Both the position numbers and the translations under genes were made by a program. A DNA stretch of 64,000 nucleotides from Plicaturopsis crispa FD-325 SS-3. Taxonomy: Eukaryota; Basidiomycota; Agaricomycetes; Amylocorticiales; Amylocorticiaceae. Below the pieces are notes generated by a model. That model searched no databases. It was not told the DNA's origin and saw only the letters and a program-made list of their open reading frames with translations. Where the stretch lies: contig KN832558.1 of NCBI GenBank assembly GCA_000827205.1, positions 1,783,839 to 1,847,838 of the forward strand. The letters run 5' to 3'. Positions 1 to 64,000 of this stretch are shown here, piece after piece. Each line of letters begins with the position of its first letter. Within the stretch, counting starts at the first letter, position 1.

Positions 1-1788
1 CTACTTCATTCCTAGGTAAAAGCAGACGAAAAGACGCGCGCTCTTTTGGACACTTATGCAGCCCAACGAATGCGGACTGATGTGCGTACGCCATGATGTT
101 CTCTCCTCCCGGCAGTTGTTCATATCTTCACCGCAGGCCGATGAGGCCCAAACAAGTCAATCGAGAGCTAAAGTGAACGTGCTTGTGGCCGACATCATTC
201 AAAAGTCGCAAGATGCTGCATCGAATGGTCTCATCGACAAAGAAAAATACGTCGTCCCGCCTCATTTACATGATCTCCAGGAAGCAGATCTACCAGAAAC
301 GCAACGCGGCCTTGTCATCTCCGAAATCGCTCAATTTCGTGAACGTGCTGCTAAGCGGGAACGGGAAAAACTGCGGGACTCCCGGGAGAGCCTTCCGGCA
401 CCGACGGGTGCGCCGAGTGGGCCGAAGGTGCGAGAGTGGGGGAAGCCACAAGCGGCCGCTGCACCGTCTCCTGGGCCCGCGGCACAGCAAGGTTACGGCA
501 AAGGTGCGCAAGGTTACAGCAAACCCGTGGGCTTTGTGAAGGCCGAGGATGGCAGTGCGGCGATGGGTACGCTTGATGACGCGAGGCAGGCGCCTAGCAA
601 AAGAGTCAAGACAGACGACGAACTCGAAGCGGACAGACAAGAGTCCAGGAGGCGAACGGAAGAGGTCTCATTCAGAGATGTGAGTTTATCCTTTTGAAAG
701 CTTGTTGCGAGTGCTTATATTGTTCTCAGCGCGAACGCCGCTATGAGCCTCGAGAACGAACTCGCATCAACGCTCTTGAACGTGCTATCCAAAGAGAGCG
801 GGCTTTGGAAGAGGCTCAGCAGCGGGATCGCATCGAAATGCGGTCACGTTTAGATATCTGGGATGACGATGAAAGCGACGAGACATTCTACATAGATCGG
901 TAAGTTTAATTTGCAATGCTGTGTTCTGGATGCTCATTGCATCTCTCTTTTCCAACAGAGCCCGGTGGCGACATCAACGTGCACGCCGACTAGCAGCAGA
1001 GGAAGCAGCGGACGCTGAATCGCGACAGTTCGAGGAGAGAGAAACGGAGAACCTCAGGCGTGAATCAGAAGCGTTCCTTGCTCGCCAGATGGATGAGATG
1101 CAGGCGCTTGCTGAAGAGCAGCGAAAAGCCGGACTATTGCTTGACGATGGTGCGCCACTCAAACTTAATGTCTCATTGGCCCCCGCCCCCGCTCCAGGTG
1201 CTGCCAAAGAGAAGGCTGCCACGATCTTTGGACAAGAGGAAGAGGAAGAAGATGGGCTCAAGAAGAGGAAATTTCCCCTTGTAAAGCTGGACTTCAGCGC
1301 TGCGGAGAGCGGCGAAAAGGCGAAGGAGAGGCTGGAGAAAATCAAAGCATCGGTGCCGAACGACAAAGAAACTCTTTTCAAGTCTAAAGTGCGGTGGGAT
1401 GGCATGACAGACGTGAGTCGTGGTCAAATATGCAGCATACGATTCGTTGATGATTATCAACCCCTCCTCAGCTCATGATCGACCGGAAAATGGAGCCTTT
1501 AGTGAAACGATTGATGATGAAGTATCTCGGGGAGCTTGAGGACGATGACTTGGTGATGTTCGTTTTGGAGCATCTCAAGGATCACAAAAGTCCTCAGAAA
1601 CTAGTAGAGGGCTTAGAGCCAGTAAGTTGTTTTTCATGATATTATCTGCCCTTTCGCTTATGTATCACCCGCTGTAGGTTCTTGAAGAGGAGGCGGTCGA
1701 GCTTGCTGTCAGCGTTTGGCGTCAAGTCATATTCGAGAGCATGGCCTATGGTGACGGCCTCCACACGGAACGCATGCTCGTGGATTGA
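1..1788 (+). CDS. RBM25/Snu71-like U1 snRNP-associated splicing factor, 3' part (5' end outside window)
   Basis: The 5' end lies outside the window. The first 15 bases look like the end of an intron, with exons at about 16-81, 137-679, 730-899, 959-1412, 1472-1621 and 1678-1788, stop TGA 1786-1788. The middle is highly charged and rich in Arg and Glu (residues such as RERALEEAQQRDR), as in the RE/RD-rich region of RBM25. The C-terminal exons encode a PWI domain: FKSKVRWDGMTD, then LMIDRKMEPLVKRLMMKYLG, ending in ERMLVD. In RBM25 the PWI domain binds nucleic acid and the protein controls 5' splice-site choice with U1 snRNP in the nucleus. An N-terminal RRM would be expected upstream but cannot be seen here. 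Frames join cleanly through all introns, so the visible part looks intact. The family assignment is strong; whether fungi would call it Snu71 or RBM25 is a naming matter. Confidence 0.85.
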
Positions 1789-3439
1789 GGACGAACAAAG
1801 CCATCCTCACGCCGCGATGAGGCAGGTGCGTTACGACGTATCGGTATGGATGTCTAGAACTACTAAGCTGTATGAGATCTTGGTACGAGGGGTAGCTTCT
1901 AGCAATGTTTGCTTTGCTGGAGTCAGTGCTAGTCGAGAAGTGGAAAGGGTGCCGTGTCGTGAGTTCACCATTCGATCCGTCCCATGAAATGTAAATGATA
2001 TTGCCTTTTCTTACCTACATATACGGCGCACGGCGGCTTTGCAATGCAAGCGTACGGTCCTCGATGAGTCCTCATCCTCTATTCACCTACGTAGAGAACA
2101 CGTTGATCCATCAGTTTCAATTATTTGCCTTTTGACGGGCCAGGTGTCATTCAGCCAACGCTTCGAGACTCACAGTCGAACCTCTTCGATGCCATCGCAT
2201 CTGAATCCACTCATTCGACTTCCTTCATGTCTTCATTGCCGTCGAAAGGTGCACTTGGTGAGAGTCTATAGACACTTTTTCAGGGCGTCACTCGGTCTAC
2301 TTTGCTTGAGTTCTAACGGTTGGACCAGTACCTCGCAGGTGATTGTAACTATCGATTTTCAATTCATCACCATCCAGCCTCCCCTCAACGTTGCGGTCTC
2401 TACGACATACTTAGGGTGCATGCGCCTGGCACTTTAAGTACCTGCCTGCAAGGTCTGTGAGTTGTCACGAGTCTTGTTGTTTTGTGATTTCACCGGCCGG
2501 TCTTGGGCTACCTTGCGCCGGTCGTCGCAATTTTCCCATCCTATTCATTAGGAACGCGATCTGACCACCGTGCGCGCCCATCGCAAGTGGTCGCCTCCCC
2601 CTGACCCCAGGCGCAGCATTGTGGCAACGACACTTCGGGAGAGTTTCGGTGCCGATGCCACCTGACCGAGCAATACATAGATACGTTACATCGATCCTGC
2701 CTCTTAGTCAATGTCTCTGCCTCCTTCCTGGCTCCTACTAACCATCACAGTGAGGATCGTGACACGAAAAGACATGCAAACCGTGGCAAAATACGACTAT
2801 CTACGACTGGTAACGACAATGTCGATTCACGTATACTGATGATCCAGTTGGCATTCGTATATAGGTAGAACCGGACCGCTGGACTAAGACTCAAGTTCCT
2901 GGACCTCGACAACGACGACCAAGCGTGGGCACCCGACTCTTCCTGAGTCCTGACACAAACACATGTTTCGTTGTCGCCACGACGCGATGTCGAGGATGCG
3001 CTATCCAAACAGTCACATGTTGCGGGGCCCCACGTTCGGACTTCTTGTTCCTTGTTGCAACTACCAGATTTGTATTTGTGCTTCTGCTGCTTTCTCTTCG
3101 CCTCAGCCGACCACGGACCGTCCTGCACTCGCGTCTCACGATTCCCAAGCTTTTATGGATAGCCCGTCTCGGTGTCTCAAGGCTTACATTCGACTTACAT
3201 TTGATTAAATGTGCTTTGCCGCCGAGTGTCCCAGCTGAACAGTATTCGAATTTCTGCCTCGATTGCTACCTCCGCATTCTGAAGTCTTGTCGTCGAGCGG
3301 TGGTACTGGGGCTCGCGTGACTATACACCGGTGATCCAGCAGGGCCTTGCTCTGCTTCCTAGTCTGTTCCTCAATCAATGCCTCCGTCACGTTTACGCGT
3401 CCATTGCGCGTATGTATTGCCGGCCGAGAAGGCAGAATG
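1789..3439. other. Intergenic, no recognised gene
   Basis: This 1.65-kb stretch lies between the RBM25-like stop and the esterase promoter. Short open stretches on the + strand at about 2135-2270 and 2320-2460 read like exons, but I could not join them into a gene, and both are closed by stops. They may be relics or chance. Nothing else was recognised. Confidence 0.5.
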
Positions 3440-3446
3440 TATAAGA
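3440..3446 (+). promoter_or_regulatory. Probable TATA box of the carboxylesterase gene
   Basis: The sequence TATAAGA lies about 70 bases before the chosen ATG at 3514, the usual spacing for a fungal TATA element. There is no other evidence. Confidence 0.45.
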
Positions 3447-3513
3447 CGGAACCGAGTCAACTTTTCGTCGATACGTACGGTCCCTGTAATCCCTGCGGTT
3501 GCTACTCCCAGCC

Positions 3514-5794
3514 ATGTTCAAGGTCGTGCGGGATGCTCTGCTACTTAGTGCATTGTTGCAGTCTGGTATAGTTGCTGCAACGCCTCTTGCCAGAGCCTCC
3601 GCCCCGACTATTACACTGGACGACGGGACTTTCACAGGGACCACCGACGGAAATACCGACAAGTTTCTCGGAATACCCTTCGCAGAGGCGCCGTGAGCCC
3701 ATCTCTGCTACAAACATGTTGGGATTTGAAGCTAACACTTCAGCAGGGTTGGTGATCTTCGGTTCAACCTACCAAAGGCCGTCGGACCATACAGCGGAAA
3801 TCTTTCTGCAACTACGTACGGTCTCTCCTGCCCACAGCAAAGCATTAAGCTGCCTCTTCCCGACGGCTTAGCTGCCAATGCCACGGATTTCATCGTAAAC
3901 TCAATATTCCAGGATATCTTCCCGTATGGCGAGGACTGCTTACAACTCAATGTTGTCAAGCCTGCTAACGCGACGGCGGACTCCAAGCTACCAGTTGTAG
4001 TTGTGCGTTTCGCTCCACAATAACATCACACTCTCATTTCTAACACCCAGTCTTTTGAAGTGGATCTTCGGGGGCGGGTTTGAATTGGGGTCGCCTACAA
4101 TGTACGTTCGTGCATCACCCAAGAAGAACTCAGCCGTTGAACTCTTGCCGCAATAGGTACGACGGCGGGGTCATTGTAAAACGATCTATTGCCCTCAATG
4201 AGCCGGTAATATACGTTAGTATGAATTACCGGTATGTAAAATCTGCCTCTATGAATATGCATTGAACTCATAAAACTATGATCTAGCGTAACGGGTCCGT
4301 CACTATTTCTCCGCATTCCCATAAATGCTCTGACCGAATGAGTTCGGTTATCTAGCGTTTGGGTTCTTGGCTAGTCAAGAGGTCAAAGACGCCGGTGTCG
4401 GGAATCTGGGGCTCCAAGATCGTGAGCACACTCCGCCCACTTTTTTGACTGAGCTTCCTGCTGACCTGGCACAGAACGTCTTGCTTTGCGATGGGTCCAG
4501 AAATACATCGGTGCTTTTGGAGGTGACCCTGCCAAAGTCACAATGTTCGTTTGCTTATCCTCGACTATGTCTATGAAGGAATCTGCTAACACGTATATAG
4601 CTGGGGCGAAAGCGCGGGAGCCATCTCTGTTGCTCTACAAATGCTTACCAACGGCGGAGACACCGAAGGTCTTTTCCGCGCAGGTTTCATGGAGTCGGGA
4701 GCTCCCATCCCTGTCGGTGATATAACTCACGGTCAAAAATACTACGATGCCATCGTGGATCAAACCGGCTGCTCCGGGGCATCAGATACTCTCAACTGTC
4801 TGCGCGACGTGCCATACCAGGATTTGTTGGACGCAATCAACAATTCTCCAGGCATTTTCTCGTACCAGGTACGCAGTATCTCAATAGTATCTTCTGCGAG
4901 ACGAATCCAATTTTCTTTGAGCAGTCCCTGATCTTGGCATGGCTCCCCCGGGCGGATGGCATCTTTCTCAAAGAAGATCCCCAAGTTCTCGTTGCCAGCG
5001 GAAGTGTCGCAAATATACCCATTGTCAGCGGTACGCACTCAAGGTCGTGAGCATGAAGCGAATATTTCTGATTAGTACAATAATTCAGGAAATTGTGACG
5101 ATGAGGGAACTCTGTTTTCTCTGTCGAGTCTCAATGTCACGTACGTCCACAATGCCCTCGTATCCTTTGCTCTTGTATAAGCGATCTATCCAGGACCTCC
5201 GATGAGCTGAAGACATACCTTCACACCGAAATTCTTACCGCCGTTAACGAGAGCACGATTGACCGCGGGCTTGAACTGTATCCCGACGACATCACACAAG
5301 GATCCCCTTTCGATACTGGGGTCTTCAACGCTATCACACCAGAGTTCAAGCGCATTGCTGCGTTCTTCGGCGACGCCGTTTTCCAGGGCCCGCGGCGATA
5401 CTTCCTCCAGAAGATATCGGGGAAGCAGAAGATATGGTCTTACGGTACTGCCTGCCTTTCTTCCCATTTCAGACCCGGTCATCGCTTACTAGCCGTCTCC
5501 TCGTCAGTAAATAAACGCGTCAAGGACCTTCCCGTACTCGGGTCTGCACATGCCACCGATATACTCAACGTTTACGCCGACGGTGATATGACGGACTATC
5601 TGATCAATTTTGTCAACAACCTCGACCCCAACGGCGCCGGCGGTCATCTGGAGTGGCCCGAGTACACGACAGCATCTCCTCAATTAATGACGTTCCAGGA
5701 TGGGCTAAATCCTGCGCTCTCGATTAGCTCGGACGACTACAGAGTGGAAGCGATGGCGTTCTTGACCCAGGTGACGCTGGACACACCCATATAA
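3514..5794 (+). CDS. Secreted type-B carboxylesterase/lipase
   Basis: Hydrolase of the fungal type-B carboxylesterase/lipase family (alpha/beta fold), which cleaves ester bonds of lipids or small esters outside the cell. The first ~22 residues from ATG 3514 form a signal peptide (hydrophobic LLLSALLQSGIVAATP). Then come FLGIPFAEAP and the oxyanion-hole motif WIFGGGFELGS. The nucleophile motif GESAG has its Ser codon at 4611-4613. The likely catalytic His is in GSAHATDI (codon 5549-5551). All exon joins keep frame and the stop is TAA at 5792-5794. One exon is only 8 nt (4287-4294): it sits between introns 4232-4286 and 4295-4355 and is needed to read NYRVTAFGFL, a conserved block. The gene looks intact. 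The exact substrate cannot be told from sequence. Confidence 0.9.
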
Positions 5795-7184
5795 TGGCGG
5801 GAGTAGTTACGCGGACAAATTTCGGGGCACTCTCTTTTCCCTTGCCTGTCTTTCAGTTTAAATTTTGTACCATCAGTGTCATTCCATTACAGCCTTCTAA
5901 GTATATATCATGTATGGCTCCTTTACTGATACGTTGAGTGTCTGTGATCAAATAACGAGGGCAGAGGCGTAGTCTGTAAAACATGGATCGTATACGCCAC
6001 ACGTACCCTCGCGCCCATGGTTGGCCCGTTCGCGTGAATTTTCCAGCCTCCAGTGCGACCGTAAACCTTCCTCAGCGGTATAATAGGTAGGTAGGGCGGA
6101 AACGTATTGAGGCCAAAGGAGTCCTTGTTTGACCGATCGCGAAAAGCACACTTGATCGGGTCCATGAAGTTTCCGAGTCCATGACCAGCATGTCCATGGC
6201 TCGCATTCTGCGGTGACATTCTGGGTCGCGCCCATTTCAACCTGTCAATGGACACGCTGAATCGGTCTAAGTGACGCTAAGCAAAACAGGGTCGATCAGA
6301 AATGGTGATACCTCGCCACGGCACCCATTGACACTGGCAGGGTACAAGTTGCACAGCAGTGATTCAGCTTGTCATGGGAGGAGATATATTCCGGCACGGT
6401 GTGGGCGGCCTTGGCCGGCTGCAGACGACAACTGGTCAAATTTGACGCGTGCTGATTTTCACTGGGGGTCAAAGATCTTGCCCACAACTTGCATACGACT
6501 CGCCTACAACAGTTTTGCACCTCGGTTCACGGACTACATACTTGGCTTGACTCTTGCGCCGTCCACAGCACAGGCTTTTGAGGGCTCTGTCTACCTTGAA
6601 AGTGTCTCACAGACTCGAGCGCGTGTTCCGATTTTGCTGGCATCATGCTGGCATCGTAGCTAGCACTCCCGCCACCATCCTGACCTCTTCGAGACGCTGC
6701 GATCATGAATTGAACCCACGCCGCTAGGTTGAACGGCTGGACAGCTGGAGAACTTGCCGTTTTGCCAATGAAATGGAGACGAAGTGCCAAATCTGAAGGA
6801 AACCGAAGAAAAGGGTACCGCCCCGGTCGCAGGCCCTTGTCCTTTCAACGCCACCATGCCGTCAAATCTTTGCTACACCTGTGCATTCTAGTCTCGCTGT
6901 CCCTGGCTACCCTCCTGCCGCTGTCAGTGGCAGTCATACTGACTCTCGTCTCTTTCTTTTCGCCGACAGCGTATTTCCTCCGCTGTCTACCAAGTACGCG
7001 ATCCTCAGGTTCAACGTCGCACATCAGGTAGCTGTCTGTCCAACTTTTGTTTGCGAAGTGTCGGTCTTCACTAAATTCAGGTCTATCCACGATAGTTTTG
7101 GAAATGCTTCATCCCCAGGGACAGGCTACCGCCTTGCTCGTGGCCCCCTGGTAGGCCCTGCGCTACCCTCTGATACATGACGGC
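5795..7184. other. Intergenic, no recognised gene
   Basis: 1.4 kb between the esterase stop and the oxidase promoter. Two overlapping minus-strand open frames of 95-110 codons at 5923-6255 resemble no family I know and lack a convincing gene context. I see nothing else here. Confidence 0.5.
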
Positions 7185-7190
7185 TATAAA
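7185..7190 (+). promoter_or_regulatory. Probable TATA box of the L-amino-acid oxidase gene
   Basis: TATAAA 71-76 bases before the ATG at 7261, within a short 5' leader. Confidence 0.5.
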
Positions 7191-7260
7191 GCCAAGGGAC
7201 ATCCTCTTCGACCCTTAAGATTTTTGACCCACTCAAATCTACCATCTCCCTGCGTTCACT

Positions 7261-9882
7261 ATGTCTAGCATCCCCGCTCAAGACGAAGACCCTCTCGCTC
7301 TCTACGCCCGTCGCATCATACAGAGTGGTCCTCTGGAGCCTGTCAATGCGATTCCTCAGCCCACTCTCCCAGAGCCGTCCGCCAACACTTCGGTCTCCGA
7401 CCAAGTCGAGACCGACCCTCCCGTAGGAATCATTGGAGCGGGTAAGAAAATATCATTCGACTAGAGTTCTGTCGTACTGACGGGTCTCTTGTGGTCCCGT
7501 TTCCTAGGTTGTGCCGGGCTGTACGCCGGTCTCATCTTCGATTCTCTCGGAATCAAGTACGAGATCCTCGAGGCCTCCAATAGGGTTGGCGGTCGCGTTC
7601 AAACCTACCATTTCCCTCAAAAACCGGGTCACCCCAAAGGAACCCACGATTACTATGTACGATATACTATCTTCGTTCTTCCTCATCTCTGCTGACTTAC
7701 TTTCACAATATCTAGGATCTCGGACCTATGAGGTATGCACATCTACTCGTCTTCTGACACGTGAATATCATTTTCACGCTATTGATACATCAGGTTCCCG
7801 GAAACTCGCATTATGAAGGTATCGTGAAACTTACGTCGCAGCAGAAGTCTCCTTTCTCATGCGCATTATCCATCCAGAGATTGTTCAAGCTTTTCAAGTA
7901 CAAGAAACTCAACGAAAACGGCCTTTCAGTCGAGAAGAAGCTTATTCGTTACTGGTTTGACACCAGGGACAACAACGGCATCCAATATTACAACGGCATC
8001 CGCAAGCGCCTCAACGTCCCCGCGGACACCGTCGACCCTTTCGATGTCGAGCCGCTTGGCGTGGGCGAGGTCTACGTGAAAATTGGCTACAAAGCGTTAT
8101 TTGAAGATGTCATCGACAGGTTCGCCCAGGGACTCAAGAACGACGTATCAACTGGCAGCGATGCCGGTTGGAAGCTGATGCTCCAGTATGATTCGTACTC
8201 GACGCGATCCTACATGTGCCATGCGTACGTGCCTAGCCCCAAGCTCGTTGCCGCGGGCCTTCCTGAGGGAAAGCATCTTCCCACTGATGTCGTCAACTGG
8301 ATGGAGACCTTCACTATGACTTCGGGCTGGTAAGCTCATGCCTACTCTCCCGTGGAGTTCAGCTTATTCTTCACAGGTATGACCGTGCGCTGACCACCAC
8401 CGTGCTCGAGGAACTCTCCTTCGGTTACCCACAGGATCCTAAGAACCCAGTCAAGTTCTGGTGCCTAGAGTGAGCACGTTGGCATATCACTCACTCTTTG
8501 AGCATTGCTAACGAGCGCTAACAGGGGAGGCTCAGAGGGGCTCACCAATTCTATGGCCGAATATCTTGAGCGAGAGCATCCAGGCTCCATTTTGAGACAG
8601 CACCGTGTCACCGCCGTTTCTATCAAAAATCCGGAGATAGCAGGAAAATCACCGCTGCAAGTCGCACACACCACGGTGACCGGCGAGGAGAAAGTGAAGT
8701 CGTACTCCCATGTCATCGCGACCTGCCCCACCACAGTTCTTCGCCACGCTATCGATCTGACTCGCGCTGGCCTTAGCACGGCTCAGACCAACGCTCTTCG
8801 GTACGTGTCTATCCACAGAGCAATAGGAACTTACTGATATTCGTGTACTTTCCTCCAGTGCCTGCAATTACACCCCGGCCACCAAGGTCGGGATGAAGTT
8901 TAAGTCTGCCTGGTGGACAGCCGGCAAAGATGCCCATGGCAATCCTATCGTCGACCGCGAGGGCAACAAGATCAACATAGTCGGGGGCCGTTCTTTCACG
9001 GACAGGCCCATTCGTGTGGTCGTGTATCCGTCCTACGGACTCGACCAAGACGGCCCCGCCGTTCTCATCTGCAGCTTCGTCTGGACGGAGGACGCGGCGC
9101 GCATTGGCGCGCTCATCGGCTCGCCGGACCCTGCCGTCGAGAAGCAGCTCAAGGAGATGGTCTTGCGGGACCTGTCCGACCTTCACAACATCGAGCTAGA
9201 GGTCCTCCAGGACCAGTACCTCGACATCTTCAGTGTTGACTGGGCTGACAACCCTGACACGATGGGTGTGTCTAGGGCGTCTCCGCGGACCTTCTTGCAT
9301 TACTAACTATTGAATGACCCGACAGGTTCCTTTGCCCTGTTCGGCCCAGGAAAATTCGACCAGATGTACCGGAGCCTGACTCTCCCCGCCGGAAATGGCC
9401 GTCTCCACTTTGCTGGAGGTGCGTTATCTTCCGTGTCTCCCCCACCTCCGGTCTTCCTTTCCATCCTCCTCATTTCATCGCGCATATATCTCGTATCTGA
9501 CTAATATACTATCTCTCCACAGAGGCCGTCAGTATCAGACACGGGTGAGTCGTTTCTGGACTGCCATCTAATATGATCTAAACATTGTTGCGACAGCTGG
9601 ATCGTCGGTGCCCTTGACAGTACTTGGCGGGCGATCAACGAGTACTTGCTCGTTGCGCACCCGGAGAAGATCCAGCTTTTCGTCGATACCTGGGGTCGCA
9701 ACATGGAGTGGCTCAAGAAGCCCAAGAAGGGGGCGGTCGACATCAAGAACAGTCTCCTCCTCGCCCATATAAACACTTTCACGCCCGAGGCGTTCGAGGT
9801 CAATGACGTGGTAGCTGCCAATGATGAAGGCGAAGGCGACTCCGAGGGCGAAGACGAAGCCATGACTGTGGATGTCAAGTAG
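7261..9882 (+). CDS. Flavin-dependent L-amino-acid oxidase (monoamine oxidase fold)
   Basis: Predicted FAD enzyme oxidising L-amino acids to keto acids with release of ammonia and hydrogen peroxide, as in mycorrhizal and saprotrophic agarics where such enzymes mobilise nitrogen. From ATG 7261 there is a ~55-residue leader. The dinucleotide-binding motif follows: VGIIGAG then CAGLYAGLIFDSLG across an intron, then EASNRVGGRVQTY. A central segment carries RKRLNVPADTVDPF. The C-terminal FAD motif is GRLHFAGEAVSIRHGWIVGA (split by introns near 9420-9600), typical of amine oxidases. The C-terminus is acidic (EGEGDSEGEDE). No signal peptide is evident, so an intracellular enzyme is likely. All introns keep frame; stop TAG at 9880-9882. 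Substrate range is inferred from family resemblance only. Confidence 0.88.
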
Positions 9883-10367
9883 CCGTCTCCGAACTTTTCT
9901 CAGTCTCACATGTACAACCATCTAAGCTTGCGGGTCGCCAGTTTTTCTTGCAACGACGTCTCTCTTGTGTACCGCGAATGTTTTTCGTTTGCTTCCCAGT
10001 GCAAGTTCAATGCCCCCGGCGTCCAATGGACCAAGTTCTCGGTAAACGCACGCGTTTTTCATTACAGTCGAGTCCGGACTCCGAGGCACAGCGGCACCAA
10101 AATTGAACGCTCGACTGCCGGACACGATCGCAGGTCTAACGATCTGAATACTCATTAGATTGAAGCTCAATATTCTGTTCAGTAGCGAAGTCGACTCTGC
10201 TAGCATGCGTCAATCTCTCTACTCATCTCGACGCAGTGCAAGAAGTTTGGATTTCACAGCCCTTCGTCGGGCGTGCTGTGCGTCCGTGTTTCGTTTTGAC
10301 ATCGGGGTCAAAACGGAGGCGCCGACTAGTCAAGTTTTGGCCTGAGGCTGGAGCACTTTTGGCTGCC
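9883..10367. other. Intergenic; 3' UTR and upstream region
   Basis: 485 bases between the oxidase stop and the TATA element of the peroxidase gene. No reading frame of note. Confidence 0.5.
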
Positions 10368-10374
10368 TATAAAA
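10368..10374 (+). promoter_or_regulatory. Probable TATA box of the chloroperoxidase-family gene
   Basis: TATAAAA about 95 bases before the ATG at 10468. Confidence 0.5.
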
Positions 10375-10467
10375 CCGTCAGCAAATCTGTACGCTTCCCT
10401 TTTCTTTGGTCCTGGATCCCACTTGTACTCATTGTCCCGCCTTCCAGTGCTTCAATCTTTCAGCGAA

Positions 10468-11716
10468 ATGTCTCTCTTCGCCTTTCTCAGTAACGTCTTC
10501 ACTCTTCGGACTGAGATGACTGGGATCTGTCCGGTAACGGGCCAATCCGGTATCGCGCACTCGCCCAACGGCAAACATTTCAACGGTGGGGGCCAGACCA
10601 AACACAGCAGCGGCGAAGATTGCCGCGATCGCGATGTCGAGGGCACCGATTCACATGAGTGGATTAAACCAGAGGAGACAGACAGCCGTTCCCCTTGCCC
10701 AGCTCTCAACACCCTCGCAAATCATGGATATCTGTTAGTACCGCACCACACACTCTGTTCTACCCGCTAACACTGGTCTTTCACCCAGCCCCCGCAACGG
10801 GACCGACATATCCATCCGTTTGCTCGTCGACGCACTCGTCGCTGCATATGCGCTCACTCTGCCCCTCGCCATCCTCCTTGCCGCTGGTGGCTTTCTCCTC
10901 CTCCTGGTCCGCGAGCACCCTTTCTCATGGCCATTCATGAAGATCTCGCTTCAGGATCTCGCGAAGCACAACGCGATCGAGCACGACGCGAGCCTCGCCC
11001 ATGATGACGCAGATGGCGCAAAGTTTGCGCCTAGCCCCGTCAACCACACGTTGCTCGCCGCGCTGATCGAGGATGTGCCCGGCTACAACACACGCATCAG
11101 CGAATCGGAGCTGCTGATCATGTCCGCGCAGGACATCGCCTCCGCACGCGTGCACCGCGAGGCCGCGTACGACCAGCCGCTCGACCCCATGCATGCGGAG
11201 ATCGCGCGCGGGGAGATGGCCATCGTCCTCGGGATGTTCTCCCAAACGGGCCTTCAGCAGAAGGTCGGCATACCTGTCGAATGGCTGCGCGAATGGATAG
11301 CCGAGAACCGCTTGCCCGCGGAGTGGCTTGCGCAGGAGAAGAAGGAGAAGACAGGCTTGATCGCTACCGTGATGCGGTCTAGGGCGATCAGGAATGAGAT
11401 GAATCGCCTGCATGCAGGCGGGACAGACGGTCTGGGGAGGCGCTTCGTCGACACCTTGACACAGAAGGAGTCTGGACTGAGGGCTATCGACCTGCATTCA
11501 CGCCAAACGTCGGGAAGCTCGTCGATCCTTTCAGTGGGACCGGACAGCCTCTTCGAACACGGGTCAAGCGGCGGCATTTCCAGCTCCGTGTCATCTATCC
11601 GATCGTCGTCGTCGGCTGGATCTTTCATGTCGCGCGCTGCGTACGAGGACCACAAGAATGGCGTGAAAAAGCTGGACGGCCTGCCGTATTTGAGTGTGGA
11701 GATGGCGAGAAGATGA
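10468..11716 (+). CDS. Heme-thiolate peroxidase (chloroperoxidase/UPO family), membrane-segment type
   Basis: Chloroperoxidase-like heme-thiolate protein. The proximal Cys motif PCPALNTLANHGYLPRNG is split by one intron (10734-10788). The acid-base motif EHDASL follows about 85 residues later. These are the two signatures of chloroperoxidases and unspecific peroxygenases, which use hydrogen peroxide to oxidise or halogenate organic compounds. Between them lies a strongly hydrophobic stretch (TLPLAILLAAGGFLLLLV), and there is no N-terminal signal peptide, so the protein is probably intracellular or membrane-bound rather than secreted like classical UPOs. The C-terminal ~70 residues are Ser-rich and low in complexity. 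The gene has two exons and is intact, with TGA at 11714-11716. Minus-strand open frames over this region are shadows of its high-GC coding. Confidence 0.85.
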
Positions 11717-11880
11717 AGGCAGTACGCAAGAGACGAAGACAACGACTTCAGCACGGTTTATGACGAAATGCACCTTGTACGACCAGGATAGACTTTCCTT
11801 CGGGTATGTTATGTGAGTAATTGTGTTACTTGTATGAGTATAATTATTGGGTGTAACGAAGGATGCATACGATTGATACC

Positions 11881-13951
11881 TCACACATTGTGCGCCAAAA
11901 CTTTCCCGAAATACATCTGGATTCCCTCAGTGCTATGAACGATCCCACCCACGACTCCATCAGGCCGCACGAGGACGATTGTGGTATGGCGTTCGATACC
12001 GTAATGGCTTCGCGCATAATCTTTGGTGTCCACTAACGATCGATCCGCCGCGATCCCCAGGGAGTCAGCGTTGACCCGTTTACTCCCCTGCGGGAGCAGC
12101 AGCACTGACTGCAAGATACCGGGAGGGTACGAAGCAAGGGTGTCGATGAAGGATTTCGCTTCGGCTGCGTCCGACGCGAATATCATGGCAGTATGCAGGG
12201 AAGTGCGGAAGAGCGAGAAGAGCGTCTCTGTCTCCCGTGTTGCGAGATCAAACAGGCCGGGTGCTTCCCGAGCGCTGTCTCCCGCATGCATGCCGGTGGC
12301 AGCACCCTGTCCATACGCGTCGTGTTTCTCTGTGTCGGCATGATGAGTGTGTGCAGCGGCCTGGTCGTCGAGGACGATAGAACTCCATCGATAGTTGACG
12401 CCGAGTTGTGCCAACTCCCGGGAGCGCTGCCATGCGCTGAGGTCTTTCCCCGCGACAGGCGCCATAGTCTTTTTGAGCGCTTCAGTGCTCTTGTTGAGCA
12501 TCTGCGCGATGACAGGTACGCGCTCTTCACTGTAGGTGTCCAGAAGGGACGCAGAGGCGAGGCCCTTACAGACTAGGGCGAGTTTCCAGCCTAGGTTAAT
12601 CTACAAACGGTCTAGGGTAAGGTGATGCTCGACTGTCAAACAAGGATGGTACGAACCGCATCTTGGATAGAGGAGTTGAGTCCCTGTCCTCCCGTGGGAC
12701 TGTGCACATGTGCAGCGTCTAATATTGAAGATAACTATTAGCGCTGAGCAGGTAGACAGAGTATCCAGAACACCTTACCTCCAGCTACGAACGCCCGGCC
12801 TTGGGAGAACCTATCCACCATCCTGATATTCGGCCGCCAGAAAGCCGAGTTGACGACCTCCTTGAGGACCAGCTCCGTGCGTCCGGTCTTTCTGACCAGG
12901 CACTCGAAGAGAGCGTTAGGATCCGCGGCACACTTCTCGTAGTTGACATCATCTCCGCGGAGGACAAACGAGAACATGGTATTGTCACCAAGCTCAGGAG
13001 CAGTAGGACGCAGGAAAACCGTCGTTTTTTCGTCTTGCCAAATGTGCCAGTACTGATAGAGGCTTAGCTTAGAACGATGACGGCAAAGCAACTTCACTCA
13101 CATCGCGGTCAATACCCGTAAGACGAATTTCACCCAATACGAGGCGGTCGTCTTCACGAGTCTCTCCGAGGAGCCGTAATCCTAGCTGCTTTCGCACAAC
13201 GCCTAATTCGCAGTCATATCAGACTTTCGATTTAGTGGTAGATAAGATTTATTTACCTTTCGCACCATCGGTACCAATGATCCAGTCGACAGTCACTGTC
13301 TCCTGGATTTCTGAGCCGTCGAGGGAGGTTTTGAGGAGCTGTGCGACAACATGGTCGCCTTCCTCCTTGAAGGAGTGTAGTCTCGTGCCGAGCTGGACAT
13401 TCGTTCCGTATTCGCGGAGCTTTCTCCGCAGAATTCGCATCAAATGGTCTTGCCCCAACAAAAGTCCATTCGGCTGTTACAGGCGCGTCAGAATTGTTGA
13501 GGAGAAATAATTATACGAGCACATACATAGGGATATGCTGGGGTAGGTTCATGGCGTTCCCAAAGGTTCCAGGTCTCGATAGGCTTAGTACCTTCGGGGA
13601 GCTCGTAGCTGCGCATAGGTGGAGGAATCATAGCCGCCATTACTATCTCAGGCAAGACGCCGAGTATGTGATACAGCTCGAGGGACCTGGGCTGAAGGGT
13701 ATCGGTCAGAATATAGGATATCATCTCGGGGGAGCGAGCAAACTTGGATTCCTGCACCCCGTTGACCAACAAAGTGATCTGGTTCCTTGTCGATTATGCG
13801 CACGGGAACTCCGTTCTGTACCAGAGTTAGAGCTGCGACGAGTCCCGCAGGACCCGCGCCCACCTGATAGAAGGAGGAGGAATCAGTATGGGGATAATCT
13901 GCAAGGGAAGGTGCATCATACGATGAGAACGCTTTGTGGGTTGGAGGACAT
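11881..13951 (-). CDS. FAD-dependent aromatic monooxygenase (phenol 2-monooxygenase type)
   Basis: Class A flavoprotein hydroxylase that would use NAD(P)H and oxygen to hydroxylate an aromatic substrate. A 10-residue first exon (ATG at 13951, MSSNPQSVLI) joins across an intron (13864-13921) to VGAGPAGLVAALTLVQNGVP, the FAD ADP-binding motif. GQRGAGIQ, the DG motif DWIIGTDGAKG and the GD motif follow. The GD motif is restored by an intron near 12720-12775 as AGDAAHVHSPTGGQGLN. The last ~170 residues match the thioredoxin-like C-terminal domain of phenol hydroxylases. There is no signal peptide, so cytosolic. Stop TGA at 11881-11883. All joins I tested keep frame. It converges with the peroxidase gene (165 bp apart). 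The substrate cannot be told. Confidence 0.85.
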
Positions 13952-14679
13952 AGCTTATAAGGCGACTGGGATGGAGATACTTATTGTAGCGGTGTTGGGT
14001 TGGGTTGGGACCTGTATAGTGGACGGTACCAGTTCTTAAATGCGAAAAAATTGCCGATAGACCGGGAATTGGATACTGCGCATCACCGATGAGGGTCCCG
14101 AACTTGACGAGGCCAACGTGTCCTTTACCGATGTACCGGGATATATCACTCGGTCGGTTCTAACATGCAGTCAGCCCTGTAGCTTGGTGGACCATACCTA
14201 GGTCCCATTGGACTGCTTAGAATCAATGGGAATCCTGGCATCGATTAGTCTAGGGCACTTGCCCAAACATGACCCCAACGTTGCAAGGATGTACTGTAGT
14301 CGGCATGGTCAAAATTTGCGAAGCTCGGGGATAACGAGCGTACCATTGAATACGAGGCGCTAAACGCGACAAAGATATAGCCCGATAGTATTTGCGATGT
14401 CTGTAGACAATTGCGGACCGATAAGTTGTAAACTCCAGGAAATGGGCGTTCAAATATCGGTGAAATTGATGGCGAGGTCAAGGCGAGGTTGAGTTGCACG
14501 TCGGAAGCCCTTCGTCAACAAGCATCAACAACGCCGCTAACGCGTAAACGCATAACACGCATGTCGAATCTTTTCCACCTGTTCTCGACGGGGCATACGC
14601 GGAACCGATTAATGAGCTCTGTTGTAACGAAGATCAACTACGTAGCTGGAATAGTGCGGGCGAAGGTATGGTATCTCCT
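13952..14679. other. Intergenic, no gene seen
   Basis: 728 bases holding the upstream region of the monooxygenase and the 3' flank of the AAA ATPase gene. No supported reading frame. Confidence 0.5.
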
Positions 14680-16089
14680 CTAATCTAAAGGCTCGTCGTC
14701 GATACGTGAACGGTCATCGGGCATGTCCAAGCTCGAATGCAGTACGTCTTCATGGACAAAGAAGTCGTCGATCGTAAGCGGTCGTAGCTTGAACCCCTCG
14801 AGCTCGCCCTTATCCAAGGGCGTGCCCTTTTCCCGTGTCTGTTCGAGCGTGCTTGCGAATTCTCGGAAAGGCCGCATCGCCGCGTTGCGACAGAGTTCCT
14901 TGAGGTCAGAGCCAGAATGACCGGCAGCACGCGCTGCGAGCGCCTCCATGGGGAACGAGGGTGCAAGTGGAGTGTCTTTCAACATCTATAGAAAGTAACT
15001 CCAACAATTAGAACGCGATGCTGGTCTCTTGCCAAGTTATTGCGCACCAGGTTCAGGATCTTGAGGCGTTGCTGATAATCTGGGAGACCGATGGCAAATC
15101 GTTTGGGCATCCGTCGTAGGATGGCAGAGTCAATATCTGTAGGCCGGTTGGTAGCGCCGAGGATCAATATCCGATCTGTCGTAGACAATAATCCATCCCA
15201 AAGTCTGAATGAAATTGCAGTTTTAGTCGACGTATTATTTAGAGTCTGGTGAGGACACGCACGTCATAAACTCAGCCTTCATCATACCGGTGACCTCATG
15301 GTCACCTTTGCCCCTTTCCCGAAGGAAACTATCAATTTCGTCGATGAAAACGATACATGGCTGGCACTTGCGCGCAAGACCAAACATCCCCGCGACGAGC
15401 TTATTGCTCTCCCCGTACCACTTGTTTGTGAGTACGCTGGCGGCAATATTTATGAACGTTGCCCCGCTTTCCTTGGCTAATGCCTTGGCCAGCATCGTTT
15501 TCCCGCAGCCTGGTGGGCCGTAAAGAAGAACGCCTTTCGGTGCGGTAAGGAGGGAAGATGATGTGGTGAATAGGGCGGGATAAAGAAGAGGGTAGATTAC
15601 AGACTCGCGGAGGGAGGATATTATTGGTTCCAGTCCACCAATGTCTAGGGTTGAAACGTTAGAGCGCAGATATATACCCTTAGCCAAATTACGTGCCAGA
15701 GAAGGTGACATGTATTTCGTCGGGATGGATGACCTCATTGGCAATCGTTTCTGCGCGCGAAAATTAACGGGAAAATACAGACAGCGAAGCAAAGTGCAGG
15801 ACTCACGTTCATATTCGTCAAGTTGCAGGTCCTTGTGACCCAATTTCTTGAGCGCTTCCAGTTGTTTTGTCTTCAGCTCCTTCTTCTCTCGTCCTGATAC
15901 ACTTCCAACGACATACTGCGCACATAGAATTAGCACAGAACACGATAAGTTGACAAGATGGGCTAGACGCACTTTAACTGTGTAGTATAGGGCTGCCTTG
16001 CATAACCATTCAGCACAATGCTGTCATGATTACCGACAGGATGTGAGTGCACGCACTTGGGAGGCCACGAAAAGGGCGACTGTCGACAT
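14680..16089 (-). CDS. MSP1: Msp1/ATAD1-type mitochondrial outer-membrane AAA ATPase
   Basis: Membrane-anchored AAA ATPase that extracts mislocalised tail-anchored proteins from the mitochondrial outer membrane and peroxisomes. The start ATG at 16089 begins [11 protein letters not shown]. This is joined to a 24-nt exon (15973-15996, AALYYTVK) and then [15 protein letters not shown], together forming the N-terminal membrane anchor. Then come VTFSDIGGLEP, Walker A GPPGCGKT, Walker [11 protein letters not shown], the NKWYGES pore-loop region and the arginine-finger region [20 protein letters not shown]. The C-terminal helical lid ends at [10 protein letters not shown], stop at 14680. To read TFSDIGGLE the intron at 15645-15696 must use a GC donor (GCACGT). 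The gene is intact and its assignment is strong. Confidence 0.92.
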
Positions 16090-16836
16090 TGTTAGATGTT
16101 GTTCTGACGGTGCTTGAGTTTGTTGCTCACTATCTAACACGGTTTTCCTTGCACTCGCAGACCCTGCCATTTTCCTGCAAGCTCGAGCAGAGGCGTCGAA
16201 TTTCGTTATCCAGAGGTTGACCAAAGTATTTCTTGAGCCTCGATTAATAAATAGATCTAACAGCACAGCTCCGGAGACAAATTGGAGTGAGAGACTCTTC
16301 TAGGCGAGCCAGGTAATGTCCGCGAGAGTATGTAGGCTTAGCGAAGAGACCGAGAGGAATTGGAAGTGCCTGCGTATGGTCGTGTCACAGAGTGCGCGGA
16401 GCCAGACGGAGCCACGCACATCGGGTATCGGCACTTTGTCAACGCGGGTGTTCAATTTTATCTGCGTACTTTCATTTCACTTCGACAGAAACTTGACATG
16501 AACGAAGTAACTTTCACGGTACCGAGTCCCCTTGATTTTGCTCTGCATACGTGTTTTGCCTGCCGACTGCTGCATAAAAATCTGGGCTCTGGACGGCTTG
16601 CTTAGCGATTGGGCCCGTCTCGTTTGGACCACATAAGTATGTCAAGTGGCGGTTTGTGGCAATCTATAAAAATATCTCCTGACCTGAATAACACTCCGGA
16701 GCCCTGTGAATCCCGAGAAACTGACCCGACTTCAGCGTGCGAGGGTAAGAAGCCAGGTGAGTGGCGCCTCTGAATACGTGTGGAGGGGGATCTGATTTCT
16801 GTCAAAACGCGACAGCTCTTGAGCAACGGCTGTATC
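16090..16836. other. Divergent intergenic region between Msp1 and GH20 genes
   Basis: 747 bases between two divergently transcribed starts. It probably contains both promoters, but no clear TATA element at the expected distance was found on either side. No coding signal. Confidence 0.45.
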
Positions 16837-19352
16837 ATGTTTCCCCGTCCCTGGTTCCTCGGTGTCTTAGCGCTAGCCATCGCGGGACAGTCATCGTGCT
16901 TGTGGCCGATTCCGAGAGTCATGCAAACAGGATCGAATCCCCTGAAGTTGGCGCATAATTTTGATATCTCGATGGGCAACATAGCAAGTCCGCCCGAAGA
17001 TTTACGCGCTGCTGTGGCCCAGGCCAAAACATACCTGCGCACCGACAAGCTCGGACGCCTCGTCGTTGACCGTGGCTCGTCAGACAGCGCCGCGGTCAAA
17101 GGCGCAAAAGGCCTCGTTTCATTGATCCTGGAAATTTCGGGCGCAGACGTCGCGCAGAGCATATCCGAGGAATCCACGAAAGATTTGACCGACCGTAGCG
17201 AGAGCTACATACTTACGGTCAGGGATGAAGGTGGTCCTGCATTTCTTACGGCCAACTCGACACTGGGTCTATTTCGAGGCCTTGCTACCTTCACCCAGCT
17301 CTGGTATCATGCCGCTGGCGAGATATACACCCTCAGCGCACCTATATATATTCATGATATGCCTGCTTATGTTCGTACGATCCCTTCACGCTATTTCATC
17401 ATCTATCTTACAAGCAATCTCAAGCCCTACAGAGGCTTCATGCTCGACATCGCCAGGAACTTGTGAGAAGGAATCCACTCTCCCTTTGTGTTATTCCCGA
17501 GACTCTCCGCTCCAGCATCCCCGTACACGATATCAAGCGCACAGTAGACGCGATGAGTTGGATCAAGGTATTTTTCTATTTCACTGCTGAGACTAGTAGC
17601 AACCGCTCATAAATTCAGATGAATACGCTTTATTTGCACGCCACCGATTCCCAGAGCTGGCCGCTTGAAGTGCCGGGGTTTCCGGAATTGGCGAGGGAAG
17701 GCGCCTACTCATCCGACAATGTATACAGCACCAACGATATGCAAGATCTTGTCGCATATGCCGCCGCCGTAAGCGTGCCTTTCATCTCATTCGCGGTGTA
17801 CTGCTAAGTTCCCCGAAGCGAGGGGTGGATGTTGTTCTCGTACGGAATTCTCCTTACCTCAACTTCCACCCCTTACACGCCGCTTGCCTATAGGAAATCG
17901 ATGCTCCGGGCCATTCCGCTGTCATATCCACTTCCCATCCCGATTACATTGCTTGCAATCAGGCCAGTCCATGGGCAGATTTCGCTAACGAGCCCCCTGC
18001 GGGGCAACTCCGTCTTGCATCCCCAGTCGTCACGAATTTCACTGGACGTGTGTTCTCGTCCATCGCATCCGCGATGCCCTCAAAGCTGTTCAGTACCGGA
18101 GGTGACGAACTCAACTTGAATTGCTACACCCAGGATGTTGAGACGCAACGGCAATTGAACGGAACGGGCAAGACGTTAGAGGAAGCATTGGATCTCTTCA
18201 TGCAGGCACTGCAGACTGTGCTCGATGGGGAAGGCAAGACCCCCGTCGTCAAGCAAGGTTGAGGGGTATTCTACATGGTCTACTTGCCGGACGCTAATTG
18301 GTCGCCTACCATACAGACATGGTCTTGAGCCACAACGTGACGTTACGAAACAACACTGTAGTCGTGTGAGTGCTGCTCCCCGTAGGAATCTGTGCCTTTT
18401 GCTCTTGATAGATAATATGTCCGCCAGCGTATGGGTCTCTTCCAGTAATGCATCTGCCGTCGCAGGCAAGGGGTTCCGAATCATTCATCAAGTAGGCATG
18501 TCTTACGGCCTCTGGAGATCTTTATCTAATCCTTTCCTTCAAAGCCTTCAGACTACTTCTATCTTGTAAGCCATCGGCAGGCCCCGTGACACGGTTATCG
18601 GTCTCTATCACGGCTCATTCCGTACCTTAGGATTGTGGCGCCGGTGCTTGGTTGGGAGGCGATCCATCGGGGTATGTAACGTCTTTCTTCTTGATCCGCA
18701 GGCGTGTGTGGTTGACCTTGCCCAGTAATAGCTGGGTATGTAATGTACCAGCAGCGTCTCCACCGATCCTCCTGCCAACTGCCTAATGCCGCAGTGCGAT
18801 CCATTCAAATCGTGGTCCCACGTCAGTGTCAACATTTTGCAATCCTGTCTTTCGCTAATCTCGGTCGATCGTCCGTCAAGTCGTATACCTTTGACCCCCT
18901 CGCAAACCTCCATGAATCTCAACAACATCTTGTACTAGGCGGTAACTGTTCCTATTCGTCTGCGTGGTCTTCATATTGATTTTGAATGCTTTCCAGGAAT
19001 GCAACCTCTATGGACTGAGCAATCAGGTCCTGAGAACCTTGACTCCATTGTATGGCCTAGGGCGGCTTCAGTAAGTCTGTCTTCCAAATCATCCGAGGCC
19101 TGTCACAGATAATTTTCAGAGCGCCGAAATATTCTGGACTGGCGCCCTGCTTCCTGACGGCAGTCCTCGCAATGTATTTTCAGCGCTACCAAGGCTGCAT
19201 GATTTGCGATTCAGAATGGTACAGGTGCAGTGATGCTTTGTCAAGCATTCTTTGCACGATCTCAATGTGGTATACAGCGCGGCGTTCGGGCTATTCCTTT
19301 ACAACCTTTGTGGTGTGCGTTGAGACCGGGTGCCTGCGATCTCTCTTCCTAA
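16837..19352 (+). CDS. GH20 beta-N-acetylhexosaminidase, copy 1
   Basis: Secreted GH20 enzyme that removes terminal N-acetylglucosamine from chitin oligomers. ATG 16837 is followed by a signal peptide (FLGVLALAIAGQSSC) and the fungal propeptide-type start LWPIPRVMQTGS. Then come NSTLGLFRGLATFTQLW, PYRGFMLDIARNF and EIDAPGHS. The catalytic Asp-Glu pair is in STGGDELN. The end is GVRAIPLQPLWCALRPGACD, TAA at 19350-19352. Around thirteen short introns all keep frame. Exons of 21 nt (17819-17839, RGVDVVL) and 10 nt (18726-18735, part of GNSWCDPFKSW) are needed. Two usually conserved active-site blocks differ from the second copy in this window: LYLHATDSQSW instead of LHWHVTDSQSW, and VVKQDMVLSHN instead of VVWEEMVLEHN. 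Activity may therefore be altered although the catalytic pair is kept. Confidence 0.9.
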
Positions 19353-22300
19353 GCAGATGGCAATCGCGCACAGGCTAGGGGTATCACGGCATTTGTTCTC
19401 CTTTCGAATGCATATGAGTTCTTCATTTCCTAGTGCATCTCGGCATGATCTTAGGCTCTGCTTTCACCCAATGAAAACCTTTCAAGAAGCCATCGGTACC
19501 GTGCGGCTACCATCGCAAGAAGCCTACTGCGGTGCGTTCTATGTAGGGATATAACTTGGATTTCCTATTTGCCCAAAGGTTCAGCTCGTGGTACTTTGCC
19601 AAAGCGTTCGCTATCTCCCGTGTCTTCTAGGGATTTCCAGACGATAGGTAAACCGCTCAAACACGTCACGGTGTATCCACTGCTGACAGCTCTATTCAGG
19701 ACCGTCAGACTGAGAGCGTCTGTCATTAAGCGTCGTCCAATCTATCCTTTTTTGCAATTCCCCGGACCTCGGCACCGCCACCCTTCGTCTGAAGCCCGTT
19801 CAACTATTCATCGCCTTCCGGTCGTGGTCGCTTTGCCGTCTCCTGCGTGCCACAGAATTTGATTTCAAGCCGCCACTGCGACAGCTCGCGATATGGCCTA
19901 CGAAATATCGTGGTCGTAGGCACCGAGGTGTGCTTATCCATGCCGTTAGCAAGATATCAATTTAAACGCCTTACTGAACTACTCGACAGATATAAGACTG
20001 TCCAACCTAACGATCGAGACACAGGCCCTCTACGCTCAGAAACCCCATCCTGAGCATTTCTCATCTCCCCCTCCCTTCTTCCCTCATACTGCCGCGATGT
20101 GCCACTGGCGCCAGTGAGTTCACTGCAAAAATCTCTTACCCCTTGCGGGACTGACGCCCGTCCTGTGAAGGGTTTGCCATGTCTACCTTCGATGCAACCA
20201 CATGATCACCAGAGTAAGTCGCCTAAATTCAAGAACGGCACAAAATTCGATACTTACCTTCTTTGCTATAGCCCGATGAACTTGTAATTATCTGACCCTG
20301 ATATACGAATTCATATACCAATGGTTGGACAGATCCCATGCAACGACCGTCACTGCAGGTTTTCGCCAAACCATCCCCAAGACTGTCGCAATTGCAGGCG
20401 CACCTGTATCCAGTAGTATGTGTGCCTCGCATGTCCCATTTGTTAGGATCTAACCGGCTCGCTCTGTCAATTAGCCGCACGTATCCGGAGCAATATTGTG
20501 AGTACACCTTTGCGCTTTGGAAGATCAACATGCTTAAAATTCGTAACATTAAAGCTCCCAACATCAACAGCTTTTGCCCAAATTGCACGATGGCACAGAA
20601 CCGTCGCGGGGGAAGACACTGAAGTGCTATCTTAGCTCTGATCCCAGAAGCGATTGCCCGTCACCTCGACAGGTGTCATGTTTGTTCCAGTCCTGTGTAC
20701 ATCAAATAGGTCTCCGCGTCCTGCGGGTGCTCATCATGTCAGGAGCTTAGCGCTGATTTCTAATGCACAATAATAAGGCGATTACAGGCTCTGCACTCCG
20801 ATAACCCCGTCATAAGCGAGCGTGAGCTGAAACAAATCAAGACGTTGGTACATGAGTTTGCAGAAAATACGAGCTCCACAGCGCACTAGAAAAAGACCGC
20901 GACCGCTCTGTCAAATCATTGCTACCACAAGTTGGAAGACAGCGAGCAAGTTGAAAGAAAGAACGGCTGCATCCTACTCACGCGCTGACGCCGCGGAGTT
21001 GTAACGGAGCGCACTGAGCATTAAAGCCCTTTCCTCTGGTTTCAAATTCTTCATCTAAGTTTTGTACCGCGTACCGTGCGGCCCATGTACAGAGCAGCGT
21101 CCGTGTCGTTTGTTGACTGCTCACCCATCCACGGGCAACGATTGCTATTATGAGACTCGGCTATACCGGTGAGCACTGATATACTGTCCAGTCGACTGAC
21201 CTGGTATGTACCGTCGAAGAAGGCGATTTAGACATCCTTATGCTTTCTTTGCTTGACGCCGTGGCTGTCATACTCTCAGAGACCGAGCTCCCGCGGCTGT
21301 CGGGTGCATGTACATGCGAAATAAATTCTTCTCCATATCATCGAAGAACTAACTGGCGGAACGATCGAGCAGTTTCACTTCTCGTAGCACTTCGAGTCGG
21401 GCTCCGCAGTATTCTCAGATGTCTAAGCGTGAGGCCAGGGCCTGGCAAAAAATGCCACATCCCTTTTGCGAGTCGTAGCCTGAGGTTGCGTGGCTCCCGA
21501 AATACCTGCCTCACACGAACATATGTTACTGAGAGGGAGATCGCTCCGCTGTCTAGTGAACATCTCGAGGAACTTGAAACCGCCGGACCGACGGTCCTAC
21601 AGGCTCATGTGCCTATCGACGAACGTTGCACTTTGCATGATAGCGGGCAGTAGATCGTATCGTCGCAGTAGAGGCGCGTCTTGTAAGATGCTGGCTGGCA
21701 AGTCGCACTCACTTAGGGAGTGATCGGTCCGGACCAAGGTTGCAGCGGCAACAGATATATTAATCCTCATCAAAGTGCACGGCCCGCCTGCCAAGTACTA
21801 TGGGTTTACAGGATGCTGTACGTAGAGCGCTCGGGTAACGGCGGTTGCACGTACGCGATGCGCGACAGAAAAATGACGATGAGCACCAGCATACGCGAAA
21901 AGTATTGCTGCAGGGATACGTGCGGAGATGGGTGGGTCTGCGCTTCCGCGGTGTGAAAAGCGCTGGTTGATGAGGTGCAGTTCGACAAGGCCGCAAGATG
22001 TATGGTATTGTCCGCGGACGACGCCAGCTGCGCGCAGCGTCGATGAGCTAAGGATATCGATGTTAAGTAGCAGCGGTTTCAGGGGGACAAGGGACATTTT
22101 CGATGACGTATACCTGGTCATTCCCATCGATATCGGTGTCGGCGTCCATGTCTGCGAAAATTATGAGGTCTTCTTCTTCCTGAAGCGACTGTACTGAGTG
22201 CAATTTGACAGTTCGGAAGGAAGTGCAACACGATGAATGAGCCGACGAAAACCACACGGGGACTATCGGCTCATTATTGTTCTCCAGATTTGAGTAACAC

Positions 22301-22752
22301 TTCTGGAGACTGGGTTAGTGATGTAGCATATCCAGCGACCAAGAACTAAGCATGTAACTTTGTACTAAGCTGCCATACGGGCTGCGAGTAGCTAGAGAAT
22401 TTGAAAATTTAGTTGGTTTGCACTGTAGTTTATGTGATTTCATTCTCCACTCACCGACCAGAAACGGCAGCGCTGCAACTGAGGACAGCCAGAGACAAGC
22501 TCAGATGGCGAAAGTAACAAGTTCAAGTTGAGGCAAAGTTGAAGAAATCGCGAGGCGATGGGGTGTAGAAATCCATTTTGGACTATACTTTCCCACGACT
22601 ATAGACGTGTCCACTGTCAATGCAACGACGGAAACCCAGGGCCAGCAGCTAGCCAAGAACCTGTACCGTCAAATTATTGTGTGTCCAGACGACAGCACAG
22701 CAGCAGCGCCTTCTCGTTATCCTGCTACGTGCCTATATCGGTTTGCACAAAA
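19353..22752. other. Gene-poor 3.4-kb region, no recognised gene
   Basis: No family was recognised on either strand. Overlapping open frames of 95-119 codons on both strands at 20229-20622 look like chance. A weak two-exon minus-strand possibility exists at 21806-22149: an acidic start MDADTDIDGNDQ, an intron of about 84 bases, then a segment with the hydrophobic run MLVLIVIFLSRIAYV. I do not call it a gene. No RNA gene, inverted repeat or array was seen. The region may hold decayed sequence. Confidence 0.45.
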
Positions 22753-24649
22753 ATGGGCTCGTTAGCCTATCTGCTGCTTCCACCGGCTCTGGTAGTTCTA
22801 GTCTTGACGTTCCACATTCGCGCCCTCCGCTTGTCCAATCTCGAGAGACGCAACGCGCTGATAAAGTCGTCCGGGTCTTCGTCGCAGCGTACCAAGAAAA
22901 TCGTCGGCTTTTTCCATCCGTATTGGTACGCGGATCTAGTTCCTCCAAGCGATACCACTAACTTGCGCCTAGCAATGCAGGTGGCGGCGGAGAACGCGTT
23001 CTTTGGACCGCCGTCAGAGCTATGCAATGCACAGAGCCAGATGTGATCAGTGTCGTCTATAGCGGGGATATCGACGCGTCAAAAGACCAGATTATCGCGA
23101 AAGTCAAAGCTCGCTTCGAAATTACGCTCGACCCAGACACACTCCACTTCGTTTTCTTGAATTCGCGATGGGCCGTAGAGGACGCTACATGGCGACACTT
23201 CACACTCCTCGGTCAGAGTTTGGGCTCCATCTACCTTGCGTACGAGGCACTTTCAAAGCTCATCCCAGACCTTTATATCGGTGAGTCGTTTGGCCCGCTA
23301 CTGCACGATCTTCACTTATGGGAACGTGGTAGACACCATGGGCTACGCCTTTACCCTACCTGTTTTTGCACTCTTGTGCGGTGTACCTGTTGGTGCATAT
23401 GTGCACTATCCTACGATCAGCACCGACATGCTCGCGCGTGTACGCTCCCGTAGCGCATCGCATACCAACGCAGATGTCGTTCGTCGTAGCAGCTTGCTCA
23501 GCAACGGAAAACTTCTGTACGTTTGCGTTTACATGCATTCAAGATGAATTTTTAATCTCCTCCGTTCCCCACACGTAGATACTACCGGGCGTTTATGTAT
23601 GTATACGCACACTGTCTACGCACGTCATCGTTCCTTATGGCCAACGGGTCGTGGACGAAGAACCACGTCGACTCCATTATCGTGCACAGTGACCCTCTAT
23701 TCGATCTGCTCTTTGCCCCTCTCGCTTTCACCCTAGGTTTCTTCTTTGGACGGAGAGGTGCCGTTGTTCGAGAAGTGCAGATCGTGTTCCCACCGTGTGA
23801 TACTCGGGAGATGGCAACCTTCAAGTTGGAGGGAAGGGAACGCGTCGTCTTGAGCATCGCGCAGTTCAGGTGGATCAGGCTCAATCAACTCCAACCAGGT
23901 GCATGCGCTGACTCGCCTACGTGAAGGCCAGAGAAAGACCATATCATGCAAGTCCGGGCTTTCGCTGCCCTTTTAGAAGCCCATCCCGAGCTAAAAGACG
24001 CCAACGTGCGGCTCGTCTTGATTGGCGGAAGCCGTAATGCCGGAGACCAACAACGCGTAGAAATGCTACAAGCAATGGTTCAAGAGGCTGGCCTCACTGT
24101 TCGTACTTTTCCATTCTCTTTGTGGTTGTTTCTCAAAAACGTGGGTTAGGATAGCGTTGAGTTCATCGTCAACGCGAGCTACCCCGTGATGCTCGGGTGG
24201 TTAGCCCGTGCTAGCGTGGGGTTGAGCACAATGGTGGACGAACACTTTGGAATCAACGTCGTCGAGTTTATGGTGTGTATCTTCTGCGTCTCCCCTTTTT
24301 CGTTGGATGGCTCATGCCGACCACAGGCTGCGGGCGTGATTCCTGTCGCGCATGCCTCCGCCGGTCCACTTAACGACATTGTCGTACCCGTCGATGGGCA
24401 ACCGACAGGTTAGTGATGCCGCATGAACTCATATCCGAGTGCAAGTTCTCATAGACAACAGGTTACCATGCCAAGACGCGCGATGAATTTGCCCAGGCGA
24501 TGTATAGAGCGTTGACCCTTCCACCCGTGGAAGAATTGGCCATGAGGGCCCGTGCAAGACACTGGGCAGTGCAAACATTCTCAGAAGCCGAGTTCGAGCG
24601 AGGATGGGCAGCGAGTGGCTGGCGTAAGTGGGCAGGTCTGGGAGAGTAA
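22753..24649 (+). CDS. ALG11: ALG11, GDP-Man:Man3GlcNAc2-PP-dolichol alpha-1,2-mannosyltransferase
   Basis: GT4 glycosyltransferase that adds the fourth and fifth mannoses to the dolichol-linked N-glycan precursor on the cytosolic face of the ER. ATG 22753 starts a membrane anchor ([18 protein letters not shown]). After the first intron the hallmark [17 protein letters not shown] is restored. [37 protein letters not shown] and [13 protein letters not shown] follow. The nucleotide-sugar-binding EX7E-type motif is [20 protein letters not shown], and the end is WRKWAGLGE with TAA at 24647-24649. All intron joins tested keep frame. This is one of the firmest assignments in the window. Confidence 0.93.
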
Positions 24650-24769
24650 GTCTTGCCACACCCCTTGTAGCATGTGAATGGGTAATTTATTCCTCGGAAA
24701 TCATACCATATGCTACCTCCGCATCTGTTAGTCACCCCAATCTACGTAGATACGGAGGCAAACCACATG

Positions 24770-26135
24770 TCAGAGACCGAGCTCGCTCACGTCTGCGCTC
24801 ACATCCTTTCCTTCTAGCATCTCGGCAAGCACCTGTCCTGTTCCGAGACTCAAAGAGATCCCCCATGGTCCGTGTCCCGAACAGACCCACACACTACACG
24901 AGTCTACGGTCTGCGCTTTATCTTTCAACGAGTCATTGTCTTCTGACTTGACCCCTTCTACAGAGAGCGATCCAAGTAACTCATCTGGGACGTGGGATAT
25001 AATCGGATGGCCCGAAGGGGTCACAGGCCGGAAACAGAGCGAGGTTCGGATGATGTCCAGCTTTTCCTTGTCGCCGCTTAACTCCGAGGTGGACGAAAGC
25101 ATACGCCCTGCGATGGTTTTCAAGTGCTGCAGACTGCGCTCGTCGGGCTTCGTCTCCGTCGGGAGCTCAGGCAGAGGCTCCGCTGCAGGGTTCAGCCCTG
25201 CGAAGTATACCTCCCCGGGAAGGCGCGTGAAGATCTCCGGCACGAAATCCTGCGTATCTTCGCTGTCCGATCCGTCAACCTTGGATATGGACGCGTCTTG
25301 GGCAAACACTGCATCGCAAGAACCCACGATGGGTGGGATTCTGGTGACCAGCGCGTAACCAGCCAAAGGTGTAACAGGTATGTGCAACTTGGAGTCGGGA
25401 AAGAGAGAAGCGAACACGCGAGGGGTCCATGCACCTGCAGCAAAGACGAGCCTCCGGCACGGGATGCTGATCTCGCCCGTTGGCGAGCTTACTCGTGCGA
25501 CCAATCCACCCGATGGCGTCCGAGCGACAGATACAACTCGCGCAGGGTGGTGCAATTTCACACCACGAGCTCGGGCCTGGTCGAGCAAGTACTGCGACAG
25601 GCGGAGCGGATCGCTGCATGACCCAATTGAGCAGAAGATACCTGGTTATATGAAGAGAGAGAGAAACTAACACTTGCGCGGTCGATGTCTCATCGCTGAT
25701 ACTTCTGACGCTCAGCCCAGGATTTAGCCATCGTGGTGAGTTGGACTCTGCTCGATGACCTTTGGATGCCGCCAAGACCCTGCCAATTCCTTCTCCGAGC
25801 CAATCGAAGACGCGATCCTCAGGCTCTTGTATCCCACCAGAGCCCTCTACGACACTGAAGCCTTTGCTCCCGGAATACCCCCACTTCTCACGACCTCCCT
25901 CGCGCTTAGCTAGATCCTTGTGCATATCGAAACTAAGTCTCCCGAGAGCTGCGACAGGCCTATCGAACCAATCGCGCGCCAAAAATCCTGCTGCATATCC
26001 GGAGGCCGATGCGAACAGTCTAGGAGATGGCTCGACGAGGTGGATAGAGTCTGGGGCGGTATCGAATGGCGAGGAGGAAAGCGCATGAGCTGTAGCCGAT
26101 CCAATAATGCCTGCACCCACGATTACCGTGGCCAT
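24770..26135 (-). CDS. FAD-dependent oxidoreductase of the DAO family (Tda3-like)
   Basis: The start ATG at 26135 begins MATVIVGAGIIGSATAHALS, an ADP-binding beta-alpha-beta fold. Next come SASGYAAGFLARDWF and, at the C-terminus, CFRPVTPSGHPIISHVP and VCSGHGPWGISLSLGTGQVL, the second flavin contact of D-amino-acid-oxidase-like enzymes. The closest family I can recall is yeast Tda3, a DAO-domain protein linked to endosome-to-Golgi traffic; this is a suggestion. The single intron fits best as 25650-25710 (61 nt, donor GTATCA). That model reads SVRSIFCSIGSCSDPLRLSQ; a more obvious GTGTTA donor would put the second exon out of frame. The gene is divergent from the carboxypeptidase, with 438 bp between starts. 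Substrate unknown. Confidence 0.78.
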
Positions 26136-26573
26136 GTCTACGTGAAATTTGAAGTAAGTAATTTGATGTCAAGAACGGTGTGCACTTGCGTGCCCTATGC
26201 ATACCGAGTAAGTGGCAAGCTATTGACAATGTGTATCTTAGCTGTGTATCACTATCAGTAGCATTCGGAGTACTTAGGGTGATTATTGTGGCGGCGTCCG
26301 ACTCGGACGCTGAGTGCTCAAGTAATATTCCCGGATGTGGAAGGTCCAGTGTTCGCGTGAGGATGTCCAGAGTCATGAGCCCCGGGCCGTTCAAAAGTAC
26401 AACGTACACGAGATCCGTGAGCGTTTTACCTGTTTCTCATTCTCACCTGTTTCTGATGTGCATGCACTGACTTTGATACCGTCGACGTCTCCAAAGCGCA
26501 TATTTCTCTAGACATTCTGCGGTGACAGCGTGAATCCCAGGCATAGCGTGCACCGTGACCATTCCACTTCACC
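26136..26573. promoter_or_regulatory. Short divergent intergenic region (probable shared promoter)
   Basis: 438 bases between two divergent ATGs (26135 minus, 26574 plus). No defined TATA box stands out; the assignment rests on gene arrangement only. Confidence 0.4.
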
Positions 26574-28835
26574 ATGCCATCCAAGAGTGGAGAGAGCCTT
26601 CCCTTGATAACGCCTCCTGCACCGAATTCTACTGGGGCTGGTTCTTTGGACACCGCTAAGAAGCCACGCACCTGGGTCCGTCAAGCCAAAGCCCTCGTCC
26701 TTGCCATCGGTTTCGTGTACTTTCTGAAGGCAGCTGCGTTCGCCGTGTATCTATATCTTCGCGGAGCGCTCGAAGTTCCCGACAATGTCGGTAATCTATG
26801 TCTTCAGGCGCCTCCACTGGTACCGATGGGTGCACACGGCGATCTTTGGACAGCACTAGGAACTACGTATAGGTCGAAGGACTTTGGTGATAGGGCAACG
26901 AAGTGGTTGGGCGATGCCATACGCATACCGTAAGGTCTTTAATCTACTCTAATGACCACAATACTAACACAACGGTGGTAGGACTGAGTCGTACGATGAC
27001 ATGGGTCAGGTCAGGGTCGACCCCCGATGGGAAGTGCACCTACCTTTTCATGCTTACTTGCTAAAGGCATTCCCGCTTGTGTGCGTCTAATTTGACCATT
27101 TTTTGTATGCATGCTTACACGCCACAACACTTCTAGTCATACGACCCTGGAACTTACGAAAGTGAACACCTACGGCCTCGTGTACGTGTGGAAAGGCTCA
27201 GATCCGACGCTGAAACCTCTGCTGCTAGCTGCTCATCAGGGTCTGTACACAATGTCTGAGATATTCACTCAACTTGATTGACCCATTCCTCTAAATCTGT
27301 ATAGACGTCGTGCCTGTACACCCCAGTACGGTTGACCAATGGGCGCATCCCCCGTACTCTGGACACTTTGACGGTCAGCTCTACCATTACTTCCCAACAT
27401 TGTCCAGGTGGGACCTGATGTGCTTATCCATGTAGGCGAGCGTATCTGGGGCCGCGGCTCCAGTGACGACAAAGGTGGCCTCATTGGTATTCTTTCCTCC
27501 ATCGAGACGTTGCTTGAAGCGAAATTCAATCCAACGCGTACGGTTGTGCTTGCATTTGGTTTTGACGAGGAGATAGGAGGAAGACATGTACGCGTAGCCA
27601 GCTCTCGTTCTCGTACTCAGACCCACTGACCAATACTTCCAACACAAGGGTGCTCAAACGCTCGCCCCATACCTTGAAAGCAAATTTGGCACGAAAGGGT
27701 GAGTGGCAAGACAAACAGCAGCGTCCATTTCTTGATCGCATAATTTTCTCAGCTTTGCGCTTCTCGTGGACGAAGGAGGCAAGTTTAGCATAATCATCTT
27801 GTCTCAGACATGTACTGATGAAGTCCGACGTAGCTGGTTTCTCCGAACAATACGGTTCAGTCATTGCCACCCTTGCCGTCGGCGAAAAGGGCTCGTTTGA
27901 TACACGCATTGATATCTCGGCTCCTGGTGGCCACTCAAGTCTGCCTCCGCCCCATACGAGCATCGGCATCCTCTCTGCGCTACTCGTCAAACTAGAGAGC
28001 CATCCGATTCCTCCCCGCATTGTCCGTGGCACGCCCATCTACGAGACCGTCCAATGCATTGCCGCGCACGCCTTGGATCTTCCATCACGCTTGAAGGAAG
28101 ACATCAAGCGCTCTGCTACGTCGGACCGTGCCCTAAAGAATGTGGAGCGGCAGCTGTTTGCTGACAGGTCCTTCAGTAGCCTGGTAGGCACGACGCAGGC
28201 CATCGACTTGATTGGCGGCGGAGTGAAAACGAACGCTCTGCCTGAGGAGGCGTGGGCCATCGTGAACCATCGCATAGCCACTCACAGCTCCCTCGCAGAG
28301 CTGAAGGAACGCGATGCTGAGCTCCTTCGGCCTCTCGCCCACGCATACAACCTTTCGTACGATGCTTTCGGCGTTGAAGATCCTGCCTCGGCGACTTCGG
28401 CGTCGGGAGCATTGAGACTCACGCCGGCTTTTGGGAGAGGTTTGGAACCCGCGCCAGTCACGCCTACGGATGGGGATGCATATGCCCTACTGAGCGGGAC
28501 TATCAAGGCGACGTACAATGCCCATCGTAGTGCGACGGGTGACAACATCATTGTCTCCCCGGGAATCATGTCTGGCAACACCGACACGAAGTTTTACTGG
28601 AATTTGACGGACCATATTTTCCGGTACAACCACCACAATACTGGGAAAGGTGATCTGACGAGCGGGATGCACACCGTCAACGAGTGTAAGCATTTCCTGG
28701 TACATATGGCGAACTATGCTTACTTTTCTTCCTATATCCGTGTACGCAGCGATTACATTGGACGCCTTTTTGGAGATCATCGAGTTTTTCACAACGTTGA
28801 TCCTCAATGCTGATGAGTCGACAAAATTGGAATAA
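26574..28835 (+). CDS. CPS1: Carboxypeptidase S (M20 metallopeptidase), vacuolar
   Basis: Zinc carboxypeptidase of the M20 family, like yeast Cps1, which is delivered to the vacuole as a membrane-anchored precursor. ATG 26574 is followed by a short cytosolic tail and a signal anchor (LVLAIGFVYFLKAAAFAVYL). Metal-site motifs are LLLAAHQDVVPV (His, Asp), DLIWGRGSSDDKG, the catalytic FGFDEEIGG, LLVDEGAGF, the dimerisation-domain motif APGGHSS and the last ligand region GMHTVNE. The last intron (28690-28749) restores ITLDAFLEIIEFFTTLI and the stop moves to TAA 28833-28835. Without splicing it, the frame ends a little earlier with an unrelated tail. Intact, strong assignment. Confidence 0.92.
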
Positions 28836-29063
28836 ATTGCCTTGAATTGTATCTCGCGGGGGACACTGTCTTTGTATGTCACGGTACTCGGTACTAAGTA
28901 GTGTCTACGCTGTGTTCTAGGGCCCCGGGCATGTAGGACTGACTATATACTATTGGTTATCCTCTGGTGAGTTCGGCAGGCCGATTGTGTTCAGGACTCC
29001 AGAATCCAATACATTTCACAGTACATTGTACATACATTGAGTAAATACAGGGACATCTTTATT

Positions 29064-30758
29064 TCAATCTATTCTCGTTATAATTTCCTCTCTCTTTCCA
29101 CGGATCTCCTCAAGAGACGTGTATCCGCTCAAGCCAAGGGTGACCTCGAGATCAGCGAGCGTTGACCGCAATACATCTTCTACACCCGCCTGACCCGCTA
29201 TCGCAAGGCCGTACATATACGGCCGACCCACTAGTATCATCGTGTTAGCCCTGATGGAAGGCAGAGGGGGGACAGACGTACACAATACACCATCGGCTCC
29301 TAGTGCAATCGCCTTTATGATGTCGCTACCGGTGCGTATTCCCGAGTCGAAGAGCACTGTGAATTTCCCGTCTTTGCGTGCGGCTTGAATCTCGGGGGAC
29401 TGGAGTATTTTGTCGAGTGCGTAGAGGGACGGGATTGCCCCGTCGATCTGGCGTCCTCCTAAATAATGCAAATTGTTGGCACACGAGACGAGGATATAGA
29501 GAGAATGGAGACGGACCATGGTTAGAGACAACGATGCCGCTTATTCCACGGCGGTATGCTTCGATGGCATCCTATGTCGACAAAATGCGTAAATCACGGG
29601 TGACGGAGAACAGCGACATGCACAGACCTGGACTCTTTGGATACCCTTGAGCACAATGGGGCCTTCCCAGTTATCTTGCAGCAATTTTAGATCATCCCAG
29701 GTCCTGAACATACCAGAGTTCGTCTCCTTCAGGAACTCCTGGCCCAGCATCGACGAGGTCTTCACTTTCTCATCTCCGCTGAGATACAGCCCGTCCAGTT
29801 TCTTCGGGTCGTACGGAAACTCAGGCCGCTCGTTCTTTCGGGGCGGAAGATTGAACTTGGACATAAACACGGGATCCGAGGAGCCGACCTGCGAGCCTAC
29901 GCCGTGGCCGAAGGGTAAGTATGCCGTCTCAAGATCGTGTGGGCGCCAGCCGAGGAGCATCGTGTCGAGGGTGACGACGAGGGTGGTGAACCCGCTAGCT
30001 TTTGCGCGCGACAGTATGGACAACGTTACGTCGTGAGACTTGGGCCTGCAGGTGTCTCAGTAAGATTGGATGAGTGTGACTTGCGAAGGAGAAGGGCGCA
30101 CCAGTACAGTTGGTACCAACGCTTCCCGCCGGGTCCGTTCGCCTCGGCGACATCCTCGATGGCACGAGTCGATGCCGTGCTCATGATCATGGGCACACCA
30201 ACACTTGCAGCGGCACGCGCTGTGGCAAGTTCTGCATCGGCGTGAACAATTCCCTGGACCCCGATCGGAGCGATGAGCAAGGGGGAGGGGTATTTAACGC
30301 CGAATATCGTTGTCTGGGAAGACCAAAGGTAAACATCGGGGATTAGCAAGATGACCACTGTGCGACGCTATTTACCTCCAAGGTGCGCACACCGGCGTCT
30401 ACGAGCATACGGGGGACTATTTTCCATTTGTCGAATTCCTTCCGGTTTGCACTGTGGGTAGAGCAGGTACCAGCACTACCGTACACATACATAAATGCAT
30501 CTGCAGCGACGGAATCAGTATCTCTGCCTACGAGATGAATACTGATTGGCAGAACTTGCCGTGGTGGTCTTTGAGCACTTCACGGGCTTTCTCTTCGATT
30601 TCCTCGATCTTAGCCGTGCCAAGAGGTACACCCTTCCTGCCCTTATAGCTGCAGCGTCCATTCGCCCTATTAGTATCGCGAATGCAGAGTAGCTCGTGAA
30701 ACACTTACATCTGCAGCATATAGCTGCTGAACGGCGGCTGTTCTGAAGTAGCGGACAT
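29064..30758 (-). CDS. FMN-dependent 2-hydroxyacid dehydrogenase/oxidase (lactate or glycolate type)
   Basis: Member of the FMN-dependent alpha-hydroxyacid dehydrogenase family (L-lactate monooxygenase, glycolate oxidase, cytochrome b2 core). The start ATG at 30758 gives MSATSEQPPFSSYMLQIYKG after an intron join. Then come GVKYPSPLLIAPIGVQGIVH, MIMSTASTRAIEDVAEANG, RWYQLYW, TTLVVTLDTMLLGWR, the active-site SNHGGRQIDG (catalytic His and substrate Arg) and the phosphate-binding DSGIRTGSDI with GADGVLVGRPY. There is no cytochrome b5 domain and no mitochondrial presequence, so a cytosolic or peroxisomal enzyme using oxygen is more likely than cytochrome b2. Stop at 29064. Intact. Confidence 0.88.
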
Positions 30759-31226
30759 CGTCGAGGAGTTGGGGAGTTGTTGGCGCTATCGCGTGTACGG
30801 TCTGCGGTGTGCAGTACTGAGTAAACCGCAACTGGACCCTGTGAGCAGAGGGTCTGTTGATATCCTACGGGTCCTGAGCGCCGGCCATGGTGTGACCGAG
30901 ATAGAAGACATGCTATAGATGTCATGGGATGCATGTTATATCAGATATTTGGCGCCGTACAAGTCACTGCAAGTACGCCTGGCAGCTGGTGTTCTGCCAC
31001 GGTTTCTGTCGCTATTGATGTCGTCTCAGGTCGATCCAGTTGGCGCTAGGAGAATGCGATACAAGCATCATGAATCGGCGTAGGATTGCAATAATAAGTA
31101 GCTTGAAGCTGAGCGCTGCCAGTGAGCGCGCGCTGAGCTGAAAGCGCTGGGAGTTGACCACGATCATGAACGTTGTTTTGACCTTCCCCGGCGCCTGCAG
31201 TCCTCGTTCGTGCCTTCGCGTTCCCT
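30759..31226. other. Intergenic flank left of the transposon island
   Basis: 468 bases upstream of the FMN dehydrogenase, running to the left direct repeat of the next element. No coding signal. Confidence 0.5.
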
Positions 31227-31236
31227 ACAGCCGGGT

Positions 31237-31391
31237 AGCCTGGTGACCGACTGTCTATGAAGCAAAACTGTCGATAGACAGCCTGGTCGCGCTGGGTTTA
31301 AAACACTTGCATGTGCGTCGGCTTTTACCGAATCCCAGGAATTTCCTCTTTGAGTCGAAATTGCTGCATTTGGATTTAGAGGGACGCGTCG
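31237..31391 (-). repeat. Left inverted end of the transposon-like element
   Basis: About 155 bases whose reverse complement matches 32731-32872 with small indels. The match runs from near the left direct repeat through CATAGACAG and TTTAAACCCAGCGCG to AGCAATTTCGACTCAAAGAG and the segment GGGACGCG. It lies just upstream of the plus-strand open frame that starts at 31485. Confidence 0.7.
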
Positions 31392-31484
31392 CACAGTGGT
31401 CGCCGTATCGCGTCTCTGACTCTCCTCTACCTGTCGTTTCCATACTTTCGCTGTAAATATTTCAGTGCTCCTTTTTCTATACAC

Positions 31485-32192
31485 AATGGCTTTCTTTAAT
31501 CAATTCTTGTCTCATTTTCAACCCTCAAAAACGGGCGACGAAGAAATACGCGCTGACGGACGCGAAGATTCAGTTCCACCCTCGACATCATTCTCACCCT
31601 CATTTTCGCATCCCCACCCCGAGACGACACAGTCAGCAGCCTTGCCGCGGAAATCGAGACCGTGGGCACACTCCCATTCGCAAGGCGCGTTCGTAAACGA
31701 CTTTGCACCCGGGCCATCTTCAAGCACTGTGTCGCGCGAGGAGTCGGTTCAGGCACCCTCCAAGGCATTCACCTTCAAAATGTATCAGCACCCTAGCGCA
31801 GAGATCCCCCAGACGCGTCCCATTACAGCTCGCAGGCATGATCGCACGGACACGGAAGAGACTTTGGTTGAATACGAGAATTTGGACAACAACCCCGGTG
31901 CGTCGTATACCATTTGTTTTTCACCACATTCTTATTGAAAAATGCAGCCTCGAGCGGGACGTCCTCATGGTGGAGTCACAAGGACAAGGCCTCTATGAAA
32001 GCGGCCTCGAAAATATTGCGCGCAGGTCGTATCGGTCCCTGGGACCTGTTTGCATCGTCTCTCGAACCAGATCGGCGTGACACCGCGGGTGCGCGCGGTC
32101 AGATGTACTCCGAGCAGGACGACCCAGTGCACGCAATGAGAGATACACACTCACCTGCCAGAAGACCGGGTCATCTGGTGTGTCCATGTTGA
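31485..32192 (+). CDS. Unknown protein carried by the element (probably incomplete)
   Basis: I do not recognise this product. From ATG 31485 (MAFFNQFLSHFQPSKTGDEE) a 138-codon exon rich in Ser, Pro and Thr runs to about 31897. A likely intron (31898-31947) leads into SSWWSHKDKASMKAASKI and WDLFASSLEPDRRDTA, then a low-complexity tail to about 32192 that overlaps the opposite-strand helicase fragment. The first two segments have an even amino-acid composition and a clean splice. The tail does not look conserved, so the 3' end is probably missing. Its upstream region is the left inverted end of the element. It may be a captured host exon set or an element-encoded protein. Confidence 0.4.
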
Positions 32193-32644
32193 TTGCTGCA
32201 GCTCGGACGCCGTACTTAGCGTATTCCGCGACCTTCGTATACGCTATACTTCTCAAACTCGAGCGGATAAATTAAAATGATACGCACCTGTGTTGCCTGA
32301 AGCCTCTTGGTTGGACATAATACTAAAGACATCATCGCCGGTCGCAAGATGCAAGGTAGCGCGACGACCAACGATTTCCCAGAACCGGTCCCCGCGACGA
32401 CGAAGCTGTCCTTGCCACCTAGCGGTCCAAAAGCTGCCCGGTGCTGGAATTCACGAGGAACGATGGTTTGGTTCGTGAGCTCGTATACGAGGAGGGAGCT
32501 GCGAAGAACGTCCGTTTGCTGTTGCACGGTGATTGAGTCCATAAAGTCCGGGGAAGGGCAGAGCTCAGAGGGTATAGTCAAGTACACAGCCCTCGAGAGT
32601 TGATCCAAGTCCATATCACGAATAGCTTGTATATTCTCGTCCAT
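32155..32644 (-). pseudogene. Truncated RecQ-like DEAD/DEAH helicase fragment
   Basis: The start ATG at 32644 gives MDENIQAIRDMDLDQLSRAV. Then come the Walker A motif VVAGTGSGKSLVVALPC and motif Ia SLVLCPTKRLQATQ. An intron (32233-32287) follows, then VAEYAKYGVRAAAINMDTP and DDPVFWQ to about 32155, where a donor-like GTGAGTG begins. Motif II (DEAH), motif III and the second RecA domain are absent, so only the first ~145 residues of a helicase exist. The pattern resembles RecQ-related helicases that are multicopy in agaricomycete genomes. Its upstream region is the right inverted end of the element. It is a fragment, not a functional helicase. Confidence 0.7.
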
Positions 32645-32730
32645 TATGAGCGCAGCAAGATAAATACAGGTGGTAGGATATGGTGTAGCAGGAGGGACGG
32701 CGCAGTAGGACTCGGAGGACGCGACTGTTG

Positions 32731-32872
32731 GCGCGTCCCTCCAAATCCAAATGCAGCAATTTCGACTCAAAGAGGAAATTCGGTAAACGCCGACGCACAT
32801 GCAAGTGTTTTAAACCCAGCGCGAACAGTCTGTCTATCGACAGTTTGCTTCATAGACAGGCTCTACAGTCTA
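32731..32872 (+). repeat. Right inverted end of the transposon-like element
   Basis: Inverted partner of 31237-31391. It lies immediately upstream (on the minus strand) of the helicase fragment and ends at the right copy of ACAGCCGGGT (32873-32882). The MITE starts seven bases further on. Confidence 0.7.
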
Positions 32873-32889
32873 ACAGCCGGGTGCCTGCG

Positions 32890-33227
32890 CAGGCCCCGGG
32901 AAGCTCCCCCATATCCTTGTCCGCCAAAATTGCCGAAAATGGCCCTCAAATATGCTATAATTCCGGCCTCAAATATGCTATCCGGACAAGGGTCTACTAT
33001 ATACAGGTAGGGGTCCGGGGCGGCGCCTCCGGCGGGGTGTATACATGTCAAAGTTTTTCGGCGCGCTCCGCGCGCAGGCCCTCAAATATGCTATAACGGA
33101 CATGTATATGCCAATTTTTTCTCCGGATGGGCCTCAAATATGCTATTTCGGACAAGGAAATGGCTGATTTTGGGCCCTCAAATATGCTATTTTCGGACAA
33201 GGATATGGGGGAGCTTCCCGGGGCCTG
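32890..33227. mobile_element. 338-bp MITE with perfect 34-bp terminal inverted repeats
   Basis: The first 34 bases (32890-32923, starting CAGGCCCCGGGAAGCTCC) are an exact reverse complement of the last 34 (33194-33227). Six-base direct flanks bound the element. It has no coding capacity. The interior carries five copies of CCTCAAATATGCTAT, all in the same direction (32944, 32967, 33080, 33132, 33176), several followed by a CGGACA(AGG) motif that is also part of the terminal repeat. Perfect ends indicate a recent insertion. The superfamily is not clear: a 6-bp duplication fits none of the common fungal classes well. Confidence 0.8.
32944..33190 (+). repeat. Five direct copies of a 15-base motif inside the MITE
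   Basis: CCTCAAATATGCTAT occurs at 32944-32958, 32967-32981, 33080-33094, 33132-33146 and 33176-33190, always on the plus strand. Subterminal repeats of this kind are often transposase-binding sites, but here the motif is spread over the whole element and keeps one orientation. Confidence 0.8.
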
Positions 33228-33233
33228 CCTGCG

Positions 33234-33914
33234 CGTATTACTACTATCTTGCAAGAGACATCGACCGCCCTGGAAACGACCTTCTTGACGGAGGGGCGCT
33301 AGACGGCACGCTCGATGGGTATCAACAAAGCACCATAATGCCACTGCGGCGCGTACGAGGCTAGGGTATGTATGTACTTAGCTTCGTTTCCAGTCTCTGT
33401 GCTGACTGGGGGAGAACACCTAGCGTCGCTAATATTGACATGTGCTATTGCACCAGGGACTTTCAAGTAGCGCTTATATGAAATGGGGCGGTCATCGATG
33501 CAGGACTTCGCATGCACTGTACATGCCACTCCTAGCCTACCCCAAAGTGACTGCTCCGCGCACCGCAGGCAGCATAAGCCCTTCCTGGCGCGATCCTAAG
33601 GCTATCTGGAGGTGCACTATCCAAGTCTGAAAGCGCTTCGACCCGCGGCGACACATGTCGACAATGCCCACTGTCTAACCTGGAAAGGCGTTTCGGTATC
33701 TGGACCAATTGTGCTAGCGAACATTCTATTCCCTTCTCTGGTCTCTCTTGCCTCTTCTTGCCCTCGAAAATGTGCTGTCCGCGCGCCGCCCACAACGATG
33801 ATGATGGGACAGGCACGACGAGCGAGGATGATGTCATTGGAAAATGATCCACAAAACTTGGCAAAATATTTTCAAAATTTGGAGATCCTGCTTTACGCGT
33901 CCCCGCATCCCCCA
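33234..33914. other. Intergenic between the MITE and the PalI gene
   Basis: 681 bases. Open frames on both strands near 33532-33921 show no recognisable family. No further repeats were identified. Confidence 0.45.
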
Positions 33915-34858
33915 ATGTCACGAATTTTCTGTATCCCAGGAATTCTCTTCCTGCTCTGTGCCCTCGTCCTGAGCTTCCTCACCAGTCTCTCCCTTCCCTA
34001 CCTGACCTCCTTCGATATCGTCCGCACCAACTTTGGTAGCTCTGCGTCCACAAGCGGAGGCTCGAGCTCAAGCAATACGAATATCAACGCGCTCAGGGTG
34101 CGTATAGCTGTCTATCCATGCTGCCGACTCGACTGACACCACCCTTTCTAGTTGGGTATCTGGTACGCGCATTGAGGCCCATGTGGAAACCGCTCAGTAC
34201 TAACATTCTGCTCCAGGTCCTATTGCTCGGACGACGAGTCAGGCAGCCGTACATGCAGTACAAAACACCACGGGTACAATGTCGCCGTGCACGACACGTC
34301 GAATGATGCGTCTGTTATCATCGGCTCGTCCTGGACGCGAGGGCTCGCCGTCCACCCTGTCGGTAAGAACAATTCACAACTCTGATCAGTCTATCCCGGC
34401 TGATGATTCTACCCCCATCACAGCTACTGCAGTCACTTTCATCGCATTCCTGCTGTCCCTTTCGACCCACATCACGGTGACGCTGATCGCCTCGTTGGTC
34501 TCCTTCCTCGCGGCCCTCCTTACCCTTATCGCCTTTGCCATTGACATCGCTCTACTCGCGTACACGAAGCATGAGTTCAAGAAATTGGATGGGGTGAACG
34601 CGCATACATTCACCGGGCCTGGTATGTCCTCGTTTGCGATGTACTCTAGATCATAGCACTAATATAATATCGACAGGATTTTGGATCACTTTCGTTACGT
34701 TGATCCTGCTGCTCCTCGCCGGGTGCACGGTATGCTTCGGAAGGCGTCGCGAGCGGATGTCGAGCTCGACGGACTACCCCATGACCACCTCCACCGGAAA
34801 GCAGCCGTTCTTTGCACGCTTCAGGCGGGGGCGCCGGGGTGGTGGCCAGTACGCTTAG
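33915..34858 (+). CDS. PalI/Rim9-type (SUR7/PalI family) four-helix membrane protein
   Basis: ATG 33915 starts MSRIFCIPGILFLLCALVLS, a first membrane helix. An extracellular loop follows with RLGIWSYC, the motif typical of PalI proteins, and conserved Cys residues (GSRTCSTKHHGYNV). Then come three more helices (AVTFIAFLLSLS, HITVTLIASLVSFLAALLTL, FWITFVTLILLLLAGCTVCF) and a basic Arg-rich tail ending FRRGRRGGGQYA, TAG at 34856-34858. PalI/Rim9 supports the PalH/Rim21 receptor in alkaline pH signalling at the plasma membrane. RLGIWSYC is only readable if an 11-nt exon (34152-34162) is spliced between two 54-nt introns. Intact. Confidence 0.87.
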
Positions 34859-35164
34859 GACGTCGAATAGTTCACCGTGGTTCTTGTTTATCAGAATCAC
34901 GTCGCCTCATCAATGGTGGTAGTACCCAGGACGTGGACCCCTTCGCTCTCCTGCCTTATACCTTGGCGTGTTTGTTTGTCTTCACTAATAATTGTACTGC
35001 CGCTTGCGTCTATGTTGATGTTGCAGTACTTGTTAATTCTCAATGGGTTGCTTTTGTATAATGTCTAAAAACTCCCAGTGCATTGAACGAAAGTGTCATC
35101 TATACATGAGTCCCAACGAAGATCCTTCCTACAGAGTAGTTACAATTTAAATACGTCTTTACAT

Positions 35165-36436
<1,272 letters not shown>

Positions 36437-36827
36437 GTTGGCTCTGACGTGCAACGGTGGTAGAGAAGAGAAAAGTGCTGCGGGGGCAAACTTTACAAGC
36501 CGACTTAAACGACCGGCGGAATGGTAGGAAATCGTGGTAGAATGTCAAGGGGGAAACGTAGAGACCGACTTGAAATTTATAGCAGTTTTCGGTTATCGCA
36601 TTATTCCGCCGCTGACAAGAAAGATCACACTCGGCACGTGAAGGTTATTTCAATTCCCGACAAACTCCGACAGACTCCGCTCGGCCTATTGCGTCCCTTC
36701 GTCGTCGTCTTCGAACGGCTCCAGAACGGCTCTGCAGTCAACGTCCACCCTTTACCTGTCGTCCTCCCCGTCGTGCTCCATATCGCCCTCATTCCAGTCG
36801 TTTATACCAGTATCGATATAATCAGTC
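36437..36827. promoter_or_regulatory. Short divergent intergenic region (TRR1/VMA3)
   Basis: 391 bases between two divergent starts, so probably a shared promoter. A G/C-rich cluster around 36630-36780 is present, but no clear TATA box. Confidence 0.4.
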
Positions 36828-37775
36828 ATGTCTGATCTCTGCCCTATCTACGCGCCGTTCTTTGGAGCAATGGTGCGTTGTTCGCTGTTTTCGCGTTGCG
36901 CGCAAATTGATATTGACTATGATGCTATCTCTAGGGCTGCACGAGCGCCATCGTCTTCACTTGTGAGTTTTCGCCTCTTTTGCTGTTTGGAAGTGAATAC
37001 GTGAGCTGACGGAGTCCCCCAGGCATAGGAGCGAGGTATGTGCTGTCGCGTCCGCAGTAGTATATGTCTATAATGCTGTGCCCTCTCCAGTTATGGTACC
37101 GCAAAATCTGGCGTTGGCATTTCTGCAATGTCGGTGCTGCGACCGGACCTCATGATGAAGTGTGTTGTCCCCGTTATTATGGCGGGTATCATTGCTGTAG
37201 GTCCCTTTGCATACATAGCGGCCGTGCTGCGTGTGTTGATGTCTTCTGCGCGTAGATCTACGGTCTCGTCGTTGCCGTCCTAATCTCTGGAAACCGTATG
37301 TTCTGCTTATTCGGCAGACATAACTATCTGTACTCAACTTGCCATCACCAGTCGCTGTCCACATGACACTTTACCAAGCTTTCCTCGAACTCGGTGCTGG
37401 TCTCGCTGTCGGTCTTGCTGGTCTCGCAGCTGGGTTTGCCATCGGCATTGTCGGTGACGCAGGTGTACGCGGCACAGCTCAGCAGCCCCGGCTGTTCGTC
37501 GGCATGGTATGTCTATTCGTCAGTTTCTCCATACGTGTCACTCACCGCCCTCCTTAGATTTTGATTCTCATCTTCGCCGAGGTTCTTGGTCTTTACGGTC
37601 AGCTACTTAATCAATGGAACATGCAATTATTCACTGATATTCGGTTGGTAGGCTTGATTGTGGCGCTCATCATGCACACTCAAGGTGGACTTTCTGGCGA
37701 AAACCCCGTACGTTGTTTGGGTCATGTTATTTCTGAACCTTTGCTTATACTAGTTTCCTACAGTGCGGCATCTAA
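36828..37775 (+). CDS. VMA3: V-type ATPase proteolipid subunit c
   Basis: Membrane rotor subunit of the vacuolar proton pump. From ATG 36828 the peptide reads [20 protein letters not shown], then [80 protein letters not shown] and [19 protein letters not shown]. Four membrane helices result, and the proton-carrying Glu lies in [10 protein letters not shown]. The gene has eight or so short exons, including a 13-nt exon (37023-37035) encoding part of CIGAS. The last intron, donor GTACGT near 37708, gives the short end ENPCGI and TAA 37773-37775. Subunit c (Vma3) rather than c' (Vma11) is chosen on overall fit and is not certain. Confidence 0.92.
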
Positions 37776-38270
37776 AGATCCTCATTCTCGCGTCACCATG
37801 TAAGAGGAAAATGACGCGCCGTAGCGTCTTGTCACTATGCCGTGCAGTCGTCGTTCAAACTAGTTACCATGGCCTTCATGCTATCTCCCAATAATACATC
37901 CTGGATGCACGAGAGGACTTTGCTGCTTTTTATTCTCTCTTCGCACGTCTTGAGGTGAAGCCTGCTCTGAACCGAATCGCAATATTTTCGCGTACAGAGG
38001 CGTACAGCCGCCTGCTGAATGGTTTGCTCCGTGAAAAGACCGTCGGACGTGGGCGCCGGAGTCCCGGATGCACCCCATAAGAGCTCGATTTGGAAGTCAT
38101 ACGCCCCTGTCTAATTTGAAGCAGCCGACGTGGTGTACCGTGTCGCTCGACGCTGTGGACTCTTACCGTCACTTGCACTCAGCTGGACTACTTTTCTATC
38201 TTACCAGCTGGACCTGTTCACGAATTGCTGCACACGCTGGGCCACGTCGGACGGTCAAGGCGTTTAGGTC
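37776..38270. other. Intergenic between VMA3 and the SUN-like gene
   Basis: 495 bases with 3' flank and upstream region. No coding signal beyond short chance frames. Confidence 0.45.
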
Positions 38271-41200
38271 ATGGTCCCACTCTCAGTGCTCCCCAGGAGC
38301 CTACTGGCGCTGCTGCTGGCCTCGCCGGTCTTGTCAGCGCCGTCGACACCGAACGACCCTTTCCACGCCATTGCGATCCAGGTGCAGAAAGCGCCAGATC
38401 CTCCCATATGCTGCTTGAAGCCATTACCTCCGCTCGAGCCCGTCGAGGACGAAGATGTGCTGCTCTCTTTCGAAGAATGGAAAGCGAAGCAGTTCGCTCA
38501 GGCCAAGGTGCATACGAAGGAGACGCCGAAGGATGCTCCTGCACGCAGTGGTAGTGCTCTTGGGCCTGCCGCGGGAGCTGGGATAGGCCCCGCGGGCGAA
38601 GCGGTCGCTGAAGCTGCACCCGCCGATGCGCCTGGACCTCCTTCACATCCCGACGCTACGGCGGCAAACGAATTCGCGATATCCGGCACGCCCAATGAAT
38701 TCGTCTCGCCCCATTTCCGTGTTCCGCTGACAGACCGCTTCAACTACGCGTCGCTGGACTGTTCCGCCCGGGTACACACTGCGCACCGTGGTGCCAAGTC
38801 GCCCTCAGCAATATTATCGTCTAAGCGCGATCGCTACATGCTCAGCCCATGCGGGCATTCCAACCAACATGTTATCGTTGAGCTGTGCGAAGACATCCGC
38901 ATCGACACCGTACAACTCGCGAACTTCGAGTTCTTCAGTGGGGTCTTCAAAGACTTCACGGTCAGCGTCGCGAAGACGTACACTACAGACGCAGATGGAT
39001 GGACCAATGCGGGAACATATCGGGCGAAGAATGTTCGCGGTGTCCAGGTGCGTGTGCTGACCCACATTCATGTCGGGAGGCTTCCTGACCATCCCACTTT
39101 CGACTAGTCTTTTCACCCCCCGACGACACTGCGTGATTTCTACCGCTACATTCGAATCGATTTTCATTCCCATTACTCAAACGAGTACTACTGCCCTGTC
39201 TCACTACTTCGCGTATACGGTCTGACGCACCTTGAGCATTGGAAATGGGATTTGTGGGAAGCCGAGAGTAGGACTAAACGCGAGGACGAGGCTGCACACT
39301 ATGCATCTCCAGTAGAGACCATGGCGGAAGTGCAGAAACCTGCATATATTCCCGGGTCTTCTGTCGTAGACCCTGGTGTGCAGGACTCGCACGGCCATAC
39401 ACACGTATCTGCGACGACTGGTGGACAGATCGCCCCACCGGATACTGTGTCTGACTCTGTAGTTTCCCCACCCGAACGGCACCACGATTCGTCACCATCT
39501 ACTGGCTCTGTCTCCGATGCATCATCGACCACTGTGGCCGTCGATACGAAATTCGCTGCCGAGGACGCCGACATGCCACCTTCTACAGATGTACGCACTC
39601 CCTCGAATGAGCACTCTAGCTCAGAGTCAAGTACAGATCACGCAGTGCAACGAACTGCAATCGATGTACCTCAAGAAACCGCGCATAGCATTGATTCATC
39701 CCCCAAAAAATTGGTTGTCGAACCTAGCATCGAATCTCTGTCAGGTACAGAGTTGCTCAATGCAAAGACTGTACTCTCACCAGTTATAACACACGGCACG
39801 GTCACATCATCTGTTGCACACACCGCGGACATCTCGCAGACCTCTAAACTATCGTTTACGGAATCCGGTACCGTCTTGAATATATCTTCCACGAACGGCT
39901 CGTCTGGCACTATCCGCTCATCCTTGTCAACACATATTACGGCTTCCCCTCCTACCGCAATTGTATCGTCGTCGAGCGCATCCGCTGCCTCCGCGTCAGC
40001 CATTCAAATGCCAATAGTCCCACCACCTACTTCGGGCGGCGAGTCGATTTACCGCACGATTATGAACCGCCTCACTGCCCTGGAAGCTAACCACACACTG
40101 TACTCACGATACATGGAAGAACAGACCGCTAGGACAAGGGACGTGCTGAGGAAACTTGGCGAAGATATAGGTCGATTAGAAGGAATAGTAAGACTTCATA
40201 CCTGTCAGGTATTATCACGAAACTAATGCCATGTCTAGGGAAAGGCCCAATCACAACTGTTCCAACGAACAGTCCACGAGTGGGAAAGACAGACTCGTAG
40301 ATGGGAAATGGAACAAGGAGAGCTCCTTTCTCGTGTAAACTATCTGGCCGACGAGGTGATCCCCTTGTACGCAATGGCTGCTGGACATTATACTCACTGA
40401 CACATACAGGTTGTTCTCGAGAAACGCCTTGGGATCGCACAGCTGTGTCTGCTCCTCGCAGTCCTCGTATTCATGGGCTTGACCCGTGGGTCGAGGGGCG
40501 AGTCTCTGACTGCGCATAGCCATATGCCTAGATTAAACTCGTTGTCTATGAGAGAATGGGGGAAGCGGAATCTGAGCTTTAGCGGGGACTGGGTAAGTCA
40601 CCTTCGCAGTCGCAGCCCAGCTTCGCGCGGTCCAGAGCGTGAACCCACGATATCAGGTGCGCTAGAAGTCTCTACCTTCATCGAGGTTCATCGTACTGAA
40701 TATGTGTATGATAGACCTTACCGTCGAATTCCCTTCCAAGGAGCAACCGTCGCCTGAGGGCGAACGGTTACATCCAAACGACCGCCGCGATGACCGACAT
40801 CCTATGATGCTTTCTCCTGTCCGATCTCGCACCCCTACTTCGGTCCGCACCCCTGCCAGCCGGCATCTCACCGCGCACCACCACCGCCCAGTCACACCAG
40901 GCTCTCGTCCGCAAATTGCACGCTCGAATAGCAATGGCTCGCCATTCAATCACAGCGGTGTTGTCGGACCTGTGCCACGCAGTGCCAAACGGTGGGCGAG
41001 AAGTGCACACTTGCATGAGGTGAGGAATCACGCTGGAGCTGGCTCGGGTAACACGGAGAAGGGGCGCAGGGAAGGGTGGCTACACGATCGGGAATCTCGC
41101 ACCGGTAGGGAGAACGAGTCCCCCGTACGCAGCAGCACACCCTCGCGGTCCAGAAACCCTGCGGCGGCGGAAGAGCGGTTTATCGATATATCTTCGTCGC

Positions 41201-41394
41201 CGCCTGCCACCCACGACGCGCAGGGCACGTCCCATGCTCCTCGACATCCCCTTTATCCACTGCGTTTAGGACGACGGCCGTCCGATGCGACGGAGGATAG
41301 TGCCTGGGTTGACACCGACGTAGATGGCTCAGAACTCGAGATGAGCGTTGGCTCGATATCTCCCGTGAAGGAGGTGGGTAGGATGGATTTTTAG
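38271..41394 (+). CDS. SLP1/SUCO-like SUN-domain protein of the ER
   Basis: ATG 38271 gives a signal peptide (SLLALLLASPVLSAP) and an acidic segment with LLSFEEWKAKQFAQ, a block typical of Slp1-type proteins. Then the SUN-like domain: DRFNYASLDCSARVHTAHRG, ILSSKRDRYMLSPC, HVIVELCEDIRIDTVQLANF, EFFSGVFKDFTVSVAKTY and FYRYIRIDFHSHYSNEYYCP. A long Ser/Thr-rich stretch follows, then a coiled coil (RTRDVLRKLGEDIGRLEGI onwards) and one C-terminal membrane helix (AQLCLLLAVLVFMGLT). The end is a basic Ser/Arg/Pro-rich tail to TAG 41394. In yeast Slp1 acts with Emp65 in the ER membrane to protect soluble proteins from degradation. The gene has about five introns and is intact. Confidence 0.87.
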
Positions 41395-41856
41395 CTTTGC
41401 TTAGCAAAGGGCTACGCCAGAGGGTCATCCTCCTCCAGATCTTACACTCGGACCAAAATGTTTTCCGTTCGTCGCATCTTCCTAGCAGTACCTGTATAAT
41501 TATCACGCCCGACGCATATTAATGCTCACTTCATGACCAGTTTCTCAAGTTTCATGCAACACAGTTTGATCAAGCAATATCGATTATAAGACAGCACGCA
41601 GTACAAGCCTGTCGCGCAAATGAGATTATATGAATTGTTCACTAGAAATGAAGGAGCGACATGCATTGTGGATGAATGGACCGGTGACCGGTGACCGGGA
41701 TGAGATGAGATGATAGTGGTAATAAGGCATGAACGATACGCAAGAATGTCCCAGTCCTTTATGCAAGCCAGATAAGTAGTCAAGAGAAGTAAGTCATGCC
41801 CAAGTTTGCCTTGCTCAGATAAAAGCACGAAGACCCTTCAAGAAAGGGATCCTAAT

Positions 41857-43251
41857 TACACGCTGTTGACCGGTAGTTCGATCGGGCAAGGTGAGTTGTT
41901 GATTTGAGTCGTCGCACTGCGCGAGCCAATAAGACCGGCGATGTCAAAGAAGATGTCGAGACGGAAGTCGACACCTATCGATAAAAAGAGCTTCAGTTCA
42001 GTTCAGATAACCGGTGGTGAATGTAGAACACGTACCGGGCCGTGTACCATTAGCATTCAAGTTCTTGTTCCGACATGCGTTGTACCAGTTTGTCCCTGTG
42101 AACAGATCAGACTGAGCCGTCCAATCCTGCAGCAACTTGCACAACACCCACATGTAATGTCGGTCTGATTGGTGGCGATGTACGTGAAGTTCAGCGGTAT
42201 CTGTAACTTCGGGAAGGATTTGGCGGGGACTGTTTTGCTGCCCATATTTCCCGTGGCGACCTGCATGCTTGTATCCAGATCATAAACTTTCGCGCTTATG
42301 TGGTTGAACTTGAGCGGGAGGTAATTCGAGTTCGTGTCGAGCTCGAGGTCGGCAAAAGCTGGAAAGCTAAAGTTGACGGGCGCGCGCGAGAATAATGTCG
42401 GGATGCTGCTGTTAAAGTCGCCTGTGGCAGGGAGGAGAGGCGTGTCGTTGTTGAACTCGAATGCAGGCACACGGGGGATCATGAACGCGAGTAAAATCGC
42501 TACACTGATGTCATGCATAATTAGGTGGGTCGGCGATGATTGAGATGGGAACTTACGCTGCGCAGAGCCCAAATATGAAGAACGCTAGTGTGCGTCGTGT
42601 GAACCAGGACCCACACAGACCTCGCTCCCCACGATTCCACGCTTTCCATTTCTCGCGACGTTTCTCGCTCACTTTTTCGCGCTTTCCTGCCTTGGTCATG
42701 TCCCTCATCTCATCAGCTCTCCATTCTGGACCCAGAGCTGGCACAGTGACCATTTCTACAGGCCCAATAGTGCTCGGAGCATCTTCTTTTGGCGTATGCG
42801 GAAGCTGGTGATACCTGTTATACACATCAGTACTCTAGGTTCAAAGCGGCGTGCACAATGCATACCCTGGTCCACTGTTCTGTGTGAACGCGGTGCTGTA
42901 TCTGGGCCCTGCATTATTGAAATCGGCGAACACGTCCCACGAGCCTTCGGTGGGCATGTCCATTTGCTCTTCCTCATCATGACCACCTTTCAGCGGCTCC
43001 TGTCTAGCACCACCAAGAAACGAAGTGCTGTTATAGCCTGCTGAATTCGGGCGACCATTGTGAAGCATATCGACGCTGCCGCGAGAGGCACGGCTGTCAT
43101 AGAACGAGTTATCGTCCCCGGAGCGTCCTGGCGGCGACTGGTGGTCGTAATGACGTCCAGATGACGAAGGAAAGTCATTATTGAGGGCGTCTAGAGAGTT
43201 TTTACGACCACCATAGAATGAAGAGACGGCGGACTTCCTGTCCTGATCCAT
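41857..43251 (-). CDS. Conserved fungal single-pass membrane protein, LEA2/NDR1-like
   Basis: I do not know a named gene. The start ATG at 43251 gives a polar, Ser/Gly/Asn-rich N-terminus (MDQDRKSAVSSFYGGRKNSL), a basic stretch (KREKVSEKRREKWKAWNRGE) and one membrane helix (AFFIFGLCAAIAILLAFMIP, across an intron). A lumenal or extracellular beta-type domain follows, with repeated hydrophobic blocks (FSFPAFADLELDTNSNYLPL, HISAKVYDLDTSMQVATG, LQIPLNFTYIATNQTD). This pattern resembles LEA-2/NDR1-like domains of small fungal membrane proteins. The end is GVDFRLDIFFDIAGL then PCPIELPVNSV, TAA 41857-41859. Several N-glycosylation sequons are present. Function unknown. Confidence 0.75.
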
Positions 43252-43873
43252 GGCGAAGCTTTTGAAGCTTGAAGGAGCCGCGAGAGTATGTAAAGCGAAC
43301 TACGAATCGAGAGTGCGCAGGTTGGCGTGCCCAATTACAATCTGCCTTGCGGTGGGGCAAATCGTCGACGAGAACGGCAGAGTGACCGTAAGGAAAGGTA
43401 AGAAGAGAGAGTACTTACACCGCCAGTCGACGACGGCAAACCGTCCGTTCCCACCGCGGAGTCTTTCGCTTGTTTGCCACGCGCTACCAATCCACTCGGT
43501 AAATACTTCGACTCGGTCACTCAGTTGAGGTCTGAATTCTGCGCGTACTTATTGACAGTAAATCTGTTTGCATGTTCTTGCTGGTTCTGTCATACGGCGC
43601 TACGTGTCCTGGCATGTTGGCTCCGTTATTTTTTGTGCGCGAATCTGTGCGTGTTGCAGTCTGCTCTATATACTCCAACGTTTCGCACATGAATTTACGG
43701 GCGTCTAAGACAGAATCTGCACAGCCATCATATGCAGGTCCTCCAACTTGAGTTCGCAATTTGTGGGCTTGGAGCCATCTCGCTACCATCCGAAAATCCT
43801 TTCACGCCTACAAACTATCTCACCTAGCACCTAGCACCAGGCGTTGACGTGACGGCTCTGAGCCTGGTGCAGG
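43252..43873. other. Divergent intergenic region (LEA2-like gene / LST8)
   Basis: 622 bases between divergent starts. Short frames on both strands look like chance. Probably promoters for both neighbours. Confidence 0.4.
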
Positions 43874-45404
43874 ATGCCAGACCCCGAACCTGAGGACAAA
43901 TCACTGGCAAGCTACGATATGTCCGTAATTCTTGTGACTGGCTCGTACGACCGCAACATTCGTTTCTGGGAGGCTTGGACCGGCATTTGTTCTCGAACCA
44001 TAGAGCGTTCCAGTGAATCTGGTGTACGGTGATCTCATTACTTATATTGGTTCGGCACCGTCCTTATTTACGCTATACCTTGCAGCAAGTTAACCGTCTT
44101 ACGATATCCCCCGAGTAAGATCCACAGCTTCCTCGTCCACATTCTGTGCTCATGCGTATCGTTTATCCAGCAAGCGCTTTCTTGCCGCCGCTGTCTATAA
44201 GAAAGTGCATCTATACGACGTAGCTGGGACGTCGTCCACGCCGGTAAAAAGCATCGGTCCATCTCACCTGCTAAAGCGCTGATTTGTTTCGAATGGCAGA
44301 TCTTCGTTTTTGAAGGCCACAGGTCGAACGTAACAACGCTTTCTTTTATTCGAGCAGGTAAATGGCTTATCACTGGAAGTGAAGATGGTACAATCAAACT
44401 ATGGGACATGAGGTAAGATGTATCTTGCGTGGGATGTGGCCGGTATTTGAACCAGCACACAGAAACGCTTCGTTGTTTCGGTCGTTTGATAACGGTTCCC
44501 CCGGTGCGCATTCCATCCTATATTGCGGTACTAGAGTGTGCTCATCGATCAGATGCAGTAAATGACATCTGTGTCCATCCAAATCAAGTGGAACTCATTT
44601 CCTGCGACGAGGCAGGAGTTATCAAGCAATGGGATCTTTCCAAAGGCCTGTGCACACACGAGCTCGTAGGTTGCCCCCATTGAACGGACGATTTCTTATT
44701 AATCATAACGCATGCAAAGGGGGCGGCTGGCGACCCGCCTGTAAAGTCAATTAGTCTCGCAGCCGACGGATCGTGTCTGATAGCAGGAAATACCAAGGTA
44801 ATGACGTCCGGCTTGGGTAACAGGATTATCTGACACTCTATATGTGATAGGGCAAATGCTATGTTTGGCGAATAAACGACCGCGCTACAGGTTTACCTCG
44901 ATTTCAAGCTATTGCAACGTTCCAAGCTCACCACGGATATATAACGCGGATTTTACTCAGCCCGGACATGAGGTGAGCTATGCAGCGCTTTTACATGGGC
45001 GCGTCGTGAAATGAGATATTTCCAAGGCATCTAGCTACATGTTCCGCCGACAAGACTGCAAAGATATGGATAATCACGGATAACTATGACTTTCGACAGA
45101 GACAGGTCCTCCGAGGACATGAGCGATGGGTATGGGACTGTGCATTTAGTGCAGACTCGGCGTACATCCTTACAGGCATGACTCTACCCTCATTATCCTC
45201 CCGAACGTATACTCATCATGTGCACTATCGGCGTTTAGCATCTTCTGACCGTACTGCACGCCTCTGGGATGTTGTATCGGGTAGAACAGTTTTTGTATAT
45301 CAAGGCCACAGCAAAGGTGCTGTTCTCTCTTTCTCTTAAAGTCGCGTTGATTAAGCGTCTTCACAGCCGCAGTTTGCTGTGCGCTTCACGATGGGGTCAT
45401 CTAG
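43874..45404 (+). CDS. LST8: LST8, WD40 subunit of TOR kinase complexes
   Basis: Seven-bladed WD40 protein, constant partner of the TOR kinase. ATG 43874 leads to SVILVTGSYDRNIRFWEAWT, then QVNRLTISPDKRFLAAAVYK, GHRSNVTTLSFIRAGKWLIT with G-SEDGTIKLWDMR, VNDICVHPNQVELISCDEAG, GVIKQWDLSKGLCTHEL, KCYVWRINDR, HLATCSADKTAKIWI, GHERWVWDCAFSADSAYIL and SSDRTARLWDVVSGRTVF. The short end is AAVCCALHDGVI, TAG 45402-45404. More than ten introns keep frame. One intron (45176-45238) must use a GC donor (GCATGA) to read AYILTASSDRTARLW. The intron after NGSP runs to the acceptor at GATGCAG and restores VNDICVHPN; an earlier AG would keep an unrelated insert. Intact; firm. Confidence 0.92.
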
Positions 45405-45809
45405 CCCCGCTTTGTAAAGACGTGTACGGGACGCTCGCCTGAGGATCCTCTGCGTCTACTCTAAGGTCAGCCTTCTTGCGTACACTTGGAATACGCGTTT
45501 CGGTTGTTGTACGTAGATGATAGATCCTGTTTATAGCAATCAAAGCCTCGTTTATAAGTAACTCAACGACTAAGAACATGAACTCGACCGAACAGAATGC
45601 ATTCTTTCCCAAAGCCACTAATACCACTGCCGTATCTCAGCCCACAGACCCTCGAGCTGCCCGTGTCCATTGTCCATATCCATATCTTCCTAAGTTCGAA
45701 ACAAGCAGATTGTGCCTTTGTCGTGTTTATCAGAACGGATGCACCAGTGGGCATAGATAGAAAAGACTGACCAGGCTCAGGCGAGAGCAACGTCTTCACC
45801 TTCACGCTT
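45405..45809. other. Convergent 3' region between LST8 and the repeat-precursor gene
   Basis: 405 bases holding the two 3' UTRs. Nothing further seen. Confidence 0.5.
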
Positions 45810-47012
45810 CTAGAGCGGGATAGGGAGTCCTGGAATAGTAGGGATGGGGAGGCCCGGAACAGTAGGGAGTCCCGGGACAGAAGGGAGGGGGTTTCCTGGA
45901 ACAGTGGGGATCGGGAGTCCTGGCACAGTCGGTACCGGAAGGCCGGGAAGCCCTGGGAGCTGACGCTTGAGGCCGCCGCCGAGAACGTTAAGCTAGTGCA
46001 GAAGTGAATTTAGCGCATATAGCCCCACACTGCGGCTGTGTCAGCTTACAGAGTCACCGCTCAATACTGAGGGGACAGTATCAGTGTAGGATTCCATGAC
46101 AGCCATGCCAGAACTGTACTCACGATCACCAACATCGACCGGGACAGAAGCTAGCTGCCGCTTGGGTTTGCCGCAAACGTTAGCCTAGTGCAGTAGTGAG
46201 TTCAGCAAATATTGTCGCGCACTTCGGCTGTGTCAGCTTACGGAGACATCGTCAAATACTGAAGGGGCGGTATCAATGTAGGGTTCCATGACAGCCATGT
46301 TAGAACTGCACTCACGTTCAAAAAGAGAGCCCGGGCCGTCGGCACCGAGCTGACGCTTGAGGTCGGGAAGCTCTCTTCCAACGACAAGCTAGTGCAGTTC
46401 AGAACTCAGCGCGTATCGTGACACATCGCGGTTGTCAACTTACGGAACCACCGCTCAATACTGAGAGGGCAATATCAATGTGGGATTCCATGATAGGTCA
46501 AAACTGTACTCACCGTCACCAACAGTGACCGGGACATCAGCGAGCTGACGCTTGAGGCTGCCGAGAACGTTGGCCTAGTGCAGTAGTGAAATCAGCGCAT
46601 ATAGCCCCACACTGCGGCTGTGTCAGCTTACGGAGTTACCGCTCAATGCTGAGAGGGCAACATCAACACGGGGTTCAATGACAGCCATGTCAGAACTGTA
46701 CTCACCGTCACCAACATCGACCGGGATAGAGGCGAGCTGACGCTTAAGGCCGCCGAGAACGTTGGCCTAGTGCAGTAGTGAAATTAGCGCATATAGCCCC
46801 ACACTGCGGCTGTGTCAGCTTACGGAGTTACCGCTCAATGCTGAGGGGACAGCGTCAACGCGGGGTTCAACAACAGCCATGTCAGACCTGTACTCACCAT
46901 CACCAGCAGAGACAGGAACAGAGGCGAGCTGACGTTTGTCAATGGGCGACGCGTCGGTAATCTGGAATACAGCGACGGCGAGAAGAGCGACGAAGAGGCT
47001 GCGTGAAAACAT
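45810..47012 (-). CDS. Secreted tandem-repeat peptide precursor with six Lys-Arg sites (Kex2-processed repeat protein type)
   Basis: Eleven exons give 212 residues. Signal peptide MFSRSLFVALLAVAVFQITD is followed by ASPID and KR (residues 26-27). Five related units follow, each starting QL after KR: QLASVPVSAGDALSGNSANV, QLASIPVDVGDALSGNSANV, QLADVPVTVGDVLSGGS, the divergent QLGADGPGSLFELFDDVS and QLASVPVDVGDLLSGDS. KR recurs at 52-53, 78-79, 107-108, 134-135 and 161-162. The last KR opens a 50-residue Pro/Leu/Gly tail (LPGLPGLPVPTVPGLPIPTV onward). Exons: 46898-47012, 46824-46840, 46706-46766, 46632-46648, 46514-46574, 46444-46460, 46316-46388, 46242-46258, 46124-46184, 46050-46066, 45810-45992. 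They total 639 nt, in frame. This layout is that of Kex2-processed repeat proteins and fungal RiPP or pheromone precursors. No peptide-modifying enzyme was recognised nearby. Release and role of the peptides are inference; I know no homologue. Confidence 0.82.
45993..46897 (-). repeat. Tandem exon-intron modules (~192-bp period) of the repeat-precursor gene
   Basis: Each module consists of an intron (mostly exactly 57 nt, GTGAGTACAG...CAG), a 17-nt exon, a second intron (mostly 57 nt, GTAAGCTGACACAGCC...CTAG) and a 61-nt exon. The first two full modules are 192 bp apart. Intron sequence is as well conserved as exon sequence between modules, which points to recent tandem duplication or gene conversion. 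The third and fourth modules are more diverged (introns of 53-55 nt, one 73-nt exon). Confidence 0.85.
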
Positions 47013-47096
47013 GTTGAGGGTGCTGAAGTTCGGAAGGGGCCGTTGAAACTGGGAGACGCTTTCTGAATGATCGTTGGAGGCACAAGCCGTCGATGG

Positions 47097-47103
47097 TTTT
47101 ATA
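47097..47103 (-). promoter_or_regulatory. Probable TATA box of the repeat-precursor gene
   Basis: TATAAAA on the minus strand, 85-91 bases upstream of the ATG at 47012. The strong match suggests a regulated, highly expressed gene. Confidence 0.55.
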
Positions 47104-47762
47104 CCATTGTGGACCGAGCCTAACCTCTACACTTGCGTGCAGGGGCGAGGACCGAGCGAGTTTACACCGGTCGCGAATGTCATGTAGACTGGAAGTTTGA
47201 GTCAATTAGACGGCTTGCGAGCATACCACCGGCAGCGGTGTCGCTGTTGGGTATGCTTGATTCCTGGTCGGGCCACCGGGGGTAGCTACTTCAGGAAAGT
47301 TTTTTCGAGTGCGACAGGCTACAGCAATCAAGTAAGCATGGCATGCCTATGCTTCTAGGAAAGATTTGCCGGTGAAAAGAGCAGATTGCTGCTAGAATCC
47401 TGCGGAGGACATCATCAGCGTACATACTGCGTACATAGTACTCAATTTGTATCGTGACGCACCTTCTAGCTTGAGGTTGCCGACAAAGCATGCGTAGGAG
47501 GAAGAACCACATATCTCCATTTCCTTGTGTCGTACCTACTCGGTTTAGGTAATCCGACGCTTGAGCAAGGGGCTGAGAAATGTAGCTTCCTAGTCTGGAC
47601 TAGGAAATGAAGTAAGATGGTAAGCTTAGACAAACCTTCCGAAGCGCAAAGCCCCAAACTATGTTCGAAAGATGAAGGGTTCCGGCAGAGATCCGTGCAC
47701 TCATCCATTGAACACGACGTTATGGATTCGCCAAGGGACACACACCTGCACACGCATACATT
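47104..47762. other. Intergenic upstream of the precursor gene and downstream of the tetraspanin gene
   Basis: 659 bases; one minus-strand frame at 47466-47753 has no recognisable features. Confidence 0.45.
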
Positions 47763-49410
47763 TTATCGAAGATGTGGCTCCCTAAATCGCCTGTCTTCCC
47801 TGTGGCTTATTCTCGTAGACGCTCTCGAAGCTTCCGGTCTGACGACTGCGTTACCCCTCCTGATACTCTTCCGAATCTTCTCCGCATCGGCTTTGACATC
47901 CACGCAAGTGAGTCTATAGCGCTTCGGTGTGATACCCTTTCCAAAGGTCGTCGTCAAGTGATTCGCGCAGAGCAGGGCCGCCACGATATTGAAAAGATGC
48001 AGAAGTACGAGCGAGAACGTGACAGACCAGATGGTTGTCAGGTTAGCGCGTTCGAAGCGGTAGAGATTGCCCTTGCATCCCGGAAGTGGCGTGCGCAGAT
48101 AGCACGTCCCGCTCGGGATCGCGTCATGCAGAGGGCTATAGTAGCCACAGCATTGCAGGGAGTCCTGAATGAGCAACCGTCCAAGTGGCGTGTAGTATTG
48201 GCTCCACGCGAGGTTCAGCTTCTGGTCGAGCGCGAACGCGTAACGCCGATACGAAAGATAGCCGACCGCGAGCATGCAGACCAGCGCTGGCCAGAGAAGG
48301 AGCGTGTAAATCGCGAGGATTGGCCGCGAGTTCAGAAAAGCGCCTGTGGCGCCCACCAGAGAAGTGAAGATCAGGACTGCCGACGTGAGCGTGATCAGAA
48401 TGAGTACGTCCCCATCTGCGACGTACATCACGTCTGCTAGACTCCAGGCTAATGCGACAAGGACCTTGAGCAATATTCTGACGGGCAGGAGCACGTGTGT
48501 ACTCACTTCGGAACCACGTTTTCACGGCACAAACCAACCCGGCCGCACCATACACGAACACCGTGAGCAGGGACGCCAGGATGACCCATTTGTATGCGGT
48601 CCATCTGTCAACCTTGTCCATTCCAAGTCCTTCGCCGTCCTCGAGTGCTGCGATGGCGTCGCTAAGTCCAGTCCCCTTGTTTATCCCGCTGTCCTCGTTG
48701 GTGATATTCTTAAGAGACAAGGGCTTCGGCCACTTGTGGGTGAACTTGTCGGTGGTTCCGATCGACGAGATGACAGAAAGACGACCCGAGTCAACGGACG
48801 AGCCAGTGGTGGAGCTGGACGCAGAGTAAATGCTCCCCTGCGTCGATACGGAGTCACTCCTGCTGCTCATAGCTGCGGATTTTCGGGATCCTCGTGATGC
48901 TGCAGGAACGAGCTTTGGTGGCAGGCCGGGAGGCCCTCCGAAAGGACGGAAACTCATTCGCCGCGAAAGCATATCCCGGAAAACGCTGCCTTTGCGCTCT
49001 AGTGAATGGCTTCGAGACGGGAGACGCGTTGAATCCGATTCTGATGGGTGTGCCGACTGGTCATGGCGAGGAGATAGGGGAACGGGAGTGAGTTCCTCTG
49101 GTTCAAAAGGCGGGTCTGTATCCTCGCGGATTTCGAAGGAGAACTGACTTCCAGTAGACGCTGGGGAATACGCCGGTAGCGAACCACCTGAAGAGGCTAC
49201 GAGGATGACGGTGGGCTGTTCATGATCGAGTTCGGCGCCATCATCCTCGGGTTGAGCGCTAAGGCGTGGGCGGAACGATGGTGTTGGCGAAGGCGAGATT
49301 GTTGGAGATGAAGCGTCGGGATTAGGGCTGTACACGCCTGAGCGCCTGCGAACACTCGAGCGATTGGTTGACGTGGACGCTATTCCTGAGGACGGACGTC
49401 TACGCTCCAT
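47763..49410 (-). CDS. Tetraspanin with long N-terminal extension (basidiomycete Tsp2-like)
   Basis: Four-helix membrane organiser. The start ATG at 49410 opens a ~275-residue cytosolic region that is Ser/Pro-rich (SSPTISPSPTPSFRPRLSAQ, SSSTTGSSVDSGRLSVISSI). Helix 1 is KWVILASLLTVFVYGAAGLV. After the only intron (near 48450-48510) come helix 2 (DVLILITLTSAVLIFTSLVG) and helix 3 (LAIYTLLLWPALVCMLAVGY). The large loop holds the CCG signature QDSLQCCGYYSPLH and the further Cys pair in GTCYLRTPLPGC. Helix 4 is VTFSLVLLHLFNIVAALLC, and a basic tail ends at 47763. In basidiomycetes tetraspanins of this shape are called Tsp2; the ascomycete Pls1 is needed for penetration. Intact. Confidence 0.87.
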
Positions 49411-50592
49411 TGTTGGTATCGTACGGAAACAAAGAGGAGAACCGTGTCAGCCTCCGTTCCAAGGTGGTAACCGATCGGTAGGCGGCATTCAGTCGAGAAT
49501 GGAATTCCATTCACGGGCAGTAATGGGTGCAGTCCCTCACGATGGTAGGGTTCAGATCGCTATCGAGTTCAGGTTCAGTGGTCATGGTCACTATCGGGAG
49601 GGAGTGTGCAACATGAGGTGTCGCGATTGGAGGTGATAACTTGAAGTGCGGCAGTGGGCGACAGAAGCGCAGGCAATACTTCCATGACGGAGTTGCACCT
49701 TTCGATGTTGAGGTTATGCCAACACATTCTACGAGCAGGATAGTATCCTGATCATGGTTTGACGAGTACATCCTTGACCAGGGATACTGGGGGATTTTTA
49801 GACGGCTTGCCTTGTATTTCCTCGAGAGGGTTACATTTATTCTGTCACTGGAAGTGGGATGAGATATTGAGAGATGTTAGTAGATTAATACTCTTTGTTG
49901 TGAGGAGTAAGGACTCGACGGACCTATGTTTACATTGCATGTTTTTCTTTGAACGGTGGCCAGACGGTGGCGAATGAATCCTCGGAGTTGTTCCTTTCTG
50001 AAACCACCTGTTTCGACACTTTTGTCGTCCTACAAGGCTACGGCAATGCTGCATCTCAATGTGCAGAGCATGCGGAAAGAAACGCGTTTTGCTGTTTATT
50101 AGTTCGTAGGAGGTAGAAAGTTAGTGCCACACTGTGCAAGGAGCAGCCTGCCTTTTGCCACATGGCATGACATACTTAGTCGCGCCGGCCCCCCGGCCCG
50201 GGGCCTAAGTATCAGAAACACGCTCAACGCTGAAAACGAGCTGAAACCTGTGGGACCTTCAAGTTGACGCCGAACGCTGGACGTCGAACGTCCGCTCACG
50301 CTTGCCTATATTGACTACTATTCTGCCTTGACGACGCATTGGACTCAGTTGACCTGTGCAACCATTCAAGTCTGGGAACGAAGATGCATCTACGTGCCAA
50401 ATTCACTGGCAAGCTACATCGGAACACGCAAGGATTTCCCTCTAATTCAAGATACTATACGGCGGCTCCATGGCGACAAGGACATCTCACGGGAGCAACA
50501 TAAGAATTCAGATTGCTCAAGGGCAGTGTCGTATACTTAAATCTAGGCCATTCATGGTACATACACCTTCAACGAACCTGCAAGCACCCAAC
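49411..50592. other. Divergent intergenic region (tetraspanin / M3 peptidase)
   Basis: 1.2 kb. A C/G-rich segment lies near 50180-50205. Frames on both strands have no recognisable family. A possible longer start of the peptidase at 50470 would shorten this gap. Confidence 0.45.
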
Positions 50593-53437
50593 ATGTGGGT
50601 ATCACTGTTGACGCCTCCACAAGCGGCACCATCCTGGAATCATTCCCCCGAAGAAATATTGAACTTGGTCAAGGACACGCTTCAGGCCCAGAAACGGCTT
50701 CAAGACAAGGTCGCAACGCTCGCGCCCGCAGAGTGCAATTTCCAGACGGTGTGCTTCAATTTTGACTAGTTACTTTGCCGGTAAACTAACGCGTTGTTCA
50801 GGTCTTTGTAAGTGTCAATAGTCGTGCATGTTGCGGTGACACATTCTCAGCGAGGCGGCATGTCTTCAGGCTGCTCTCGCAGCCGGCGAGGCCGACTTGG
50901 ACTCGACCATAGAGCCTCTCACATTTTACCAGCACGTGTCTCCGTCGCAAGAGCTCAGTGACAGCGCTCGCGAGGCAGAACGTCTCAGGAAAGCCTATGA
51001 AGTTGACTCTTCCATGCGCTTGGATGTATTTCAGGCCAAGGTATCTGCAGAGAAGAACATCAAGGCTTCCGGCCAGTGGGATGAACTGCCCGCGGAAGAG
51101 AAGCGTCTGGTCGATAAGATGCTTCTTGACGGTACCCGTGCGGGTTTTGCGCTGTCTGACGAGGAAAGGGCTGTTCTTACAGATCTTCGGAAGGAGCTTT
51201 CGCAGGCTTGCACAGAGTTCAGGGTACGTTATGCGTGTTTTACTCCGTACTAGCGCAATAAATTACAACTACCATCACAGAAAAATGCCAATGAAGAAAA
51301 CGTACTTCAATAGTTGAACATGATATCGATCGGAAGTCACGCTGACCTGCCTTTGCAGGGTCTCATCACGTTTACGCTTGAAGAATTGCAAGGAGTTTCT
51401 GCGGACGCGCTGGCACGCTTCACCAAGCATATGGAGGACGGGAAAGAGCTATACGACGTGCCTAACAGGCAAGCCACGTCCATAGTAAGAATCATACACA
51501 CACACTTCCTCGTACTAGCGGGGTGCTTACTTTCTGCATGCTCCAGCATGCCGAAGCGCGGAACCCACAAACGCGCGAACGTGCGCAACATGCCTACGAA
51601 AATCGCCTCAAGATCAACGTCCCCATCATCAACACGGTCCTGGACCATAGGCGTAAAATCGCAAAGATATTGGGTTATCCGACGTGGGCAGACTACACCA
51701 CGGAGGTGAAGATGGCAAAGAACGCCGCCCGCGTTATAGACGTGAGACCCCATCATCTTCCCAGCCGTCTCCGTTGAGTAAGAAGATACACAGTTCATCG
51801 ATGACCTAGAGGAGAGACTGAAGCCGATCGCCGCAAAGGAGTGTGAAGTCCTCCTTTCGCTCAAGAAGGCGGAGCACGCGCAGACAGGCCTCCCATTCGA
51901 TGGCGAGCTGTATCTCAGTGAATACTCCTATTACAACAAGAAGCAAGTCGACCGCACACTCGACTTCGACGGTCGGCTCTTCAGGGAATACTTCCAGGTC
52001 CCCGTAGTCATCCCCGAGATCATCGCAATTTATCAGGACCTGTTAGGTGTGCGCTTCCGGGAGATGAAGGGCGAAACTTGGCATCCCGGTATGTCACTGT
52101 ATGCTAGATCATCCCCGCATGATTCATCCCTAGCCCCATGGCTCAGATGTGCAGCAATACGCCGTCTGGGACAACCGCGCTCCAGACACTGAACCCGAAT
52201 TCCTCGGGTATCTCTATCTCGACATATTTTCGCGTCGTACGCAATTCCATTTATTTCCCTCAATTGCGGATGTTTACTTAACGCGCAAATTTAGTCAACA
52301 AGTATTCCAATGTATCGGTGTGGCCCCTCATTCCAGGGTATGATCTCCCTAGCGGAGGCCGCCGCTACCCGGTCGCGGCGCTGTTGGCAAGCTTTACAAA
52401 ACCGACTCCGGAGAAGCCAGCGCTCATGTCCCACCACGATGTGACCATGTTTTTCCACGAGTTAGGGCATGCTTTCCATGAGCTGCTGAGCCGCACGCGT
52501 TTCTCTAGATTCCACGGGACAAAGTATGTTTGAATCCGATGGTGCTTGGGAACCGTATAATTCTGACATGTATATTCTTTGCAGAGGCGCTATAGATTTC
52601 GTTGAAGCACCGAGCCAGATGCTCGAGAATTGGTTTGGCTGTCTTCATGCCGGCTAGCTCTTGTTGCTGACATGCTACATGACAGGTGTTGGGAGCCCAA
52701 AATCCTTGTACGCATCTCGAGCCACTACGAGACGCAACAGCCGCTCTCGGCCGAACTCATCGAGAAGCTCACAAAGACGTACGTCGTTCCCTGGTTATTT
52801 TCTCCTCTGTGCAGTTTCACTCAATGACACTTGCCATGGATGATCACCAGCCGGTACGCAGGTGTAGGCCTGTTCCAGCTCCGCCAACTCTTCTACGCAA
52901 AATACGACGTCCTTGTGCACATGGATCAAGGCAAATGTCTACCCCCTCATGCTCCTGGTGTCGTACTCACATTCACCTTTGCGCGCACAACAGAGTACAC
53001 TGACTATACGAAACTCTGGAACGAGCTACGGGAGTCTATGACAATGCTCAAAGGACAGCCTGGGCCTGGCCAAGCCGGATTTGGGCACCTTGTAGGGTAC
53101 GCATATCCCTCCCTCGTCTATAAACCTGAGGTTGACTTGTCTGCACAGGGGCTACGACGTAGGCTATTATGGCTACGCGTACTCTCTCGTCTTCGCCCAG
53201 GACATGTATGCATCGGTGTTCAAGGAAGACCCATTTGACCCTGCGCAAGGGTTACGGTACCGGGACAGCGTCCTATGTGTCGGGGCTAGCAAAGATGAGC
53301 TGCAAATACTCGAGGTATGTTTGGATAACTCTCAGAAAGACCATTTGACGCATTGTGCACAGGATTTCCTCGGCCGCCCGCCAAATTCCGATGCGTTTTT
53401 GAAGGCAATATTTGGCACAGTACAGGCCAATTGTTAG
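50593..53437 (+). CDS. M3 metallo-oligopeptidase (saccharolysin/thimet type)
   Basis: Zinc endopeptidase that degrades short peptides in the cytosol. The start ATG 50593 (MWVSLLTPPQAAPSWNHSPE) fits the family N-terminus; an in-frame ATG at 50470 would add about 40 residues that could be a targeting sequence. Then come LTFYQHVSPSQELSDSAREA, RKIAKILGYPTWADYTTEVK, FDGELYLSEYSYYNKKQVDR and SVWPLIPGYDLPSGGRRYPV. The zinc site is MFFHELGHAFHELL (HExxH, His at 52456), with FVEAPSQMLENW supplying the third ligand Glu. GYDVGYYGYAYSLVFAQDMY and FLGRPPNSDAFLKAIFG follow; stop TAG 53435-53437. Very small exons are needed: 21 nt at 51281-51301 (KNANEEN) and possibly 6 nt at 50802-50807. Intact at the level I can read. 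Confidence 0.88.
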
Positions 53438-54050
53438 TCACTCCAGTACGCTGGAACATTCATTCTGTGAGGCAGTTTCGAGAAGGCTGGCGCGGGAAAA
53501 CGGGAAAGGAAACCAAGATATCTGCGACACAGGGATGCGCCTTGGCAAGTCGGGAGGCACTGTCGAGGCTTCCGCTGCTGCGCTGGAGGCTTGGAAAACT
53601 CCGGAAAGCGTGTCCCGTCGGACGCGGAGTCGTTTGCCTCGAGCTCACTTGTGAAAGTCAACGATGCGTTTAGTTGTGATACATAGCCTTGCTGGAAACT
53701 GTTGACGTTCGTGTCATTTACAAAACTGAGAATATGTCACGGCCTAGCATAAGTACTAGTACTTGGTGTCGTAACAGCCTGAAAGAATAGATGAGGAGGA
53801 GACCTGGAGAATTGAATGCATGTCGCCTTTTTGAAGTCCGCGATGCTGAAGCACTGAGCGCTGAACGCTGAACATACTTGCACCAGGTCGCGCTCAAGCG
53901 CTAAAAGCCCTCCCACGTTACGATAGATTTCAGTGGTGAATACAGCATTACATGGTAATGTACATTAAGAAATCGTAGCGCGTGACGTGCACTGGATGTC
54001 CGTATAACTGTCCAGCAGTGAATCAGCGATACAGAGGTCGACACACAGCT
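53438..54050. other. Convergent intergenic region
   Basis: 613 bases between convergent genes. Local repeats of AGCGCTGAACGCTGAAC type occur near 53860. No gene. Confidence 0.45.
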
Positions 54051-54593
54051 TCAGTAATCCTCCCCCAGCCTCTGATAGGGCGCCATTGCCAGAGGTCGAC
54101 CCCGCCCGCCTGCTTCCACTTCTGACATATCCGTTTCTGATCGCCTGCCTGGCGGGCAGTATGCAGGGGGTGGGATACCGACATCGTATTTTGGGAGACG
54201 TTGGTCAAATGTCGACGCTCGAGAGATCGGAGGCACTCGGACACGACGCGAGTAGGATGTGGATGACGCGAAAAGGCCCTCCTCTAAGTCGTGGTGATCC
54301 TGCCCGCCGCATAGAGTGTATCTAAGTATTTCTATGAAGAGAGTGAACAGAGGTCACACAGGACGGGTGAGAAGCTGCTTACGGAGGCGAGTCATGCCGC
54401 GCTTCTCGTGTAGTGACAATTTCTGATATCGTGCGGCGGCAACGAATAGAGATGACACAGCGACGAGGAATACTGAGCGAAAGGCGCCGCTATTAAGACG
54501 GGCAGGTGCGCAGAACGGAAAGCACAACTTACTAAGCCCAAACACCATTGCCGCTACGATCCTTGGTGGTATACTGGTCTGTGCCGTGTCCAT
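54051..54593 (-). CDS. Small single-pass membrane protein with a PPxY motif
   Basis: I do not recognise a named family. Three exons (54533-54593, 54383-54472, 54051-54331) give 143 residues; their 432 nt are in frame and the two introns (60 and 51 nt) have standard GTAAGT and GTAAGC donors. The N-terminus is short, then one membrane helix spans the first splice (IVAAMVFGLIFLVAVSSLFV). A basic segment follows (RYQKLSLHEKRGMTRL). The soluble tail contains FDQRLPKYDVGIPPPAYCPP, with a PPxY-type motif (PPAY), and ends MAPYQRLGEDY. PPxY motifs in membrane proteins commonly recruit WW-domain ubiquitin ligases such as Rsp5. A TATA-like TATATA sits about 115 bases upstream. Without splicing, exon 2 would run to an early stop, so the gene is easy to miss. 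Confidence 0.65.
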
Positions 54594-55988
54594 GATGGAA
54601 TCGGCTGGGTTGGGATGGTGCAGACGGGTGCTGGTGGTACGAGGTGGTTAAGTCTCTGAGGCAGAGTGCAAGTAGAGGTGAGAGAGAGAGCAGCCCAGTC
54701 AGTACCTGTATATAACCTCGATATTGGGCGCCTAGTCATCTCAGGCGCCCAAGAAGAGCAATCAAGCTGCACAGCAAATAGTAAGTTCTATCTCCAGACT
54801 CCAGTCCGTTGGCGCGTATGAGTTGTGGGGCCGAGATTGTCGGGATGCTGATCCGTTGGTCGATAGTCGGTCCCGCTGAATTATACCACCGCCGCGGGGA
54901 CACGGCTACCCCGCAACCCCGCACGACAGCGCAACGTCGCCGTGATGAGTAAGAAAATGCATGCTCTAAACGGCAAAGACCACTATGATGGCCACATGAG
55001 AGCGAGAGTCGAATGTCTTATCTATTCGTTGTTCCGAGGAGGCTGGAGCCTGAATACTCCCGAAGATATCAACCTGCAGCTGACGCGAGGAATAACATTA
55101 AGAGCAACAAGTGAGCCATAGCGCCTATATGCAGATGAGAACCGTCACCGTCATGTTTTCTGTGATATTTGTCAAGGGACCGTTCCTATAGGTCGGACGT
55201 CGGCAAAACTCCGTTTTCACAGGTCCTCGAGGGACCGGTGCAGGTGTGGGTCCGTGCGAAGAGTTTCATCTCGGCGTTCTTTGCACTGAATGCTGGTGGG
55301 CCAGCCCTGTAGCCCTGATTCAAAGAGATCTAACCGCGAACCTAGCGAAAAAAGGAACGCCACATGCGGCTTATGTCTGGGAAATTCGAGGAGTAAGTTT
55401 GCAATCGGCATGATCAATGTGTTCTCAACTTCAAATGCTGCGAAACCGCATACCTCAACTTGGTACCGATGTACGATGGCGAAGAGTCACAGTTCAGTTG
55501 GAGTTTTCTCGCCGATGCCTAGCGTAGAAAGCATGCGTCCGGACGAAAAAAAGAGAGGGTCGAGACCCAGATGATCTTACGCCAGAACATTTGCAATATG
55601 CGTACAAACGTTGATGAATAGCACAAGCTCGCAGTCAAGCAGAAGAGCCTTCGTATACGTCTTTTGGGAAACAGTAGAAGGAAAGCACAGTCTTGAATTG
55701 CAGCCTCGCCAACGCAGGATGAAGGAAATATCGATGCAAAGTGCAAGCAGTCGCCTGCAGACTGCAGTCGCTCGGGTGTACAATGTTGCACATGTTTGGC
55801 CCATGTGGCGTGACCGCGGTACCATCCTCGCTCAGCGCTCAACCGTGACGGTCGCGCTCACCGTCTGTCTCTTACTCTGAAACGTCGACGTCGCCGTGGA
55901 ACAGTTTAAACTGCCGTCAATCGTATCTGTTCTGGATGATAGAGACCCCTTCTGCCTAGCTATCTTTTTCAGGACTTCTTGAATTCCC
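54594..55988. other. Region upstream of the WDR7-like gene, partly coding-like on the minus strand
   Basis: The first ~130 bases are the promoter of the small membrane protein, with TATATA near 54708-54713 on the minus strand. From 55217 to about 56149 the minus strand has several open stretches with protein-like composition (for example TREAEWVCCLVREAASKGIQ and SLGSRLDLFESGLQGWPTSI) and possible splice sites. I could not link them into one gene or name a family. Part of this overlaps the start of the WDR7-like frame. The plus strand shows none of the N-terminal WD repeats expected for that family. Confidence 0.35.
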
Positions 55989-58900
55989 TTGGACGCAGCC
56001 TCCCTGACGAGACAGCAAACCCATTCGGCCTCGCGGGTTTCTTGTCCTGCGATGAACTCTGCATCGGGGCCACTTATACTTCCGTTGACATTTCCAGCCG
56101 CTACCGGAACGCGAGACGATGCGACGTCTACCTCTGCACGCGATCTCATTGAGCAAAGCTGCTCGAGAGTGCACGCAACCTCATTAGTCTCGTGGGGGTT
56201 ATCTCAACCTGACTTCGACGGAAACTTGGACCTGTCCGCTAGAGGCGCTGCTGTTGGTGGAGACGATGGTTCCATATACGTGTTCCGTCCTTCTGCCCCC
56301 ACCTCCAGGAATTCGCCTGCTTCCGCATCGAACAGTGTCTCGCACGAGTCCAGCCACTTGAATCGGTCCAGTTCCCAAGCGAAAGGGCATCGCAATCATT
56401 CTACTTCTCGTTCCGCTTCTCCGTCCTCTTCAGTATTCCATCAATCCCCATTCAACGTTACATCTCGGTCCCGGATAGTTTCCGGCATATCGAAAGAGCA
56501 AGTCGAGGCACCCAAAAATTATGTCGACTTCGAGGATGAGCCAGACAAGCTGAAAGACATGTTGAAAGGGAAGGGACCACGTAAATCTATCAGCGATGGC
56601 ACGGCTTTATCTCTCGACAAGGGATTCATGGAGAAAACGGCATCTCTATCTCCCACATCCTCGAGCGCTATGCTTCCTGGTAGCTACACACCCAAACGAC
56701 GAGACGATGCAAAATCGCTACTTTCCGCGCTGAACTCTCCACTCGTGTCGCCTAAACCGTCGTCAATACCCGGATCACCCAGTATACCCGCCTTTTCGCT
56801 TGAAGGGATAGATGCCCAATCTCTATCTTTGTATCTTCATATTGTCCCACATCGTTCTGGACTAGGACGAGCCGCAACACAAATGTGTTTGCTAGACAGT
56901 GATCGAGTCTTAGTCGCACTGCAAGAAACTGGGTATGTCGAGCTGTCTCTCTCGTTCAAGTCGCTGAATCTCATTACTACGATTGTGATAGAGAGATTTC
57001 TCTGTACAAAATCAAGGACGGTGCATGTATTGCACGGAGCCAGTGCTATAATCGCCCTGCGGCCACCAGTGTCACTGAAAACCCGGACGCACTCCATACT
57101 ATATGGAAATGGACACGACTGCAGGCATATGATAACGGCGAGGTGCGACGACTCATCGGCCCTCATCGTATGTTTATTTACGTGTCTTTGTTCGCTGTGT
57201 ATCTACGAAGTCGAAATTATTGCTTGCATCTGCCACTGCAGACGGCACTATGCCTTCCGATGCGCAGGACGGGAATGAACATTCAAAAGTTTTACTTGCG
57301 CTTTTCGAGTTCTTCCCTGGCGAAGACGTTGCAATGCATGAACCTAGGTTAGCAGCGCTAGGCGAGTGGGTGTCTGACGGGTTTACTGAACAGACTGGAC
57401 TTCACCGAGAGCCTGCTGGTACGTTTGTATTATTTTTGTTGAGTATCCGCAGGTCTGAAATGAGCCGTATTCTAGGTGATTGGACGTTCTATCGTGTTGA
57501 TTCGCGTGGCCATCTCATAACGCAGCATCTGGACCTGTCTCGTCTTCCCATCCCAGTGGATGAGACTCCGGCACCTGAACCTTCTACAAATAACCTGCTA
57601 CCGCTACCCAATCCCTTCAAAGCGCTCCAAAATCGTTCTGCCGAACATGTTCCTTTAGTACCGGACAGCACGGGAGACAGAGAAAGCTCGCATCTGGGCA
57701 GCGATGTTGATCTTGGCGAGCTTTCGCTTCGTTCGATAGGTCTGCGCACGCGTGACGGAGGTGATACGTTGCGATGTATAGCGTGGTCAGCTCAAGAACT
57801 GACGGTGAATCCGTAGCCTTAAGTCAACGGGCCGAACGTACTGACACTATCGCATACAGGTCCTTGAAGTCCGAGACGGTCGTCTGCGATCCCTATTTGT
57901 GTCGCCTATGGGCGGCATTGAGAGTACTCATTGGCTGGACGATGCCACTTTCTGCGTCGTTTACAAGGTATCTTGCCATACCTATTCAACCACACACTCG
58001 CCTCAACCAGTGCACTTAGGGCCGGGTAGAACATCACAAGCTTAAGGTCGTGGACGCAAACGATAACGAGGTGGCTGAGACGGCGAATGTGTGGACGACT
58101 CGTCTAAATGTTCAGTAAGCTGCTGTGTTGTTTTCTTCCAGCTTGTTTTGTCCTGATAGTCCTCGATGAATCAGGTCGCGGGAGCTTCGGTCCTTCGATT
58201 TAGGACGTCATGACGCGTTGTATCTATCCTCTAGCTCTGAGTTGTTTACGACGGGAGTCGACAAAGCGGGCCGCCGTAAACTGGAAACGCTCAAACTTGC
58301 TGCAGGACTCACCGAGGCGACGACCAAGTTGCGGCGATTATGGAAAGCATCGCACAGGAAAAGTGCTGATTTGATTTCAACGATACGGGTTACATGTGTG
58401 CTTCCACTAGAGCTGGAGCTCATATTCATGGGCCTAAGTTCGTCATAGCCTAATTTTCATTCAGTTTCACTAACGAGCATCGCATCTTACCCTCTACAGG
58501 CGACGGGCATGTTCGCCGCTCTTCACTGACAGAAATGGCCAGAGGTACGCCTGTACCACCTGGAACATGTACCCAGTGTCCTCTTGGTGGTCCCATAGTG
58601 GCTCTTCATCAGATTCACAACACCAGGACGAAGGAGCCATTCATTGTTGGAGGGGCTGATGATGGATCGATCGCGTTCTGGGCCGCAGAGTACGCATGTT
58701 CTCTTACCTCGAAGCTCTCTGTACTTAATACGATATTGATAGTTCTCTCGCTCTTTGCGCTCGCTGGATTGTCTTCACGACGCCTCTAGTCTCTGCTGTT
58801 CAAGTATACGAGCAAACCGTCGGAACACTCCGAGGCTGCCTCTTATGCGTATCGTATGACGGCACCATAGCCGTCATTGCAGTGGATGGCTTTCAGCTGT

Positions 58901-61311
58901 GAGTTCGTGTTAGGGCTGGGCGTTACAGTATGTAGCTGATATTCAATCTAGCCTTCATCTGATACCTGGTTCAGCAGCTCCCCTGCGAAGAATATGCCTT
59001 GGGTCTGACAACTTGATGCTAACTTACTTGGACGGCCGGGCAAGAATGTGGGACGTCAAAACCAAAGAATTTTGGCGATCCATGGGTCGCGACAAGGCTG
59101 AAGAAATCATAGGACAAGGCGGCTGGAATGAATTGTGAGCTAGATTAATCATCCGCAGTTCTCAGTCTGCTCCACTAACGGCGGTACAGGGTTCTCGAAG
59201 AGCAAGCTAAATCTCCACCGACAATCTCTGTCTTCAAAGGTATAGGACACGCACTGGATAGCGGTGAGTCCAATCAAACCTAAGCGGATGATCAGTACTA
59301 AACTGTCCTAGCGTCAACTCTTCTTCTCGACGTGGAACGGTTCGTTAGTACTACGATGGCTTCCGCAAGACCTGTTCCAGGTGGAGACCGTGTACAAGTG
59401 CCGCACAACGCTGCCAACCGTTTGCGGTGGCTCTTGTCATTACTCTTGACTCCGGGGCTAAACGAAGAGACAGATTACATTTGCAGCGAACGGTTAGGAA
59501 TCTTTCGGCCTGGGACTCCAATCGTGGGGTCATCGAGGTAAGCCAGCATATTAACATCGTTCAGAAAATAACCGACGATATTTGGCAGCCTCGGTGCAGC
59601 ATCATTATTTCATATAGACGACCCTCGCGACTATTGGACTGTGTCCCCGGATGTGTCTGCCAATCGAGCAATAGCGATCCTTCTCGCGTTACGAGCTTTG
59701 GGAAATACAGAAGGTAATTGCTCTAATCATCTCCGACTTATCAATTTAGCCAACGTTGCCATTAAAAGGACTAGGCGAAGACACTACCACTGTCATAACT
59801 TTTTACACGGCATCGTTATCTTCTCCAGTAGGTGCACTATACCAACCGCCAAGCCTTATAGCATTGGCACTACGATGGTTCGACTCCACGAGTGAGTGAT
59901 CATACGGACACGACGGTCCCTAATGATAGCTCATGATATATAGATGATTCACGACAATCTGCTAGGATGATTTTTGACGCAGAAATCATTCGTATGTCCG
60001 AACAAAACACGATACTTTTGGCAGAACACTGGCAACACCACTGTGCGTAAAATACGTGAAGATACATGCCAATGCTCTCCCTTATTCTCTCTGTCACTTC
60101 TTGCAGTACCTTGTCTTCAGCCCGATGCTGACAAGCAGTCCATGAAAGCCGCCCTCGCGCTATTCATATGCGGGTACACCGCGGCGGAAAAATACAGTTT
60201 ACTTTCAACGAGGTGTGTATGCACGTTTTTGTGGTTTACATGTAGCTCATCGCCATTCAAAGTACTCTCACCGACATCGCCAAGTCAATAACGACGTACC
60301 TTCATGATGAACAATCAGTGCACAGAGTCCTAGCAATTGATTTGTGTTCCCGCGGATTCCAAATCTGGCAGCACTACGTAGATGCGATGGAGATCCTGCG
60401 ATCCTTGTTCAGCCTTGCTACCAACTCAAGGAAAGAGGCAATATCTCCGCACGGAGCCGGACCTCAAGCTCGGGCTGCTGTCCTGCAAATCGCTGCCAGC
60501 AATACCCCTCTATTTATGACTACGCTAGCACTCGACATATTGACTCCGCGCAGCGTAGAGCATCGGAAATGTGTCATGCAATTGGTGGCCTTTCTAATTC
60601 GCAAGGTAAGGGTGTTTGGATGCGAATGTGAGTCTTATGGCTGATTGTTAGCAGAGGCCTTTGGTCATCTTCCCCAATTTACCACGTCTAATGGAAGCGG
60701 TTGTCAAATCACTGGATCCGAACTCGACAGCCAACCGTGACGCAGTGCTCGATGCTGCAACGGATATAATGGGCCACGTCGTGAAAACGTACGTTATGCA
60801 CCCGTGGTTCCGGGTGCCCGTGTTTATGACCGTCTCCAGATTTCCAACTGTGGATTTTCATATGGGCAGCCAGCGTCTCGCTGTAGGCACGAGCGAAGGG
60901 GCCATAGTTATGTATGACCTCAAGACCGCTACACGGCTATACGTCCTTGAGGGCCATAAGAAGAGACTAGCGGCTTGCAGCTTCTCTCCTGACGGCCGCA
61001 GGCTGGTCAGTGTATCATTGGAGGAGGATGTGGTACTGGTTTGGAAAGTAGGTTCCAGTTTTACAAGTTTCTTCAAACCGGGTGCTCCGCCGCGACAAGG
61101 GCACGGGGGCTCCGAGCCTTTCAAAACGATCAGCTTCAATGTGGGCGATGAAGGTGCGGTTTACATGCTCCTGTCGATGCCCTGATACCCACGCTCCTCT
61201 CCAGCAAACTTATCGGTTTCGCAAACTCTTGAGTGGGTCAAATTCGAGTGGCCGGCGGAAAGAAGCGTCCGTCTAAAGATACGAGAGAGTGTCTTGACGT
61301 TCAGTACTTGA
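55989..61311 (+). CDS. WDR7/rabconnectin-3-beta-like WD40 protein (N-terminus unresolved)
   Basis: Large WD40 protein; WDR7 with DMXL proteins regulates V-ATPase assembly and vesicle acidification. The open frame begins at 55989, but the true start is unclear. Recognisable parts in order: SARGAAVGGDDGSIYVF (about 56245), a Ser-rich linker, VEAPKNYVDFEDEPDKLKD, LHIVPHRSGLGRAATQMCLL, EISLYKIKDGACIA, TVLEVRDGRLRSLFVSPMGG, PFIVGGADDGSIAFWAAE, GRARMWDVKTKEFWRSMGRD, a helical stretch, FPNLPRLMEAVVKSLDPNS and C-terminal WD repeats RLAVGTSEGAIVMYDLKTAT and LEGHKKRLAACSFSPDGRRL. The last intron (61152-61202) restores LSVSQTLEWVKFEW and the stop TGA at 61309-61311. About twenty introns are needed. At about 57143 the donor GTGCGA is preferred because it keeps phase. 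The expected N-terminal propeller was not found upstream, so the gene may be N-terminally short or its first exons are unrecognised. It converges with the second GH20 gene. Confidence 0.75.
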
Positions 61312-61423
61312 TTGTGCTGTGCCATTATGCTACAATTTTACCCGGGTAGATGGCCCGGTACTATATAGTGCATATTCACGGGCTGCTTTCGTGTTTGCCA
61401 AAAAAATTCAATTGCACGCAGTC

Positions 61424-63983
61424 TTATGCAGTCAGGTCGCAAAGGCCCGGTCGTAGCGCGCACCATAGCGGCTGCAACGCGATGGCCTTGACGCCTCTCT
61501 GAGAAACGAGGTCAGCCCTAGGACGCCACATCTTCATAAAGGAAATGTGTTTCGCACCTGAACCATCCTGAACCTCAAATCGTGCAGTCTTGGAAGCGCA
61601 GTCGATACATTGAGAGGCTTGCCGTCAGGCAAAGTCGCTCCAGTCCAGAAAACTTCCGCGCCCTGAAGTTCCATTGTCAGTCAGATGTTAATAGGAGGCG
61701 GTATGGCGACAGAAATACTGCGTACCGATGCTGCCCGGGGCCAAACAATAGAGTCAAGATTTTCAGGGCCGGACTGCTCAGTCCAGAGCAGATGCTGCCC
61801 TATTCGTGGCGAGGCGTCAGAACAATCACGGACAGAAAAGTTGACCAACTTGCCGCCAAGAATAAGGTGGCGTTGGGAAGACGTGATATTGGCCAACGGA
61901 TCAAACGTATATGACTGGTAAGAGACAGCACTCAGTCTATAAAAATTGACGTGCAAGTATGGATACATACATGAGACCAGGTTTTGAAGGGGTCACACTG
62001 ATTGAAGGTGCGAGATTAATTTAGTGGCGAGCGCTTGAGTCGATAGGGATAATACTCGCCCAGCTATTGCTATATATCGGGGCAGAGATCCGTCAATATT
62101 TCCTGGCAGAGATGAGTGCTAAACCATAGGTATCTCACCCGCTCGGATCAGCTCCTATGAATTCACCCGCACCGCAATCCTGGAAGAAATTGGACATTGA
62201 GAGATATACGGGTATAGTGACGGGATACTCACAAGGTAGAAATAATCTGATGGCTAAGAAGGATTGAGCTGTGCGACACTGCCTAGTTATGATGAGACCT
62301 TACCGAATGCACGATGCGGAAATTCTTCTCTGCCACGGAAGCTGCGTTGGCGGAAGATATCCAGACCCTGCAGAGTGGGGCTTCAGACGATGCATGAGGG
62401 GGAAGGCACTGCGATGCGTACATGACCACAGTGTTGTTTGACAATGTGATGTTGTGTTCTAAGACCATTTCTGCGTTTCGAACAGAATGATTCATTTTAG
62501 AGAATGCTCACTTTGCGAAGATGTGATTGCAAACCTTCCCAGACAACTGGAGTCTTGCCCTCCTTTATAAGAGATCCGTGCGTCGCCTGCGTAAAGGTGT
62601 CTAACGCCTGTTCGAGAGTTTTCCCAGTCGCATTGAGGGTTTTTTGGGTTTCGGGATCTGCGTCGTAGCATGGAATATTAACCTCATCACCGCCGGTTGA
62701 AAACAGCGAGGAAGGTAAAGTCTTTGCGACAGAAGACAGAACGGCTGCGGTGAAATTTGTGACTTCGGCAGAGGTAAAGCGAAGTTGACCAGCCGGGGGC
62801 TCGCCAGCGTAGTCTCCCCACGGAGTGGCATGGTCACAGGCTATAAACTCAGGGTGAGACGCCGATATGACTGCGGTGTGCCCTGGTGTGTCAATTTCCT
62901 AGATACCATATCTCTTTTAGCACTGAGCAGCCAAGACGACCTCTTGAAAAGCGATGTTACCAGAAGCACATCTATCCCGCGCTGGAGAACGTACATTTAG
63001 TTCGGTGTTCCGCTACAATCAAGAAAAGTGCGTACCGCTCCAGCATACGCAACGAGACCTTGTACATCCGTGGGACTGTATACGTCGTCAGGAGAATATG
63101 CGCCTTGTGCAGATAATTCAGGAAAATCCGGAATTTCGAGGGGCCAACTTTGGGAGTCCGTAACATGCCAGTGCAACGTGTTGATCTGTGCGCATATTAG
63201 AGAGCATAATTTTGACTGTACTCGCTCGCCATATTACCTTGACCCAGCTCATAGCATCGATAGTACGCTTGATATCTTCTACGGGGAAACTAGAAAGAAA
63301 TTAATGTCCGTGATGAAAGGGTTACCCAATTCACCGACAAATTTCTCGCAGTGTCAAGCATCAATCCACGATACGGCTGCGGGATGACTTGTGAGAAAAA
63401 TACGTCGTCGTGAAATAAAGGAACAACTTGAAGGACGAACATAAGCTGGACTGTCATCAATATCCACGGGAGCCTCGAGCGTGTATATCTGTCCGTTGAA
63501 GGTATACCAGAGTTGAGTAAACGTCGTAAGCCCTCGGAATAATCCAAGTGTCGAATTCGCCGTTATGGAAGCCGAAGAGCCGTCATCGGGAATATTCAGA
63601 GAGTAACTCTCGCTGCGATTGTTGATTTCCACCACGGCTTCTTCAGCAATGCTCTTCACAGAAGTCCCATCCGTGAGGGACAGCCTCAACGAGGAGATGG
63701 AGCGTGCATTTTGAATGGTCGCATTGTCGGACGCGCCGCGTCCAACAACAAGACGTTGGAGGCCGTCGGTCCACAGATAAGTTTTAGCCTGTGACACGGC
63801 ATCGCTGAGGTCCGGTGGCGGATTGTCAATATTAACCTGGATGTCAAAATCGCAGGCCAATTTGAGGGCTGTTGAGCCTGTCTGCAAAGAACGCGGAATG
63901 GGCCATAACCCTTGGGAGCTCTGGACTGAAAGTAGCACTATGAGCGCGAGCGGAAAGAGCCACGGTAGTTTGAAGGCAGACAT
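61424..63983 (-). CDS. GH20 beta-N-acetylhexosaminidase, copy 2
   Basis: Secreted GH20 enzyme, paralogue of 16837-19352 in the opposite orientation. The start ATG at 63983 (MSAFKLPWLFPLALIVLLSV) gives a signal peptide, then GLWPIPRSLQTGSTALKL, NSTLGLFRGLTTFTQLWYTF, PYRGLMLDTARNFFPVEDIK, INTLHWHVTDSQSWPLEIPD and EIDTPGHTAVISASHPEF. The catalytic pair is in FSTGGDEVNIPCY. VVWEEMVLEHNITLSNNTVV and GVKAIALQPLWCALRPGLCD follow, TAA 61424-61426. All canonical active-site blocks are present, unlike copy 1. Exon structure matches copy 1, including the 21-nt (62961-62981) and 10-nt (62060-62069) exons. Two introns use GC donors: 61998-62059 (GCGAGT) and 61800-61853 (GCAAGT). Intact. It acts outside the cell or in the cell wall on chitin-derived N-acetylglucosamine oligomers. 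Confidence 0.92.
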
Positions 63984-64000
63984 GGGAGTCGCAGCCGGGT

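Follow-up and report, generated by a model that had tools for sequence, protein, structure and literature searches.

The locus at 45810..47012 of the window, the 64,000-nucleotide stretch of genomic DNA analysed here, is a confirmed coding gene of Plicatura (Plicaturopsis) crispa, PLICRDRAFT_697449, and its product is very probably a Kex2-processed repeat protein (KEP), the precursor of six linear secreted peptides. Genes of this kind are already known from many fungi, and the repeat is that of a small peptide family. What is new is that, judged by sequence likeness, about seven P. crispa precursor loci and one protein of Athelia psychrophila form one family with this repeat. The analysis supplies exact masses by which the six peptides can be sought, together with a set of relatives for comparison, and the gene is a clean example of precursor growth through duplication of an intron-bearing unit.

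The gene runs along the minus strand from an ATG at 47012 to a TAG ending at 45810, and its 11 exons join into 639 nt in frame, encoding 212 amino acids in codons that include no internal stop (Table 1). The ten introns measure 53–57 nt each, with GTGAGT or GTAAG[CT] at their donors and CAG or TAG at their acceptors. The first-pass annotation had proposed exactly this structure, and it proved correct to the base: a database search that scored 7993 candidates returned the public record ‘hypothetical protein PLICRDRAFT_697449 [Plicaturopsis crispa FD-325 SS-3]’, identical to the spliced product at 212 of 212 residues (NCBI taxonomy places strain FD-325 SS-3 under Plicatura crispa, Amylocorticiales). 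A 192-bp tandem array underlies the gene, so that its repetition is not accidental; the array also accounts for the recurrence of the introns. Independent support for the splicing comes from a paralog on contig 12, which carries the repeat with no introns inside it.

Table 1. Features of the PLICRDRAFT_697449 locus, in window coordinates
Feature	Position	Strand	Length (nt)	Content or basis
Exon 1	46898..47012	-	115	ATG, signal-peptide-like MFSRSLFVALLAVAVFQITDA, SPID, first KRQL, first half of core 1
Exon 2	46824..46840	-	17	Middle of core 1
Exon 3	46706..46766	-	61	End of core 1, KRQL, first half of core 2
Exon 4	46632..46648	-	17	Middle of core 2
Exon 5	46514..46574	-	61	End of core 2, KRQL, first half of core 3
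Exon 6	46444..46460	-	17	Middle of core 3
Exon 7	46316..46388	-	73	End of core 3, KRQL, first half of divergent core 4
Exon 8	46242..46258	-	17	Middle of core 4
Exon 9	46124..46184	-	61	End of core 4, KRQL with silent changes, first half of core 5
Exon 10	46050..46066	-	17	Middle of core 5
Exon 11	45810..45992	-	183	End of core 5, KRQL, 50-residue Pro/Leu/Gly-rich tail, TAG
Tandem array of 192-bp units, 5.1 copies	45957..46938	-		Two introns per unit; repeat analysis
First of five ‘B’ introns	46767..46823	-	57	B introns 57, 57, 55, 57 and 57 nt; alike across units 1, 2 and 5
TATAAAA, possible TATA box	47097..47103	-		About 85 nt upstream of ATG; by eye

The precursor opens with MFSRSLFVALLAVAVFQITDASPID, in which residues 6–18 are hydrophobic (mean Kyte-Doolittle value 2.77); by eye, this start reads as a signal peptide. 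All six KR sites of the protein are KRQL, and no other dibasic pair (KR, RR, KK or RK) occurs in its 212 residues. The sites separate five repeat units, four of them close and one divergent, with cores of 24, 24, 27, 25 and 25 residues, from each other and from a C-terminal tail of 50 residues, which has PGLP/VPT repeats and no KR inside. Each of the elements that the first-pass annotation had read from the letters, namely the signal-peptide-like start, the six Lys-Arg-Gln-Leu sites and the lengths of cores and tail, is present in the sequence. Neither Tyr nor Trp is found in the protein, and its only cysteine sits in unit 4. Used as a genome query, the Pro-rich tail matched only itself at E<=0.01, with no counterpart found in the paralogs. 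The computed neutral masses of the six peptides in their predicted pyroglutamyl form are 2179.112, 2279.164, 2377.238, 2518.169, 2687.438 and 4845.843 Da; with uncyclised Gln each would be heavier by 17.027.

How would such a precursor be processed? The protein would enter the secretory pathway, Kex2 would cut after each KR in the Golgi, and a Kex1-type carboxypeptidase would trim the basic residues, upon which the Gln at the new N-termini would cyclise to pyroglutamate. The products released would be five acidic peptides of 24–27 residues and one Pro-rich peptide of 50 residues, all linear. A genome profile search places a Kex2-type protease domain (P_proprotein) on contig 7, with 64.6 bits against a cut-off of 21. 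The Kex2-processed repeat architecture suggested at the outset is borne out by at least three similar repeats between KR sites and by the presence of this protease domain in the genome.

KEPs, a name introduced in PMC6339444, are a described and widespread fungal class according to excerpts of PMC7329392, PMC6339444 and PMC9769878. At least three similar repeats define them (PMC6339444), and a survey counted 7878 KEPs in 1345 of 1461 strains (PMC7329392). In Coprinopsis cinerea many of the confirmed KEP peptides are linear and pyroglutamylated, and KEP peptide functions are described in the excerpted text as largely unknown (PMC9769878). Six kep genes of that species were knocked out with no visible phenotype, and synthetic KEP peptides displayed no antibacterial activity (excerpts of PMC9769878), so that it is only by analogy that the P. 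crispa peptides may be supposed to act extracellularly, whether on other organisms or at the surface of the hyphae. The C. cinerea KEP 497993 has a signal peptide, Kex2-separated repeats, an N-terminal Gln that becomes pyroglutamate and a peptide of about 20 residues (excerpts of PMC9769878), a layout to which PLICRDRAFT_697449, with its signal-peptide-like start and predicted pyroglutamyl products, is similar, but the C. cinerea core QIPAELPTKSINGNIEPYKV differs from the PLICRDRAFT_697449 cores when compared by eye, and the two also differ in the ten introns that PLICRDRAFT_697449 has inside its repeat array. The PLICRDRAFT_697449 repeat was not met in the excerpted texts of PMC6339444, PMC7329392 and PMC9769878, a literature searched by words and not by sequence, and among the matches listed for the species together with Kex2 the name of P. 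crispa had 0 occurrences. Table 2 of PMC7329392, as excerpted, lists Plicaturopsis under KEP type G-1, a type described as Tyr-rich; since PLICRDRAFT_697449 is devoid of Tyr, the G-1 entry is probably a different gene.

The comparison of repeat units points to constraint on the coding frame. Indels between the coding units are all multiples of three (+9 and +3 nt in exon 7 relative to exons 3, 5 and 9, and +3 nt in exon 11), and those between the introns of the units are of -4 and -2 nt. KR and QL are retained at 6 of 6 sites, two of which have silent codon changes. The first-pass annotation had held that the open frame was unlikely to be a product of chance, and this is upheld by the exact public model, the intron-free coding paralog and the confinement of indels of three to exons. 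Among units 1, 2 and 5 the nonsynonymous/synonymous ratio is 0.46 in the coding frame versus 0.63 and 0.91 in the other two, which is weak coding evidence with no significance test behind it. Against simple constraint, dN exceeds dS, over few sites, in all four comparisons that involve unit 4, and likewise in the pair 2–3. Unit 4 itself (QLGADGPGSLFELFDDVSANVCGKP; 46242-46388 plus the start of 46124-46184) stands out in having dN above dS against every one of the four others.

Between units the introns show no less conservation than the exons, which likewise speaks against simple constraint: the two introns have mean identities of 0.81 and 0.83, compared with 0.75 in the 17-nt exons and 0.71 in exons 3, 5, 7 and 9. 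Units 1, 2 and 5 differ by 3.5% in intron B, 18.7% in intron A and 15.4% in coding sequence. The likeness of intron B among these units is possibly the outcome of recent conversion; the identity pattern as a whole is consistent both with rapid change of the cores and with recent exchange between units. The array expanded via tandem duplication of the 192-bp unit bearing two introns, and units 3 and 4 diverged yet retained KR-QL and the frame. Two other interpretations of intron B were discarded: as a mobile introner, it has copies only inside the PLICRDRAFT_697449 gene by our sequence searches, and as a structured RNA it has 0 Rfam matches at E<=1. The energy of its RNAalifold consensus is -7.5 kcal/mol and the covariation term (+0.48) is unfavourable, although two-sided change is seen in three of the 15 pairs (6-14, 23-39 and 27-35).

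The repeat is not restricted to this gene. Used as a query, it directly matched the contig-12 paralog (894651-895188, minus strand), in which one divergent and four QL units (e.g. QLVDIPIVVDDSLDGNVLDILDLKR) occupy a single open frame; an intron of about 61 nt is inferred close to where its signal exon ends. This 894.7-kb paralog aligns with the PLICRDRAFT_697449 cores across the intron positions with 83.6 bits (43% over 128 residues). Among the controls, 500 shuffles reached at most 28.5 bits and 500 period-preserving permutations at most 27.3, and the reversed sequence scored 21.2. The paralog used as a query in turn led to related arrays at 830.5 and 891.2 kb of contig 12 and at 267.7–273.9 kb of contig 14, on which two further queries agree, and a reversed query found 0 family members in the genome, its one match lying elsewhere with E 0.025. 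The repeats at 891 kb on contig 12 match those of PLICRDRAFT_697449 directly, scoring 37.4 bits; the maximum over two control sets of 500 each was 27.7. Frames read by eye contain six signal-peptide-like starts besides that of PLICRDRAFT_697449, which brings the number of precursor loci in the genome to about seven. The pattern shared by 19 chosen units of contigs 12 and 14, with the QL units of the paralog left out, is xGINIPxxVxDxLDDNxVxILxRxG; set against four PLICRDRAFT_697449 units (unit 4 left out), it gave a probability of 68% and an E of 4.8e-5 for a single comparison.

Like PLICRDRAFT_697449, the paralogs on contig 12 (830.5, 891.2 and 894.7 kb) and contig 14 (267.7–273.9 kb) have a signal-peptide-like start, and basic sites flank their repeats of the pattern GINIPxxVxDxLDDNxVxIL or its QL variant; unlike it, they have, as read by eye, introns elsewhere or none in the repeats. 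Gln was seen after the cleavage site in two genes only, PLICRDRAFT_697449 and the 894.7-kb paralog. The cores of the other members, read by eye, mostly begin with DG, SG or GG, and SR often takes the place of KR, so neither the Q nor the dibasic site appears to be needed family-wide.

The sole relative found outside P. crispa is FIBSPDRAFT_1045963 of Athelia psychrophila (Atheliales), which matched the family profile with E 4.9e-8 among 7991 scored candidates. It shares with PLICRDRAFT_697449 the type of repeat between KR sites (37.4 bits; none of the controls, two sets of 500, exceeded 28.5), but identity over the repeat region is about 22%, and KR is followed by HG, DG or DD, never by QL. 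More relatives may exist, as the database searches scored 7993 and 7991 candidates. The modelled contig-12 paralog matched nothing at E<=1 among 64 protein database candidates, and its failure to be recovered there suggests that proteome-based KEP surveys may undercount such genes. The earlier remark that the repeat was not recognised from any described family needs to be divided: the repeat is no orphan, considering the P. crispa loci and FIBSPDRAFT_1045963, and it was not met in the excerpted KEP literature. As to the profile search for KRQL repeats recommended at that time, related repeat proteins exist, and the QL start was seen in only two P. crispa genes.

Searches against structures and curated families were also conducted. 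PLICRDRAFT_697449 had 0 matches at E<=10 in a PDB sequence search, and the four PDB matches of the family profile were judged to be chance ones; the best of them was an AI-designed barrel with E 0.00018, which implies that E-values are inflated for repeats of this kind. At E<=1 in NCBIfam, 0 families were found for PLICRDRAFT_697449 and for the contig-12 member L019:1709-2182, five for a contig-14 member and one for FIBSPDRAFT_1045963, all of the latter below cut-off. Structure prediction for PLICRDRAFT_697449 and one relative was uninformative (two sequences; mean pLDDT 33.1, pTM 0.14).

Another possibility for the nature of the peptides is that they are surface-active or amyloid-forming constituents of the wall, like the Rep1 repellents of Ustilago maydis or the chaplins of Streptomyces. 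This role was considered since the family pattern is reminiscent of chaplins and Rep1 is itself a KEP: it is a Kex2-processed repeat precursor of linear peptides, as PLICRDRAFT_697449 is proposed to be, and its peptides form amyloid-like fibrils and control the properties of the hyphal wall (excerpts of PMC9769878 and PMC6339444). A chaplin-like secreted protein has been reported from the fungus Venturia (PMC5412055, excerpted). PLICRDRAFT_697449 does have a match to the chaplin model ChpA-C (PF03777), which is sub-threshold (E 0.019; 15.2 bits versus a cut-off of 21), and a contig-14 member has a sub-threshold match to curli CsgA (E 0.01), but meaningless matches score better than either (CDC48_2, E 0.00011; RhlB, E 0.00012). 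ChpA-C is matched by only one of six family sequences, weakly, and has 0 matches at E<=10 in the P. crispa genome, where genes of short exons could escape. The beta hydrophobic moment, a proxy for surface activity, reveals hydrophobic alternation in 11 chosen contig-12 cores (joint p 0.02, uncorrected, in one of three groups), but not in the five cores of PLICRDRAFT_697449 (joint p 0.94) or in four contig-14 cores (p 0.78). In this proxy PLICRDRAFT_697449 is unlike Rep1, to which it is likened by layout and not by sequence, and a surface role of its peptides seems unlikely. The more sweeping proposition, that the peptides of the whole family are beta-strand-turn-strand surface peptides that self-assemble, and so form a Kex2-released counterpart, convergent in these Agaricomycetes, to chaplins and repellents, from which family PLICRDRAFT_697449 is a diverging pyroglutamate-capped branch with units 3 and 4 under diversifying selection, strikes us as decidedly improbable.

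Ustiloxin-type precursors have the same layout of a signal peptide and Kex2-separated repeats (PMC7329392, excerpted), and the first-pass annotation had mentioned them as a parallel and advised a search of the flanks for DUF3328/UstYa. The genome does contain six UstYa matches, on contigs 1, 4 and 10, and Peroxidase_2 and FAD_binding_3 frames lie about 33–35 kb from the gene within the window. However, 0 of the six UstYa matches fall on contig 5, the contig of the gene (intron-split UstYa genes may escape a six-frame search), which makes a cyclic product of the ustiloxin or dikaritin type very unlikely. Nor did UstYa appear in a Pfam scan of 20 window frames, made up of 19 of the 47 frames with 150 aa or more and one shorter frame: 11 had family matches (SUN, WD40, tetraspanin, AAA, M20 and others) and nine had none. 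The precursor, moreover, offers no Tyr or Trp. A precursor of an alpha-type pheromone-like hormone is scarcely to be expected either: Basidiomycota have KEPs that resemble the alpha pheromones of Ascomycota (PMC6339444, excerpted), but of the marks of such precursors, Ste13 spacers (PMC9769878, excerpted) and the WXW of the yeast alpha-factor domain (PMC7329392, excerpted), XA/XP directly follows KR at 0 of 6 sites, all being KRQL, and Trp is present in 0 cores. The tail of PGLP/VPT repeats looks structural and lacks KR, as could befit a whole repetitive extracellular or wall protein that stays uncut; against this, 6 of 6 KR mark the borders of units and have persisted as the units diverged, silent codon changes included, and we give that reading little chance. 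Finally, the periodicity of the DNA and the conservation of introns on a par with exons would suit a non-coding 192-bp minisatellite or a decayed gene, an explanation rendered barely credible by the public gene model, the intron-free coding paralog on contig 12, the occurrence of indels of three in exons only and the 212 codons free of stops.

Several minor observations were made elsewhere in the genome. On contig 10, two UstYa matches on opposite strands lie within 4.5 kb (439447-443881), a possible dikaritin-type cluster. On contig 14 (265000-274999, about 2400–9500 within that segment), at least three precursors related to PLICRDRAFT_697449 are clustered, with starts like MSTFAKLTVLITLALSVSAAPWGSHPKPACKRDG and cores like DGINVGALVHDVANDN. 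The last of the contig-14 precursors has a non-repeat hydrophobic segment after its repeats; a hydrophobic-surface-binding domain was considered for it and dismissed, with 0 Pfam matches at E<=1. At about 267.7–268.5 kb of the same contig, introns seem by eye to lie inside the repeat array at S|G after KR, unlike those of PLICRDRAFT_697449. The first unit of several relatives (L019:1709-2182 on contig 12, L020, and L018 on contig 14) contains one Cys, as in GINIPITIDCILDGN, and a second Cys precedes the first KR closely in these relatives (CNLKR, CKR, CPSKR), both read by eye; the two might form a disulfide.
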